Source of the DNA: Actinomycetes bacterium
GTDB lineage: Bacteria; Actinomycetota; JAHEXW01
Direction of reading: 5' to 3'
DNA: 64,000 bases
NCBI GenBank assembly: GCA_023251915.1
Contig: JAHEXW010000005.1
Span: forward strand, 1 to 64,000
The notes beneath the pieces are model-generated. The model searched no databases and was not told where the DNA came from. It saw only the letters and a list, made by a program, of their open reading frames with translations. The translations under genes were made by a program, and so were the position numbers. How positions within the stretch are numbered: position 1 is the stretch's first letter; each line of letters opens with the position of its first letter. Below, in pieces: positions 1-64,000 of the stretch.

Positions 1-509
1 TTTGTACTGATGCCCAGAGTGCTCGCGATATCGCGATACGAGTCTCCAGCCGCCCGGCGATGCAAAACGGTCGCTTCTTGAGGTGTTAATCTTCCCTGCA
101 CCCTTTTTAGTTCTTCCTTGCCGATTACCGCCGTTAGCGGGTTGATTGCGGCCAAATCTCGCAGAGCGGCGTCGGCGTCACCGTCGCCGGAATAGTCAAA
201 CGGGACGGACATGTTTAGAGGGGTGTGTTTCTTGCGCGTTGCGGAACGAAAAGCTGTAGTAAGCTGCCGCTCCACGCACATGTCAGCGAACGCGCCGAAG
301 GGTGCGCCGGTCGCGGGGCTGTAGTCGCGAATTGCTTTGAACAGACCTATCATGCCCTCTTGCACCATGTCGTCATGCTCTAGGCCGGGTGGCGCGGGAC
401 GGCCGGCTTTTGATTTTGCGACCGCCTTATAGCGCCGCAGTAATTCATCAAGACTACCTTGATCTCCGCCTTGAGCGGCTTGTGCCAGGGCTTCGTCTGT
501 TTGACGCAC
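1..509 (-). CDS. RNA polymerase sigma factor, SigH-like (partial, 3' end outside window)
   Basis: Own translation of minus strand: [30 protein letters not shown]...LEHDDMVQEGMIGLFKAIRDY...LTPQEATVLHRRAGDSYRDIASTLGIS; DDMVQEGMIGLFKAIRDY is region 2 and the C-terminus is a region 4 HTH. GTG start overlaps the cysS stop by 1 nt. Confidence 0.85.
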   Translation of the reverse strand, partial: MRQTDEALAQAAQGGDQGSLDELLRRYKAVAKSKAGRPAPPGLEHDDMVQEGMIGLFKAIRDYSPATGAPFGAFADMCVERQLTTAFRSATRKKHTPLNMSVPFDYSGDGDADAALRDLAAINPLTAVIGKEELKRVQGRLTPQEATVLHRRAAGDSYRDIASTLGIST

Positions 510-1963
510 TAGCCATCCTTCTTGACACGCCATTTGGTACCCTCGGGCGTATCCTCGATGACGACGTCGAGCAAGGCTAGGTCGTTGCGGATGCGGTCGG
601 CCGCATCCCAATCCTTGGCAGCTTTGGCCGCCTGCCGGGCAGCTATCTTGGCATCGACGTCGGCCTTGAAATTTACGTCCGCGCTCCCCGCAAAACCGGT
701 AAACGACAAGCCAAGTGCGTCTCCTAAACGAGTTAGGGTCGCTTTGGCCTCATCCAAAGCGTCGATTTCGTCTAAGGAAAAGCGCGTTCTGTCCTTAATA
801 AAGGTATTTACCTCCCTGGTCACAGTAAACATAGCGCCGAGGGCGTCGGGAGCGTTAAAATCGTCGTCCATGGCCGCGACGAAAGCCGCCTCGGCCGAGC
901 GCAGCGCGTCGAGCAACTGCCGTTCCTTGCCCGCACCCGTGAGCACCGTAATCTTGTCGTCCAGAGCGGCGGCGATTCGGTCGATGTTGCCGACAAGGTT
1001 GTTCAACCGGTCGTAAGCCCGGCCTGCCTCGGCCAGCTTGTCGGCATTGAAGTCGATCGGGCTGCGATAATGCGTGCCAAGAAACAGCATGCGGATGGCC
1101 ATGGGCCCGGCTTCGGCCAGCGCGTCGCGCACCCGGATGACATTACCCACCGACTTGGCCATTTTCTCCCCGCTCATGGTGACGAAACCGTTATGCAACC
1201 AATAGCGCACAAAGGGCGATTCACCTGTTGCCCCCTCGGCTTGCGCGATCTCGTTTTCGTGGTGGGGGAAGATCAGGTCGAGTCCGCCGCCGTGAATGTC
1301 GAAAGAAAAGCCGAGATATTTAAGCGACATCGCGGAACATTCGATGTGCCAGCCCGGCCGCCCCTTGCCCCAGGGGCTGTCCCAATTCGGTTCGCCCGGC
1401 TTCGCCGACTTCCAAAGAGCAAAGTCCGGCGCGGCCTTCTTGCGGCTATCGACATCGACGCGTGCGCCGGCCTGCAGATCGGCTAGATCGCGGTGGGATA
1501 ATCGGCCATAAGCCGGAAACTTGGCAACCTCATAGTAGACATCGCCGTCGACGACATAGGCGATTCCTTTGTCAATCAGGCTCTCGATCATCTCGAGCAT
1601 GTCGCTGATGTGTTCGGTGGCCAGAGGAGCGATGTCCGGCGGCGCCACGCCCAATGCGGCCATATCCTCTAGGAACGCTTCGATGAACGTGGCCGTCAAG
1701 ACAGTCGGATCGATACCCTGTTCGGCGGCGGCGTTTATGATCTTGTCGTCGACGTCGGTAAAGTTTTGGGCGTATAGGACGTCATATCCCCGGAAAGCAA
1801 GATAGCGTCTGACCATATCGAATGTCAGATAGCAGCGGGCGTTGCCGACGTGGATATAGTTATAGACGGTCGGTCCGCATACGTACATCGCGACGCGACC
1901 CGCGTCGCGGGGAACAAAGTCATCCTTGCGGCCCGTGAGGGTGTTATGAACCTTAAGAACCAT
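509..1963 (-). CDS. cysS: cysteinyl-tRNA synthetase
   Basis: [16 protein letters not shown]...[34 protein letters not shown] track start at 2182 is too long; ATG at 1963 fits the family. Confidence 0.96.
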
Positions 1964-2603
1964 TCCCTGTCTCCCCTTCGACTTCTGTGATGGCGCTATC
2001 CAGGCTGTCCAAGCGCCGTTCCAAATGTCGGAACATTTCGGCGACCGGATCCGGCAAACGCTCGTGATGCAGGTCAGTGCTGGGAATCTGTCGGCCGCTG
2101 TGCACCACGAACCGGCCCGGCACTCCGACGACCGTTGAGTTGGGCGGCACTGATTTGATGACGACGGCCCCCGCTCCGACATTCGAGCCGGAACCGATGG
2201 TTATATCACCCAGCACTTTCGCGCCGGCCGCAATCACCACGTCTGATTCAACGGTCGGATGACGTTTGCCTTTGTCTTTGCCGGTTCCGCCCAGTGTGAC
2301 TCCTTGGTAGATAGTAACATTGTCGCCGACGATGGAGGTTTCACCGACAACGACACCCATACCGTGGTCGATGAAGAAACCGCGCCCGATTTTCGCGCCC
2401 GGATGAATCTCTATCCCGGTTGCAAACCTAGTCCATTGGCTGGTTAATCGAGCCACAAGTCGAAGGTGAAGGCGCCAGAGCCAATGCGCGTAGCGGTACG
2501 CCCAAACAGCATGCAAACCTTGGTTCGTAAGAAATATCGTCAGACCCGAACCGGCGGCCGGATCGCGTTCTCTGGCTAATCTGATATCGGAGGATATGCT
2601 CAT
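1953..2603 (-). CDS. cysE: serine O-acetyltransferase
   Basis: Hexapeptide repeats, [32 protein letters not shown]. Confidence 0.95.
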
Positions 2604-3076
2604 GCCTTCTCAAGCAGGGCCACGGCTTGGGCGGCGGCGCCTTCTCCACGCCCGGCGAACCCCATGCCTTCCGTTGTCGTCGCTTTGATGCTCACGCGGG
2701 CCGCATCAATGCCCAAAGCGGCGGCGATATTAGCCGCCATCTCGTCTCTATATTTTCCGACCCTTGGTGTCTCCATGATTAAGATGGTGTCGACGTTCGC
2801 GACCGCAAAGCCCAAATCGCCGACCAGTTGCCCCACGCGCGCTAATAGATCCAGGCTGGAGGCATTCTTGAAGGCTGCGTCTCCCGGCGGAAAATGCTGT
2901 CCGATATCGCCGGCGCCAGCCGCGCCTAATACCGCATCAGCCACAGCGTGGGTCAGAACATCGGCGTCCGACCAGCCCTCTAGCCCTGTGGCATGCGGCA
3001 GAGTAACGCCGCCCAGAATCAATGGCCGGCCGGCTGCCAAACGGTGTGCATCATATCCGATACCTATCCTAGTCAT
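2600..3076 (-). CDS. ispF: 2-C-methyl-D-erythritol 2,4-cyclodiphosphate synthase
   Basis: [39 protein letters not shown]. Confidence 0.96.
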
Positions 3077-3078
3077 TC

Positions 3079-3780
3079 TTAAGTCTCCCCTCCCGCCAGG
3101 CGATCGTTAATTATCGCCGCGGCTATGACCATATCTATCGGGGTTGTAATCTTAATATTCTCCTCCAATCCGGGAATAACGCGGATCGGATGATTAATCT
3201 TCTCGATGAGGGTGGCATCGTCCGTGCCGTAGAATTTAGCCTGCTTGGCTACCCGGTGGGCGTGAATCAAAACATCGGCGCGAAAAGCCTGCGGGGTCTG
3301 GATAGCCCACATATGACCGCGGTCGATCGTATATTCGACCACTTCTTCTTTGGTTACTCTCTTAATTGTATCTTTAACCGGTATCCCCGGAACGACGGCC
3401 GGCCAGTGTTTTGTCTCTGCGACCGCTCGCTCAATCAGCGCGGGCGTCACCAGGGGCCTGGCCCCGTCGTGAACAACAATCACGGTTGTATCTGGCGGCA
3501 ACACCTTCAAGGCATTGCCGACGGAATCCTGCCTGTCGCGCCCGCCCACCACATACTTTACGACTTTTGCAAAACCGTAGGCTTCGACAATATCAGTCCG
3601 CACCATATCCATGTCTTTGGCTTTGCCGACAATGATAACCGCGTCGATGCTGTCCGCCGCTTCAAACGCGGCTAAAGTGTGAGCCAAAACAGGCCGTCCG
3701 GCGAGAAGGAGCAGTTGTTTATTGGTAGGAGAGGCCATCCGCGTACCGCGGCCCGCGGCCGCGATTATCGCCACGTTCAC
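3079..3780 (-). CDS. ispD: 2-C-methyl-D-erythritol 4-phosphate cytidylyltransferase
   Basis: AAAGRGTRM...NKQLLLLAGRPVLAHTL; VHDGARPLV. Confidence 0.95.
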   Translation of the reverse strand: MNVAIIAAAGRGTRMASPTNKQLLLLAGRPVLAHTLAAFEAADSIDAVIIVGKAKDMDMVRTDIVEAYGFAKVVKYVVGGRDRQDSVGNALKVLPPDTTVIVVHDGARPLVTPALIERAVAETKHWPAVVPGIPVKDTIKRVTKEEVVEYTIDRGHMWAIQTPQAFRADVLIHAHRVAKQAKFYGTDDATLIEKINHPIRVIPGLEENIKITTPIDMVIAAAIINDRLAGGET

Positions 3781-4826
3781 TTCTTCCGCCTCACAAAAAT
3801 CATTCGGCCAGCTGGCGTCTGGAGAACGCTTGTGACGATTGTCTTGAGGTCCTTGCCCAACAGTTTCTTGCCGTCTTCGACGACAACCATTGTGCCGTCA
3901 TCAAGATAGGCGACGCCCTGGTTAGCCTCTTTGCCTTCTTTGATGACCTTTACTTCCATTTCCTCGCCCGGTAAGACTATCGCCTTAAGTGCGTTGGCCA
4001 ACTCATTGACGTTAAGAACCTTTACCCCCTGCAGGCGAGCAACTTTGTTGAGGTTGTAGTCAACTGTGATTACCGTGCCGTCGACTTCTTTGGCCAGATG
4101 GACCAGCTTGCTGTCAACGCCCGCAATGTCCTTGTAGTCGCGCTCCATTATCTCGACAGACCCGACTCCCTTCTTCTTGAAGCCATTGAGAATGTCCAGC
4201 CCGCGCCTACCGCGTTGACGCCGCAGCGAATCAGATGAGTCGGAAATCAACTGAAGCTCATCAAGAACAAAGCGTGGAATTATCAACGTGCCTTCCACGA
4301 ATCCCGCCTCAACGATGTCGATAATGCGGCCGTCAATAATCGCGCTGGTGTCGACAAGTTTGGGGCTGGAGCCGCGGCGCCCATCGCCCGGTTTCGCTTT
4401 GCCCATCTTAAACAAGACCGCCAAGTCGTCACGTTTGGTAAAACCGATCAGCAGCCCCGCGCCGCCCAGAACAAAGAATGCGATGACGACAAACCAGGTG
4501 CTGTAAGGCAAGAGAACCAGAGCGAACGAGAGAAAGAACGCGGCCAGCAGACCGATAATGAGTCCGGCCACGGAAAATAGGATATCCGACCCGGAATACC
4601 GGTCGAGTTTTGATTCGAGGGTTTCGAGAAGTTCCGCAAAGGCCCGGCCGAAGATACCGCCCAGGACATAGCCCGCCCCGCAGAATATGGTGATGATCGA
4701 CAGTATGATCAGTGCCCGCAGAGTGATGGAACTGGTCAAAGAGACAGCGCTGATAAAATCGTTGCCGCTTTCCCAACCTGCGATGGCGCCGAATATAATA
4801 AAGATAACGCGAATAAAGACAATCAA
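3777..4826 (-). CDS. membrane-anchored PIN/TRAM domain protein (YacL-like)
   Basis: N-terminal TM segments, then LVDTSAIIDGRIIDIVEAGF PIN domain and C-terminal TRAM-like region; upstream of ispD. Confidence 0.88.
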   Translation of the reverse strand: MIVFIRVIFIIFGAIAGWESGNDFISAVSLTSSITLRALIILSIITIFCGAGYVLGGIFGRAFAELLETLESKLDRYSGSDILFSVAGLIIGLLAAFFLSFALVLLPYSTWFVVIAFFVLGGAGLLIGFTKRDDLAVLFKMGKAKPGDGRRGSSPKLVDTSAIIDGRIIDIVEAGFVEGTLIIPRFVLDELQLISDSSDSLRRQRGRRGLDILNGFKKKGVGSVEIMERDYKDIAGVDSKLVHLAKEVDGTVITVDYNLNKVARLQGVKVLNVNELANALKAIVLPGEEMEVKVIKEGKEANQGVAYLDDGTMVVVEDGKKLLGKDLKTIVTSVLQTPAGRMIFVRRKK

Positions 4827-4919
4827 AAGATGGCGCTCCCGCTATTCAATTTTGGCCACACAAAAACCAAACCGGCAGATAAAAGATGAAAAGAATGAAT
4901 GAACCGGTCGTGGTGTTTC

Positions 4920-5393
4920 TTACAGCGCGGCTTCGATAGCGCGAATCGCTTCGCTCTCTTCTACGCCGCGGGCGAAAACAAGTTCACTGATGAGGGTTCT
5001 GCGAGCCTGCTTCAATAGGTCCTTTTCCTTGGTCGAAAGGGCTTTGGATCGTTCAATCGAACTAAGATCCCTGACAACCTCGGCGACCTCGCGAATATTG
5101 CCGCCGCCCAGTTTGCGCCAATTCTCCTTGAATCTCTGGTTCCAATTGGCGGGGAGGTCGGAACATTCCGCCCCCAGGACTTCCATAACCCCATCGATTT
5201 CAGTCGGTTCGATAACGTTGCGTAAGCCCAGTTCTCCGGCATTGTCAACAGGCAACATAATGGTGATATGTCCATAGAACGGTTTGATGATGAAGTATTG
5301 CCGTTTTTCGCCCAGCACCCATTTGTCTTGGATGCCCTCGATGACTGCCGCTCCGTGCGGAGGACAAACTACCCTGTCGCCACTTTTGAACAC
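4920..5393 (-). CDS. carD: CarD family transcriptional regulator
   Basis: MFKSGDRVVCPPHGAAVIEGIQ... CarD/TRCF-interacting domain. Confidence 0.9.
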   Translation of the reverse strand: MFKSGDRVVCPPHGAAVIEGIQDKWVLGEKRQYFIIKPFYGHITIMLPVDNAGELGLRNVIEPTEIDGVMEVLGAECSDLPANWNQRFKENWRKLGGGNIREVAEVVRDLSSIERSKALSTKEKDLLKQARRTLISELVFARGVEESEAIRAIEAAL

Positions 5394-5436
5394 GCTACCG
5401 CCCCCTTGATGTGCTTATTCTAGCACAATGGGCATT

Positions 5437-6498
5437 TTATGTCACATTAGATTCGGATAAACGACGTAAGCCATCCTGCAAAATCCTGGCGCGCGCGACG
5501 CCAACACCGTCGACCGCTTCCAGTTGTTTGCGGCCCGCCCGGACAATGTTGTTAAAGTTGCCGAACCGTTCAACCAGCTTTGTAATCACGGGTTGGCTGA
5601 TGCGGGGTATACGAGCGAGCATCCTGTATCCTTTAGGCGTCACATACTGGGCGAGCGCCTCGTTGGTCCCGGCGTAACCCATTGATCGGGCGATAACCGG
5701 CAGCTCCAGCAGCTCCTCGTCCGTCAATGCCGACAGGCGCGTTTGCATGTCGGCCAGAGAACAGTTCTTCTTAAGCCGGCAGTAATCCTTAAGGAGGTTA
5801 TCGTGTTCCGTTTTAACGCCTGCCGTCATTTCCTCTAGTTGCATTTCGACCAGGCGACCGTCAACGCCGAGTTCGACGACGAATCCGTCTATCTCCCTGG
5901 ATATTCGTTCAACCATCTCAAAACGCTGAACACAGAGCGCTACATCCTCAAGTGCCGCCAAACCTTCAAACTCCAAGCTGGTCAAGGTGCTCAACACACT
6001 CTGCAGCCGGGCCGTATATTTTTCCAGCGCCTGCAGGGCCTGGGTGGCGCGGGACATTACCAGCCGGAGATCGTCCAGGCTGTATTTATCGCCATCCATA
6101 AAAAGGAAGATAGACCCCATTTCTTCGGAGACGCACAGGACCGGGGCGCCGGTTTGTTTGGCGACGCGCTCGCTGGTTCGGGAGCGTGTACCGGTCTCCC
6201 GGGACGTTATTGAAACATCCGGCGTTAGATGTACGTTGGCGCGTAAGATACGACTATAGTCGGAGGCAACGATTATGGCGCCGTCCATCTTCGCAAGCTC
6301 GTAGAGCCGGCTGGGCAGAAACTCGCTGTTGATCTCGAATCCGCCTTGCGCCAGCGACATTACTTCCGGCCGGTTGGACAAGACGATCAGCGCGCCATGC
6401 CGGGACGCGATGATGCGTTCGCAACTCTGGCGAAGCGGCGTTCCCGGCGCGACTTTTCTTAAGACGGCCAGCAAACGTTCGTTACTCTTTGTCTCCAT
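5437..6498 (-). CDS. disA: DNA integrity scanning protein / diadenylate cyclase
   Basis: DAC domain MDGAIIVASDYSRILRANVHL...SRETGTRSRTSERVAKQTG; C-terminal HhH; next to radA. Confidence 0.95.
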   Translation of the reverse strand: METKSNERLLAVLRKVAPGTPLRQSCERIIASRHGALIVLSNRPEVMSLAQGGFEINSEFLPSRLYELAKMDGAIIVASDYSRILRANVHLTPDVSITSRETGTRSRTSERVAKQTGAPVLCVSEEMGSIFLFMDGDKYSLDDLRLVMSRATQALQALEKYTARLQSVLSTLTSLEFEGLAALEDVALCVQRFEMVERISREIDGFVVELGVDGRLVEMQLEEMTAGVKTEHDNLLKDYCRLKKNCSLADMQTRLSALTDEELLELPVIARSMGYAGTNEALAQYVTPKGYRMLARIPRISQPVITKLVERFGNFNNIVRAGRKQLEAVDGVGVARARILQDGLRRLSESNVT

Positions 6499-6529
6499 GA
6501 GCGCCTCCTGCTAGTCCCTAATACGCGGC

Positions 6530-7891
6530 TTAAGCCTTCTTCAGCAGCGCGATAGCTTCCTTAATTGTAGCGGCCTCGATAACACGGATTCCGGCCACTT
6601 TGGATTTGGCTGCGCCTCGCGGAGCAATCGCCTGTTTGAATCCCAAACGAGCCGCTTCCTTAAGCCGCCTGTCGGTCTGGCTGACAAAACGCAGTTCGCC
6701 ACCTAAGCCTAATTCTCCGAACACGACAGTATCAGCCGGAGCCGGCGCGTCTCTGTAGGCCGAGGCGACCGCTAGGGCTATACCCAAGTCGGCGGCGGGT
6801 TCGGAAATCTTCAATCCCCCGGCCGCGCTGACATATATGTCCTGGCCGCCTAGTTTTAAGCCGGCCCGGCGCTCAAGGACGGCCGTCAGCAAGGCGATCC
6901 TCTGGTAATCCAGACCGGCCGCTACGCGACGCGGGTAGGCCAGCGACGTCGGGGCCGCCAGAGCTTGCAACTCAACAAGGAATGAACGCGTCCCTTCGAT
7001 CGAGGCGACGACAACACTGCCGGGCGTTCCCGTTTGCCGGTCCGATAGAAACAACTCCGAAGGATTGGACACCTCACGCAGGCCTCCGTCACCCATTTCG
7101 AAGACACCGATCTCGTCCGTCGAGCCGAACCGGTTCTTTACGGCACGCACGATGCGATGACTCTGATTTCGCTCGCCCTCAAAATATAGAACGGTATCTA
7201 CCATATGTTCCAGGACCCGAGGGCCGGCGATGGCGCCTTCCTTGGTGACATGGCCGACAATGAACACCGCTGTCCCGCTTTCTTTGGCGAGTGTCATTAG
7301 CCTGTGAGTGCACTCTTTAACCTGGCCAACGCTGCCCGCCGTGCCGGACGCCGCGGCGTCAGACATTGTTTGAATGGAATCGACTATCAAAACACGAGGC
7401 CCGCCAGCGGCCGCTTCTTCGATGACGCGATCGATGTCGGTCTCGCTCATGAGCATCAGGGTGCCGCCTGTCAGACCCAGACGTTCGGCTCGCAAGCGAA
7501 TCTGACGCGCGCTCTCTTCTCCGGAAGCAATTAGGACGGAATTTCCGGCGCCGGCCAGATATTGTGCGACCTGAAGCAGGAGCGTCGATTTGCCGATACC
7601 CGGCTCGCCGCCGATTAAGACGAGCGAGCCCGGAACGATGCCGCCGCCCAGAACGCGATCAAGCTCGGCGTAGCCGGCGGAAAAACGGGGCGTCTCGGTT
7701 AAATCTACGTCGGCTAACGGCTGGGGATAGGAAGCGCCTGCCGGACGCGTACGTGCCGGTTGCTTTTTTGCGTCTGCAACGGCCTCTTCAATCAGTGAAT
7801 TCCAGGCCGCGCACTCGGGGCAGCGACCCATCCAGCGGGGTGAGACATAGCCGCAATCGGTGCAGCGAAACGTTGTCTTAGAGGCCGGCAT
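6530..7891 (-). CDS. radA: DNA repair protein RadA
   Basis: N-terminal CxxC zinc finger FRCTDCGY..GRCPECAAWNSL, Walker A GGEPGIGKSTLLLQ, KNRFGSTDEIGVFEM. Confidence 0.96.
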   Translation of the reverse strand: MPASKTTFRCTDCGYVSPRWMGRCPECAAWNSLIEEAVADAKKQPARTRPAGASYPQPLADVDLTETPRFSAGYAELDRVLGGGIVPGSLVLIGGEPGIGKSTLLLQVAQYLAGAGNSVLIASGEESARQIRLRAERLGLTGGTLMLMSETDIDRVIEEAAAGGPRVLIVDSIQTMSDAAASGTAGSVGQVKECTHRLMTLAKESGTAVFIVGHVTKEGAIAGPRVLEHMVDTVLYFEGERNQSHRIVRAVKNRFGSTDEIGVFEMGDGGLREVSNPSELFLSDRQTGTPGSVVVASIEGTRSFLVELQALAAPTSLAYPRRVAAGLDYQRIALLTAVLERRAGLKLGGQDIYVSAAGGLKISEPAADLGIALAVASAYRDAPAPADTVVFGELGLGGELRFVSQTDRRLKEAARLGFKQAIAPRGAAKSKVAGIRVIEAATIKEAIALLKKA

Positions 7892-7900
7892 AGGCGTAAG

Positions 7901-10390
7901 TTAGTCCTTCTTCTTTGAAGCAACCAGTTTCTCTGGTTTGCCCTCTTTATTTTTAAGGAAGACGATTTCGTTATCTATGGCGTCGACAGTGATCGTCTCG
8001 CCGGCTTTCGGCTTCGCCTTTAATATACTTTCGCTTAGCGGGTCTTCGACCAGCCGTTGCAACGCCCGGCGCAACGGCCTGGCGCCCAGCGCCGTGTCGT
8101 AGCCCTCTTTGGCAAGCAGAGCCTTGGCGGCCGCGGTCAACTTGATCTTAAGACCCAGTGAACCCAAACGAGCTTGCAGGCCGGCGACCATAATATCGAC
8201 AATTGCCCGGATATTTGCGGGCGACAGCTCGTGGAAGACAATTATGTCGTCGACTCTGTTTAAGAATTCCGGCCGGAAAGCGCGCTTTAACTCGGCGGTA
8301 ACATTCTCTTTCATCTTGTCATAGGAGATCTGGCTGTCGTCTTCGGCGCCAAAGCCCATCCCGTGTGCCCGCTTCAGATCCATGGAACCGAGATTGCTTG
8401 TCAACACGATTATCGCGTTCCGAAAATCTACGGCGTGACCTTGGTTGTCCGTCAGACGCCCGTCTTCTAGTATCTGCAGCAATATGTTGAACACGTCGGG
8501 ATGCGCCTTTTCTATCTCGTCCAGCAGGACAACAGAGTAGGGACGGCGCCGCACCGCTTCCGATAGCTGACCGCCCTCCTCATAACCGACATAACCCGGC
8601 GGCGAGCCGACCAGGCGAGAGACGGAATGCTTCTCCATATACTCACTCATGTCCAGCTGTATCAGCGCGTCCTCGTCGCCGAACAGGAATTCGGCGAGCG
8701 TTCGGGCCAGCTCTGTCTTGCCCACTCCCGAAGGCCCCAGGAAAATAAAGGAGCCGGTTGGACGGCGCGGATCCTTTAATCCGGCACGGCTGCGGCGAAT
8801 CGCGCGGGACACCGCTTTGACCGCTTCCTCTTGACCCACGATGCGCATATGGAGAGCGTCTTCCATGCGCATCAGCTTCTCGCTCTCTTCCTCGGTCAGC
8901 TCCTGCACCGGAATCCCGGTCCATTGACTAACGACGGCCGCGATGTCCTTTTCGGTCACCGAGACGCGGCGACCGCCCGCTTCCGGTTGTTTCCACTCCT
9001 TCTCCATCTGAACCTTTTCGAACAGCATCTTCCGTTCGCGGTCGCGGAGATTGGCCGCCTTTTCGTATTCCTGCGCCTCGATCGCGGCTTCTTTCTCCTG
9101 GCGCAGTCGCTTCAAGCGGTCCTCCATCTCCCGGAAATTAGGGGGAGCCGTCATGCTTATGATCTTGAGCCGGCTGGCTGCTTCGTCTATTAGGTCGATC
9201 GCCTTGTCCGGCAGAAATCGCTCGGATATATAGCGTTCGGCCAGATAGCCGGCCGCGGTCAGCGCCTCGTCCGTTATGGTTACACCGTGATGCGCTTCGT
9301 AGCGGTCGCGCAACCCCTTGAGTATCTCGACAGTGTCCTCGACCGTTGGCTCACCGACGAGAACCGGCTGGAATCGTCTTTCCAGGGCGGCGTCTTTCTC
9401 CAAATATTTGCGATACTCGTCCAATGTCGTCGCCCCAATAGTCTGGAGCTCGCCTCGCGCCAGCGCCGGTTTCAGAATGCTAGCCGCGTCAATTGCGCCT
9501 TCCGCCGCACCGGCGCCAACCAGGTTATGCACCTCGTCGATGAAGATGACGACATCTCCCCGGCTGCGGATTTCTGCCAGGAGCTTCTTTAGCCTCTCCT
9601 CAAAATCGCCGCGATAGCGGCTGCCGGCCACTAAAGCGCCAAGGTCAAGCGTGTATAGTTTCTTGCCTTTCAAGCTCTCCGGTACGCGTCCCTGGATTAT
9701 GGCCTGTGCGAAGCCCTCAACGACGGCGGTCTTTCCGACTCCAGGCTCCCCGATCAGAACCGGATTATTTTTGGTCCGGCGGGAAAGGATCTGCATTACC
9801 CGGTCGATTTCGTTCTTCCGGCCGATCACAGGGTCCAGTTTGCCGTCCTGAGCCATTTGGGTCAGATCCCGGCCGAACTGGTCGAGCAGTGCGCTCTTGC
9901 CAGCCGTTGCGCCTTCCTTTGAGGTTGGCGAGGGAGAGACGCCTGTCGCCGTGTAGGCTCCAGACAGTTGTTGGATTACTTCGTTGCGGACTTTTTCCAG
10001 GTCAGCGCCAAGGTTAATTAAGACACGAGCCGCCACGCCCTCGCCCTCGCGGATCAGCCCGAGCAATATGTGCTCCGTTCCGATGTAGTTGTGACCCAGC
10101 TGCAACGCTTCGCGTAAGGACAATTCGAGGACCTTCTTGGCCCGAGGCGTAAAAGGTATATGGCCGATGGATGTTGCTTCGCCGCGTCCGATTATCTTCT
10201 CGACCTGCAGGCGGACATCATCGAGACTGATGTCCAGGTTTTCCAGAGCCTTAGCGGCGACGCCTTCGCCCTCAAGAATCAAACCAAGCAACAGATGCTC
10301 GGTTCCGATGTAGTTTTGATTGAGCATTCTGGCTTCCTCGCGAGCCAGAACGACGACGCGGCGGGCGCGTTCGGTAAAACGTTCAAACAT
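7901..10390 (-). CDS. clpC: ATP-dependent Clp protease ATP-binding subunit ClpC
   Basis: Two Clp_N repeats, two AAA+ modules ([27 protein letters not shown]), UVR motif. Confidence 0.97.
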
Positions 10391-10488
10391 GGCTTGGAAT
10401 CGCCTCCTATAAGGGCTTTATTACTCCTAATATAACATAGGGGAGCTTGGCCGCAGTAGGGTCAACATGAGGTAAAGCGGCGAGGGGG

Positions 10489-10755
10489 TTAGCGCAACGC
10501 GTCCAGAAGGCGCTCAACCCGGCCGGCGTCAACCAGCGAGTAATGGCTCCAAGTACCGCGGACGGAGCGTCTTACCAAACCCGCGTCAACCAAGATCTTC
10601 ACGTGATAGGACGCTTTCGGCTGGGATAGGTTCAAACCCGCCTGGATATGGCAGGCACAGATGTCATTCTGCCGTTTTATCATTTCGACAATCTCTAGTC
10701 TCGTGGGGTCGCTCAGCGCGTGCGCGACAGCCGCCATCTTCTTAGTCTCGTCCAT
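10489..10755 (-). CDS. ArsR family transcriptional regulator
   Basis: Winged HTH; NDICACHIQAGLNLSQPKASYHVKILVDAGLVRR with Cys pair. Confidence 0.9.
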   Translation of the reverse strand: MDETKKMAAVAHALSDPTRLEIVEMIKRQNDICACHIQAGLNLSQPKASYHVKILVDAGLVRRSVRGTWSHYSLVDAGRVERLLDALR

Positions 10756-10767
10756 CTCGGGCCCTTA

Positions 10768-10783
10768 ATCAACTTTTCTTGAT
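10768..10783. promoter_or_regulatory. candidate ArsR-type operator (ATCAA-N6-TTGAT dyad)
   Basis: Perfect 5-bp dyad ATCAACTTTTCTTGAT in the divergent arsR/thioredoxin intergenic region. Confidence 0.5.
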
Positions 10784-10852
10784 ATTATGTCTCTCATCAT
10801 ATATCATTAGAAGATATTGAGCAATACTTAACCGCGAGGCAAGGAGATTCAC

Positions 10853-11092
10853 ATGGACGTTAAGATTTTGGGCTCAGGTTGCGCTAATTGCCACGCCCTG
10901 GAAGCCGCCGCCAAAGAGGCGGTTGCCGAGCTGGGACTAGACGCGACGGTTGAAATGGTAACTGACTACACCCGGATTCTCGGATATGGCGTCATGTCGA
11001 CTCCCGGCCTGGTAATCGATGATAAGGTGATCGTCTCGGGACGCGTGCCATCCAAAGAAGAGGTAAAACGCTTTTTGGCCGGCGCCGTCTAG
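10853..11092 (+). CDS. thioredoxin family protein (small redox-active disulfide protein, TM0996/MTH895 type)
   Basis: MDVKILGSGCANCHALEAAAKEAVAELG...STPGLVIDDKVIVSGRVPS. Confidence 0.9.
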   Translation: MDVKILGSGCANCHALEAAAKEAVAELGLDATVEMVTDYTRILGYGVMSTPGLVIDDKVIVSGRVPSKEEVKRFLAGAV

Positions 11093-11101
11093 GTTTCGCT
11101 G

Positions 11102-12085
11102 ATGCTTACCGCTTTCTCGCAGATGATCGGCCAGTTCGCGCCCTTTGAGTATTTGGCTGATCTCATCTCTTACCGCATCTTCGGCTTCGATCCGGCCACG
11201 ACATTCGGTGAAGCATTCCATTTCTTCGTCGGTGATATAAGCAAGATATTTGTGCTGTTGACGATTATCGTTTTTGTCATCGCCGTCATTCGCAGCTACT
11301 TCCCGCCTGAAAAAGTTAAGAATTATCTGGCGCGTCGGGGCATCACTGGAAACATCCTCGCTGCCTCGCTCGGCATCGTTACTCCGTTCTGCTCGTGTTC
11401 GGCAGTGCCGATGTTCATCGGCTTCGTGGAATCCGGCGTTCCGTTAGGTGTAACGTTCTCGTTCCTCATCTCAGCCCCGACTGTCAACGAGGTCGCACTA
11501 ATCTTGCTCTGGGGATTGTTTGGCTGGAAGATCGCGCTTCTCTACATTGCCACCGGACTGGTTGTCGCGACTGTCGGCGGGGTCATCATCGGCCGCTTGA
11601 ATCTGGAGCGGTTTGTCGAGGATTATGTCTGGAAGATTAAGTTCAACGACGGACAGATTGCCTCTCCGCCGTTCCGCGAGCGAGCCGCCGCGGCCTGGGT
11701 TTATACTAAAGACCTCCTGAAAGGCATTTGGCCATATGTGGTCTTTGGCATCGGCGTGGCCGCCGGGGTCCACGGTTGGGTCCCGGTCGGCTTCGTCGCC
11801 CGGATAGCCGGGCCGAACAACCCGTTCGCGGTCGTCTTCGCGGTTCTACTGGGCATTCCCCTCTACAGCAACGCAGCCGGTACGATACCTATCGTGCAGG
11901 TCCTGTTAGAGAAGGGACTGCCCCTGGGTACGGCTTTGGCCTTCATGATGAGCGTTACGGCAATTTCCCTGCCCGAGCTGGTTATTCTGCGTAAGGTCCT
12001 AAAACCGCGCCTGCTGCTGGTTTTTGTCGCCGTCGTTAGCGCCGCAATTATCTTCCTCGGTTATCTCTTTAACATAATCCTCTAG
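11102..12085 (+). CDS. permease, UPF0718/YraQ (ArsP-like) family
   Basis: TPFCSCSAVPMFIGFVESGVPLGVTFSFLISAPTVNEVA; multiple TM helices. Confidence 0.9.
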   Translation: MLTAFSQMIGQFAPFEYLADLISYRIFGFDPATTFGEAFHFFVGDISKIFVLLTIIVFVIAVIRSYFPPEKVKNYLARRGITGNILAASLGIVTPFCSCSAVPMFIGFVESGVPLGVTFSFLISAPTVNEVALILLWGLFGWKIALLYIATGLVVATVGGVIIGRLNLERFVEDYVWKIKFNDGQIASPPFRERAAAAWVYTKDLLKGIWPYVVFGIGVAAGVHGWVPVGFVARIAGPNNPFAVVFAVLLGIPLYSNAAGTIPIVQVLLEKGLPLGTALAFMMSVTAISLPELVILRKVLKPRLLLVFVAVVSAAIIFLGYLFNIIL

Positions 12086-12089
12086 GCAG

Positions 12090-13139
12090 CTACAGTCCGC
12101 GGCTCAAAAACAGAACGACGATTCCGGCAATATATAGAATCAGGACCAACAGCGAGTCCGGACCAACTCTGAAGAATGTCCGGCGCGGTCTAACAATCAG
12201 TCCGATAATATAGATGCCTGTCAGCAAGACCCCTAGCGCAGCGAACCACATGTCGTTTTGGTTTGCCGTCAGCAAGACCGACTTGCCCGCGATAAGATCG
12301 GCGACCAAAAACAGGGCAGGCATGAAAGCGTTGCCGCCGAAAATGTCGCTGAAAGCCAACCTGTAGTCGCCTTTCCTAACGGACGCGATACCCGTACTAA
12401 GCTCGGGCAATGCAGTTGCCGCCGCCATGAACGTCGCGGCGAACAACCCGGTTGCCAGGCCGAAACTCTCGGCCAAGCGCGTGCCGGCTTCTTCCAGAAC
12501 CACGCCGCCAAGCAGGGTGGCGACGGCCGCGGCGACAAAAATCCCTACGATCACGCCGAGCGATTTTGTTTGAAACGGTGGATGATTGATGACCCGGCGC
12601 CTGGCGCTATGATCGCGACCGGGCGTTGCGTCAATGGCTTCCGCCTTCCAGGGCAATCCCGTTCGCGCCCTCTGCACCATCCATAAGCCCAAAACCCAAA
12701 GTAAAAGAATTAGCAAAGAGGCGGCGCTTAGGGCCGTTCCGGGGATAACCGCCGGTGTCCGCATTGCCATGATTGCGGCGACGGCGACAAGCACAACGGT
12801 GTTCGCCTCCAGGACAAGCGTCAAAGAGGCGGCGGCGAATGACAAGGCTCGCTTCTCCCCCATGGCCGCGTCCAGAAATACCAGGACAACCGTTTGGATA
12901 GCGATCCCGCCGATCAGGTTGCCGAGCACGACGGAGAAATGATGGCTATACGCGGCACTGACGGTGATAGCTATCTCTGGCAGGCTGGTCGCAATGCCCA
13001 GCAGGATCAGACCGCCAAAGGCGCTGCCGAGGTTGAAATGAGTATCGATTGCGTCGGTCGACCGCACGAGCCAGATGCCTGCGATCCAAATAACCCCAGC
13101 AGCTGCTAGGAAAGCGCCAAGCAAATACACATTATTCAT
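12090..13139 (-). CDS. CaCA-type sodium/calcium (cation) exchanger family protein
   Basis: ATSLPEIAITVSAAYSHHFSVVLGNLIGGIAIQT and ALPELSTGIASVRKGDYRLAFSDIFGGNAF alpha-repeats. Confidence 0.85.
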   Translation of the reverse strand: MNNVYLLGAFLAAAGVIWIAGIWLVRSTDAIDTHFNLGSAFGGLILLGIATSLPEIAITVSAAYSHHFSVVLGNLIGGIAIQTVVLVFLDAAMGEKRALSFAAASLTLVLEANTVVLVAVAAIMAMRTPAVIPGTALSAASLLILLLWVLGLWMVQRARTGLPWKAEAIDATPGRDHSARRRVINHPPFQTKSLGVIVGIFVAAAVATLLGGVVLEEAGTRLAESFGLATGLFAATFMAAATALPELSTGIASVRKGDYRLAFSDIFGGNAFMPALFLVADLIAGKSVLLTANQNDMWFAALGVLLTGIYIIGLIVRPRRTFFRVGPDSLLVLILYIAGIVVLFLSRGL

Positions 13140-13162
13140 AAGTTCACTTTAGCAATAAATGA

Positions 13163-14680
13163 CTAGTCGGACACTCCGTTGGCCCCGCGGCCGGCGCCGT
13201 GAATCGGACTGCCGTTCTTGCCTTGCTCGTGGCAGACCTGACACGCCCATATCCAGTAGTTGTCTCCCTGGAATTTCATAGTTATCTCAGCGTCCGCGGC
13301 GTTGCGGGTTACATGCTCCGCGTGAGTACTGTTGTGACAGGCCTCGCAGAATATCCGGCCATTCATGCCCTCGCCCGCGGTGTTGTTAAGTACAGAGTTC
13401 CGGTAAAGGGTGTTGGCATTTTCGGCATAAAGCGAGCCGTGACAGTCACTGCACTTAGGCTCGTCCAGCCAGGGCCGCCGGCCTTTCTGAAGCGCTGTTG
13501 TCATCTTCACTAAATCACCGTGGCAATCGACGCAGCTCTTGCCGGCGCGCGCCATGATGCCCCGCAAGCATTGCGTATTCGGCCCGGGATGGCAGTTATA
13601 GCAATCCGGTTTCAAAGGCGACTTCTGCATCTTGTCTTTGTGCGAGTTATGCATCGCCAAAGATAGGCTCTCGACGCCCGGCTTTCCGGCCATCTTTAGG
13701 GCGTTGTCCGAATGACACTCGGCGCAGGCGTGCGGCGTGCCGGCTTGCTGGTCGGCGACTAATGTTCCTCCGTTGAGTTTGTCGTGTTTTGCCAGGATAT
13801 CCAATTGCGGATTGGCCGTGCCGTGGCAGATTGAACAACCCAGTTCAGTCGATACAGGCGCCACGACGTTGGCGGTCTGCAGAGTGTTTCCTTTGGCATC
13901 TTTGACGGTTATGACCGCCGTCCCAAAGGGATCCCATGTACCGTCGTCGTCATATGGGCTGACCGGGATGGCGGCCGCCGCATAGGTAATCCCGTCGCCC
14001 GTTGGCTTCATAACGCCGAACGGGCCGTTTCCCGCCAATCCAACGTTGGGCGTTCCGTTCCACCCGAACTTGGCGGCATATTGCCAGAAATTCGTCTGTG
14101 ACGAGGGATTCTTCTTTTTGGGAAACTCATAGGTGACGGTAATGTTCTTTGTCGCGCCGTCCTCGGAACTACGCGCGAAGACCTGCGCGTAAAGGTTGTT
14201 GGCGGGGGGCAGTATTGCGAAATATGAATAGTCATCCTGGTCGCAATGCATCCCGAGATCGTTCCAGGCGAGAATTGTGTATTGCATGCCGGCCGCCGGA
14301 ATACTTTGGGTGCCGTACGCCTTGGTTAGGTGCCAGTCGGCCTTTGTGATCATAGCAGTCGCGATTGTTGCACGTTGCGTGGTCGCAGCGTAGTTGGCCG
14401 CGCTAACCGATAGGGTCATTTTGCCGATAGGCGCAACTAGGCGGTAAACGCCGTTCGCGTTGGTTGTCGCAGTTTGACCGCCGGCGCTAATCGTGGCGTT
14501 TGCAATGCCCGCGCCGGTCTCGATATCTCTCACGGACCCGTTAACAACGCCCTTGCCTGTGACTGGCGGTGGATTGTTCGTTGTTGTGTTGGTGAGAGAC
14601 AGACCGTTCCTGCAGCCAGCTCCGGCTACGGTCAGCAAGCCCGCCAGCATAACATAGACCAGAAATAATGACTTTTTCAT
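13163..14680 (-). CDS. multiheme c-type cytochrome lipoprotein with carboxypeptidase-regulatory-like N-terminal domain
   Basis: Seven CxxCH motifs (CSICH, CAECH, CYNCH, CVDCH, CSDCH, CEACH, CQVCH); signal sequence ending GAGC; GSVRDIETGAGIANATISAGGQTATTNANGVYRL. Confidence 0.85.
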   Translation of the reverse strand: MKKSLFLVYVMLAGLLTVAGAGCRNGLSLTNTTTNNPPPVTGKGVVNGSVRDIETGAGIANATISAGGQTATTNANGVYRLVAPIGKMTLSVSAANYAATTQRATIATAMITKADWHLTKAYGTQSIPAAGMQYTILAWNDLGMHCDQDDYSYFAILPPANNLYAQVFARSSEDGATKNITVTYEFPKKKNPSSQTNFWQYAAKFGWNGTPNVGLAGNGPFGVMKPTGDGITYAAAAIPVSPYDDDGTWDPFGTAVITVKDAKGNTLQTANVVAPVSTELGCSICHGTANPQLDILAKHDKLNGGTLVADQQAGTPHACAECHSDNALKMAGKPGVESLSLAMHNSHKDKMQKSPLKPDCYNCHPGPNTQCLRGIMARAGKSCVDCHGDLVKMTTALQKGRRPWLDEPKCSDCHGSLYAENANTLYRNSVLNNTAGEGMNGRIFCEACHNSTHAEHVTRNAADAEITMKFQGDNYWIWACQVCHEQGKNGSPIHGAGRGANGVSD

Positions 14681-14763
14681 ACGCTGCTCCCTTTTCCTTG
14701 CGTGGTTTAAAACATAGGGTCACAGCGTGGGGGTGAATCGTGAGGACAAGTCTGTTGTTCAGT

Positions 14764-16251
14764 TTACTCTTCCGAGGGTTTCGTTTTCAACTGTGGGAAC
14801 AAGATGACGTCGCGGATGGACGCGCTGTCAGTAACGATCATAACCAAACGGTCGACCCCGATACCGATACCGCCCGTCGGCGGCAGGCCGTGCTCGAGGG
14901 CCATGACGTAGTCCTCGTCCAGCTCGTGCGCCTCCTCGTCACCGGCGGCTTTGTTGGCCTGCTGGGCCTCAAAACGGGCGTGCTGGTCTTGCGGGTCGGT
15001 CAACTCGGAAAAGGCATTGGCAACCTCCCTGCCGGCGATAATCAGCTCGAACCGCTCGGTCAGCTCCGGATTACCGGGTTTCTTACGAGCCAAGGGCGAC
15101 GTTTCTAAAGGATAGTCAAAGACGAAGGTCGGTTGAACAATCAAATGCTCGACGTGCTTCTCGTAGATTTCGGTAATGACTGCGCCTTTGCCGGAATTCG
15201 GCTTCAGGTCCACCCGCATCTCGGCGGCCAACGCTTTCAGGTCGTCCAGGCTCATGTCAAACGACAGATCCTGCCCGGTATATTCCTTGACCGCGTCAAT
15301 CATCGACAGCCGGCGCCACGGCCGCGTAAAGTCGAGTTCCGTTTCCTGATACGTGATTTTGGTTGAGCCAGCCAGCTCCTCGATGACCCCGTTGATGAGC
15401 GTCTCAACCAATTCCATCATGTCTTGATAGTCGGCGTATGCCTGATAGGCTTCCAGCATCATGAACTCGGGATTGTGCTTAACCGAGATGCCCTCATTAC
15501 GAAAACTCTTGTTGATCTCGTATACCCTCTCTAGGCCGCCGACGATCAACCTCTTCAGATAGAGCTCGGGCGCTATACGCAGATATAGATCGGTATCGAG
15601 TGCGTTGTGATGCGTTATGAACGGTTTGGCCGCCGCCCCGCCCGGGATCGGGTGCAACATCGGCGTCTCGACTTCCAGGAAACCTTGCTCGTCAAGTATG
15701 CGGCGCAGTATGGCTATCGTCCGTGTCTTTTTGATAAACGTCTCTTTGACGTCGGGGTTCATAATCAGGTCAAGGTAGCGTTGGCGGTAGCGCGTTTCAA
15801 CATCCTTCAAACCATGCCATTTCTCCGGCATCGGCCGCAGGGATTTTGTCAGCAATTCGTAAGACGCGACTGCCACGGACAGCTGGCCGCGCTTGGTCTT
15901 GAAAACCTCACCCGTGACACCGACAATGTCGCCAATGTCATAACTCAGGAAGGTGTCATAAGCTTCTTCTCCCAAAGCGTCTGCTGTCAGATAGAGCTGG
16001 ACACGACCGGTCTTGTCCTGGAGTTCCGCGAAGCTGGCTTTTCCGTGGCGTCGCAACGCCATCAACCGGCCGGCGATGCTGACCACGTCCGCGGTGTGTA
16101 CTTCCGGTTCGATAGCGCCATAAGAAGCATCGATCTCAGCGACCAACCGGTCGCGGTCGAACTTTGATTTATAGGGATCGACGCCAGAGGCGCGAATATC
16201 GCTTAACTTCTGCAGCCGGTGAACGCGAAGGTCGTTCGGCTCATCTGTCAT
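14764..16251 (-). CDS. lysS: lysyl-tRNA synthetase, class II
   Basis: RYRQRYLDLIMNPDVKETF, SFRNEGISVKHNPEFMMLE, GIGIGVDRLVM. Confidence 0.96.
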   Translation of the reverse strand: MTDEPNDLRVHRLQKLSDIRASGVDPYKSKFDRDRLVAEIDASYGAIEPEVHTADVVSIAGRLMALRRHGKASFAELQDKTGRVQLYLTADALGEEAYDTFLSYDIGDIVGVTGEVFKTKRGQLSVAVASYELLTKSLRPMPEKWHGLKDVETRYRQRYLDLIMNPDVKETFIKKTRTIAILRRILDEQGFLEVETPMLHPIPGGAAAKPFITHHNALDTDLYLRIAPELYLKRLIVGGLERVYEINKSFRNEGISVKHNPEFMMLEAYQAYADYQDMMELVETLINGVIEELAGSTKITYQETELDFTRPWRRLSMIDAVKEYTGQDLSFDMSLDDLKALAAEMRVDLKPNSGKGAVITEIYEKHVEHLIVQPTFVFDYPLETSPLARKKPGNPELTERFELIIAGREVANAFSELTDPQDQHARFEAQQANKAAGDEEAHELDEDYVMALEHGLPPTGGIGIGVDRLVMIVTDSASIRDVILFPQLKTKPSEE

Positions 16252-16721
16252 TTTTTAATGTCCACGATCTTGTATTTGAGCGCGCCGTGCGGCAACTCTA
16301 TCTCGACCAAATCGCCGATCTCTTTGCCGACGATCGCCCTGCCGACCGGCGATTCATGAGAGATCTGCATCAAGTCGGGATCAGCCTCGAATGAACCAAC
16401 GATTTTGAACTCCTGGTTCTTCTTGGTCTCCATATCCCGCAGAATTGCTGTCAGCCCGACGCGAACATGTTTTAAGCCGCCCTTGTGCTCATCGACGATT
16501 TCAGCGTTGGCCAAAATATACTGGATTTCCGAGATTCTTCCTTCCGTGAAGGCCTGCTCGTTCTTTGCGTCTTCATATTCGGAGTTTTCGGAAATGTCGC
16601 CGAAGTCTTTGGCTTCCTTTAAACGCTGGGCGACCGCCTTACGACGTACGCCGATCAATTCTTTTAACTCGTTATCGAGCATTTCCTTGCCGTGGGTGGT
16701 TAATATTATTTCTTTGCTCAC
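16248..16721 (-). CDS. greA: transcription elongation factor GreA
   Basis: LTTHGKEMLDNELKELIGVRRKAVAQRLKEAKDFGDISENSEYEDAKNEQ. Confidence 0.96.
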   Translation of the reverse strand: MSKEIILTTHGKEMLDNELKELIGVRRKAVAQRLKEAKDFGDISENSEYEDAKNEQAFTEGRISEIQYILANAEIVDEHKGGLKHVRVGLTAILRDMETKKNQEFKIVGSFEADPDLMQISHESPVGRAIVGKEIGDLVEIELPHGALKYKIVDIKK

Positions 16722-16757
16722 AGTTAATTATCCTCTCAGGTCATTAGCAACAATAAA

Positions 16758-16792
16758 GCACTGCCGTGCATGTTAACATGTGCGGCAGCGCC
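16758..16792 (-). terminator. strong hairpin, likely terminator of the downstream-reading minus-strand operon
   Basis: CTGCCG-TGCATGTTAACATG-TGCGGCAG palindrome between two minus-strand genes. Confidence 0.5.
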
Positions 16793-16834
16793 CCGGGTTT
16801 TTAAGTGAGCCTAATTATAACCGATTTAATAGAA

Positions 16835-17992
16835 TTAGGAAACTGTTTCCATTTCCCGCGCATTGGCGGCGGCAGTGCGGATTGCGCGTATCCTATCTTC
16901 CGTTAATGCTTTTTCGAAACTGCGGAAACCGGCCAGCTTGAAGCCGTGCCGCTCGGCCATCTCGGCAATCTCATTTACCTGCTCAACGGTTATGTTCTTG
17001 CCGATTGTGTAATCTTCATAGCGGCCCTCGAGGGCCAGGATCATCGTCTCAGCCATGCATGCCAGACTTTGACCAGGCGGCAAGCCGAAATCGAAGTTGA
17101 AATTAACTTGACCGGGAACCTGAACGACACCGCCGTCGATAACCAAAACGTCATCCCGGTTCTCAGCCACGGCTTCCGCCACATCTCGCGGCCGCGCGAC
17201 GTCACAGACAACGGCGCCCGCTTTAATGTCAAACGGGTTGATGATCTCGTCCACAGCGCTGGTCGCAGAGATGATTACATCAGCCCGGCGAACGGCCTCG
17301 GAAATATTTGTTGTTATTTCAACATTGCCGCCGCGTATCGCGTCTCTGACAACCTCTAGGCGACCTTCGTTGCGGCCTACCAGGATTGTCGTTCCGGCTT
17401 CCGCCGCCATTATGTGGGCGGCGATCTTGCCGATGCTGCCGGTCGCTCCGACTATGGCGACGACTGCCGTCGCCAGATCGATGTCCATGACGGCCGCGGC
17501 TTTGCGGGCTCCCTCGATCGCGGTCGCGACAGTATAGGTGTTGCCGGTGGTAACGGCAACGCGGCCGCCATCGGCGATGTCCTTGCCGCCCCCGCCGACA
17601 AGGGCGGTAAACGCACCCAGACCGACAATGCGGGCTCCTAGTTCCTCGGCGACCTCGCAACCTTTGATGATTTTCTTAACCACGAACTTCTCTTTTAGGT
17701 CAAGAATTTGGGACGGCAGCAGCGGGACGGCGATAAACCAGCCGACCGCCTCCTGGCCCGTCTTGGATTTGATACCTGTTATTTCGGAAAGAGCCCATGG
17801 TTTCTTGTGCTTAACAGCCCAGGCGACAAGTTTGTCAGGCAATTTTTCCGCGAACTTGTACTTACGCGTAATGCCGCCCATATCCAAAGGGTGAATGATA
17901 AACGCGAAACGAGCGACGTCAGGATTGTGATTTGCCTGCGGCTTCGGGGTTTTGGCTGGCTTGGGCGTCTTGGGAGTTTTAGGCTTCGGCAA
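16835..17992 (-). CDS. acyl-ACP reductase-like / predicted amino-acid dehydrogenase (Rossmann, COG5322-like)
   Basis: TTGNTYTVATAIEGARKAAAVMDIDLATAVVAIVGATGSIGK and LPPGQSLACMAETMILALEGRYEDYTIGKNITVEQVNEIAEMAERHGF resemble cyanobacterial long-chain acyl-ACP reductase from memory. TTG start at 17992 with AGGGTGG upstream is preferred over the ORF-track ATG at 18130. Lys/Pro-rich N-terminus. Confidence 0.7.
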   Translation of the reverse strand: MPKPKTPKTPKPAKTPKPQANHNPDVARFAFIIHPLDMGGITRKYKFAEKLPDKLVAWAVKHKKPWALSEITGIKSKTGQEAVGWFIAVPLLPSQILDLKEKFVVKKIIKGCEVAEELGARIVGLGAFTALVGGGGKDIADGGRVAVTTGNTYTVATAIEGARKAAAVMDIDLATAVVAIVGATGSIGKIAAHIMAAEAGTTILVGRNEGRLEVVRDAIRGGNVEITTNISEAVRRADVIISATSAVDEIINPFDIKAGAVVCDVARPRDVAEAVAENRDDVLVIDGGVVQVPGQVNFNFDFGLPPGQSLACMAETMILALEGRYEDYTIGKNITVEQVNEIAEMAERHGFKLAGFRSFEKALTEDRIRAIRTAAANAREMETVS

Positions 17993-18899
17993 AACGTTCC
18001 ACCCTGGGCTCGAAGCCGAGCTCCTTGAGGACTCGCAGATAGTCATCCGGAGTAATGGAATCGGCGTCTTTATCGAGTAGAGCGACGCAAGTCGCCTCCA
18101 TGACATTCGTGCCAAAGGACCGCCCGTCAAACTCCGGAGTCGTCGTCACCAGCAACATGACGCCGCGTGACTTCATGTCCTCGACATCCGAGGCGGTAAC
18201 CGTATTGGTAATTATCACCTTGCCGGTCATGTCAGCCGGCATGTACTTCTTGATAAACAGGTAATCGCCCGCGATAATGTCGGCTTCCCGGAAGTACTTA
18301 CCGTATTTGTCAACCGATTTCTTGTCCTGCTCCGACCCCGTCGGATAGAGGATTTTGAACGGCAGCTTGGTAGCAATGGGTAACAGGATGCGAGCAATCA
18401 TGGAGAATTTCTTCATGCTGCGGATGGCCACCGGGATACCGAGCCCGAAAATCAGATCGCCGAAAACCATCTGACATCCTGCCCCGTTCAGGGCATCCGC
18501 CATGCCGAACCGGTCGACGGCCGAAACCATCAAGACTTTCTTATCAACAAAATCGATTTCTTTTTCGTCCCTAAGAAACTCAATGGTCTTGCGCTCCAAC
18601 GTGTTCTTGAGTCCCGAGCCGTCCACCATGTCGCTGATTTTCGCGGCCTTCTTAAACTTCTTGGCCTCGCGTATCTTGTACCGCTTTCCGCCGGGGGCGA
18701 ACAGGTAGAGATCTATGCCGCCCAAACCGAACGCGTCGATATTGCCGTCCAAATCCTTAATCATTTGCTTAGCTTTCTTCACGTCGCCGTCTGTGCCAAC
18801 CCGTCTGATCTTAAAACTCTGACCCAGCAGCTCCACGTCAACCTCGTGGTCCCGCGTGGACGACCCGATACTGACGCTGACAACTTCTTTCTGTGCCAC
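17979..18899 (-). CDS. 'quinate 5-dehydrogenase-like' family protein, paralog 1
   Basis: MAQKEVVSVSIGSSTRDHEVDVELLGQSFKIRRVGTDGD...DAFGLGGIDLYLFAPGG; close paralog of the next ORF. Family name recalled from Firmicutes annotation, function uncertain. Confidence 0.6.
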   Translation of the reverse strand: MAQKEVVSVSIGSSTRDHEVDVELLGQSFKIRRVGTDGDVKKAKQMIKDLDGNIDAFGLGGIDLYLFAPGGKRYKIREAKKFKKAAKISDMVDGSGLKNTLERKTIEFLRDEKEIDFVDKKVLMVSAVDRFGMADALNGAGCQMVFGDLIFGLGIPVAIRSMKKFSMIARILLPIATKLPFKILYPTGSEQDKKSVDKYGKYFREADIIAGDYLFIKKYMPADMTGKVIITNTVTASDVEDMKSRGVMLLVTTTPEFDGRSFGTNVMEATCVALLDKDADSITPDDYLRVLKELGFEPRVERFAEA

Positions 18900-18922
18900 T
18901 CTTACTCACACCCTCTTCTGGT

Positions 18923-19849
18923 TTAGTTAGCCTTCTGGCCGGCCAATCGCTCCAGCCTAGGCTTAAATCCGAGCCTCTGTAATATATCGTAGTAATCGCG
19001 CGGCGTGACCTGGTCAGCCGGCTTATCCAGTAAGGCAACGCAGGTCGCCTCCATAACGTTTGTTCCAAACGAGCGGCCGTTGAATTCGGGTGTCGTGGTC
19101 ACCAAAAGGGACACACCGCGTTGTTTCATGTCAGTCACGTCGGACGCGGTGACCGTATTAGTTATTACTACTTTCCCGCGCATCCCCATGGGCATATATT
19201 TCTTTATGTACAGATAATCGCCCGCGATGATATCGGCCTCGCGAAAGTACTTGTCGTATTTCCCCGCGCTGATTTTTTCCTGCTTTTCGCCCGTTGGATA
19301 AAGGACCTGAAATGGCAGCTTGGTCGCGACTGGCAAGAACACTCTTGCCAACGCCCTGAACTGGCGCATACTGCGAACCGCGAGCGGCACTCCCAGACCG
19401 AATATCAGGTCACCGAACACCATTTCGCAACCGGCATCTGCCAAAGCTTCCGCCATTCCGAAGCGATCAACAGCCGATATCATCAGGCATTTCTTCCCGG
19501 CAAAATCGAACCCCTCGACGTCACTCAGGTAGGTGATCGTCGATCTTTCGAGCGTGTTCTTGAGGCCGGTGCCGTCCAGCATGGGTGATTTTGTTAATCT
19601 CTTGAATTGGTTGGCGGAACGGATGTTGCTGCGGCGGCCTCCCGGCCCGACCAGACAAAAACAAATGCCGCCCAGACCGAACGCCGCAACCTGGTCATCC
19701 AAATCCCGAAACATCTGCTTGGCTCGCTCGACATCGCCGTCCGTCCCGACCCGGCGGATCTTGAAGCTCTGGCCTAACAGCTCAACGTCAACCTCGTGGT
19801 CCCGGCTCGACGAGCCAATGCTTACGCTGACCACTTCTTTTTGCGTCAC
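18923..19849 (-). CDS. 'quinate 5-dehydrogenase-like' family protein, paralog 2
   Basis: VTQKEVVSVSIGSSSRDHEVDVELLGQSFKIRRVGTDGDVERAKQM; GTG start at 19849 matches the paralog N-terminus, SD GAGGTGA upstream. Confidence 0.6.
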   Translation of the reverse strand: MTQKEVVSVSIGSSSRDHEVDVELLGQSFKIRRVGTDGDVERAKQMFRDLDDQVAAFGLGGICFCLVGPGGRRSNIRSANQFKRLTKSPMLDGTGLKNTLERSTITYLSDVEGFDFAGKKCLMISAVDRFGMAEALADAGCEMVFGDLIFGLGVPLAVRSMRQFRALARVFLPVATKLPFQVLYPTGEKQEKISAGKYDKYFREADIIAGDYLYIKKYMPMGMRGKVVITNTVTASDVTDMKQRGVSLLVTTTPEFNGRSFGTNVMEATCVALLDKPADQVTPRDYYDILQRLGFKPRLERLAGQKAN

Positions 19850-20360
19850 CCTTCTTCTCACCTCGTCTAACAGAACGATACGCCCGCCTGGTCCGCTTGC
19901 CCGCGAATTCTGCCAGCACTTCCTCAAGAACTTCTTCTTTGGCCGGCGCGATGCCGATTATCTTTTTGTCCAAGACCGTCTCCAGCAACCGGTGCTCGGT
20001 CGCCGGCCCGAGAAATATTATAAAGTCGATGTCCTTCAGAATCGTCAGAACGCCCAGCGCGTCCTCGATACGGGTCATGCCATCCGCATTGATAAAGACG
20101 TGCTCAAAACCTAGATCGCGCGCGACACCGTCAACCCGCTCGGAATCAACCACACCTGATCCGATGAAGGCGATCTCTTTTGACTTGCGGACCTCCCCGA
20201 TGCCCTCCAAGTGAGAGATAAAGGACCGCTCGATGCCGAGCATCTTGGCGACTTCGGCCTGCGTCGATCCCGTCGAACGCAGGTCGAAGATTCTATCAAC
20301 CAGGGCGTTGGCGCGCTCCAGGCTTATGACTTTGTCTCCGATGGCGAATTCTTTTTTCAC
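19788..20360 (-). CDS. helix-turn-helix transcriptional regulator
   Basis: GSTQAEVAKMLGIERSFISHLEGIGEVRKSKEIAFIG; first gene of the paralog cluster, overlaps the next gene by 62 nt. Confidence 0.75.
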   Translation of the reverse strand: MKKEFAIGDKVISLERANALVDRIFDLRSTGSTQAEVAKMLGIERSFISHLEGIGEVRKSKEIAFIGSGVVDSERVDGVARDLGFEHVFINADGMTRIEDALGVLTILKDIDFIIFLGPATEHRLLETVLDKKIIGIAPAKEEVLEEVLAEFAGKRTRRAYRSVRRGEKKGDAKRSGQRKHWLVEPGPRG

Positions 20361-20444
20361 GCGGGTTATACCTCAAGACTCAAGACGGATTTTGTGCACA
20401 CATTTGTGAACAAGTATAGCGCCGAAAGCTAAGAGGGGTCAAAC

Positions 20445-20490
20445 GGGAGGTTGCTTCGCTCACTAACGTTCGCTCGCAATGACGTGGAGC
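20445..20490. repeat. dispersed palindromic repeat, copy A
   Basis: GGGAGGTTGCTTCGCTCACTAACGTTCGCTCGCAATGACG. Confidence 0.85.
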
Positions 20491-20512
20491 GTTTGTGATA
20501 GGTTTCCGTCCA

Positions 20513-20555
20513 GGGAGGTTGCTTCGTCGCTACGCTCCTCGCAATGACGGAACGA
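20513..20555. repeat. dispersed palindromic repeat, copy B
   Basis: GGGAGGTTGCTTCGTCGCTACGCTCCTCGCAATGACGG. Confidence 0.85.
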
Positions 20556-20824
20556 CGCGACTAGTTGTTTCTCGTCCAAATCAGTCTGAGGCCTTCGCGC
20601 CGTGGCGTGGGGGAGGATAGACAATTCCACTGAAAGTTGTGGAATCAAGGTGGGGGTGCGTGTCCTAAGACGAAGAGGTTCAGCGGCGGAGTCGGGTGCT
20701 GCGAGCCGTGAGAGTCAAGAACCAAGAATGTTGAATAGTAAGACCTGACCTCTTGGCCTGCGGCGTTTTGCAGGGAACTTGAGGCTTGCGCGCCCGAGTT
20801 TGAGGTGGCACATGTACGATTTGC

Positions 20825-21931
20825 TTAATCTAAACGCTTGGTCTTGATCGCCTTGTATTTGTCGATCCAGGTGATGCTGTTATTGGCGGCGCAGTAGTCA
20901 AATGGATTTTTGCCTTGCAGGCTGCCGGATCGTAGCAACGCTTCCCTGCTCGCAACCCCTTCATTAACAGCAGATAACCTGTAGACTAACGACTGGGTTT
21001 CTCGCTCGTCGAGGTTAAAGATCAAGGACTTCTTTGACTGGTCGAGGAATAACTTGTCAATGCTCACGATGTTTCCTGCATTAACGTGCGTCTCGTCGAT
21101 TGCGACCGGCGGGCGGTCAAGGCTCCATAAGCCCCTTCTTGTTTTCCTTGATATGTCAAGAACGCTTACGTTTATAAAGCTAAGACCGTCCCTTTCGTAA
21201 ACGTAATAGAGGTTATTGCCGTCCATCACTCCGGTTAAGAAAGATCCGCCAGATGACTCGACAAGGTTTGACGAAATGTTTGTTTTGGTGTCCAACGCAA
21301 ACAGGCTACCTCCTGCGGCGGAGCTTCCGCGCACCGTGTAGATAAGATACCGTCCATCGTTTGACCATGTTAGCCCGTCCCCCTTGACAAGCTCGCTGCC
21401 TACCGAAGAACCCACACCTGCCGTGTTAATGACGGATGTTCCCTCGCTTGTGGTTGAGTACCAAATTGTCTTCTCGTCCTTCCAGCCGTACGCGAGGGAA
21501 CGCTCGGGAATCCTAGACACGACCTTCCGCGTCTTAATGTCCATGACCTCCAGATACCCCGTATCCCATTCACCGAACGAAATCAGCTGCCCCCCGCGTG
21601 AAAAAAGCATATACTTGCCGCTCGGAGACACAACGATGTCATTTATGAGTTTTGCGCCTCTTTCTAGCAGTATCTTATCGCTCATGTCGGGTTTCTGAGA
21701 GTACAGGCGGCAATCGTATGACTTCTTAGTGTTTATGTAGAGTTCAACCGTATAGATGTTTTTACCGCTCGGGGCCCAGCCTACGTTAAGATACTTTTCA
21801 AAGTGCGTGGCGTTTAACGATTTTTTCTGGGCCGCGGTTTCTTTTTCTTTAAAGGCACACCCCGCGATCAGCAACAAACTTAGCATAAGGACGGTGAGGA
21901 ACAGTATCTTTGCTAGTCTTGCCAATCTCAT
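20825..21931 (-). CDS. lipoprotein with beta-propeller (TolB-like) fold
   Basis: Signal peptide and lipobox LLIAGC; repeated YxYxxWSxDGRYLIYT-type blades. Confidence 0.6.
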   Translation of the reverse strand: MRLARLAKILFLTVLMLSLLLIAGCAFKEKETAAQKKSLNATHFEKYLNVGWAPSGKNIYTVELYINTKKSYDCRLYSQKPDMSDKILLERGAKLINDIVVSPSGKYMLFSRGGQLISFGEWDTGYLEVMDIKTRKVVSRIPERSLAYGWKDEKTIWYSTTSEGTSVINTAGVGSSVGSELVKGDGLTWSNDGRYLIYTVRGSSAAGGSLFALDTKTNISSNLVESSGGSFLTGVMDGNNLYYVYERDGLSFINVSVLDISRKTRRGLWSLDRPPVAIDETHVNAGNIVSIDKLFLDQSKKSLIFNLDERETQSLVYRLSAVNEGVASREALLRSGSLQGKNPFDYCAANNSITWIDKYKAIKTKRLD

Positions 21932-22096
21932 AGCGTGGCTCCTTTCCGAGGATTTTATGACTCCCCGACCGTTTCCGAAAGCCGCAGACGACCCAGACTA
22001 CCAACAATGCGGAGAAATCTTTTGCAGCCTCAGTCTATTCAACCAAAAAGTTATTGTCCACAAAGGATATACCGGATTGGTTTTGGGGCTGGGGTA

Positions 22097-22145
22097 CGGG
22101 GAGGTTGCTTCGCTCACTAACGTTCGCTCGCAATGATGTAACGCG
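22097..22145. repeat. dispersed palindromic repeat, copy C
   Basis: GGGGAGGTTGCTTCGCTCACTAACGTTCGCTCGCAATGATG. Confidence 0.85.
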
Positions 22146-22155
22146 TTCTATGCGG

Positions 22156-22935
22156 CTACGCGGCGTTGTTGCGGTTCCAGACGAGCAGGAGGCCTTTCAG
22201 CGTTAACAGAGGGTCATGGATGAACTTCGTCCGGCAAGCGTCGAGGATCGTTTCGGCCAAACCCCCGGTGGCGATGAGCTTTATGCCGGCCCCCGGTCCG
22301 CCGAGTTCGGCGGATATCCGATCGGTCAACGCGTCGACTTGTCCGGCGTAACCGAACACTATGCCGGACAATAGGCCGTCGGTGGTGTTTGTCCCGATGG
22401 CGCGCGCCGGCGTGACTATCTCAATCTCGCTGAGCCTGGCTGTTCGGCCGAACAAAGCGTCCAGCGAAATCTCCACGCCCGGGGCGATAGCGCCACCCAT
22501 GTATTCCCCGGCGGCGGAAACGGCATCGAATGTAGTCGCGGTGCCAAAGTCCACAATCAGCGCCGGTCCGCCGTACTCTGCCATCGAAGCTGCGGCGTTA
22601 ACGATACGATCGGCGCCGACCTCGGCGGGATTGTCTATCTTTACGGTGACGCCGCAATCAGTCGAGGGTCCGACAATCAGCGGGTCCAGCTTTATAGTGT
22701 TGGCACACATTGTCGCGAGGGCTTGGGTGACTTCGGGCACAACGGAACATATGACCACACCATTAATCTCGCTCAGCCGGGATTCGTTTATTGTCAACAG
22801 TTCAGACAGGGCTAAAGCCCATTCGTCGCTCGTCTTGCGCGGATGCGTCGAGATGCGCCAGTGACGTTTCAGCATTTCCCCGGCAAAGACACCAATAACG
22901 GTTTGAGTGTTGCCTACATCAATGGCTAGCAGCAT
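22156..22935 (-). CDS. coaX: type III pantothenate kinase
   Basis: MLLAIDVGNTQTVIGVF, VDFGTATTFDAVSAAGEYMGGAIAPG. Confidence 0.95.
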   Translation of the reverse strand: MLLAIDVGNTQTVIGVFAGEMLKRHWRISTHPRKTSDEWALALSELLTINESRLSEINGVVICSVVPEVTQALATMCANTIKLDPLIVGPSTDCGVTVKIDNPAEVGADRIVNAAASMAEYGGPALIVDFGTATTFDAVSAAGEYMGGAIAPGVEISLDALFGRTARLSEIEIVTPARAIGTNTTDGLLSGIVFGYAGQVDALTDRISAELGGPGAGIKLIATGGLAETILDACRTKFIHDPLLTLKGLLLVWNRNNAA

Positions 22936-22952
22936 CTTGTTCTACGCGTTCT

Positions 22953-23573
22953 TCAGGCTTTGGGAAGGACTGATCTGGCCATCAAGGCCGCAGCGGCCGC
23001 CTTGACGATGTCGCCGGCAATAAACGGAGCCGCGCCCAAAGCGAAAACACCGGCGAAAGAAACAGCCGCGCCTTTGATCACGCTCAGATAGATTGCCAAC
23101 CATAGCAATCCCAACCCATATATCACAAGGAGATCGACCGTGAGCATCAGGGCGAACATGGGGCCGAACCGGCGAGCTGTCGGATACCGATCGCTGACGT
23201 ACCCGATAATCATCGCCGCAACTATAAAGCCGGCCAGATAGCCGCCGGTAGGTCCGGTCAGAACTGCCGGGCCGCCGATACCGCCGTTGAACCACGGTAT
23301 ACCGGCCGCGCCCAGGCCGGCGTACATTATCATGCTGACGCCGCCAAAATTGCGGCCCAGGAGTATGCCGGCCGCGAGAACCGCAAATGTCTGGCCCGTG
23401 ATAGGCACCGGGCTGAAAGGCAGGGGAATCCGTATTTGCGCCGCTAGACCGGTCATGGCGGCAAATGCGAGCGCTAGCCCGAGTTTTCCGGCCCACGACA
23501 GGGCGTCGCGTCTGGTAAAGACAGCGGTTCTGACCGCCGCGAAACGGGTGGCGTAGGCGTTAATATAGTCCAT
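22953..23573 (-). CDS. bioY: biotin transporter BioY
   Basis: QIRIPLPFSPVPITGQTFAVLAAGILLGRN...GPTGGYLAGF. Confidence 0.93.
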   Translation of the reverse strand: MDYINAYATRFAAVRTAVFTRRDALSWAGKLGLALAFAAMTGLAAQIRIPLPFSPVPITGQTFAVLAAGILLGRNFGGVSMIMYAGLGAAGIPWFNGGIGGPAVLTGPTGGYLAGFIVAAMIIGYVSDRYPTARRFGPMFALMLTVDLLVIYGLGLLWLAIYLSVIKGAAVSFAGVFALGAAPFIAGDIVKAAAAALMARSVLPKA

Positions 23574-23635
23574 ATATCCTCCTTGAAAACGTGTCTAGCG
23601 TGTTCGCCAATAGTAACAACAACCCTCGTTAACTG

Positions 23636-24385
23636 TCAATCAAACTGTAAGGTCAAGTCGCCGGCGTGGACGGTGTGTGCGGCACCGGCGGCGTCAACGA
23701 TCGTCAGGCTTCCATCGCTGTTGATGTCGCGCGCCAAACCCGACACCGTGTTGCCGGCCGAATCGATAGTAACCCGCCTGCCGAGGGTTACCGATAGATC
23801 GCGCCAGCGGTTCAGAACCCCCGCGCGGCAGTTGGGCCAACCATAATAATCTTCCTTAAAGGCCGCCAAGATCATCTCTAAAAGTTCGCTCAAATCTGTC
23901 TGCCGACCGGTCTCACCCAATACTGTAGCTGGAGGCAGACGCAGATCATCTGGCATAACCGCCGGATCGATGTTCGCATTGACGCCCACCCCGACTAGAA
24001 TATACTTGATCCCGTCACGGCCAGTTTTCATCTCCATCAAGATGCCGGCCAGCTTCCGACCGTCAACCAATATGTCGTTCGGCCATTTAATCCCGGCCTC
24101 CAGTTCGGTAACGGAACGCAACGCCTCCGTCACGGCAACTGCCGCCAGGAGGTTCAAGCCTGGCGCTTCCGCGGGCGAGATATTTGGGCGCAGGAGCAAG
24201 GAAAACCAAAGCCCTCCCGCGGGCGAAACCCAGGCCCGGTCAAGGCGGCCCCGCCCGTCCGTCTGGACGGTGGCCGTCACGACAGTGCCTTCCGGGGCTC
24301 TCTGTTGAGCGAGCTGCCTGGCCCTGTCTTGCGTAGAGCCTAGACTCTCGTAACGATCAATCTCCGGCCAATAGTTTGGCTTCAC
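23636..24385 (-). CDS. birA: biotin-[acetyl-CoA-carboxylase] ligase
   Basis: ESLGSTQDRARQL, QTDGRGRLDRAWVSPAGGLWFSLLLRP, KWPNDILVDGRKLAGIL; no N-terminal HTH. Confidence 0.93.
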   Translation of the reverse strand: MKPNYWPEIDRYESLGSTQDRARQLAQQRAPEGTVVTATVQTDGRGRLDRAWVSPAGGLWFSLLLRPNISPAEAPGLNLLAAVAVTEALRSVTELEAGIKWPNDILVDGRKLAGILMEMKTGRDGIKYILVGVGVNANIDPAVMPDDLRLPPATVLGETGRQTDLSELLEMILAAFKEDYYGWPNCRAGVLNRWRDLSVTLGRRVTIDSAGNTVSGLARDINSDGSLTIVDAAGAAHTVHAGDLTLQFD

Positions 24386-25001
24386 GTTTCATGTCCCTTC
24401 GCCGCCTGACGTAGACAACACCGACGATACCGGCAACAAGAAGCGCTAGTGCGGCGAGTCCCATGTTCCGCAGAATCTTCTCAACCAGCTTCCAGTTTCC
24501 GCCTAAGAAGTATCCCAGTAGTGAGATAACAATCGACCATAGCGCGGCGCCGGCGACGTTGTAGGCGAAGAACTCTCTGTAGGGCATCTTCACCGAGCCG
24601 GCTGTTATCGCGCCCAGCGCGCGCAGGAACGCAGTGAACCGGGCGATAAATATTGTTTTACCCCCGTGCTGTTTGAAGTATTTCTCAACCGCCTGTAAGC
24701 GTTGCCTTTTTACAAAGAAGTATTTGCCATACTTGAGTAAGAAGCGCCGCCCGCCCCGCCGGCCGATATAGTAACCGATATTGTCGCCAATCACCGCGCC
24801 GGTGAAGGCAAGCACGACAATCCAATAGATGTTCAAGCTGTGTTGGGCCGCGTAGAAAGCCGCGATGATCAGAATAGTCTCGCCCGGAATTATTACGCCC
24901 AGCATCGCCGAATTTTCCAACATCACGCCCATAAAGACGAGCAGATAACCGTAGTGCATGAAATACGGTTTTAGGATTTCGACGACTTTAGTAATGTCCA
25001 T
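24357..25001 (-). CDS. DedA family membrane protein
   Basis: GVIIPGETILIIAAF, GDNIGYYIGRRGGRR, FIARFTAFLRALGAITAGS. Confidence 0.93.
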   Translation of the reverse strand: MDITKVVEILKPYFMHYGYLLVFMGVMLENSAMLGVIIPGETILIIAAFYAAQHSLNIYWIVVLAFTGAVIGDNIGYYIGRRGGRRFLLKYGKYFFVKRQRLQAVEKYFKQHGGKTIFIARFTAFLRALGAITAGSVKMPYREFFAYNVAGAALWSIVISLLGYFLGGNWKLVEKILRNMGLAALALLVAGIVGVVYVRRRRDMKREAKLLAGD

Positions 25002-25004
25002 TGG

Positions 25005-25844
25005 CTAGCTGACGATAAGGCTGAAATCGAACGCCGGCGCCGATTGAGTGATGGAACCAACCGAGATGAAATCAGGCCCGGCGGCGGCCTTAGCGGCCAG
25101 GTTCTCGAGGGTAACTCCGCCAGACACCTCGACTTCCGCCTGTCCGTCAATTAACGCTACGGCTGCGGCTATTGTCCGCTCGTCCATGTTGTCAAGCATG
25201 ATGATATCGGCGCCGACCAGCAGCGCCTCCTCAACCTGCTCAAGGGTCTCTGTTTCAACCTCAATAGGAAGCGGTTCCTCCAGATTTTCGCGCACTAGCT
25301 CAACAGCGCGAGTGATACTGCCGGCCACGGCGATGTGATTGTCTTTAACCAGCACCGCATCGTACAAGCCAAACCTGTGATTCGTGCCTCCGCCGACCAA
25401 GACCGCGTATTTCTCTAGAGGGCGCAGGCCGGGTGTTGTCTTGCGTGTATCTTTTATGGCGGCGCCATGTTGTGCCGCCATTTGGACGTACTCTCTTGTC
25501 AGAGTCGCTATGCCCGACAGGTGAGCAATGAAATTCAAAGCGACCCGTTCGCACGATAAGATGCTGAGGAGATTGCCGCTTAACCGCACAATAATCTGAT
25601 CAGGTTCGACCTCGTCGCCATCGTCAACCCGGCTGTCGAAGACCGTATCGGGGTCCAGAGCATGGAAAACCGCTTCCCCGACAAACAAGCCCGCGACTAC
25701 CCCGGATTGCTTGGCGACGATTACCGCCTCTCCCAGCAGGTTCTCAGGCATGATCGTCTGGCTCGTGATGTCCCCGGCCAGTCCAAGGTCTTCCGTCAGC
25801 GCTTCCGCCACGATTCGTTTTAGATAATCTTCAGCTTGACCCAC
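25005..25844 (-). CDS. nadC: nicotinate-nucleotide pyrophosphorylase (carboxylating)
   Basis: EDLGLAGDITSQTIMP, DTRKTTPGLRPLEKYAVLVGGGTNHRFGLYDAVLVKDNH; GTG start at 25844. Confidence 0.95.
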   Translation of the reverse strand: MGQAEDYLKRIVAEALTEDLGLAGDITSQTIMPENLLGEAVIVAKQSGVVAGLFVGEAVFHALDPDTVFDSRVDDGDEVEPDQIIVRLSGNLLSILSCERVALNFIAHLSGIATLTREYVQMAAQHGAAIKDTRKTTPGLRPLEKYAVLVGGGTNHRFGLYDAVLVKDNHIAVAGSITRAVELVRENLEEPLPIEVETETLEQVEEALLVGADIIMLDNMDERTIAAAVALIDGQAEVEVSGGVTLENLAAKAAAGPDFISVGSITQSAPAFDFSLIVS

Positions 25845-27442
25845 TCGTCTCCGCCCTCCTCGATTACGATATGCCGGCGCCATTTCTCGTCGTTTTCTTC
25901 CGGGAAGTCCTCCCGCCAATGCGACCCACGGCTTTCTTCGCGTGTCTTGGCCGCCATCGCGATAATATAACCTACGGTCAACATGTTCGACAACTCATAA
26001 TCGTCCGCCCACGGACCACCTGGAAATGTATAGCCGGCTTTCGAGCGAATGAAAGCAAGAAGCGCGGTCAAACTGGCCGCCGAGCGCATCACTCCGGCCA
26101 ACTCTTGCATTCGGTCCTTGAGATCGGCCATTACGGCCCGGCCCTCCGTGTGTGTACCGCCGTCGTCTGAGGTGATTGACTTCAGCGGCGGCACGCTGCG
26201 GCCGGTGTGCTTTTCTATGTAGGCGCGCGCATTCGTCGCTGCCCGGCGGCTGAAGACCAGACCCTCCAAGAGAGAGTTGCTGGCTAATCGATTGGCGCCA
26301 TGCACCCCGGTGCAGGCGACTTCACCGCACGCGTATAATCCGTCAATGCCGGTCCGGCCCTCTAGATCGACCTTAACGCCGCCGCTCATGTAATGGGCCG
26401 CCGGTGTGACTGGTATCAGATCCCGCGCCGGATCGATGCCGTTGGATAGCAACTCGTCGTTGATTGCGGGGAATCGTTCCGCGAAATATGCTCCGCCTAG
26501 GTGGCGGCAATCTAAATAGACGTGATCCGCACCGGTCGCGCGCATTACCTCGAATTCTCCGCGGACGACAACGTCGCGCGGCGCCAGTTCGGCCATTGGA
26601 TGCCGATCAACCATGAATCTGACGCCATTCTTGTCCACCAGATATGCGCCTTCGCCGCGCACCGCTTCGCTGATCAAAAACCGCGGCGACACCGGAGTAT
26701 GCAGCGCTGTCGGGTGGAACTGAACGAATTCAATATCTGTCAACATTGCGCCCGCCCGGTAGGCCATGGCCAGTCCGTCGCCTGTCGAAATGGGCGGATT
26801 TGTCGTGACGGAATAGAGCTGGCCCATTCCGCCCGCGGCCAAAACGACAACGGGGGCTAGAAACGCAGTCAACCTCCCGTTCAATACGGCCAAGACGCCG
26901 ACGCTGCGTTTATCGTCGGTAATCACGTCAATCACGAAGACTCGCTCAAATATGGAGACACCGGACATACCACGGACTGTCGCGGCCAGGGTTGATTCGA
27001 CTTCGCCGCCGGTCGTATCCTTGCTGTGAACGACGCGGGCACAAGAGTGTCCAGCTTCGCGCGTCAGACTCAGGCTGCCGCTCGGGCGGCAATCAAAAGC
27101 GGCCCCGATTTCTCGCAGCGTCGCAATTTCCGCCGGTCCCTCGGTGACCAGGACGCGGACCGCCTCTTCGTCGCACAGGCCGCGGCCGGTTAAGATAGTG
27201 TCCTCAAAATGGCTTTCAGGACTGTCGCCCTCGCCCACAGCAGCCGCTATACCGCCCTGGGCATAGCGCGTCGCGGTAAGGGACAGTTCCGATTTGGTCA
27301 AAACGGCAACTTTGGCTGTTTTTCCTAAATGATAGGCTGTGGAAATGCCGGCTACGCCGCTGCCGATAACGATGGCGTCAAAATCAAGTGAGGGCAGGTC
27401 GGTGAGGTCAAAATCGGTCAGATAACGGGGCGGTTTAATCAT
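25820..27442 (-). CDS. nadB: L-aspartate oxidase
   Basis: FAD motif DAIVIGSGVAGISTAYHL, ARYAQGGIAAAVG, FVQFHPTAL, THYMSGGV-like AHYMSGGVKVD. Confidence 0.95.
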   Translation of the reverse strand: MIKPPRYLTDFDLTDLPSLDFDAIVIGSGVAGISTAYHLGKTAKVAVLTKSELSLTATRYAQGGIAAAVGEGDSPESHFEDTILTGRGLCDEEAVRVLVTEGPAEIATLREIGAAFDCRPSGSLSLTREAGHSCARVVHSKDTTGGEVESTLAATVRGMSGVSIFERVFVIDVITDDKRSVGVLAVLNGRLTAFLAPVVVLAAGGMGQLYSVTTNPPISTGDGLAMAYRAGAMLTDIEFVQFHPTALHTPVSPRFLISEAVRGEGAYLVDKNGVRFMVDRHPMAELAPRDVVVRGEFEVMRATGADHVYLDCRHLGGAYFAERFPAINDELLSNGIDPARDLIPVTPAAHYMSGGVKVDLEGRTGIDGLYACGEVACTGVHGANRLASNSLLEGLVFSRRAATNARAYIEKHTGRSVPPLKSITSDDGGTHTEGRAVMADLKDRMQELAGVMRSAASLTALLAFIRSKAGYTFPGGPWADDYELSNMLTVGYIIAMAAKTREESRGSHWREDFPEENDEKWRRHIVIEEGGDEWVKLKII

Positions 27443-27467
27443 GAACCGAGTATATCACAGCCTGTTT

Positions 27468-27560
27468 GGTTCATAGTTCGTGGTTCATAGTTCGTGGTTT
27501 TTGGTTCAAGATCTGGGCTTTGTTGTTTCTATGAACTAACGACTAATAACTATGAACTGG
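27468..27560. repeat. short tandem and inverted repeat cluster
   Basis: GGTTCATAGTTCGT tandem x2 (27468-27495) followed by inverted relatives CTATGAACTAACGACTAATAACTATGAACTGG. Confidence 0.75.
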
Positions 27561-27562
27561 TT

Positions 27563-27946
27563 TTAGCAGTCGTCTTCGGGTGGTATCTTGTGCTCGACGT
27601 GCGTAATTGTGTTCGCTTCGTCGACAAAGACGACGGTTGGACGGGTTGTGGCAGCCTCCGCCGCCTCCAGCTGCGCGTAGGCAATGACGATCACAGTATC
27701 GCCCACGTGAATGAGGTGCGCGGCCGCGCCGTTTAAGCAAACGATACCCGATCCTCGTTTACCAGCAATCGCGTAGGTCTCGAGCCGAGCGCCGTTGGTC
27801 ACGTCAACCACGGCAACCTTTTCGTAAGGCAGGATGCCCGCCGCATCCAAAAGATCGCGATCCAACGTGATGCTGCCTTGATAGTGCATGTCGGCTTCAG
27901 TCACCGTCAGCCGGTGTATTTTTGCCTTAAGCATGGTAAGAAACAC
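27563..27946 (-). CDS. panD: aspartate 1-decarboxylase
   Basis: [34 protein letters not shown]...[19 protein letters not shown]. Confidence 0.95.
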
Positions 27947-28803
27947 TAGGTCTCCTCGATCTCGACAATAATGTTGTCAATCAATCTGGACGTCCCAAAG
28001 CGAGCCGCGACGGCCAGCAAGATTTCTCCGGTAAGTATAGACGGCGCTTCTTGCCCGGCGGCGTTTCGCGCTTCTACATATTCCAGCTTGGCCAGCGGCT
28101 CCGCCGTAATATGGTGCTCGACCATCGTAATTATCTTATCACGCGAGCGTTGACCCGATTCGATGGCGTCCCGGGCCACCCGCAAGGCCTGGTACAAGAC
28201 AGGTGCGGCGGATCGTTCCGGCGGGCTGAGATAGGCGTTGCGGCTGCTTAAAGCCAGACCGTCCGGTTCACGCACAATCGGGCAGCCGACAATTTCTGGA
28301 ACTAACGCCAGATCGCTCGCCATGCGTCGAATGACCGCCAGCTGCTGAGCGTCTTTCTGCCCGAAATATGCCCGAGCGGGCCGGACAAGGTTGAGCAGAA
28401 TATCTACGACCGTTGTGACGCCGCGAAAATGGCCCGGTCGGGACGCGGCGCACATCCCTGACGTCTCGACCCCGACTACATCGATAAAGGTAGAGAATCC
28501 CGGCGGATATAATTCCGCCGTCAACGGCGCGAAGATGGCGTCAACGCCCGCCTCGGCCGCCAGCTCGGTGTCTCGCTCCAGGTCGCGCGGATAGGCCTCG
28601 AAATCTTCGCCCGGCGCGAACTGAGTCGGATTTACAAAAATACTCATGACGACGATGTCGTTGTCGGCGCGCGCCGTCGCTACCAAGCTCAGATGACCCG
28701 CGTGTAAAGACCCCATTGTCGGCACCAACCCGATGGATTTACCGGCGCGGTGATACGGCGCCAAATACCTGTTTAGGTCTAAAACTGTTTCCAAAACTTT
28801 CAT
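27946..28803 (-). CDS. panC: pantothenate synthetase
   Basis: [40 protein letters not shown]. Confidence 0.96.
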
Positions 28804-29351
28804 CGTGTCGTTCCGTCATTGCGGGAAGCCTGTCCTTTAGGCGACGAAGCAACCTCTCCCGACGCAACCTCCTTTGAAAACAGCCTTACCGAGTCAATGT
28901 CCACACCTTTAATGGCCCAGCGAACGGGTTCACCGGTAGGGAATATCGCGTCCGCGGCCACCTCCAACAGCGGCACGAGCGCGAAAGCCCGCTGCCGCAG
29001 CCGTGGGTGCGGCACTTGCAGATCAGGCAGTCTGACCTCGACAATGTCGTAGAGAAGAATGTCGACGTCTATGACGCGCGGACCCTTGTCGGTTGTTTTG
29101 ACCCGCCCCATCTCAAGCTCGATTCTCTGCGCCGCGGCCAATAGGTCCTCCGGCCGCAGGTCGGTCTCAGCGGCGGCGGCGGCGTTTACGAAATCAGGTT
29201 GGTCGAGAAAATCGACCGGCGCGGATTCATAAAGGGATGAGACTTGGGTGATCTTGAGGCCTGCGGACTCGTCTAACAGCCGAATCGCCTTCGCGATGTT
29301 AGCGGCCCGGTCTCCCAGATTGGAGCCCAAGCCAAAAATGACGCGTAACAT
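28800..29351 (-). CDS. folK: 2-amino-4-hydroxy-6-hydroxymethyldihydropteridine pyrophosphokinase
   Basis: GLGSNLGDRAANI, YESAPVDFLDQPDFVNA, DIDILLYD, PHPRLRQRAFALVPL; C-terminal tail derived from repeat copy D. Confidence 0.94.
   Translation of the reverse strand: MLRVIFGLGSNLGDRAANIAKAIRLLDESAGLKITQVSSLYESAPVDFLDQPDFVNAAAAAETDLRPEDLLAAAQRIELEMGRVKTTDKGPRVIDVDILLYDIVEVRLPDLQVPHPRLRQRAFALVPLLEVAADAIFPTGEPVRWAIKGVDIDSVRLFSKEVASGEVASSPKGQASRNDGTTR
28808..28860. repeat. dispersed palindromic repeat, copy D (inverted, inside folK)
   Basis: CGTTCCGTCATTGCGGGAAGCCTGTCCTTTAGGCGACGAAGCAACCTCTCCC. Confidence 0.85.
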
Positions 29352-29353
29352 GT

Positions 29354-30562
29354 TTAAGCCGTCCGGCCCGCGATCGCGTCCGCAACCTTTACGACCCGTC
29401 CCATTTCCTTGACGTCGTGGACACGAACGATGGCCGCTCCGTTCAACACCGCCGCGGAAACTGCGGCGGCGGTACCCTCCAATCGCTGATCCACCTCGGT
29501 ACCCAATATCTTGCCGATGAATGCCTTGCGGCTGGGACCCAGGAGAACCGGATAGCCGAGCGCCGTCAATTCACGCAGGCGGCGGATGATTTCCAGGTTA
29601 TGCTCGGCTGTTTTGCCGAAGCCGATACCCGGATCGATAATGATTTTGTCGGCGGTAATGCCGGCTGCCAGTGCGACGTCCGCTTGAGTACGCAGATAGT
29701 CGGATATCTCTCCCATAACGGACACATATTCAGGGTTCTTCTGCATATTGCGCGGCGTGCCTTTGATGTGCATCAGCACTACCGGAACACCGCGTTCAGC
29801 GACCAAATCCGCCATGGCTGGGTCGAATGAAAAACCGCTGACATCGTTGACCAAAGCTGCTCCGGCGTCCAAGGCTGCCCGCGCAATGTCCGCTTTGTAC
29901 GTGTCGACTGAAATCGGTATGGTCAGCCTGCCCGCCAACGCCTCAATAACGGGCAAAACCCTTTGTTTCTCTTCCTCGGCGGTTATCGCCGCGGCACCCG
30001 GACGGGTTGATTCGCCACCGATGTCGATAATGTCCGCGCCGTCGGCGGCAAGTCGCAGTGCCCGCTCAATGGCCGTAGTGGAATCGGCAAAGCGGCCGCC
30101 GTCGGAGAACGAGTCGGGTGTAACATTTAAGATCCCCATGACGCATGTCCGACGGGACAGGGGCAGAGAGAAACCGTTCCAGACGATATCGGCCGGGGGA
30201 CGTCCGAACGCCTCAAGAGCGCTGTCCAGCTCCTTGCCGACCTGCTTTAGTCCATACGGTTGCAGTCTAAGGTTCTCGACCAACGTCTTCAGCTGCCGAA
30301 TTGTGCCCAGCAGAAGAACATCGGTTTCTTTTGACTGAGCCTCCTGGGCGTCCCACGGAATGGCCGCGTCTCCGCCTCGGGCCAGCATCTCTTGTTTGAG
30401 TATGTTGGCGGCCCGCCAATCGACACCGCTCAGCCGGACAACACGCATGACCGCCTTGGGAGTCATTATGGCCGCGCCCGCCTTGTCAGACCGGATGGCC
30501 GCAATGGCCGCGGCCGCTTCAGATTGATCGGAGATAACTAGAACGCGCGGATTGAACGTCAT
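29354..30562 (-). CDS. folP: dihydropteroate synthase
   Basis: MGILNVTPDSFSDGGRF, DIGGESTRPGA, LLGPSRKAFIG; N-terminal extension. Confidence 0.95.
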   Translation of the reverse strand: MTFNPRVLVISDQSEAAAAIAAIRSDKAGAAIMTPKAVMRVVRLSGVDWRAANILKQEMLARGGDAAIPWDAQEAQSKETDVLLLGTIRQLKTLVENLRLQPYGLKQVGKELDSALEAFGRPPADIVWNGFSLPLSRRTCVMGILNVTPDSFSDGGRFADSTTAIERALRLAADGADIIDIGGESTRPGAAAITAEEEKQRVLPVIEALAGRLTIPISVDTYKADIARAALDAGAALVNDVSGFSFDPAMADLVAERGVPVVLMHIKGTPRNMQKNPEYVSVMGEISDYLRTQADVALAAGITADKIIIDPGIGFGKTAEHNLEIIRRLRELTALGYPVLLGPSRKAFIGKILGTEVDQRLEGTAAAVSAAVLNGAAIVRVHDVKEMGRVVKVADAIAGRTA

Positions 30563-30563
30563 T

Positions 30564-31139
30564 CTACAGCTGCCTGGAAGATTTGTTGATAAGAGCCAGC
30601 ACTTCCTGACGGCTGTTAAGTTTGGTTTTGAAGATGCCTCGGACCGCCGAAGTAACCGTCACTGAGCCCGGTTTGTTGATGCCGCGCATGCTCATGCAAA
30701 GATGCTCGGCTTCGATGACCACCATGACGCCGCGGGGGTTCAGGCATGTCATCAGCGTATCTGCCACTTGAGTGGTCAGTCTCTCCTGGACCTGCAGACG
30801 CCGGCTGACAACGTCAACCACACGCGCCAGCTTACTGATACCGGTGATCCGGCCGTCGGTCCCGGGTATGTAGGCGACATGCGCTTTGCCGACAAACGGC
30901 ATGATGTGATGCTCACAGACGGAGTAGAACGGGATATCTTTGACCAAGACCATTTCTTCGTGGTTTTCGCCGAACGTCACTTTGAGAACGTCTTGCGGAT
31001 CTTGACCGATGCCGCGGAAAATCTCCTCATACATAGCGGCTACGCGTTTCGGTGTGTCGCGTAGACCCTCGCGGCTCAAATCTTCTCCGACACCCTCCAA
31101 AAGCAGGCGAACGCCTTGCTCGATCTTAGCCTTATCCAT
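30564..31139 (-). CDS. folE: GTP cyclohydrolase I
   Basis: [36 protein letters not shown]. Confidence 0.96.
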
Positions 31140-31141
31140 GT

Positions 31142-33034
31142 CTAGTCCTTCGGTTTTGGCTTCTTGACCGGCGCCGGTTTGTATGACGGGGCCGACTTAA
31201 AGGGAGCGGCCGGCTCGTTCTCGCCGGCGTTACGCTTGCTGCTGTTGTGACCGAGCAGTTTGTCTAGCTCCTTGCCCTCGACCGTTTCGGACTCGATCAG
31301 CTTCTTGGCTATCTTGTCGAGTTTGGGCCGATTCTTGGTCATGATCTTCTTGGCTTCGTTGTAGGCGTCCTCGATTATGCGCCGTACTTCGGCGTCGATT
31401 TCTGACGCAACACGATCAGAGTAGTCCGGGGTGGCGGCGAAGTCGCGACCCAGAAAAACCTGGTCCTCTTTGTGACCCAGCGTCATAGGACCTAGCCGAT
31501 CGCTCATCCCAAATTCGCATACCATCTGACGGGCGATTTTCGTTGCCCGCTCTAAATCATTTTGCGCTCCGGTCGTAACCTCGTTGAAAACCATCTCTTC
31601 CGCGACGCGGCCCGCCAAAAGTTGCGCCAGCTTGTTGTGCAGCTCGGTCTTGGCGACCAGGTATTTATCCTCTGTCGGCAAAGTGATCGTATAACCTAAT
31701 GCTTGTCCGCGCGGAATAATGGAAATCTTATGGACTGGATCGGTGAACGGCAGTTCGTCGGCTACCAAAGCGTGACCGGTTTCGTGATACGCAATGATCT
31801 CCTTCTCGCGATCGCTGATTAGCCTGGTCCGGCGCTCCGGTCCGGCGATGACGCGCTCTATGGCTTCCTGCAGTTCCGGCATGTCGATCTCTTTCTTGCC
31901 GTGCCGGGCTGCGAGCAGCGCCCCTTCGTTTAGAAGATTAGCGAGATCAGCGCCCGTAAAACCGGGAGTCGACCGCGCCAGCACGCTGATTTCAATGTTC
32001 TTCGCCAACGGTTTATCTTTGGCGTGCACCTTAAGTATTGCCTCACGGCCGCGAAGATCAGGGCGGTCGGTAACGATCTGCCGGTCGAATCGTCCCGGCC
32101 GGAGCAAGGCAGGATCTAAGATGTCCGGGCGATTCGTAGCGGCAATCATAATTATGCCCAAACGCGGGTCGAAGCCGTCCATTTCGACCAGCAATTGATT
32201 CAAAGTCTGTTCACGTTCGTCGTGGCCGCCGCCCAGACCGGCCCCGCGCTGGCGTCCGACGGCGTCGATCTCGTCGACGAATATTATGGCCGGAGCGCTG
32301 GCTTTGGCCTGGTCGAACAGGTCGCGCACCCGGCTGGCGCCCACGCCGACAAACATCTCGACGAAGTCGGAACCGCTGATGTGAAAGAACGGTACGTTTG
32401 CCTCGCCGGCGACCGCTTTCGCGAGCAGGGTTTTGCCCGTGCCGGGCGGGCCATAGAGCAAAATGCCCTTCGGTATCTTGGCGCCCAGCGACTGAAATTT
32501 CTTAGGGTTGGCGAGGAACTCCTTGATTTCTTCCAGCTCTTCGACCGCTTCGTCCAAGCCGGCGACATCGGCAAATGTCGTCTGCGGCATATCTTTGTTA
32601 GTCTGCTTCGCCCGGCTCTTGCCGAACGACATGACCTTGTTGCCCCCCTGGACGTTCCTGATCATTAAGAAATACAGGATGACCATGAAGACGATGAAGA
32701 TTATGACGATGGGCAGCAGCGAAAGCATATAAGTCACAAGCTCACTGGGTCTTTGGACTTCTGTCTTGACGCCGTACTTGATCAACAGATCAGCGACCGC
32801 ATAGTTCTCAGGGTAGCTGACAGTGAACGTCTTTTTGTTCTTTAGCGTCCCGTCGACTTCGCGAACGCTGTCCAGCACGGTCGCGCTCACAACTTGCTTG
32901 GTTTGGACCGCCTTGATGAACTGATTCATGTTATAGGCAAGCGGTTTTTCAGTTTGGGGGCCGAAGGCCTGGAAAAGTATCACTACGGCTACGAGCACCG
33001 CGAACCAGATCAGCAGATTGGAATACTTACGCAT
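31142..33034 (-). CDS. ftsH: ATP-dependent zinc metalloprotease FtsH
   Basis: [33 protein letters not shown]; start moved from 33112 to [10 protein letters not shown] at 33034. Confidence 0.97.
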
Positions 33035-33035
33035 A

Positions 33036-33617
33036 TTACCTCCGAGCTGCGGCTGTCCGTGACGCCGCGCCATTTTTTCCATTGTTATCGCGCACGACCC
33101 GCAGTCTCGCAATGTAAGGCAGATTGCGGAATTGCTGCGCGTAATCTAAACCATAGCCGACAACGAATTCGTTGGGAATGGCAAAACCGACGTACTTCGC
33201 ATCCAGGTGAACCTTATCTGTTTCCGGCTTCCTGATTAGCGAACATATTTCCAAGCTCGCCGGATGACGAGCTCGCAGACTCTTGTGAAGGTAGTTCAAT
33301 GTCAGTCCTGAGTCAATTATGTCTTCGACTATAATAACTTCTTTACCAGTGATATCGGTGTCCAAATCCTTTAATATCCGCACGACACCGCATGATTTTG
33401 TACCCGACCCGTAGCTCGAGACTGCCATGAAATCAAACGACACGGGGACTGTAAGTTGGCGGCACAGGTCGGAGAGAAAGATAAAGGCGCCCTTTAGAAT
33501 GCCTACAAGAACAACGGGTCGGCCGGCGTAGTCGCTGTTAATCTCGGCGGCCAGTTCGGCGACCCTCGCCTTAAGATCGTCTTCCGTTATCAGAATGTCA
33601 GAGATTTCCCCGCTCAA
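33036..33617 (-). CDS. hpt: hypoxanthine phosphoribosyltransferase
   Basis: VLVGILKGAFIFLSDL, VIIVEDIIDSGLTLNYL. Confidence 0.95.
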   Translation of the reverse strand: MSGEISDILITEDDLKARVAELAAEINSDYAGRPVVLVGILKGAFIFLSDLCRQLTVPVSFDFMAVSSYGSGTKSCGVVRILKDLDTDITGKEVIIVEDIIDSGLTLNYLHKSLRARHPASLEICSLIRKPETDKVHLDAKYVGFAIPNEFVVGYGLDYAQQFRNLPYIARLRVVRDNNGKNGAASRTAAARR

Positions 33618-35032
33618 CGGCTTCCTCTCACCAAACTCAGAACCAGGATTTTCTTTGTCTTATCGGTAACCTTGAAGTTTTCGTCGATGCAATGACCCGC
33701 CACCCAGGCGATGCGGCCATCGATCAAAACAACTGGCTCCCTGTCACGCAGATCGCGAGTCGTCTTGTCATCTATGAACAAATCGCTGATCAATTTGTGC
33801 CCACGCATTCCCAGCGGTTGGATCCGGTCTCCTGGCAATTTCCGCCTGGCGACTATTGAGCCGGCCGTCAGACTCGCATCCAGCCAAGCGACGTCAGCGC
33901 CGGCTGTCTTGTCTAGCTCTTCTGCCGGCACAACCCGCGCATCGATTGCAAACAGGCCTCCCGACAGCACAGTTAGACCCGGCACAGACAAAATGGTTTC
34001 CGAGCCAACCGGCGCGTCGAGCACCGGTTCCGGCGCAGAAACCTTAATCACTATAGTATCATACTCCCGCGCCGCCGATAACCCGCCGGGCAGGTCAAGC
34101 GCCGCGCCGCTGTTGCCGTTCACGACCTTTGTCAGGATATCATCAACGTGAGCGAAGCCTAGAGGTTGCGGCTCCCCGGCCGTCCGCAAGGCGGCTAAAC
34201 GGATCAGCCGCCGCCGGATTGCTAGAGGTTGGGCGAGCAAGGCCGAGCGGTCTAGAGAAACGACGCCTTCGCCTGGAACAGCCGCGGACGCAAAACTGTC
34301 CTCCGCTAGGCCCTGCAGAAGAGTGGCGTCCTCGTTGATCGACTCCATCTCCCGGCGCAGCTCGGCGCGAATATTGGGGTTATATTCTGCCTCCAAGAGC
34401 GGCAAAAGGCGAAGGCGGACCTTGTTGCGCGTCATATCCGGGATCGCGTTTGTCTCGTCATGCCGCGGCTCAAGGTTATGCTCCCGGCAGTAAGCCTCGA
34501 CATCGCCCCTCGTGAGATTGATCAAGGGACGGATTATCAGACCCGCGATCGGCTGAATCGACCGCAAACCGTCCAGGCCCGCGCCGCGTAACAAGCGCAT
34601 CAAGAATGTTTCGACGCAGTCATCCGCTGTGTGGCCGAGAGCGATCTTCGTCGCGCCTGTATCCTCCGCCACCTGCAGCATAAGCGAGCGGCGGACTCTG
34701 CGAGCGCCGTCTTCCGGGCTAACGCCATTGGCCTTGATAAAGGCGGGAACGTCAGCGGATAGAACTGTCGCGGGAACCCCCATGGCCCGCGCCGTCTGCG
34801 CAACAAACTCGGCATCGGCCGCCCCCGAGTCACCCCTCATTAGGTGGTTGAGATGAAAGACGTGGAGGGAAATGGGATAGTCAGAGGCGATCCCGGCCAG
34901 AATATATAAGAGGGCCAGCGAATCAGGACCGCCGGACACCGCAACCATGACCTTATCTCCGGCAGACAGCATATTGTTGGACGCGATAGTGTCTCGGACC
35001 AGGTTACTAGGGTTATCTCTAGTATTCATCAT
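33614..35032 (-). CDS. tilS: tRNA(Ile)-lysidine synthase
   Basis: VAVSGGPDSLALLYIL, HLNHLMRGDSGAADAEFV, GHTADDCVETFLMRLLRG. Confidence 0.95.
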   Translation of the reverse strand: MMNTRDNPSNLVRDTIASNNMLSAGDKVMVAVSGGPDSLALLYILAGIASDYPISLHVFHLNHLMRGDSGAADAEFVAQTARAMGVPATVLSADVPAFIKANGVSPEDGARRVRRSLMLQVAEDTGATKIALGHTADDCVETFLMRLLRGAGLDGLRSIQPIAGLIIRPLINLTRGDVEAYCREHNLEPRHDETNAIPDMTRNKVRLRLLPLLEAEYNPNIRAELRREMESINEDATLLQGLAEDSFASAAVPGEGVVSLDRSALLAQPLAIRRRLIRLAALRTAGEPQPLGFAHVDDILTKVVNGNSGAALDLPGGLSAAREYDTIVIKVSAPEPVLDAPVGSETILSVPGLTVLSGGLFAIDARVVPAEELDKTAGADVAWLDASLTAGSIVARRKLPGDRIQPLGMRGHKLISDLFIDDKTTRDLRDREPVVLIDGRIAWVAGHCIDENFKVTDKTKKILVLSLVRGSR

Positions 35033-35134
35033 ACTGATGATTATATCGTTGACACCCTATTGACCGTAGAGGATATTGAGGTTCATAGGATATTCATAAT
35101 TGCCGAATGGTAATGTTAACGAAAGGAGTGTACC

Positions 35135-38100
35135 ATGCGCCGAAGCACTATCCCCGTTTTGATCACCTTGGCTTTCTACGCACTCGCAATCATGCTGGTG
35201 AGCACCGGACGCGGTTTGGCCGCGCAAAACAACCGCGGTATGCAAGCGGCCCCCGATTCAGGCATGGCTGCCAAACAGAACGGCATGGGCGGCACCGGCA
35301 CAGGTGTAGCCTATTCCTCGAACAAGACCGCCGGAGCCGGGGCGGCAGACCTGATGATGAAACGAACAACACCGGCCGAGCGGCAGGCTGCGGCGGATCG
35401 CGCGACAGCGATGCGGCTGCTGTTTCCGCCGAAGCTAAACGCCTCCGGCGTAATCGCCCAGATTCCATCGGTCGGAACGACTGACTATTTCGGCAACGTC
35501 CCGAACTATGCCAATAGTCCTCTGCCTACTGTTCTGACGACTGCGGCCACTACGATGGGTGTTGCGTCGATGTGGTCTTTGGGTCCCGCGAACTTCGACG
35601 CGACGCGCGCCAAGGCGACTTCAGGCGACTTTAACGGCGATGGCCTCCAAGACATCGCTTTCATTTACGACTATGGCAACGCCACCAGCCGCATCTGGAT
35701 ACTCGAGTCGAACGGCGCGACCTTCACGCCGATTATGGCCTGGTCGAGCGGACCAGGTAATTTCGACGCCACGCGAGCTCAGATAACAAGCGGTGATTTT
35801 GACAATAACGGACGCACAGACTTAGCGGTCTTATACAACTACGGCGGCTCGACAAGCCGGCTCTGGGTCTTCAAGTTCGTCGGCACGGCAACGACCATGA
35901 CACCAACCCTCGGTTGGTACAGCGGCGTCGGTAACTTCGACGCGAGCCGGGTAACAATGACCAGCGGAACATTTGATATCGATAATCTGGCGGACGTGGC
36001 CATGTTGTACGACTACGGTAGTTCGACCTGCCGCCTGTGGACTTTCAATTCTAATGGCACGATATTCACGCCTCATATGGCCTGGTATAGCGGACTCGGC
36101 AATTTCAATGCCGCAATGGTCAAGATAACGAGCGGTGACTATGACGGCGGCGGGACCTCCGACGTCGCGATGTTGTACAACTATGGGGCCGCGACAAGCC
36201 GCCTTTGGACTTTCTTGTCTAGCGGCTTTACATTTACTCCTCACATGGCTTGGTCCAGCGGACCGGGTAATTTTGACGCCACACGAGCCAAGATCACCAG
36301 TGGCGACTACAACGCCGACAATATATCCGACGTTGCGGCGCTCTACGACTACGGGAGCGCGACCAGCCGTATATGGACTTTCTTGTCCAGCGGAACAGCC
36401 TTTACGCCCCACATTGCGTGGTTCAGCGGAGCGGGCATGTTTAACGCATCCCAAGCAACGTTGATAAACGGAAATATCAGCCTGTTCGGTTCGGCTATAA
36501 TCCCTATTCTCTATGACTACGGCAACGCTACCAGCAACGTCTGGAACTTCGGTGCCAACAACTCGATCACGACGGTGACCGCCGGTACGGGCATTAGGAA
36601 GTTCGTCGACAAACTGCCCGGCTTAACGCAAGCCGGCGCGAACAATGTCCTGCAAACCAACGGAGTAGGCCAATATCTGCCGGTGGCGGTGCCTGATCAG
36701 GGTACGGCACTGGGCGGCGACTACTACGAAATAGCGGTCGTTCAATATATGGAAAAGCTCCACAGCGACCTGCCGGCCACGCGTCTGCGGGGTTACGTAC
36801 AGTTGGTGACGCCGGTGAACACCAGCCTGCCGGGCCACCTCCATACACCGCTGTTCTATCCGGACGGCGTTACACCCATCATGTACACGCCCGTTCCCGC
36901 CGGACCGTCCGTGCAAGCGGTCGCGCTCGACCCACCCAGCTATCTGGGGCCGACCGTCGTCGCCAACCGCAATGTGCCGGTTCGGGTTAAGTTCTATAAC
37001 CTTCTGCCCACCGGTGCCGGCGGCGACCTGTTCATTCCGGTCGATGAATCCGTCATGGGCGCCGGCATGGCACCAGGCGGCACCGAGACCTACAAGCAGA
37101 ACAGGGCCGTCATCCACCTGCACGGGGGCGCCACTCCGTGGATAAGCGACGGAACGCCGAACCAGTGGATCACACCGGCGGGCGAAACGACGACTTATCC
37201 GCAGGGCGTGAGCGTTTACAACGTGCCTGATATGCCGGACCCGGGTCCCGGTAACGATCGGGATGGTGTAGAAACGATGTTCTACACGAATGACCAAAGC
37301 GCACGCCTGATGTTCTACCACGATCACTCATACGGAACGACGCGCTTGAATGTGTACGCCGGCGAAGCGGCCGGCTACATCCTGCGCGACGCGGAAGAAG
37401 CGGCTTTGGTCGGCGGCGGCACAATCGGCGCGACGCCGATCGCCGCAGGCACTGTCCCGGCCGATGAGATTCCTCTGATCATCCAGGACAAGAGCTTCGT
37501 GCCCGACAATACAACGCCGTTCACCAACACGGTCGGCACGTTCGCGTCACAGCTGGCCGCGCAAGACCCGACCTGGAATGTTACCGGATGGGGCGCGAAG
37601 GGAAGCCTCTGGTTCCCGCATGTTTACATGCCCAACCAGAATCCAGCCGACCTCACAGGAGGCGCCAACGCCATGGGACGCTGGGACTACGGTCCCTGGT
37701 TCTTCCCGCCGCTAACGACAGCGGCCGGCTTGATCAACGGTCCGGTTCCCAACCCGCTGTTCGGCACAACGCCGCTGGAGGCTTCTGTTAATCCCGGCAC
37801 GCCGAATCCGTCATTGACGCCGGAGTCCTTCATGGATACACCGCTGGTCAATGGAACAGCGTATCCTTACGTCCAGGTCGGCAGGAAAGCCTATCGTTTC
37901 CGCATCCTGAACGCGTCCAACGATAGGATGCTTAATCTCCAACTGTATTACGCCAAGTCAAACACGCCGGACAGCGTCGATGGCGCTGGAAATCCGACTT
38001 TGCAGACTAACTCGGGCGAAGTTCCGATGGTACCGGCGGTACCGCATCCTGGTAACCCCAGCTGGCCGGCGACTTGGCCGACCGACGGCCGTGACGGCGG

Positions 38101-40021
38101 AGTGCCTAGCCCGACCGCCGTCGGTCCGAGCATGATTCAGATCGGCACGGAAGGCGGACTCCTGCCCGCGCCGGTCGTTCTGCCGAACACGCCGGTCGGT
38201 TACGAATTCAACAGGCGGAACATCGTCGTCCTGAACGTGACCAACAAGACTCTGTTCCTGGGCCCGGCTGAACGTGCCGACGTCATAGTCGACTTCTCGA
38301 ACGTGCCCGACGGGTCGAAGCTGATACTGTACAACGACTCCCCGGCTCCCGTGCCGGCGAGCGACCCGAGATACGACTATTACACAGGTAATCCTGATCT
38401 GACCTCGACCGGAGGCGCGCCTTCGACCCTCCCGGGTTATGGTCCGAATACCAGGACATTAATGCAGATCCAGGTGACATCGGCTCTGGGAACCGGTCCG
38501 GCGTTCAGTCTGCCGGCCTTGCAAGCGGCCTTGCCGTTGGCTTTTGCGGCGTCGCAACCGCCGGTAGTAGTGCCCGAGCCAACGTATCCGGCTCCTAATA
38601 ACGGCGCCAGCAGCACGTACTCGAAGATCCAAGATACCCAACTGACCTTCAGCCCGGTCGGCGCCTTGTCGCTCGGCACTGGAGCTGTCGGCAGCGTCGT
38701 GTTGTCCGCGGCGGGATCAGGTTATGCGACTGCGCCTCTTGTGACCTTCACGGGCACAGGCACGGGTGCCGGAGCTTTGGCCACGCTGTCTGTCACCAAC
38801 ATAGCGGTGACCAACGGCGGGTCTGGCTACACAACGGCTCCGACGGTCAATTTGACCGGCGGCGGGGGCGCCGGAGCGACCGCGACCGCCACTGTATCCG
38901 GCGGAGTTGTCACTGGTGTGACGATCACTAATAACGGCCTACGCTACACCTCCATGCCGACCGTGTCGTTTACCGGCGGCGGGGGCACACTCGCGGCCGC
39001 TACGGCAACCGGCGGAGTTAGTGAGGTTCTCGTGACAAGCGGCGGCACCGGGTTTACGACCGCGCCCAGCGTCGTCTTTACCGGAGCGAATACTACGCCT
39101 GCTGCGGCAACCTCGAATTTCGACATCACCATGAACATGCGTCCCAAGGCTATACAAGAGCTCTTTGAGCTCAACTATGGACGGATGAACGCGACGTTGG
39201 GTGTTGAGTTACCATTCACCAACTTCAACATCCAGACAACCATCCCGCTGGGTTATATCGACCCGCTGACTGAGGAAATCAACATGTCAGCGTCGCCCGG
39301 ACCGGTCGTTCTGGGTGACGGAACCCAGATATGGAAGATCACCCATAACGGGGTGGACACGCATGCGATTCACTTCCATCTGTATAATGTCCAGTTGATC
39401 AACCGGGTCGGTTGGGACGGCGCTATCGTGCCGCCTGACGCTAACGAGTTGGGCTGGAAAGAGACGGTGCGCATGCATCCGCTGCAAGACGCTATAGTGG
39501 CCTTGCGGCCGGTCACACCGACACTGCCCTGGACCATACCCAACAGCGTCCGCTTGATGGATCCGACCAAAGCGGCCGGCGAGGCTATGACGGTGACCAA
39601 CCCGGTAGACGGCAATCCGCTGGCCGTCACCAACGACCTTACCGATTTCGGTTGGGAATATGTCTGGCACTGTCACCTGTTGGGTCATGAGGAGAATGAC
39701 ATGATGCGGCCGGTCGCATACCGGACGGAGCCGCAGCCGAACACATTGACGGCGGCTGCCGCTCTGCCAGGTGTGACGCTAAACTGGCTCAATCCGGCCG
39801 CCGGCTTGCCGCCGATACCAGCTGTCACACTGTATACGGTACAGAGAGCGACGGACGCGGCGTTCACTGTCGGGCTGACGACATTCACCACGCCGGCGCC
39901 GGCGATCACGTACACCGACGCGACAGCGGCCGCTCTGACCACCTATTACTACCGCGTCAAAGCGAGCGGCGGCGGCAGCGACTCATCGTGGTCAAATACC
40001 ACGATGATTACAACGCCTTAG
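35135..40021 (+). CDS. giant secreted multicopper oxidase with N-terminal propeller repeats, internal Gly-rich repeats and C-terminal FN3-like domain
   Basis: Six WxSGxGNFDATxxKITSGDY...DVAxLYDYGxATSRxWTF repeats; all four MCO copper motifs: HLHGG, HDHSYG, HAIHFHLYN, HCHLLGHEENDMM; N-terminal TM/signal; SD AAAGGAG. Confidence 0.88.
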   Translation: MRRSTIPVLITLAFYALAIMLVSTGRGLAAQNNRGMQAAPDSGMAAKQNGMGGTGTGVAYSSNKTAGAGAADLMMKRTTPAERQAAADRATAMRLLFPPKLNASGVIAQIPSVGTTDYFGNVPNYANSPLPTVLTTAATTMGVASMWSLGPANFDATRAKATSGDFNGDGLQDIAFIYDYGNATSRIWILESNGATFTPIMAWSSGPGNFDATRAQITSGDFDNNGRTDLAVLYNYGGSTSRLWVFKFVGTATTMTPTLGWYSGVGNFDASRVTMTSGTFDIDNLADVAMLYDYGSSTCRLWTFNSNGTIFTPHMAWYSGLGNFNAAMVKITSGDYDGGGTSDVAMLYNYGAATSRLWTFLSSGFTFTPHMAWSSGPGNFDATRAKITSGDYNADNISDVAALYDYGSATSRIWTFLSSGTAFTPHIAWFSGAGMFNASQATLINGNISLFGSAIIPILYDYGNATSNVWNFGANNSITTVTAGTGIRKFVDKLPGLTQAGANNVLQTNGVGQYLPVAVPDQGTALGGDYYEIAVVQYMEKLHSDLPATRLRGYVQLVTPVNTSLPGHLHTPLFYPDGVTPIMYTPVPAGPSVQAVALDPPSYLGPTVVANRNVPVRVKFYNLLPTGAGGDLFIPVDESVMGAGMAPGGTETYKQNRAVIHLHGGATPWISDGTPNQWITPAGETTTYPQGVSVYNVPDMPDPGPGNDRDGVETMFYTNDQSARLMFYHDHSYGTTRLNVYAGEAAGYILRDAEEAALVGGGTIGATPIAAGTVPADEIPLIIQDKSFVPDNTTPFTNTVGTFASQLAAQDPTWNVTGWGAKGSLWFPHVYMPNQNPADLTGGANAMGRWDYGPWFFPPLTTAAGLINGPVPNPLFGTTPLEASVNPGTPNPSLTPESFMDTPLVNGTAYPYVQVGRKAYRFRILNASNDRMLNLQLYYAKSNTPDSVDGAGNPTLQTNSGEVPMVPAVPHPGNPSWPATWPTDGRDGGVPSPTAVGPSMIQIGTEGGLLPAPVVLPNTPVGYEFNRRNIVVLNVTNKTLFLGPAERADVIVDFSNVPDGSKLILYNDSPAPVPASDPRYDYYTGNPDLTSTGGAPSTLPGYGPNTRTLMQIQVTSALGTGPAFSLPALQAALPLAFAASQPPVVVPEPTYPAPNNGASSTYSKIQDTQLTFSPVGALSLGTGAVGSVVLSAAGSGYATAPLVTFTGTGTGAGALATLSVTNIAVTNGGSGYTTAPTVNLTGGGGAGATATATVSGGVVTGVTITNNGLRYTSMPTVSFTGGGGTLAAATATGGVSEVLVTSGGTGFTTAPSVVFTGANTTPAAATSNFDITMNMRPKAIQELFELNYGRMNATLGVELPFTNFNIQTTIPLGYIDPLTEEINMSASPGPVVLGDGTQIWKITHNGVDTHAIHFHLYNVQLINRVGWDGAIVPPDANELGWKETVRMHPLQDAIVALRPVTPTLPWTIPNSVRLMDPTKAAGEAMTVTNPVDGNPLAVTNDLTDFGWEYVWHCHLLGHEENDMMRPVAYRTEPQPNTLTAAAALPGVTLNWLNPAAGLPPIPAVTLYTVQRATDAAFTVGLTTFTTPAPAITYTDATAAALTTYYYRVKASGGGSDSSWSNTTMITTP

Positions 40022-40042
40022 GTAGCTGCGTAAGATGCAATC

Positions 40043-40079
40043 AACCCCGGGAGGCTCCTGGCCTCCCGGGGTTTTCTTT
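40043..40079 (+). terminator. rho-independent terminator after the multicopper oxidase
   Basis: CCCCGGGAGGC TCCTG GCCTCCCGGGG TTTTCTTT. Confidence 0.9.
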
Positions 40080-40102
40080 ACTCAGAAGAGAAAGAGCGCG
40101 CC

Positions 40103-40288
40103 ATGCGAAGACTTGCTATTCCAATAATCATCACAGTCTGTTTCTACATCATTGCAGCATTATTGCTGACGACAGGCTATGGTCCTTTCAAACAAGAGAA
40201 CGATGAAATAAAGGCGCGGGCGAACTCGGCCGTTAACGCTCTGCAGCAAATGAGTTCGGAGCCGGTGGGCGATAAAGACTCCCGTTAG
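40103..40288 (+). CDS. small membrane peptide (61 aa)
   Basis: MRRLAIPIIITVCFYIIAALLLTTGYGPFKQEND..; N-terminus parallels the upstream MCO N-terminus MRRSTIPVLITLAFYALAIMLVSTGRG. Confidence 0.55.
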   Translation: MRRLAIPIIITVCFYIIAALLLTTGYGPFKQENDEIKARANSAVNALQQMSSEPVGDKDSR

Positions 40289-40359
40289 GCAACGCTCCGG
40301 TAACTGAGAAACGCCCGTCCCTCTCCTAATTCCCCCACAAATATTCTTTACACAGTCGC

Positions 40360-40390
40360 TTGACTCTAACGTTACGTAAGGGTTTAGAAT
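40360..40390 (+). promoter_or_regulatory. MerR-type promoter with 19-bp spacer
   Basis: TTGACT-(19 bp)-TAGAAT with dyad CTAACGTTACGTAAG inside the spacer, just upstream of the MerR gene. Confidence 0.75.
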
Positions 40391-40411
40391 CTTTATCAGG
40401 AGGTTCTAAAC

Positions 40412-41161
40412 ATGAGATTGACGGTCAAGCAAGTCAAGGAAGCTAGCGGCCAAAGCGTCAGAACGCTGCACCACTACGACGCGATCGGCCTGTTGCGGCC
40501 CGACGAAATTAGTGCGGCCGGATATCGTCTGTATTCAGCTGACGATCTGGAACGGCTCCAGCAGATAATGTTCTTCAAGGAGCTTGGTTTTAGCCTGGCC
40601 GACATCAAGGACATCCTGGACAGCCCGGGCTTCGACCGGCGGGGCGCCTTTCTAGAACACCTGGAGCTTCTGCGGCAAAAACAACACCGGCTGAACGGCC
40701 TGATTAAGTTAGTGGAACACAATTTAGAAGCATTGGACAAAGGAGAGAAAATGACTGAGGACAAGATGTTCGACGCGTTTGACGAAGCGACGATGGAGGA
40801 ATACAAACAGGAAGCCAAGGAACGGTGGGGAAACACAGACGCTTACAAGGAAAGCATGCGAAAGACGGCGACCTATAGTAAAGAAGATTGGACGCGCATC
40901 GCCGCGGCCGAGACAGACCGGCGGGAACGCATCGCCGCCTTGATGGACAAGGATCCGGGCGACCCGGCCGTGCAAGCGATTATGGAAGAATTCTTCAAAT
41001 CCATCTGCGAGCACTACTATTCCTGCACGCCGGAGATATTCAAGAACCTGGGCGAGATGTACGTCGCGGATCCGCGCTTCGCGAAGAATTACGAAACCAT
41101 CAAGCCTGGAATGGCGGACTTCATGCGCCAAGCGATGGCGATCTACGCCGACAAGAAGTAA
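40412..41161 (+). CDS. MerR family regulator with TipAS-like effector domain
   Basis: VKQVKEASGQSVRTLHHYDAIGLLRPDEISAAGYRLYSADDLERLQQI; C-terminal TipAS-type region; SD AGGAGG. Confidence 0.92.
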   Translation: MRLTVKQVKEASGQSVRTLHHYDAIGLLRPDEISAAGYRLYSADDLERLQQIMFFKELGFSLADIKDILDSPGFDRRGAFLEHLELLRQKQHRLNGLIKLVEHNLEALDKGEKMTEDKMFDAFDEATMEEYKQEAKERWGNTDAYKESMRKTATYSKEDWTRIAAAETDRRERIAALMDKDPGDPAVQAIMEEFFKSICEHYYSCTPEIFKNLGEMYVADPRFAKNYETIKPGMADFMRQAMAIYADKK

Positions 41162-41319
41162 TGCCAAACATCTGATTTTGCGACCTGCTCAATGAAAGGG
41201 TCAGGCCCGGCGCGGGTATGCGACAGGGCCTGACCCTATTAACGTAAGCGGCGACGAGCAAATATCCTCTGGGCTCGAATGTCGCGGCTTAAGCCGCAAG
41301 GTCGAGCTCTCCGGCAAAC

Positions 41320-41359
41320 AAAAAACCTAGATAAGCCATATGGTTTATCTAGGTTTTTT
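41320..41359 (-). terminator. terminator hairpin of the tRNA-Gln-linked element
   Basis: AAAAAACCTAGATAA ACCATATGGC TTATCTAGGTTTTTT on minus strand. Confidence 0.85.
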
Positions 41360-41524
41360 GGCTGGGGCGGGAGGGCGTCGAACCGTCGGGCAGCCACCCA
41401 ACAGTCTGCCCTCCTCAGAGGTGCAACCAAAGGTTTCCCCTCTGATATCTCCCCTTCCTTGGTCCCGTCTCAAGGTGAAGCCTCTCCCCCTTGAGAATCC
41501 CCCTCAGGTTCGACCCCTCGGGAA
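41359..41524 (-). ncRNA. candidate structured RNA element downstream of tRNA-Gln (copy 2), ending in a tRNA-Gln-like 3' half with CCA
   Basis: Minus strand GAGGGGTCGAACC...CTCAAGGGGGAGAGGCTTCACCTTGAG...AAGGAAGGGG...CAGAGGGGAAACCTTTGGTTGCACCTCTG...GGGCAGACTGTTGGGTGGCTGCCC..GGTTCGACGCCCTCCCGCCCCAGCCA; homologous to 43718-43884. Confidence 0.65.
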
Positions 41525-41579
41525 CAAAGTAAAACGCCTGGACAGTCCATTGTTAGGTGTTATGAACTCTCTAGGCGTT

Positions 41580-41655
41580 TGGCTGGGGCGGGAGGGCTCG
41601 AACCTCCAATCTCCAGATCCAGAATCTGGCGCCTTACCGATTTGGCCACGCCCCA
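41580..41655 (-). tRNA. tRNA-Gln (anticodon CUG), CCA encoded
   Basis: TGGGGCGTGGCCAAATCGGTAAGGCGCCAGATTCTGGATCTGG..GGAGGTTCGAGCCCTCCCGCCCCAGCCA; cloverleaf folds by eye. Confidence 0.95.
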
Positions 41656-41671
41656 ATAATTAAGACAAAAA

Positions 41672-43138
41672 CTATTTTAGCAGGTCTATCGCTCTCGTGA
41701 CGCGAGCCACGACGCGGTCGCGGCCCAAGACCTCGACCATGTGGAACAAGCTGGGTCCCTGCATCCGCCCGCTGACGCTGACCCGCAGCGGATGAAACGC
41801 TTGCGCCGCCTTAATCCCTCGTTCCTCGGCCTGGCCGCGCAGCAGTCCTTCGATGGACCCGGCGTCAAAAGGCTCAACGGCCGCGAGTTTATCTTTTAAG
41901 ACGGCCAAGTACTCTGGCACGTGTTCTTGGGTCATGATCTTCTGCCAGGCCGCCTCGTCGTAGGCATAATCATCGGTGAAGAAGAACCGGGTCGCGTCCA
42001 CGATGTCCGGCAGAAGCTTCAGGCGTTCCTGCTCCAGAGCCACCACGGCTTCGGCATAAGCCATCTCGGCAGCCGACATGTCGTCAGCAATCAGACTCGC
42101 TTCAATCAGATAAGGCTTCACCAGTTCGAACAGCTCCGCCGGCGGGGTTTTGCGAATATACTCGCCGTTCATCCAGAGCAACTTCTCCGTGTCGAAGATG
42201 TTGGGGCTGCGCCCGACCCGTTCTAACGAAAATTCCGCAATCAACTCTTCATGGCTAAATATCTCCTGGGTCGAGCCGGGGCTCCAACCAAGCAAAGCGA
42301 TATAATTGGCCACCGCATCCGGCAGATAACCCTGTTCCTTGTATTCCATGACCGAGGTGGCGCCATGCCGTTTGCTTAGGCGCGCCCCATCGGGTCCCAG
42401 CGTCATCGACATATGAGCAAATTTAGGCAGGGGCGCGAAGCCAAGCGCCTCGTACAGCAATATCTGTCGCGGAGTATTGGAAATATGGTCATCACCGCGG
42501 ATGATATGGGTGATCTCCATGAGATAGTCGTCGACGACGGCAGCGAAGTTATAGGTTGGCATCCCGTCTGTCTTCATGATGACAAAGTCGTCCAGCAGGC
42601 CCGCCTGAAACTTGACCTCTCCTTTTACGATATCGTCAATCACAATCTCGCCCGTCTCCGGCATAGCAAACCGCACAACGCAAGATTCTGAACCGGCTCG
42701 TTGTTCCGCTGCCTTCGCCGGTAGCTCGCGACATGATTTATCGTATTTAGGCGGTTGCCCGGCTTTCTGCGCCGCCTCGCGTTTGGCAGACAGCTCGGCC
42801 GGCGTGCAAAAACAGCGGTAAGCTTTCCCGCTTGTTAGCAGTTGGGCGACATACTTGGAGTAGATATCCAGACGTTCGGTTTGAAAATACGGACCGTGGG
42901 CCCCGCCGATCTCGGGACCTTCGTCCCAATCAAGTTTTAGCCAGCGCATCCCGTCGATGATGTGACGCACGGCCTCGCTGGTGGAACGCTCGCGGTCTGT
43001 ATCCTCAACCCGCAAGACCAATGAACCGCCTGCGTGGCGGGCAAATAGGTAATTAAAAAGAGCCGTCCTGGCCCCGCCTATATGCAGGTGGCCGGTCGGG
43101 CTCGGCGCGAAACGCACGCGCGGCGCGGTGTTAGTCAT
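41672..43138 (-). CDS. gltX: glutamyl-tRNA synthetase
   Basis: VRFAPSPTGHLHIGGARTALFNYLFAR, GDDHISNTPRQILLYEALG, KLSKRHG-like RLSKRHGATSV; start moved from 43273 to MTNTAPRVRF. Confidence 0.96.
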   Translation of the reverse strand: MTNTAPRVRFAPSPTGHLHIGGARTALFNYLFARHAGGSLVLRVEDTDRERSTSEAVRHIIDGMRWLKLDWDEGPEIGGAHGPYFQTERLDIYSKYVAQLLTSGKAYRCFCTPAELSAKREAAQKAGQPPKYDKSCRELPAKAAEQRAGSESCVVRFAMPETGEIVIDDIVKGEVKFQAGLLDDFVIMKTDGMPTYNFAAVVDDYLMEITHIIRGDDHISNTPRQILLYEALGFAPLPKFAHMSMTLGPDGARLSKRHGATSVMEYKEQGYLPDAVANYIALLGWSPGSTQEIFSHEELIAEFSLERVGRSPNIFDTEKLLWMNGEYIRKTPPAELFELVKPYLIEASLIADDMSAAEMAYAEAVVALEQERLKLLPDIVDATRFFFTDDYAYDEAAWQKIMTQEHVPEYLAVLKDKLAAVEPFDAGSIEGLLRGQAEERGIKAAQAFHPLRVSVSGRMQGPSLFHMVEVLGRDRVVARVTRAIDLLK

Positions 43139-43187
43139 TTGACACCCCTTTCCTTCACGGATTATAACACAGGTAGGAGGTTTTCTA

Positions 43188-43553
43188 ATGATGAGACACC
43201 GGTTCACACTATTGCTGGCCGGAACCGCGCTGATAGCCGCGGTGGCCGGCGGCGGCTGCGGGAATGGATCCAACCAAACGAAGACGACAAATTCAAAACC
43301 CGCGGTACGGCAAAACTACGCGGTGGCGATCAAGAATTTCGCTTTCCACCCAGCAAACCTGACGGTCGGAGCGAAGTCCAGGGTGACCTGGACAAACAAC
43401 GACCAAGGGCCGCACACGATAGTAACAACGGTTTTTAACAGCGGCATGTTGGGCCAAAGCGAGACCTATAGCTACACTTTCATTAAGCCAGGCACATACC
43501 GGTACCACTGCGCAATCCACCCCTACATGGAGGGCGTGATTGTTGTCAAGTGA
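43188..43553 (+). CDS. cupredoxin (plastocyanin/amicyanin-like) lipoprotein
   Basis: Signal GGGC; IKNFAFHPANLTVGAKSRVTWTNNDQGPHTI...GTYRYHCAIHPYMEGVIVV (blue-copper H..C..H..M). Confidence 0.92.
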   Translation: MMRHRFTLLLAGTALIAAVAGGGCGNGSNQTKTTNSKPAVRQNYAVAIKNFAFHPANLTVGAKSRVTWTNNDQGPHTIVTTVFNSGMLGQSETYSYTFIKPGTYRYHCAIHPYMEGVIVVK

Positions 43554-43585
43554 CGGAAAACCACGTAGAATAGACTTTTGTTCGT

Positions 43586-43662
43586 GGCGCATTCGTCTAG
43601 AGGCCTAGGACACCTGGTTCTCAGCCAGGAGATCAGGGGTTCGAATCCCCTATGCGCTACCA
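43586..43662 (+). tRNA. tRNA-Glu (anticodon CUC), CCA encoded
   Basis: GGCGCATTCGTCTAGAGGCCTAGGACACCTGGTTCTCAGCCAGGAGATCAGGGGTTCGAATCCCCTATGCGCTACCA. Confidence 0.95.
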
Positions 43663-43717
43663 ATGACCCCGAGTGACATCAAATGTTTGGCCGATGTCAG
43701 TCGGGGTTATTTATTTA
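43639..43717 (+). repeat. 79-nt direct repeat, left copy (tRNA-Glu 3' end plus terminator)
   Basis: GTTCGAATCCCCTATGCGCTACCAATGACCCCGAGTGACATC...GGGGTTATTTATTTA; repeated at 43861-43939 with one mismatch. Confidence 0.97.
43664..43715 (+). terminator. terminator of tRNA-Glu
   Basis: ACCCCGAGTGACATC AAATGTTTGGCC GATGTCAGTCGGGGT TATTTATTT. Confidence 0.85.
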
Positions 43718-43884
43718 GGGCACAGGGGATTCGAACCGAGGGGGGCTTTCCAGCGGGGGGAGAGGCTTCCCCCGCTGTCTTCGTTAAGGAAGGGGGAACT
43801 CAAGGGGGAAACCTTTGGTTGCCCCTGTGAAACGGCCGGACAGTTGGGTGGCCGGCCGTTGTTCGATTCCCCTATGCGCTACCA
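43718..43884 (+). ncRNA. candidate structured RNA element downstream of tRNA-Glu (copy 1), ending in a tRNA-Glu-like 3' half with CCA
   Basis: AGGGGATTCGAACC (antisense T-arm) ... CAGCGGGGG-GAGAGGCTT-CCCCCGCTG ... AAGGAAGGGG ... AGGGGGAAACCTTTGGTTGCCCCT ... ACGGCCGG-ACAGTTGGGTGG-CCGGCCGT ... GTTCGATTCCCCTATGCGCTACCA. Confidence 0.65.
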
Positions 43885-43939
43885 ATGACCCCGAGTGACA
43901 TCAAATGTTTGGCCGATGTCAGTCGGGGTTATTTATTTA
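43861..43939 (+). repeat. 79-nt direct repeat, right copy (tRNA-Glu 3' end plus terminator)
   Basis: Same as 43639-43717 at an offset of 222 nt. Confidence 0.97.
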
Positions 43940-43955
43940 AGGTCAACACAATGCC

Positions 43956-45968
43956 CTAGAACAACCTCATAATCCGCAGAGCGATGCCGCCCAGCAATAA
44001 CGCCAGGACAACCGTTGTGGTAATAATCAAGGCGGCCCGCTTCCAACCGAGTTCCCGGCCGAGGACGGTGACGGCAGCCAAACAAGGAATGTAGATCACT
44101 GTGACAAGTCCATAAACGAACAGCTGGGTCTTGTCCATAAAGGTCAGCAAGTTATGGGCCGAATTACCATACTTGGCAACGGCAAAGGTCACCAAGAACT
44201 GCAGGGCCAGCTCTTTTCGAAGGACGGCGAAAATCAAGGCGACACCCGCAATCATCGGCAAGCCCAGCCAACCTTCCACCAATGGCTTCAGAGGCGCCGA
44301 TAGGGGCCATATCCAACCCGTTTCATACAGGCCGCCAAGCACCAGGCTGCCCCCGATTACTACAGGCAAGGCGACATAGAAGAACTCCCTAAAGCGCCAC
44401 CACGTCTTTTGCGCCATCGCCCTTAGCGACGGGCGCCGCAAACCGAACATCTCCATAACCAGCCCGGACGGCTCCCCCGGCAGAACCTTATTAATCCCCA
44501 ACCCCAGCAGCAGAATCAGCAACCCGCTGATTGCGAAGATGGCAAGGGCGTACCAGATGCCGGCGTAGCGCCCGACGCCGCCGATGACGACAGTGATCCG
44601 CGCGCTGCAAGGAACGAGGACGATCAGCAGGGAGGCGATCGTCTTCTCCCTCCTGGTCGTTAAGACGCGTGTACCGATTAAAGCCGGCACATTGCAGCCC
44701 ATTCCCGCAATCATCGGAATGACCGCCCGGCCATGCAATCCGAGTTTGTGTAGCATGGTGTCGGTTAGAAAAGCGATAGAGTTTAAGTAGCCCGAATCTT
44801 CCAGGACGGCGAGCATGAAATAGAAGACCAAAACGTAAGGCACACCGATTGTTAAAGCTGCCTCTATACCGGCATCAAAACCCCACAGAAGGGTTCGGGC
44901 CAGCTCTCCCTGGCCAAGAAAACCATGTACGATAAACTTGATTGCCGGTGACGCTGTCACGGCCCACCCTTGCGACATTACCAAGCTTAGATAGTTGCCG
45001 ACTACAAACAAGAATGTAAACAACAGCGCCAGAACCGCCAACATAATTGGAATGCCGGTCAACGGCTTAATTGTTAGGCCCCATAGCCGCTGGCTAAGCG
45101 GTTCGTCCGGACGGGCCATGGCGGTCGCCGTCTCGGCGATGACCCCAGCCAAACCGAACCTCTCTCGGCTGATTCGCGTCCCGGCTGATTCGCCGTGCTG
45201 CGCGGCTATCTTGGCGGCCAGGCGATCGGCTTCCGCGCCTACCTCTGCCCCGCCAGCGGCATCGGCGACTTTGCCCTTAATGTCCTTATCGTCCTCCAAC
45301 AACATAAGCGCCAGAGCGCGGGCCGGCAAACCGTACGGCACCGCGTCCATCTTGATAGCGACCGTGCTTGTCAGGGCCTCGATATCACTCTCGACGTCAC
45401 GGCCGTAACTGATGCGGATAGGCTTAATTTTCCGCTCCCCTGTCGCCACGCCGACGGCAGCGGTAAACGCCTCTGAGACGCCGCGGCCCTCGGTTGCCAC
45501 AGTCGGGATAACTGGAACACCTAAGAGAGAAGCCAAGCGATCAGCATCGACCGTCATGCCCCGCCGGCCCGCCTCGTCAACCAGGTTAAGCATCACGACG
45601 AGCGGGATTTTGAAATCAATCAGCTGGAGCAACATGAAAAGATTTCTCTCGAGGTTCGTCGCGTCCAGCACGTAAATAACCGCGCCGGGCGGTTCTTCAA
45701 ACAGAAAGCGGCGGGTAGCCATCTGGTCTTCTGCTGCTGCGCCGAACGAATAAGCGCCGGGCAAATCGATAACCCCGACCTTGTGTCCCTGGAAACTGGT
45801 GGTGCCTAGACAAAAATCTACAGTAACCCCGGGATAGTTGGCGCAAATAACCCCAACGCCCGTCAGTTGGTTAAAGATTGCCGACTTGCCGACATTGGGA
45901 TTCCCGGCCAATGCGACAGTGAAGTCGACAGGCTCACTGAACCGCCGGCTGATCACGCCATCAATCAT
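43956..45968 (-). CDS. feoB: ferrous iron transport protein B
   Basis: ALAGNPNVGKSAIFNQLTGVGVICANYPGVTVDF, VIDLPGAYSF; Gate domains, IAGMGCNVPALIGTRVL. Confidence 0.96.
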   Translation of the reverse strand: MIDGVISRRFSEPVDFTVALAGNPNVGKSAIFNQLTGVGVICANYPGVTVDFCLGTTSFQGHKVGVIDLPGAYSFGAAAEDQMATRRFLFEEPPGAVIYVLDATNLERNLFMLLQLIDFKIPLVVMLNLVDEAGRRGMTVDADRLASLLGVPVIPTVATEGRGVSEAFTAAVGVATGERKIKPIRISYGRDVESDIEALTSTVAIKMDAVPYGLPARALALMLLEDDKDIKGKVADAAGGAEVGAEADRLAAKIAAQHGESAGTRISRERFGLAGVIAETATAMARPDEPLSQRLWGLTIKPLTGIPIMLAVLALLFTFLFVVGNYLSLVMSQGWAVTASPAIKFIVHGFLGQGELARTLLWGFDAGIEAALTIGVPYVLVFYFMLAVLEDSGYLNSIAFLTDTMLHKLGLHGRAVIPMIAGMGCNVPALIGTRVLTTRREKTIASLLIVLVPCSARITVVIGGVGRYAGIWYALAIFAISGLLILLLGLGINKVLPGEPSGLVMEMFGLRRPSLRAMAQKTWWRFREFFYVALPVVIGGSLVLGGLYETGWIWPLSAPLKPLVEGWLGLPMIAGVALIFAVLRKELALQFLVTFAVAKYGNSAHNLLTFMDKTQLFVYGLVTVIYIPCLAAVTVLGRELGWKRAALIITTTVVLALLLGGIALRIMRLF

Positions 45969-45983
45969 TCAACTCAACCCACT

Positions 45984-46652
45984 TTAAGACGCGGACGGCT
46001 TGACGAAAATGTGTTGTGCAACCTGACGGCCTAGGGCGTATTTGGCCCCGCGCGCTTTGACGATTATCGGCCCGCCAAACGGGGCAACTTCTTCAATCTC
46101 AACCATGACATCGGGCATCAAACCCAAGTTGGCCAGGTATTGCAGGAATTCGGGTTCCTCGTTGGTGATACGGGTTATGCGGCCTTTAGAACGAGCGCTC
46201 ATCCCGACCAGCGGCTCAGCTGTATCGGCTGCCACGGTACCGTCCGCCTCCGGAATCGGGTTACCGTGCGGACATGTAGCCGGGTTCCCTAGCGCCTCGG
46301 AAAGCTTCCGCTCCACCTTATCGCTGATCACATGCTCGAATTTGCAAGCTTCGTCGTGCAATTCATCCCACGGCACATCCAGCATGTCGGCGAGGAATCG
46401 TTCGCTCAAACGGTGGCGTCGGACCAAAGCGGCCGCAGCCGTCCGGCCGCGTTCGGTAAGATAGACGCCTTTGTATGGGGTGTGTGTGACTAGCTTCTGC
46501 GCCGTCAGCCGCTTGACCATTTCCGTCACTGAGGCCGGTTTTAACTTTAGGTGTTCGGCAAGCGCCTTTGTCTGAACGGCGCGATTCTCCTCTTCCAGGT
46601 GGAAAAGCGCTTCCAGATATTCTTCGACGCCCGCTGTTATCTTGGTCTCCAT
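45984..46652 (-). CDS. DtxR/MntR family metal-dependent regulator with C-terminal FeoA-like domain
   Basis: GVEEYLEALFHLEEENRAVQTKALAEHLKLKPASVTEMVKRL; HPYE-like core; LGLMPDVMVEIEEVAPFGGPIIV. Confidence 0.93.
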   Translation of the reverse strand: METKITAGVEEYLEALFHLEEENRAVQTKALAEHLKLKPASVTEMVKRLTAQKLVTHTPYKGVYLTERGRTAAAALVRRHRLSERFLADMLDVPWDELHDEACKFEHVISDKVERKLSEALGNPATCPHGNPIPEADGTVAADTAEPLVGMSARSKGRITRITNEEPEFLQYLANLGLMPDVMVEIEEVAPFGGPIIVKARGAKYALGRQVAQHIFVKPSAS

Positions 46653-46688
46653 AGGTATACCTCACTATTGTTATTAGGTATACCTAAC
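46651..46688. promoter_or_regulatory. paired palindromic operator sites for DtxR-family regulator
   Basis: AGGTATACCT (46653-46662) and TTAGGTATACCTAA (46674-46687) directly upstream of the regulator start. Confidence 0.75.
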
Positions 46689-46712
46689 TATACCATAATT
46701 GCTTCCCTGTTG

Positions 46713-48104
46713 TTATGTTTGGAGGTATGCCGCTGCGGCTGAGACCATGACCCCATACTCGAGCACGTAGATAGGTATCATATATCTGATGTTCACTATC
46801 GGGTCGGCGAACAGCGCGAAGAATAGAGCGAAGACGCCGATGAATGTCAAGATGACGGCCGCAGCGCTGCCGCCGGGCAAGGCGCCCGGAATCCGGCGCA
46901 GAGCAGCAAATATTGCGATGATAATCAATAAACCTAGCAAAACCGCCGAATAGTTGCGATACAGCTTCGTCAACGCGGGGTGCCCCGCCGACATTCTTGA
47001 CTCCACGTAATCGGTCGATTGATTCCGGATCGCGAAGTTCAGCGCCTCAGTCGCGGGCGCCAGCAAATTGCCCGTGAAGTCACCAACCGTGGACCAAACA
47101 ATCTCCGGATAATAATGGCTCCAGGTCACCTCAGTGATCCTGTTCATGGCTGCGGCACCGCCATGTTTGTGTCCCAAAATCTTGTCCAGCACTACCCTGT
47201 TATAATACGTCGGCCATCTATCGCTAGTTATCGCGTCTTCACGTGTGATGATTTTCTTAATATCCGCCGGCAGATACTTATAGGCCTTGGCCAGCCTCGG
47301 CCAAGTGACTCGGGCGTACAGGGAGACTGCCAGGCTAGGCTGCGTTCGCTGCGCCGCCGCGCCCCGCCCGTAGTTGTTGATTATCGTTGCCCCGGCGAAA
47401 CCTACAGCTATCGCAACAATCAAGATAATTACTTTCGGGTGGAGGACGATTCTATGCTTGAGAGCCGCGGCGACCGCGAAGTAGAGCGCCACCGCTCCCG
47501 CAACCGCCAGACCGATTAGCAGCCGTTCCGGCCGTGTAATGGCCATCAGAGTATACGCGCCCATCACCGCGGCTCCGTACCCGTATCTAGCGCTGCCCTT
47601 GGCAAACAGGCCGACCAGGCTGGCGACAAAAATAATCGTGAACGACAGAGCGAACGAATCAGACAGAACGGATAGGTTATAATGCGCCACCAAGGGCGTC
47701 GTGAAGACAAACAACGCCAGACCGATGTTTATAGCGACGCTCTGTCGCTTGGCAGTCTGATCGGTGCCTCTTCTCGAGACGGGGCGCAACATTGTGAACA
47801 AATATAACAAGGATAGGTAGCTCACGATCAGCTGACACAAATAGACAATCGTCTGGTACGGTATCGGCAAGCGCGTTGACAACCACAGCGGTCCCCGCAA
47901 AAACAACGGATACAATATGGTCCTGAAGTTGTCCAACGCTAGGGTCTGCGCGAGGCGTAAATATTCCGGGGTATCACCGTATTGCGGAATGTGACCCAGA
48001 TTTCTAAGAATCCAAAAACCGCCCAAAAGCACCTGGGCGGCGCCTAAGGCGATTATCAGATAAAGTAGCGCTCGCTTGGTGCGCGGCTTTAGAAACTGCT
48101 TCAA
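46713..48104 (-). CDS. polytopic membrane protein, glycosyltransferase (GT39/ArnT-like) type
   Basis: Many TM helices; N-terminal GHIPQYGDTPEYLRLAQTLALDNFRTILYPLFLRG resembles the GT-C first loop. Confidence 0.55.
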   Translation of the reverse strand: MKQFLKPRTKRALLYLIIALGAAQVLLGGFWILRNLGHIPQYGDTPEYLRLAQTLALDNFRTILYPLFLRGPLWLSTRLPIPYQTIVYLCQLIVSYLSLLYLFTMLRPVSRRGTDQTAKRQSVAINIGLALFVFTTPLVAHYNLSVLSDSFALSFTIIFVASLVGLFAKGSARYGYGAAVMGAYTLMAITRPERLLIGLAVAGAVALYFAVAAALKHRIVLHPKVIILIVAIAVGFAGATIINNYGRGAAAQRTQPSLAVSLYARVTWPRLAKAYKYLPADIKKIITREDAITSDRWPTYYNRVVLDKILGHKHGGAAAMNRITEVTWSHYYPEIVWSTVGDFTGNLLAPATEALNFAIRNQSTDYVESRMSAGHPALTKLYRNYSAVLLGLLIIIAIFAALRRIPGALPGGSAAAVILTFIGVFALFFALFADPIVNIRYMIPIYVLEYGVMVSAAAAYLQT

Positions 48105-48135
48105 GCTCTTTCTCCCCTATTCGCTTGAATTATAA

Positions 48136-48182
48136 CAAAAGAAGGTCCCCCCGGATGTTCGTCCGAAAGGAACCTTCTTTTA
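48136..48182 (-). terminator. terminator of tRNA-fMet
   Basis: AAAAGAAGGTTCC...GGGACCTTCTTTT hairpin. Confidence 0.8.
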
Positions 48183-48189
48183 TACGCAT

Positions 48190-48266
<77 letters not shown>

Positions 48267-48328
48267 AGGTGAATTTAAAGTATACACCAGTCAGCCAGCT
48301 CGCGCCATATGTGACGAGAAGCGGTTAT

Positions 48329-48859
48329 CTAGATACCGAGTGAAACGAGCGCCGTCTTTTCGCTGCCGATTTTGGCGCTGCGAAGTTCGACCTGTAACCC
48401 CTTTGCTCCAGCCGGCACCTCGAACACGGCTCTGGTTGTGGCCTTCTCACCAGGTTGCAAGTTGCCAAACCAGACATTTTTCAGCCGGGTCGTTTCCTTC
48501 TTGCAGCAGGACGCCGAAGCCTCCAGGTTCATTTCGTAGAGCTGCTGATCGGCGTCGTAAAGCTTGGCCATCTCACCGTCAAACGCAGTTTCCGTTGTTC
48601 CAACGTTTTCCACATCCATCTCAACAACGACGTATTTGCCGTCCTTGAGTTCGAACGTGTTCCCGGCGGCGCCAACAGCCTTAGAGGTCTCAGCACCAGT
48701 AACCGTGAACTTCAGGTTATCTACGTTCACTGCCTCGCCGACCTTAACGACGGATCCGGTCGCTTTAGTCCCTGGGGAGCTGCAGCCGGCAACAATCAAC
48801 ATCAACATGCCCAAGCAAAGCGCGACTGCAAGGGATTTTCTTGCGGACGAATTTCTCAC
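48329..48859 (-). CDS. DUF4352-type lipoprotein
   Basis: Lipobox LIVAGC; VGEAVNVDNLKFTVTGAETSK...KYVVVEMDVENVGTTETAF. Confidence 0.75.
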   Translation of the reverse strand: MRNSSARKSLAVALCLGMLMLIVAGCSSPGTKATGSVVKVGEAVNVDNLKFTVTGAETSKAVGAAGNTFELKDGKYVVVEMDVENVGTTETAFDGEMAKLYDADQQLYEMNLEASASCCKKETTRLKNVWFGNLQPGEKATTRAVFEVPAGAKGLQVELRSAKIGSEKTALVSLGI

Positions 48860-49017
48860 TTGGTATCACCTCCTTGTGGATTTAATGCAATTTACCGCAT
48901 ATTTCGAGATAAGAGACATCACGTGAAATTATTCACACTCTGTAACTATTATTCTATTCATTTCGGGGATGATTGTCAAGAAACCGTGAGCTCGGAACGC
49001 ATTAACAAGCTTCCCAT

Positions 49018-49782
49018 CTATGGCTCGATGAGATTGAAAAACGCTGTCCTGGCTTGCTTCTCGCGCCACGGGGTATGACCGCACCGATCGAGACGGACAA
49101 ACCGCCCGGCGGGCAAGGGCGCCACGGCAGCGGCGATTGCGCCAGCCGGGTGCGGATCGTAATCGCCGTGAATCGCCAAAACGGGAGGCTTCAGCCTGCT
49201 AAACGCGGTCAGCAGCTTTCCCGAGCGACGCAACGCGACAGCTTCCGGCCAGACCCCGGCAAACGTTTTGTAACTGTAGTCCACAGCCGATTCGGGGTCA
49301 TCAACAGGGTCAAATGTGTCGGCTCGATTGATTATCTGGCCAAGGCGGCGAAACAGATTGTCTTTGTCACCGTCCGGTGCGGCCAAAAAGGCCGTTATAT
49401 CCGCAACGCTATCGCGGTCTATCGCGGATAGACGCAACAGACGGGTCTCGTTGATTCCGGCTGCGTCTTTCTGATCCGGCGGTGGGCACCCGACCAGCAC
49501 AAGTTGACCAAACTTCTGGGCACTCTGGGTCGCGTAGATGACCGCAAGCCAAGCTCCCCAGGAGTGGCCGATCAGGGTAACCGAACCGTCGCATTTGGCA
49601 AGCGTTCTGTCCAGTTCGGCTAACTGGTCGGCGATCGATAGACCGGCAAACAGCGGTTCTAAAACACCGCGTGATTTCCCCAGCTCGACCGCCACGGGCG
49701 CCATCTCGCCCGCCGCTCCCGGCCCGCCGTGTACGACAACAACATTGTATGGAGGTTCACCGTAGGATCTGATTTTTTCCAT
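49018..49782 (-). CDS. alpha/beta hydrolase
   Basis: VVVVHGGPGAAGEM, LIGHSWGAWLAV nucleophile elbow, AIHGDYDPHP, DRCGHTPW. Confidence 0.9.
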   Translation of the reverse strand: MEKIRSYGEPPYNVVVVHGGPGAAGEMAPVAVELGKSRGVLEPLFAGLSIADQLAELDRTLAKCDGSVTLIGHSWGAWLAVIYATQSAQKFGQLVLVGCPPPDQKDAAGINETRLLRLSAIDRDSVADITAFLAAPDGDKDNLFRRLGQIINRADTFDPVDDPESAVDYSYKTFAGVWPEAVALRRSGKLLTAFSRLKPPVLAIHGDYDPHPAGAIAAAVAPLPAGRFVRLDRCGHTPWREKQARTAFFNLIEP

Positions 49783-49890
49783 GGGTTCAGACTAGGGATT
49801 AAGGCTTGGCGGGTCAAGCGGACGTCGCTGGAACGACCCCCACGACCCAGAGGTTGCATTGATATCGAGCTTGCGGACCAAGAGCGGTAT

Positions 49891-49945
49891 TGGGAGGTTG
49901 CTTCGTCGGCCAAAAACCGGCCTCCTCGCAATGACGCAATGCGTT
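49891..49945. repeat. dispersed palindromic repeat, copy E
   Basis: GGGAGGTTGCTTCGTCGGCCAAAAACCGGCCTCCTCGCAATGACGCAATGCG. Confidence 0.85.
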
Positions 49946-49965
49946 ATATGTCGTACAGAATCGCT

Positions 49966-50007
49966 CTACGTCATTGCGAGCGAATGGAATGAGCGAAGCA
50001 ACCTACG
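49966..50007. repeat. dispersed palindromic repeat, copy F (inverted relative to E)
   Basis: CTCTACGTCATTGCGAGCGAATGGAATGAGCGAAGCAACCTA. Confidence 0.85.
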
Positions 50008-50013
50008 AGACTG

Positions 50014-50030
50014 GCGCAGGCCGGGAGTTC
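50014..50030 (+). repeat. 17-nt inverted copy of part of tRNA-Thr
   Basis: GCGCAGGCCGGGAGTTC is the exact reverse complement of 50100-50116 within the tRNA-Thr gene. Confidence 0.9.
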
Positions 50031-50079
50031 TCATCCTTCAATTCCACTAAAAAAGGACCCACGAAGGGTCCATCTTTAG

Positions 50080-50154
50080 TGGAGCCGGCGGGGAGATTCG
50101 AACTCCCGGCCTGCGCATTACGAGTGCGCTGCTCTACCACTGAGCTACACCGGC
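50080..50154 (-). tRNA. tRNA-Thr (anticodon CGU)
   Basis: GCCGGTGTAGCTCAGTGGTAGAGCAGCGCACTCGTAATGCGCAGGCCGGGAGTTCGAATCTCCCCGCCGGCTCCA. Confidence 0.95.
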
Positions 50155-50165
50155 ACGATTTCCAA

Positions 50166-51245
50166 TTATATCTTAGAAGAGGTTTCGCCGCTGTTTGCCG
50201 GTTTGGCCGTCTCCGATTTTTTGGGGTCGCGGCGCGGGCCGCGATTACGGCGGCGAGGCGGACGATTGCCCGGCGCGCCATTCTTATCCCCGGCCGCCGG
50301 CTTGCCGCCAGGCTTGCCGGATTCGCCAGCATCCTTGGGTCGTGTCGCTCCGTCATTGCCGGCCTTGCCGGCAGGCAGGCGAGGAGGCCGGTTTTTGGCC
50401 GACGAAGCGACCTCACCCGCCGGCGTTTTCTTTATCGCGCTGCGATCCACCGGACTGATATCGCTCAACAAAACCTGGATCTGCTTGTTTGTCTCTTCTA
50501 GCCCGACCAAGACGGCATCTTTGGGAGCGCAAAACCCGATGACCCGGCCGATACCCTCGGGCGTATTGACGTCGCGACCCATGTGAGGCGCGCGTTTGCG
50601 AAAATCGACATAGGCATCATTCTCATACTTCAGACAGCACATCAGACGGCTGCAGACACCGCTGATCTTTATCGGATTCAACGGCAGATTCTGTTCCTTG
50701 GCCATCTTGATAGAAACGGGTTCGAAATCGGCCAAGAAAGTCCGGCAGCACAAATCGCGTCCGCACGGCCCCAGTCCGCCGATAGATTTTGCCTCATCCC
50801 GTACACCGATCTGTCTCATCTCGATGCGCGTCTTGAACTCGGCTGCCAAATCCTTGACGAGCTCGCGGAAGTCCACGCGACCTTCTGCGGTAAAATAAAA
50901 TACTATTTTGCTGCCGTCAAATAAGCACTCCGTCTCGACAAGTTTCATCGGCAGCGCGTGTTTGCGAATCTTATCGTGCCCGACTTTTGATGCCTGGCGC
51001 TCTCTGTTCTTATTAGCCTCGTCCTTGGCGATATCGTCAGGCGTCGCTAAACGGGTGACTTTCTTCAATGGCATAATGACCTCGTCGGCCGCCAGCTCTC
51101 TGGCCGTAGCGATCACCTCGCCGATCTCGGTTCCTCGGTTTGTCTCGACAACAATCTTATCTTCCGCTTCCGGGCGCAGACTACCCGGGTCAAAATAGTA
51201 GACCTTGCCTGCTTTCTTTAATACAACCCCAATGACAGTGGGCAT
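50166..51245 (-). CDS. PSP1 family protein (RicT/YaaT-like) with basic C-terminal tail
   Basis: GGLGPCGRDLCCRTFLADFEPVSIKMAKEQNLPLNPIKISGVCSRLMCCLKYE. Confidence 0.93.
   Translation of the reverse strand: MPTVIGVVLKKAGKVYYFDPGSLRPEAEDKIVVETNRGTEIGEVIATARELAADEVIMPLKKVTRLATPDDIAKDEANKNRERQASKVGHDKIRKHALPMKLVETECLFDGSKIVFYFTAEGRVDFRELVKDLAAEFKTRIEMRQIGVRDEAKSIGGLGPCGRDLCCRTFLADFEPVSIKMAKEQNLPLNPIKISGVCSRLMCCLKYENDAYVDFRKRAPHMGRDVNTPEGIGRVIGFCAPKDAVLVGLEETNKQIQVLLSDISPVDRSAIKKTPAGEVASSAKNRPPRLPAGKAGNDGATRPKDAGESGKPGGKPAAGDKNGAPGNRPPRRRNRGPRRDPKKSETAKPANSGETSSKI
50343..50418. repeat. dispersed palindromic repeat, copy G (inside the PSP1 gene)
   Basis: GTCGCTCCGTCATTGCCGGCCTTGCCGGCAGGCAGGCGAGGAGGCCGGTTTTTGGCCGACGAAGCGACCTCACC; shares the GGAGGCCGGTTTTTGGCCGACGAAGC core with copy E. 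Confidence 0.85.
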
Positions 51246-52270
51246 TATCCCTCCAGGCGAGCCACCGTTGGCGGCATGCAGTTAATGGCCAGTAAGGCCT
51301 CTTCCAACACCAAATCCTTATTGGCGTTAGTACGCAACGCATCTCCGGCGCGCGCCAAAATATCCAGCGCGGCGGCCGCGTTAGCCGAACTTATCCGTTC
51401 CGCGGCAAGCGTCAGCTGTGACGCTCTATCTTTGTTTATCAATAGCGACTCGTTTCCTGTTTCTCTCAGTACGATCAGGTCGCGGTACCAGGAACCGAGG
51501 ATCGCCAGGGCTTCGGCCTCAATTGAAGAGCCGTCGCCTTTGTCTTTCTCTTTAGCCAGCGGCAGCAAGGCATCCTTGGCCGCGAATACATCGATTATGC
51601 TTCCCTCGCTTATCTCCGCCGCGCGGTCCAAGATGATAGCTCGAATGTCGCCGGCCGCTCCCCCGATTACCAGCCGTTTCGCCTTACCGACAGAACCGCC
51701 TGATAGCGCCGTCGCAATCTCGGCGGCGTCGTCCTCCGCTCCGGCTGCAAGCAAAACCGACTGAATAACACGAGGCGGCACCGCCCGAAATACGACTTCT
51801 TGACAGCGAGACCGAATGGTCGGGAGCAGACTATCAGCGCCCGCTGCCGTCAGAATAAACGCGGCATAGGCGGGCGGCTCTTCCAGGTTCTTCAGAAGCG
51901 CGTTGGCTGCCTCTACTGTCATCAGGTGCGCGTCCTCGATGATGTACACCTTGCGCTTTCCTTCGAACGGTTTCAAGCCGATCGATTGTCCGATTTCACG
52001 AATTTGTTCGATCTTAAGGCTATTACCCGCCGGCTTGATGCTTTCGACATCCGGATGAGCGCCATTCTTAATCTTCATACAGACAGCGCAGCTCCCACAA
52101 CCGCCTTGCGCGCAGTTCAACGCAGCCGCAACACTCACGGCCGTGGTGCGTTTGCCAACTCCGTCCGGCCCGGTAAACAAATAGGCGTGGCTGGCAGTGC
52201 CGTGCTCTAAAATGTTTTCTAGGAAGGAAATAGCTTTTTCCTGGCCGACTATATCGTTGAAGATGTGCAC
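51245..52270 (-). CDS. holB: DNA polymerase III subunit delta'
   Basis: DIVGQEKAISFLENIL, HAYLFTGPDGVGKRTTAV, LLKNLEEPP. Confidence 0.94.
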   Translation of the reverse strand: MHIFNDIVGQEKAISFLENILEHGTASHAYLFTGPDGVGKRTTAVSVAAALNCAQGGCGSCAVCMKIKNGAHPDVESIKPAGNSLKIEQIREIGQSIGLKPFEGKRKVYIIEDAHLMTVEAANALLKNLEEPPAYAAFILTAAGADSLLPTIRSRCQEVVFRAVPPRVIQSVLLAAGAEDDAAEIATALSGGSVGKAKRLVIGGAAGDIRAIILDRAAEISEGSIIDVFAAKDALLPLAKEKDKGDGSSIEAEALAILGSWYRDLIVLRETGNESLLINKDRASQLTLAAERISSANAAAALDILARAGDALRTNANKDLVLEEALLAINCMPPTVARLEG

Positions 52271-52272
52271 GC

Positions 52273-52920
52273 TTAAATTATAGCATCAAGAAAGCTGTTC
52301 ACGGCGGCAATAACCTGCATGTGGATTGCCTTTGCGGGTTGGGTCGCGTCAAGCACACGGAAACGCTCGGGGTAGAACTCGGCTAGCTCCCGGAAGCCTT
52401 CCCGGACGCGCCTGTGGAAATCGATGTCGGCAAGCTCGATCCGGTCCAAGTCGTCGGGGCTGAGACGCCCCAGGGCCTGCTCGACCGGCAAATCCAAAAG
52501 CAGCGTCAGGTCCGGCATCAGGCCGCCGCTGGCCCAGTCGGATATCCGTCTAGCCTCTGCCACCGGCAGACCGCGGCCGTACGCCTGATAGGCGATAGTG
52601 GAATCAACATACCGGTCGCAAATAATAATCTTGCCGTCCCCTAAAGACGGCCGGAGAACTTCGGCAACGTGCTGGGCGCGGCTAGCAGCAAACAACAGCA
52701 GTTCACTCCGCGGATCCATGCCGGCAAATTCAGTCGAGAGCAATGTCTCGCGCAAGACGCGGCCGATTGCGGTCGCTCCCGGTTCGCGCGTGTGAACAAC
52801 CCCGTAGCCTGTCTCAATTAGATGCTCATATAGCATTTTGGCCTGCGTGCTCTTGCCGCAGCCCTCGATGCCTTCAAATGTTATGAAGCCGCCGTCGGAC
52901 TCGATGTCCATTTGGGCCAC
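52273..52920 (-). CDS. tmk: thymidylate kinase
   Basis: FITFEGIEGCGKSTQAKML, TREPGATAIG, CDRYVDSTIAYQAYGRGL. Confidence 0.96.
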   Translation of the reverse strand: MAQMDIESDGGFITFEGIEGCGKSTQAKMLYEHLIETGYGVVHTREPGATAIGRVLRETLLSTEFAGMDPRSELLLFAASRAQHVAEVLRPSLGDGKIIICDRYVDSTIAYQAYGRGLPVAEARRISDWASGGLMPDLTLLLDLPVEQALGRLSPDDLDRIELADIDFHRRVREGFRELAEFYPERFRVLDATQPAKAIHMQVIAAVNSFLDAII

Positions 52921-53471
52921 TCCTCTTCATATATGTCGCCGCCGTAAATATCGTCGGCGACGATTGCCGGAAAATCGTCCAGAACCAACCGGTAGATAGC
53001 TTCCGGACCTAACTCCGGATAGGCCGCCACCGTTGCTTCGCCAATATGGCGCGCCAGGAGCGCGCCCACGCCGCCGACCGCAGCCAGGTAGACGGCGCCG
53101 CTGGCTTGCATCACGTTCCGCGTTTGGGCCGAGCGCCTCCCTTTACCCATGAAAGCTTTGACCCCATGGCTGAGCATGTCAGGCACATACACGTCCATCC
53201 GTCGGCTCGTCGTTGGACCGGCCGCCCCTATGACGTGCCCGGGACGCGCCGGAGTCGGACCCATATAGAAGATAAGCTGGCCTTCGAGGGTGATTGGCGG
53301 CGTGCCAGCGCGTAGGTCGGCGCTGAGACGCTTGGCGGATGCGTCTCGCGTCGTATAGACGGTTCCGCTGATCCTGACTGCATCACCTGCCCGCAATTCC
53401 GCGATTGTCTCAGGGCTTAACGGCGTCGTTATGGATTTGGCGGTCTGTGGTCTGTTGTCTGTTGTCATCAT
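52881..53471 (-). CDS. class I fumarate hydratase, beta subunit (Fe-S hydro-lyase)
   Basis: LRAGDAVRISGTVYTTRDASAKRL...IFYMGPTPARPGHVIGAAGPTTSRRMD; start at 53471, not the ORF-track 53765. Confidence 0.9.
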   Translation of the reverse strand: MMTTDNRPQTAKSITTPLSPETIAELRAGDAVRISGTVYTTRDASAKRLSADLRAGTPPITLEGQLIFYMGPTPARPGHVIGAAGPTTSRRMDVYVPDMLSHGVKAFMGKGRRSAQTRNVMQASGAVYLAAVGGVGALLARHIGEATVAAYPELGPEAIYRLVLDDFPAIVADDIYGGDIYEEEWPKWTSSPTAAS

Positions 53472-54322
53472 AGAGTCTCGCTGGCTCTTCTCAGGCAATA
53501 GCAGCTGATATCGACCGCGACCGGCAACGTCGCGATATGCGAAGGCCTTTCCAGAATGCGTACGCCTAGGCATGTGATACGGCCGCCCCACCCAGCGGGA
53601 CCGACGCCAGTACCGTTGATTGCTGACTCCAGTTCTTCTTCCAGCGCGTCCAGTTTCTTGTTGGAGTTGGCGACATTCAGTGGCCGGAGCAATGCTTTTT
53701 TGGCCAGAAGACCGGCCGCGTCCAGGGTCCCTCCGATGCCAACGCCGATAATCAGGGGTGGGCATGGATTTGGACCGGCGGCTCGCACGGCCTCCATGAC
53801 AAACTGCTTAATGCCGGCCACACCGGCCGCCGGCTGCAGAACCGTCGCCGCGCCGACGCTTTCGCTGCCGCCTCCCTTTATGAAAACAGTTATTTTCAAC
53901 CTGTCCCCGGAAACGATTTCCGTGTGGAGCACAGCCGGGGTATTGTCGCCGGTATTGACGCGGTGTCCTGTCGGATCGGCAGCGACTGAGTTCCTTAGGT
54001 ATCCAGCTGAGTAGCCCGCCTTGACGCCTTGATTGATCGCATCATTTAGGTTTTGGCCGGTAAGAATAACCGCCTGTCCGATTTCAACGAACACGACTGC
54101 GAGACCCGTGTCCTGGCATAAGGGGGTCGATTCGTCGGCCGCGATGCCGTTGTTGTCCAGCATCATCTGCAAGACTTCCCGCCCGCGCGATGATTCCTCG
54201 CGCTTCAGTGCTATTTCAAGAGCTTCGACCACATCGTCGGGTAGGGCAAAATTGGCCTCTTGGACCAGCTTGCTAACCGCTTGGGAAACTAAAGAAGTAT
54301 CAAGCTCACGCGTCTTGGCCAT
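53468..54322 (-). CDS. class I fumarate hydratase, alpha subunit
   Basis: STPLCQDTGLAVVFVEIG, FIKGGGSESVGA, CPPLIIGVGIGGTLDAAGLLAKKALLRPL. Confidence 0.92.
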   Translation of the reverse strand: MAKTRELDTSLVSQAVSKLVQEANFALPDDVVEALEIALKREESSRGREVLQMMLDNNGIAADESTPLCQDTGLAVVFVEIGQAVILTGQNLNDAINQGVKAGYSAGYLRNSVAADPTGHRVNTGDNTPAVLHTEIVSGDRLKITVFIKGGGSESVGAATVLQPAAGVAGIKQFVMEAVRAAGPNPCPPLIIGVGIGGTLDAAGLLAKKALLRPLNVANSNKKLDALEEELESAINGTGVGPAGWGGRITCLGVRILERPSHIATLPVAVDISCYCLRRASETL

Positions 54323-55238
54323 GCAGCGCCTCCACGGCGGTGCGCACGTCGTCGGCTGCCTCTTGTAGGCCGGCAAGCTCGTCCGCTGTTAACGCGATCT
54401 CCTTAACGCCTTCCATTCCGTTCCGGCCAAAGACCGCCGGAACGCCTATGACCGCCCCATTAATACCATACTCGCCGGTCAGATAGATCGCCGCGGGCAG
54501 AACCTCTTTGGTATCCTGCAAGATAGCTTCGACCATCTTGGCGACCGCGGTGCCCGGTCCATAGTACGCGCTGCCGGTCTTTAGGTGAGATATGATTTCC
54601 GCCCCGCCTCGGCGCGTTCTGTCGGCCAGCTCGACCAGTTCTTCGCGGCTCAGCTTGTCGTTCAGCGGTTCGCCGGCGACCTTGGCCAGCTCAACCAGGG
54701 GAATCATTTTGTCACCATGCGCGCCAATCACCATGGCCTCAATGGCCGCGGGCTCAGCACCCGTTTTTTGCGAGATGAAGTAGACAAAACGGCCGGTGTC
54801 CAAGACGCCGCCCATACCGAATATCTTGCTCCTATCTTTGCCGCTGACTCCGTAAGCCAGCATTGTCATATCGTCCAAGGGGTTGGTGACGATAATAATG
54901 ATAGCGTCAGGCGCGTAGGCGTTGATCTGGGCAACCACCGAACGAATAACCTCTGCGTTCTTTTTCAAAAGGTCCGTTCGGCTCATTCCCGGGCCGCGCG
55001 CGAATCCCGCCGTAACAACAACGATAGCGCTGCCGGAGACGGCGGAGAAGTCATCCGTTCCGGTTACGGTGACGCGACTGCCCTGGATGGCCATGGCCTG
55101 CATTTTGTCGATTGACTTGCCCTTGGCGATACCGCCGGCTATGTCTATCAGCACCACGTCAGCCAGCTCCCGCTGCGCAATTATGTGCGCGGCGGTCGCT
55201 CCAACGTGGCCGGCGCCGATTATTGCTACTTTGTCCAT
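54306..55238 (-). CDS. mdh: malate dehydrogenase
   Basis: VAIIGAGHVGATAAHIIAQRELADVVLIDI, TAGFARGPGMSRTDLL, VIGAHGDKMIPL. Confidence 0.94.
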   Translation of the reverse strand: MDKVAIIGAGHVGATAAHIIAQRELADVVLIDIAGGIAKGKSIDKMQAMAIQGSRVTVTGTDDFSAVSGSAIVVVTAGFARGPGMSRTDLLKKNAEVIRSVVAQINAYAPDAIIIIVTNPLDDMTMLAYGVSGKDRSKIFGMGGVLDTGRFVYFISQKTGAEPAAIEAMVIGAHGDKMIPLVELAKVAGEPLNDKLSREELVELADRTRRGGAEIISHLKTGSAYYGPGTAVAKMVEAILQDTKEVLPAAIYLTGEYGINGAVIGVPAVFGRNGMEGVKEIALTADELAGLQEAADDVRTAVEALHGQDA

Positions 55239-55284
55239 AAAACCCCTTATTGATAGACCTGAGGGACTTGAACGACCCGGACGA

Positions 55285-57465
55285 CTACTTGCCTTTGACG
55301 TCCTTTGGTTTTGCCTTCTTGGCAGTCTTTCCAGTCTTTCGGGTCCCTCCGGTCTTACGAGTCGAGTTTTTGGTTTCTTCTGCCGCAGCCGCAGCTTTCT
55401 TCGCCTCGTAGCGAGCTTTGCTTTCGGCGTTGCTGGGGCATTCCCAGAAGTTGGGGCAGAATATTCTCGGTCCCTTGCCTTTCTGCGGCACCTTCATCTT
55501 CGGCGCGCCGCAATCCGGGCACGTCTCTCCGGCCGCCATGGCAATGCCGAATGGAGGCAGCGGATAAGCGGTCGTGCAATCGGGATAACCGCTGCAGCCG
55601 ATGAATTTGCTGCCCGATTTCTTGGCTCGCCTGATCATTAGGTCCTTACCGCATTTAGGGCAAGGCCCGACAACATTGTCGGCCCGGATGCCGTCCCAAA
55701 TTCGTTCCCTTATCTCATCGGCATTGGCGGCGATGCTATCTACCGTATCGCCCAGAACGCCGCGCGAGTCTTCCACAACGGCCGCTCGCTTCATCTTGCC
55801 TTCGGCGATCAAGTCCATTTCATGTTCCAGCTCGGCCGTCATGACCGGCGTCGATATCGTGGCGGCAAAATCTTTGAGAGACCTGGCCACAGCCAGGCCA
55901 AGCTTGGTCGGGATAATCGGGTCACCGTAGACATACTGTCGGTCATACAGATTCTGAATAATCGAGTGGCGTGTAGCCTTGGTGCCTAAGCCAAGCTTTT
56001 CCATCTCTTGAATCAGGCCACCTTGGCCGTAGCGCTGGGGCGGCTGAGTTTCCTTAGACAGCAGCTGCTTATCGATCAATGGGAGGGTCTCTCCCTCCAG
56101 CAACTGCGGCAGGACCGCTTCTTTGCGGCGAGAATAAGGATAGACGTCAATCCATCCCGCGAAAACGGTACGCTCGCCTCGGGCGACGAAAGGTTGATCG
56201 CCGGCGTTGATGATGGCCTTGATGTTCTCAAACTTTGCCGTCGGCGACAAGGTCGCGAAGAACCGGCGGACAACGAGCTCGTATATCTTCCAAGAGCGGT
56301 CGTCCAGAGCTGACCGAGCTGCGGCACCTGTTGGATAAATCGGCGGATGGTCGGTGGCAAACTTCTTGCCCCGTGTCGGCGTCAAAGGACCGGACGCCAG
56401 TAGTCTGCCGGCCGGCTCAGCGAAAACGTCGCCGGTGAAAAGCTGGACAATCTCGCGCAAATCCAAGGTGGGCGGATATACTGTGTTGTCGGTGCGAGGG
56501 TAACTTATGTAGCCGGCCATGTACAGACGTTCCGCCACATCCATCGCCCATTTAGCAGTAAACCCGATCGAAGAGGCGGCCGCCAGGAAAGATGTTGTAT
56601 TAAACGGCGCCGGCGGCGCTATCTTACGCTCACGTTGAGCGACGGAAGCGACGACTCCCTCTTCGGGGACTGAGCTGAAGGCAGTTTCCGCAATGGCTTT
56701 GTCGTCAAACCGGTCCGCCTTGTGTTGCGCGTCAAACCGTGCCCCGTCCTTCTCGAAAGTGGCGGTTATCTGCCAGTATGGCACCGGCGTGAAGGCCATC
56801 CGCTCGAGCTCGCGATCCGCGATCAGAACCAAGGTCGGGCTCTGCACCCGGCCGACGCTCAAGAAGTTCTTGCCCAAGCGCGTTGATGCCAGTGAAATGC
56901 CTCGGGTTAGTGTCGCCCCCCAGATCAGATCGATATCCTGGCGGGCTTCACCGGCCGACGCGATGTCGTAATAGGGGTCCTCTAGGTTCGCGAACGAATC
57001 CGCGACTTCTTTGTCCGTCAACGAGGAGAATCGGGCCCTCTTGACCTTGACGTTCGGGATTTTCTCTTTGATGACGTTGAGAGCGTCGACTCCGATCAGC
57101 TCCCCCTCGCGATCAAAGTCGGTGGCGATAATGACGTTGTCGACGTCTTTGATTTGTTTCTGCAGGGCGGCCATAACGTATTTGACAGTTGGGACCTTGA
57201 CCAGGGAGGCTTTAACTAAGTCTTTGAGGTCGGTTTTTTCCCAGTTCTCATAGCCTTCCGGGAAATCCACTTTGAGGATATGTCCGCGCAGGCCGATAAC
57301 GCGCACCTCTCCGTCTTTGTCCTTATATGTATAGACGGGAACGGTGCCGGTCGCTTTCTTGGCGCCTTTCTTGGCTGCCGGAGAATTACTTTTGGCCTTG
57401 CCGCCAGACAATATGTCGGCTATGCGGGACGCAACGTTATCTTTTTCGGTGACGATCAGTTTCAA
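55285..57465 (-). CDS. topA: DNA topoisomerase I
   Basis: TOPRIM KLIVTEKDNVASRIADIL, ATDFDREGELIG, SYPRTDNTVYP; C-terminal zinc fingers and KTGGTRKTGKTAKK basic tail. Confidence 0.92.
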   Translation of the reverse strand: MKLIVTEKDNVASRIADILSGGKAKSNSPAAKKGAKKATGTVPVYTYKDKDGEVRVIGLRGHILKVDFPEGYENWEKTDLKDLVKASLVKVPTVKYVMAALQKQIKDVDNVIIATDFDREGELIGVDALNVIKEKIPNVKVKRARFSSLTDKEVADSFANLEDPYYDIASAGEARQDIDLIWGATLTRGISLASTRLGKNFLSVGRVQSPTLVLIADRELERMAFTPVPYWQITATFEKDGARFDAQHKADRFDDKAIAETAFSSVPEEGVVASVAQRERKIAPPAPFNTTSFLAAASSIGFTAKWAMDVAERLYMAGYISYPRTDNTVYPPTLDLREIVQLFTGDVFAEPAGRLLASGPLTPTRGKKFATDHPPIYPTGAAARSALDDRSWKIYELVVRRFFATLSPTAKFENIKAIINAGDQPFVARGERTVFAGWIDVYPYSRRKEAVLPQLLEGETLPLIDKQLLSKETQPPQRYGQGGLIQEMEKLGLGTKATRHSIIQNLYDRQYVYGDPIIPTKLGLAVARSLKDFAATISTPVMTAELEHEMDLIAEGKMKRAAVVEDSRGVLGDTVDSIAANADEIRERIWDGIRADNVVGPCPKCGKDLMIRRAKKSGSKFIGCSGYPDCTTAYPLPPFGIAMAAGETCPDCGAPKMKVPQKGKGPRIFCPNFWECPSNAESKARYEAKKAAAAAEETKNSTRKTGGTRKTGKTAKKAKPKDVKGK

Positions 57466-57563
57466 AGGTTTAGGCTCCTTATCGGTTTTTCTTGCGCAAG
57501 CTCTCGTGTGCCGCGCTTAAGGGGTCGCGACGAGAAATACTATAGCACACGGCGGCCTCAGCG

Positions 57564-58223
57564 CTACCCGGTAAGCTCCCGCACCTGCTTGACTACCCAC
57601 TCGTCCCAAGCCTCCAGGCCTTCGCCGGAAGTGCAGGAGACAATGAACATCTCAACGTCCGGATTCATCTCTCTAATCGTTTTCTGGAAACCTTCCATAT
57701 CGAAGTTCGTCGAGCCGATCAGATCGATCTTGTTGATTACCAGCGCGTCGGCTTCGCTGAACATAAGAGGATACTTGTGCGGTTTGTCGTCGCCCTCCGT
57801 CACGGAAAGCAACATTACTTTCTTATGTTCACCCAGTTTGAACTCCGCCGGGCATACCAGATTGCCAACGTTTTCGATAATTAATAACCGAATGGACGCG
57901 AGGTCAACTTTATCCAAACCGTTGCGAATCATGTTCGCGTCCAGGTGGCAGGCCCCACCTGTGTTTATCTGTACGGCCGGTACACCAAAAGCCGCAACCC
58001 GATCGGCGTCCACCGACGAGGCGATGTCGCCGTCGATCACCGCCAGCGGGATGCCGGCGCGTTTCATAGCCTCCAACGTCTTGATCACCAGGGTTGTCTT
58101 GCCAGCCCCGGGCGAACTCATGAAATTCAAGACGGCGACGTTGTTTTCCTTGAATTTCGCGGCGTTGGCGGCAGCGATATTATCGTTGGTCTCGAGTATG
58201 TCTTTTAGAACTTTGACTTCCAC
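57564..58223 (-). CDS. hypB: hydrogenase nickel incorporation protein HypB
   Basis: NFMSSPGAGKTTLVIKTLEAM, DIASSVDADRVAAFGVPAVQINTGGACHLDANMI. Confidence 0.95.
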   Translation of the reverse strand: MEVKVLKDILETNDNIAAANAAKFKENNVAVLNFMSSPGAGKTTLVIKTLEAMKRAGIPLAVIDGDIASSVDADRVAAFGVPAVQINTGGACHLDANMIRNGLDKVDLASIRLLIIENVGNLVCPAEFKLGEHKKVMLLSVTEGDDKPHKYPLMFSEADALVINKIDLIGSTNFDMEGFQKTIREMNPDVEMFIVSCTSGEGLEAWDEWVVKQVRELTG

Positions 58224-58242
58224 TTTTGACCTCCGGTCAGAT

Positions 58243-58330
58243 TACAAAGAGTACGAGGAGCACCAAGATGACTTGGCCGAAATCAATGGTTTTGTCGTCA
58301 TTGTGCTCTTTGTGTTCCTTGTGCTCTTTC
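58243..58330. repeat. short imperfect tandem/inverted repeat between hypB and hypA
   Basis: Minus strand AAAGAGCACAAGGAACACAAAGAGCACAATGACGAC...GTCATCTTGGTGCTCCTCGTACTCTTTGT. Confidence 0.7.
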
Positions 58331-58331
58331 G

Positions 58332-58673
58332 CTAGTCTATGTCTATACTGTCGACGGCCAGTTCCCGGCCGGTAATGAGCTCGCCTAGAATATCCCCGCA
58401 CGCGGGACATTTCATTATCATGTCCTCCGCGGCAAATTCGTGGCCGCAGGCCTGACAACGCGCCTTCGCCTCGATGAAATTGATGTTCAGCTTGGCGCCC
58501 TCGGCAATCGTATCCTTGGTCATGATCTCGAAATAGAATGCGACGCAATCAGGGACGACCTGGGAGAGTGATCCGACGGTGAGGTTAACCTCGTTTATTT
58601 TGCTCGCGCCGCTTTTCTCGGCTGAATCCAGAGCGATGTCCAAGATGCCCTGGGTGATTGTCATTTCGTGCAT
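58332..58673 (-). CDS. hypA: hydrogenase nickel metallochaperone HypA
   Basis: MHEMTITQGILDIALDSAEKSG; CQACGH...MKCPACGD zinc site. Confidence 0.95.
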   Translation of the reverse strand: MHEMTITQGILDIALDSAEKSGASKINEVNLTVGSLSQVVPDCVAFYFEIMTKDTIAEGAKLNINFIEAKARCQACGHEFAAEDMIMKCPACGDILGELITGRELAVDSIDID

Positions 58674-58682
58674 TGCGCCTCT

Positions 58683-59186
58683 TTACTCTGACTCTTCAAT
58701 CTCTTTCATTACCAGTTCGATCACTCGCGGAATCTGGGCGGCTATCGTTGGAGTCAACTCCAGGCCCCACTCGATCTCGGCCGGCTGGATGCCTATTATT
58801 ATCGCTTCCGCCGGCATTCGCCCGGACAGCTCGGCCATCGTTAAGACGTCAAACAACGTGACTTGATGCATTGACACCTTTGTCAGAACCTTTGTTTTGA
58901 TGTCTTGTGCGGTGAACCTGAACAGAGTCCCGGCCGGCTCCCCGGCGTTGACAACGTCCAGCATGATTACTTTGTCGCGGCCTCCTATATAGTATAGAAG
59001 GTCTAGGCCAAGCGTGGCGCCGTCAACGATATCAACGTAAGAAGGAATACCAAGTTCTTCGCGGCGAGCTTCCAGCTCCTCGACAACTTTGACGCCGAAG
59101 CCCTCGTCTTTCAGGATAGAATTGCCGACCCCGAGCACCAGAATCCGGTGCTCGGGGTCGACGTGTTGCTCCGTATTACTTGACAT
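58683..59186 (-). CDS. [NiFe] hydrogenase maturation protease (HyaD/HupD family)
   Basis: RILVLGVGNSILKDEGFGVKVVEEL, DGATLGLDLLYYI. Confidence 0.94.
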   Translation of the reverse strand: MSSNTEQHVDPEHRILVLGVGNSILKDEGFGVKVVEELEARREELGIPSYVDIVDGATLGLDLLYYIGGRDKVIMLDVVNAGEPAGTLFRFTAQDIKTKVLTKVSMHQVTLFDVLTMAELSGRMPAEAIIIGIQPAEIEWGLELTPTIAAQIPRVIELVMKEIEESE

Positions 59187-59795
59187 CTACTCTTTTGATT
59201 CCTTAGGCACCATGCTCAATACCATGTACTTGAACTGGCCAAAGTCTTCAAAGAGAGACAGATAGACATGTACCGCGGTCAGCAGGATGAACACCCACAT
59301 AATCGAGAAGTGCCATACCCGGACCATCTCCAATCCGCCGACAAGCGAAGTCAGCCACGTGAAGTAGCCGGCAAACGGCGTATAGAGCGCGAAACCTGTC
59401 ATCGCCTGAAGGATGATCAGCGGAATAAACAGTACATAGGTCAACCGCTGGGGCGGATTGTAAATGCCCTGAACCTCTTTCGGCAGCTCTTTCTTCAGAA
59501 ACAGGTAGTACCCGAGCGTACCGAACAGATTCCTCCAGACGATCATGCCCAAACCGAAGTTCTTGTAGTCCCGGTTCTTGGACAGGAACGCCAATGAAAC
59601 CCTGATGATGAGGTTAAAGACCACGACGTACATTGCTACGAAGTGGACGAACCGCATCGTCGACATTGACCCCTTAAAGAAGGGATAGTGGATGAAGAAC
59701 CCGGTAAACGCCAGCGCGATCATGCTGACTACGTGGATATAGTGATATATCCTCGCTTCGACCGGATGCTCGATATGCATTTCAGCCATCTTCAT
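59187..59795 (-). CDS. Ni/Fe-hydrogenase b-type cytochrome subunit
   Basis: HPVEARIYHYIHVVSMIALAFTGFFIHYP...FSIMWVFILLTAVHVYLSL. Confidence 0.92.
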   Translation of the reverse strand: MKMAEMHIEHPVEARIYHYIHVVSMIALAFTGFFIHYPFFKGSMSTMRFVHFVAMYVVVFNLIIRVSLAFLSKNRDYKNFGLGMIVWRNLFGTLGYYLFLKKELPKEVQGIYNPPQRLTYVLFIPLIILQAMTGFALYTPFAGYFTWLTSLVGGLEMVRVWHFSIMWVFILLTAVHVYLSLFEDFGQFKYMVLSMVPKESKE

Positions 59796-59802
59796 CCCTC
59801 CT

Positions 59803-61356
59803 TTAGGTGACTTTGAATTTCAGGATCTCATTTGTTGTCGGCTCGATGATATGCACCGAGCAGGCTAAGCACGGATCAAAGGAGCGGACTACCCGGACCA
59901 CGTTGGTCGGGTTCGTCGGATCCGGCACCGGAGCGCCGACAATCGCCTCTTCGACCGGTCCCCGAACGCCCTTATCGTAGCGCGGGCCAAAGTTCCAGCC
60001 GGACGCGTTGACGATCTGGTAGTTCGTGACCTTGCCCTTGTCTATCGATACCCAGTGGCCGTTGGCGCTGCGCGGAGCATCGGTGATACCCATGCCTTCA
60101 CGTGCGTCCATCGGCAGCGCTTTGTCGTCGCAGACTTCGCCGTTGATGTTCTTGGCCAGTTGATCCAGCCAAACGCGAATCTGTCCGATAAGCATCTTGG
60201 TCTCGTAGGCGCGGGCCGCGTGACGCGCGACCGCACTTGGCCAGACGCCGATCTTGCCGGCCAGCTCCATGAAGCCCGGATCCTGCTGCATCAACATACG
60301 TGCCAGCGGACCGCCTTCATGCGGCTTGCCGTCGTAACGCGGCGACTTAATGAACGAATACGCGCCGCCGGCTTTCTTCGGATCAGGATCCGTTTTACCG
60401 ACTGCCGGTTTCAAGCCGGACGCGCTCTTGTAGTAGCTGTACTTTACATCCTCGGTGATCTTCGACGGATCCATGTCCTTAATGTTCTTCAGATCCAGAT
60501 TCTCGATCGTGCCCGAGCGGAAGAAGCGGTTCTTGATGTCGCCGCTCTTCTTCTCGTCAAACGCGCCGTAACCAAGGAAGTTGCTGACACCGAGACCGAC
60601 CTTCAGGTCGTGAATCGGCTTCAACGGGCCGGTGCCCAGCGCCACAACGTCCGCCACGTACGTGTTCTCCAGCCAGTCGGCCAGCTGCTCGAAACGCCAG
60701 GTGAACTCGGCGATCCTCTCAACGGTCGGCCTGATGCCGACGCCGCCGACGACGACGTTCTGATAGAACGGCGCGCGGCCGCCCCACAGAGCGAGCATCT
60801 CGTGGCCCAGTTTCCGCATTTCCAGCGCTTGCAGGTAATGCGAAACGGCTGTGGTAACGACTTCGGGATCCTTGATGACAAACGCGTCGGGCTCATACCG
60901 CGGTGTCAAAGGATAGGTGTCGTTGGCCTTTACCAGGCTAACGATCTTGTCCTTGACCTTAAGAAGCGCCGGGTCGTTACCCGCGTAGCTGGCCACCGCC
61001 ATGATGTCGATGTAATCCAACGCCGCGAGGTGATAGAAGTGCAGCGGGTGATCCGCCAGCCAGTCCGAAGCGAAAATCAAGTTCCGGATGATCCGGCCGT
61101 TGTCCGGCACGGTAACGCCGAACGCGTCATCAACGGCAAATACGGAAGACATGCCGTGGATGGTGTTGCAGACACCGCAAACACGCTGCGTGATGCGGAT
61201 CGCATCGCGCGGGTCTTTACCTTGAATCAACTGCTCGAAGCCGCGATACATTGTGCCGCTGCTCCAAGCGTCTTTGACTACTCCGTTCTCCACCTCGACT
61301 TCGATTTTGAGGTGGCCCTCGATCCGTGTAACCGGATCAATTACTACTTTTGCCAT
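59803..61356 (-). CDS. [NiFe] hydrogenase large subunit (group 1-like)
   Basis: VIDPVTRIEGHLKIEVE, ITQRVCGVCNTIHGMSS (L1), SFDPCLACSVHII (L2). Confidence 0.96.
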   Translation of the reverse strand: MAKVVIDPVTRIEGHLKIEVEVENGVVKDAWSSGTMYRGFEQLIQGKDPRDAIRITQRVCGVCNTIHGMSSVFAVDDAFGVTVPDNGRIIRNLIFASDWLADHPLHFYHLAALDYIDIMAVASYAGNDPALLKVKDKIVSLVKANDTYPLTPRYEPDAFVIKDPEVVTTAVSHYLQALEMRKLGHEMLALWGGRAPFYQNVVVGGVGIRPTVERIAEFTWRFEQLADWLENTYVADVVALGTGPLKPIHDLKVGLGVSNFLGYGAFDEKKSGDIKNRFFRSGTIENLDLKNIKDMDPSKITEDVKYSYYKSASGLKPAVGKTDPDPKKAGGAYSFIKSPRYDGKPHEGGPLARMLMQQDPGFMELAGKIGVWPSAVARHAARAYETKMLIGQIRVWLDQLAKNINGEVCDDKALPMDAREGMGITDAPRSANGHWVSIDKGKVTNYQIVNASGWNFGPRYDKGVRGPVEEAIVGAPVPDPTNPTNVVRVVRSFDPCLACSVHIIEPTTNEILKFKVT

Positions 61357-62495
61357 TACTTGTCACCTCCCTTTCCGCCAACCCTGCCGGTGGCGAAGTT
61401 TCCAACGAGGTGAGCACCCAGGCCGATGGCCACAGCGACACCAAGGACCTTGGCGATGTTGTCGGCCGTAGTCTGGATTCCGAACAGATTAACCTCAGGT
61501 ACTTTCTCGTACAACGGCGCCAGACCGGCATAGAACTCCGGCTGAGTACAACCGATGCAAATACCGTGCGCGCCGATAGGCCAGCTCGTCCGGCTGTTCC
61601 AACGGCGGATCGGGCAGTCCGAATAGGTGATCGGACCCTTGCAGCCCTTTTTGACCAGGCAATAATTCTGCGTGGCCGTGCCGCCTTCCGCCGGCGCGAT
61701 AGCCGCGGGGTCTCCCCATGTTTCCAGGTACAGACCAGCTTCGAACGCGGCGCGCCGCTCGCAGTTGTCGTGAATCGTCTGACCGTAGAACATCTTCGGA
61801 CGACCGTAGTTGTCGACGTCCGGTGCTTTCTTGTTCATCAGATAATAAACGACCGTACCGATCAGCCAGTCGGGATTCGGCGGGCAACCGGGTACGTTGA
61901 CGACCGGCGTCGTGCCTTTGTAAGCGCCGCCCTTGGCCGTACCGTCAAACAACAGACCTTTGGCGCCCGTAACGGCTTGGTTCGCCCGCGGGATGCCGCC
62001 AAAGGCCGCACACGTGCCCATTGCGATTACGACAGCCGCACTATCCGCCGCCTCCGTAACCCATTTGTCGCACGTCATAGGCTTGCCGTTCTCCTCACCG
62101 AACGCGGCGAACAGACCATCTTCCTTGTCCGGCACGGCGCCTTCCCAGATGAGAACGTACTTACCTTTTTCGTTCTTGATGGTGTCCTTGATGACCTGAA
62201 TAGCCTGGTCACCCGAGGCCGCCATAATGTTCGGCTGGTACCGGAACGACAGGATGTCCAGCACGATCTCGGCGATTGACGGATGGTTCGAGTTCAACGC
62301 CGAAACGCTGCATCCGGTACAGTTCTGGCCCTGGAGCCACAATACCGGGGGTTTAGCGGCAGCGCCTTCGATGGCCTGCGCGATCTGTGGAACATAACTT
62401 TGCGATAATCCTAGGATGGTTGCGGTTGCTCCGCACACCTTCAGAAAATCGCGGCGACTAAGTCCTTTAAAGGATTCGCCCAACTTTCGTGACAC
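61356..62495 (-). CDS. [NiFe] hydrogenase small subunit with Tat signal
   Basis: SRRDFLKVCGATATILGLS Tat motif; VLWLQGQNCTGCSVSALN; PIRRWNSRTSWPIGAHGICIGC; C-terminal TM anchor. Confidence 0.95.
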   Translation of the reverse strand: MSRKLGESFKGLSRRDFLKVCGATATILGLSQSYVPQIAQAIEGAAAKPPVLWLQGQNCTGCSVSALNSNHPSIAEIVLDILSFRYQPNIMAASGDQAIQVIKDTIKNEKGKYVLIWEGAVPDKEDGLFAAFGEENGKPMTCDKWVTEAADSAAVVIAMGTCAAFGGIPRANQAVTGAKGLLFDGTAKGGAYKGTTPVVNVPGCPPNPDWLIGTVVYYLMNKKAPDVDNYGRPKMFYGQTIHDNCERRAAFEAGLYLETWGDPAAIAPAEGGTATQNYCLVKKGCKGPITYSDCPIRRWNSRTSWPIGAHGICIGCTQPEFYAGLAPLYEKVPEVNLFGIQTTADNIAKVLGVAVAIGLGAHLVGNFATGRVGGKGGDK

Positions 62496-62635
62496 CTCCT
62501 TAAGCTATAACGCTAGAAAGAGAAACTGGATAAGAGAACCTTCACCCCCTTTGCGAGCAGAATGTAACAGTAGTTACACTTAAAAGAATACACTGCACAT
62601 GATTACCAATAATCTAGATTTAATGGGCTTGGATG

Positions 62636-63358
62636 TCAAGCCGTTTCTTCGCGCGGCTTGGGCGCAACTAGGCCGGCCAAAATGCAGCTCAATATGTAGA
62701 ATGCCAGCATCGGAAGGGCCATCACCGCCATTGTAACAGGACTCCAGTCGGGCGTGATGATTGCCGAGATCAATAATATCAAGAGGATCGCGTAGCGCCA
62801 GCTGGACCTCAGTTTGGCGGGCGATAAGATGCCTAGACGCACCATGAGCAGGATGAATAAGGGCGTTTCAAAAGAGATGCCGAACCCGAGAAGAAACCAA
62901 CCGGCGTAGGTCACGTAGGCGCTGATGCTGACACTGGCTTTCATTAGGGCGCCCGCTTGTGCCAACAGCCAAGTCGTGCTCACAGGCATGATATAGCGGT
63001 AGCCGAAAACGACGCCGCCGGCAAACAGGATGATCATGGAAACGATAGTCGGGAAGATGATCTTCTTCTCTTTGGCTTTCATGCCGGGAGCCGCGAAGGC
63101 AAGAATCTCATACAGGATGACCGGTAATGCCAGCGACGCACCGGCAAAGAAGGCTACCTTAACCTTAACCATGAACGGTTCAAGCGGCGTCAGGTAGACA
63201 AACTGCATGTGGCCGGCCGGCACCATCATTATTCTCAGCAAAGGGATAGCGAAGTAGAGGCAGATACCAAAGGTAACAGCGAGGACGGACGCTGATATTA
63301 TGATGCGTTTCCGAAGCTCAGCGAGGTGGGCCAGAAACGCCATACGGCGGTCGACCAT
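62636..63358 (-). CDS. tatC: Sec-independent protein translocase TatC
   Basis: MAFLAHLAELRKRIIISASVLAVTFGICLYF; GISFETPLFILLMVRLGI. Confidence 0.95.
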   Translation of the reverse strand: MVDRRMAFLAHLAELRKRIIISASVLAVTFGICLYFAIPLLRIMMVPAGHMQFVYLTPLEPFMVKVKVAFFAGASLALPVILYEILAFAAPGMKAKEKKIIFPTIVSMIILFAGGVVFGYRYIMPVSTTWLLAQAGALMKASVSISAYVTYAGWFLLGFGISFETPLFILLMVRLGILSPAKLRSSWRYAILLILLISAIITPDWSPVTMAVMALPMLAFYILSCILAGLVAPKPREETA

Positions 63359-63362
63359 GTTC

Positions 63363-63593
63363 TTAGGCGTCGTCTTTAGACTTTTCTTTAGTCGTTTCGT
63401 CCGCCTTGTCGGCCTCTTTCTTGGCGTCGGTTTCCTCTTCGCTGGAGGCCTTTCTCAAAGCCTTCACGCCCTGCCCGATAGACTTCGCGAGCTGCGGCAG
63501 CTTAGAGGGACCGAATATGATCAACACGATGACCAAGATGATTACTAGTTCGGGAATACCCAGACCAAACACTATACCCACCTCCCGGGACAC
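63363..63593 (-). CDS. tatA: twin-arginine translocase TatA/TatE family subunit
   Basis: VFGLGIPELVIILVIVLIIFGPSKLPQLAKSIGQGVKALRKAS. Confidence 0.95.
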   Translation of the reverse strand: MSREVGIVFGLGIPELVIILVIVLIIFGPSKLPQLAKSIGQGVKALRKASSEEETDAKKEADKADETTKEKSKDDA

Positions 63594-63691
63594 CTTGCGT
63601 CCCTGACATTTAGCAATCGCTCGAATACAAAATACTCTAATGCACGGCGTAAAAGATTGTCAAATATGTTACATACTTTTCGCGGCCCTCT

Positions 63692-64000
63692 TTACTTCGC
63701 GGCCGCCAGCTCCTGCCGTACATTGTCGGCCTGCGCGCCTGTCGGCTGAAGAGTCAAGAACCGCTCCCAGGCGAATTTCATGTTCGGAACATCGTTCTTG
63801 CTCTTGTAGATGACGCCGAGGTTGAACCAGGCCATCGCGTGATCAGGTTTGGCGCCGGTCACCTTCTTGAAAATCTCCAGCGCTTTGTCGTTTTGATTCA
63901 AGGCGTTGTAGGCGACCCCCATATCGGTCATGACGTCGTAGTTTGTCGGATCCAAGGCCAGAACCTTCTGGTAAGCGGCGATGGCGTTCTGATATTTGCC
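63692..64000 (-). CDS. TPR repeat protein (partial, 5' end outside window)
   Basis: GKYQNAIAAYQKVLALDPTNYDVMTDMGVAYNALNQNDKALEIFKKV...AWFNLGVIYKSK. Confidence 0.85.
   Translation of the reverse strand, partial: GKYQNAIAAYQKVLALDPTNYDVMTDMGVAYNALNQNDKALEIFKKVTGAKPDHAMAWFNLGVIYKSKNDVPNMKFAWERFLTLQPTGAQADNVRQELAAAK

Follow-up and report, generated by a model that had tools for sequence, protein, structure and literature searches.

The 64,000-nt stretch of DNA analysed here (the window) carries four genes in which a protein resembling the cyanobacterial acyl-ACP reductase (AAR) is combined with a regulator and two paralogous proteins, and the question arises what such a reductase does in this company. 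The original prediction tentatively assigned the group to an uncharacterised lipid or metabolite reduction pathway. The reductase part of that assignment is supported by our analysis; instead of plain reduction, however, the data favour reductive amination by a reductase together with a class III transaminase, as in PigE and PtTamH.

A minus-strand operon of four genes

The four ORFs, placed correctly or nearly so by the original prediction, form one minus-strand operon, in which genes overlap or lie 23 bp apart. It is followed by two genes that serve as context only:

19788..20360, minus strand: HTH regulator of 190 aa, with an N-terminal helix-turn-helix and a C-terminal alpha/beta domain
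18923..19849, minus strand: Q1, a diverged paralog of Q2
17979..18899, minus strand: Q2, member of a conserved family without a database model, a predicted two-domain Rossmann-type protein
16835..17992 (start approximate, TTG start inferred), minus strand: AAR/PigE-type acyl-thioester reductase with a GATGSIG loop and the catalytic Cys in LACMAET
16248..16721, minus strand: greA, conserved downstream neighbour outside the pathway
14764..16251, minus strand: lysS, conserved downstream neighbour

Q1 overlaps the HTH gene by 62 bp and Q2 begins 23 bp after Q1. The AAR-like gene shares 14 bp with the end of Q2 if it starts at the TTG codon at ~17992, which we prefer to the start of the longest mechanical ORF (extending to 18130). 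Q1 and Q2 are indeed close paralogs, being 71-72% identical. An alkane pathway was considered and rejected: aldehyde deformylating oxygenase (ADO, PF11266), already reported missing from the window, is missing from the whole examined genome, while the search detected it in the control genome of Synechococcus elongatus.

The reductase and its degenerate relatives

The predicted resemblance to AAR is strong and extends over the full length of the protein, covering the N-terminal, Rossmann and C-terminal parts. Residues 38-348 align with cyanobacterial AAR (PDB 6jzq, E=2.6e-28) and residues 25-358 with PigE (PDB 4ppm, E=1.3e-36), the thioester-reductase half of which is the closest relative. The same preference is seen with the NCBIfam models, where the PigE model NF053554 gives 209 bits and the AAR model TIGR04058 121 bits, both values lying below the respective cut-offs (850 for the PigE equivalog, 449.7 for TIGR04058). 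The LACMAET segment aligns with ACFAEAM of AAR and thereby places its Cys at C294, the acyl-enzyme cysteine of AAR (PMC7089970). This Cys is kept in 43 of 44 AAR homologues; the dinucleotide loop reads GATGSIG in the window and in 33 of the 44, with close variants (GxxGxxG) in nearly all others. Because of the full-length similarity to AAR and PigE, the conserved Cys and the NADPH loop, the AAR-like protein is very likely an active acyl-thioester reductase, as judged from its sequence.

A degenerate AAR, lacking both loop and Cys, occupies the third position at twelve further Q loci. Such degenerate copies include the third-position genes of the Caloramator, Thermohalobacter and UBA8346 type, which at first sight appear unrelated. 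Mapped on the Q tree, the pattern needs five changes, of which at least three are forced. The genes of 376-383 aa at L056/L086 could not be assigned to any family (hhalign probability 30%).

Q and AAR occur together across genomes

Both Bacillota and deep Actinomycetota repeatedly show the arrangement HTH-Q-AAR, which is usually flanked by coaX/dusB and greA/lysS, and the conserved-neighbourhood check found it in several phyla, far beyond chance. The original prediction, which depended on a neighbourhood conserved elsewhere, was therefore not refuted on this point. Among 80 Q-bearing loci the HTH gene lies directly upstream in 48, and an intact AAR is present in 44, in 40 of them directly after Q; coaX, dusB, greA and lysS are each present in 45-49 of the 80.

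The association is also found where the genes are physically separated. In an initial test all four genomes inspected for an AAR elsewhere were positive, one of these having an AAR beside Q, and of the genomes with a degenerate or no AAR near Q 25 out of 31 encode an intact one elsewhere. In a Bacillota phylum sample Q was found in 154 and AAR in 136 of 200 genomes, both in 133; in the Actinomycetota sample the numbers were 24 of 199 for Q, 23 of 199 for strong AAR matches and 20 for both. Even when unlinked, Q thus accompanies AAR in 133/136 and 20/23 AAR-bearing genomes, respectively (Fisher p ~1e-20 or lower, calculated on related genomes which are not phylogenetically independent). The reverse holds less strictly: 21 of the 154 Bacillota-sample and 4 of the 24 Actinomycetota-sample Q genomes have no AAR, and therefore Q has some independent role. 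The idea that LuxC generally replaces AAR where Q occurs alone was rejected, as LuxC is present in only 4 of 200 genomes. A link to sporulation, an idea that came from the Bacillota hosts, was rejected for the Actinomycetota, where Spo0A was found in none of the 199 genomes.

A candidate aminotransferase partner

Several gene arrangements connect AAR with a class III aminotransferase. In five Actinomycetota families such an aminotransferase and a START-domain protein are encoded between Q and AAR, and in Geosporobacter the aminotransferase and AAR genes adjoin. Many Bacillota possess aminotransferase-AAR fusions in ORFs of ~870-940 aa; the aminotransferase comes first in those checked, and one fusion has the PigE order. 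Counted at >300 bits, a threshold set after the scores were seen, a class III aminotransferase is present in all AAR-bearing Actinomycetota genomes but two, and these two have a natural-product-like or diverged AAR. Every Actinomycetota genome with Q and AAR but without an aminotransferase in the operon, including that of the window, carries a copy of the same clade elsewhere; in one family this copy adjoins a START gene and a PgsA-like gene. Q-only Actinomycetota genomes lack the same-clade aminotransferase. In Thermoanaerobacterium saccharolyticum a single contig carries both HTH-Q-AAR and the aminotransferase gene. In the genome studied here the candidate is:

G000:C28:20700-21932 (another contig): PigE-type class III aminotransferase, between rpsR- and rplI-like genes

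The transaminase partner is thus encoded outside the 64,000-nt window. Its highest score is obtained with the PigE model (484 bits, against a cut-off of 850) versus 313 bits for ArgD, and in the phylogenetic tree it falls among the aminotransferases linked or fused to AAR and is separated from ArgD (SH-aLRT 96 and 98).

A shared operator upstream of dispersed genes

Evidence independent of synteny comes from an operator that is shared between loci. Upstream of the HTH gene two elements can be assigned:

20413..20442, minus strand: sigma-70-type promoter TTGACC-N18-TATACT, scoring 10/12, a tied top score among the 7 consensus sites of this region
20390..20413, minus strand: operator of two tandem half sites, TTGTTCACAA / TGTGTGCACAAAA, with a pitch of 12 bp

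The -10 element abuts the operator, so that TTGTTCACAAATGTGTGCACAAAA comes directly after the promoter. This operator over the HTH promoter is of the TGAGCACAAAATTGTGCACA type, and across loci the half sites are of the TGAGCACA / TGTGCACA type with a pitch of mostly 11-12 bp. It was found upstream of HTH in 39 of 48 loci versus 2 of 240 shuffles. At a stringency of >=14/16 it gives a single match in the window, and this occurrence, at the operon, is the only one in ~1.39 Mb of the 1.42 Mb genome (about 97%).

In other lineages the same element directly precedes unlinked AAR genes (L147-L150), aminotransferase-AAR fusions (L163, L164, L204), an aminotransferase gene (L187) and a LuxE-LuxC-aminotransferase operon (L188), the distances at L150, L164 and L188 being measured from the homology-implied rather than the annotated start. 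At L074 it precedes a fabH-fabK-fabD-fabG-acpP-fabF operon, itself abutting HTH-Q-AAR, which is the sole case involving fatty acid synthesis. Given operators at HTH, at unlinked AAR and aminotransferase genes and at fusions, the HTH regulator very probably controls its own operon and, in other lineages, dispersed pathway genes. For its C-terminal domain the predicted model is weak and the fold search gave no significant match. In the genome of the window the scan at >=14/16 found no operator at the aminotransferase gene, and therefore the link of this gene to the operon is here one of phylogeny and co-occurrence only.

What the Q proteins might be

The label "quinate 5-dehydrogenase-like", originally given to Q1 and Q2, could not be upheld. 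Neither protein matches a Pfam or NCBIfam model at E<=10 (Shikimate_DH included) or any PDB sequence, literature searches on the family gave nothing specific, and a distant resemblance is confined to the predicted fold. The family is nevertheless well conserved, with 50-60% identity across phyla and 46 invariant columns, none of them Cys or His. The AlphaFold2 model of Q is confident (pLDDT 90.9), and Foldseek yields weak but consistent matches to two-domain Rossmann proteins, namely sugar-binding proteins, malic enzyme, glutamate dehydrogenase, AroE and AAR, the latter having the top TM-score in the list (0.45).

With AroE, the shikimate/quinate 5-dehydrogenase, the predicted fold shares the broad two-domain Rossmann architecture (2hk7, TM 0.40 to 0.44), and DGSGLKNT of Q may occupy the place of the AroE motif NTDGxGF. 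Q differs from AroE in having no sequence similarity to it and no GxGxxG. The corresponding place reads SAVDRFGM with an invariant Asp-Arg, on account of which classical NAD(P) binding by Q appears doubtful. With neither this loop nor a model match, Q is not recognisable as a shikimate/quinate dehydrogenase. Q as a recognisable AAR paralog was rejected as well (hhalign probability 0.2%, weak fold similarity with TMq 0.45). The duplication leading to Q1 and Q2 predates the split of the window's genome from its sister genome, where Q2 is 98% identical and Q1 was not found. Q1 has the longer branch, and in its N-terminal domain several residues that hardly vary in the family have changed.

A probable route from acyl thioesters to amines

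We consider it probable on balance that the operon regulates itself and provides the initial step of a route from acyl thioesters to amines. The sequence data establish the operon, the catalytic residues, the partner genes and the operator; repression and the two reactions are deduced from them and from characterised relatives. The HTH protein would repress the operon by binding to the tandem operator at its own promoter. The AAR-like protein, judging from its catalytic residues and characterised relatives, would accept the acyl group of acyl-ACP or acyl-CoA at its Cys and, with NAD(P)H as reductant, form the aldehyde, which the PigE-type aminotransferase would convert with an amino donor to a primary amine; for this step linkage, fusion, co-occurrence and the shared operators of its relatives are suggestive. 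The weakest step concerns Q, which may be a dedicated companion of the reductase and find its own substrate among the same intermediates (acyl, aldehyde or amine). As AAR is seldom seen in genomes that lack Q, the task of Q is probably to make the substrate ready or to take care of the product; it could possibly also be an adaptor, by analogy with ADO for AAR. The lipid links (fab genes, LuxE/LuxC, START, SCP2, PgsA) favour a fatty-chain substrate.

This chemistry has precedents in PigE (PMC8341465) and in PtTamH (PMC9594044), which make amines from thioesters with the same two domains joined. PigE, from the Serratia prodigiosin pathway, likewise combines an AAR-like thioester reductase with a class III aminotransferase and is the best-scoring NCBIfam model for both proteins of the genome, but it is one fused natural-product enzyme, whereas here the genes are separate, have Q and HTH partners and belong to a conserved chromosomal locus. 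In PtTamH of the tambjamine YP1 pathway an N-terminal transaminase and a C-terminal AAR-type reductase convert acyl-ACP to fatty amines, a domain order shared by the Bacillota fusions; in contrast, it is dedicated to a pigment cluster, and the accessible part of its description reports no Q or HTH partner. Cyanobacterial AAR (6jzq, PMC7089970) shares the catalytic Cys, the GATG(S/D)IG NADPH loop and a similar length but has ADO as partner and an alkane as product. An analogous hand-over of a reactive aldehyde from a reductase to a PLP enzyme is known for glutamyl-tRNA reductase and glutamate-1-semialdehyde aminomutase, an analogy already drawn for PigE (PMC8341465), although that reductase uses a tRNA substrate in the heme pathway and resembles the AAR-like protein in the Rossmann domain only.

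It is conceivable, if rather unlikely, that the substrate is a short or functionalised thioester instead of a long-chain fatty acid, and the product a small amine or cofactor precursor. The substrates of the AAR/GluTR family are varied, the gene string adjoins coaX, bioY and birA, and the aminotransferase family is near putrescine aminotransferase. Against this stand the fatty-acid links, that is the operator-bearing fab operon, LuxE-LuxC, the START/SCP2 lipid-binding proteins and the PgsA-like neighbours; moreover, coaX, greA and lysS belong to a string conserved by vertical descent, and this context is weak evidence. Unlikely, too, and by a shade more so, is a purely reductive pathway, in which AAR forms a fatty aldehyde, Q or another dehydrogenase converts it to an alcohol or ether-lipid precursor, and the aminotransferase is incidental here. 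Such a pathway would agree with an operon that contains no aminotransferase, with the AAR homology and with the distantly dehydrogenase-like fold predicted for Q, but linkage and fusion of AAR and aminotransferase are repeated, the aminotransferase is present in all AAR-bearing Actinomycetota genomes apart from the two exceptions, and Q has no GxGxxG.

At least three lineages have retained degenerate AAR copies next to Q, and Q has no canonical NAD(P) loop; this could also mean that both proteins serve the HTH protein mainly by sensing or regulating acyl-thioester pools, with reduction secondary or lost. We regard this as improbable, as most genomes with a degenerate copy carry a second, intact AAR or an aminotransferase-AAR fusion, and Cys and loop are strictly kept in the other AARs. 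Finally, the strong synteny with coaX-dusB-greA-lysS and the phylogenetic structure of the genome samples would be expected if Q and AAR were functionally unlinked and co-occurred only because a conserved gene string was inherited from a common ancestor; this is very improbable, since the two stay together genome-wide after physical separation and the same operator is found at separated AAR, aminotransferase and fusion genes.

Significance

Enzymes that turn acyl thioesters into amines were hitherto known from pigment-type natural products only (PigE/PtTamH). What is new is that the genes are conserved over a wide range of bacteria, that they form a regulon marked by an operator, and that the reductase is accompanied by a highly conserved protein family for which no domain model exists: in many anaerobes the reductase/transaminase pair is a conserved, operator-controlled gene set (Q in 154/200 genomes of one Bacillota phylum sample). 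A wider reading is put forward tentatively, as a possibility short of an even chance: a regulated core acyl-to-amine pathway in much of the Clostridia-type Bacillota, in deep Actinomycetota and in some Armatimonadota, leading to an unrecognised membrane-associated long-chain amine or amino-lipid, in which Q would be a novel enzyme family contributing a reaction of its own and HTH a novel kind of regulator with a tie to fatty acid synthesis. If the proposed acyl-to-amine route is correct, an overlooked amine or amino-lipid would be predicted in well-studied thermophilic fermenters, genes labelled "quinate 5-dehydrogenase" would gain a function, and thermostable enzymes for fatty amine production would become available.

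Degenerate AAR homologues beside Q

Degenerate homologues of the acyl-ACP-reductase-like protein (AAR) adjoin genes of the Q family, that of Q1 and Q2, at several of the compared loci (L).

Degenerate AAR homologues
L031:4611-5513
L049:1700-2602
L075:8937-9854
L098:5157-6050
Further degenerate AAR homologues
L039:8922-9725
L051:8955-9743
L067:9018-9941
L097:9069-9893

Both the NAD(P) loop and the catalytic Cys are absent from these proteins. At least three distinct lineages have kept them next to Q, as retained pseudoenzymes. Most genomes with a degenerate AAR also possess a second intact AAR or a fusion of AAR with a class III aminotransferase.

Such a fusion is found without Q in a large actinobacterial genome of 9.7 Mb (G128:C1:1801247-1803784, L201), where it is probably a natural-product enzyme of the kind of PtTamH, the tambjamine-pathway transaminase with an AAR-type reductase. 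At L115 (genome G094) AAR directly follows the HTH regulator gene and Q is absent; the genus mates of G094 do have Q.

Other features of the window

Q1 (18923-19849) is a lineage-specific second copy that may be drifting in function: a number of residues that are nearly invariant in the family are lost, for example in GICFCL, which stands in place of the GIDLYL of other members. Upstream of the operon, an intergenic repeat in two copies (20446-20560; CATTGCGAG...GAAGCAACCTCC) is of a type found dispersed across many environmental genomes. A lipoprotein-like protein of 505 aa, rich in CxxCH motifs (13163-14680), is probably a multiheme cytochrome.

Gene neighbourhood and the HTH operator

In Geosporobacter (L157:5346-10916, L151) the genes after those for aminotransferase and AAR encode two DUF2229/HGD-D proteins and a BadF-type ATPase, which as a group are similar to components of radical acyl-CoA dehydratases or plasmalogen-type reductases. 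In Caloramator (L188:300-3790) the aminotransferase shares an operon with LuxE and LuxC (fatty acid reductase), and the HTH operator, two tandem half sites, lies ahead of it.

At L074 the same operator is borne by a fabH-fabK-fabD-fabG-acpP-fabF operon (2227-7986) with HTH-Q-AAR directly downstream, which hints that control by the HTH regulator extends to fatty acid synthesis as well.
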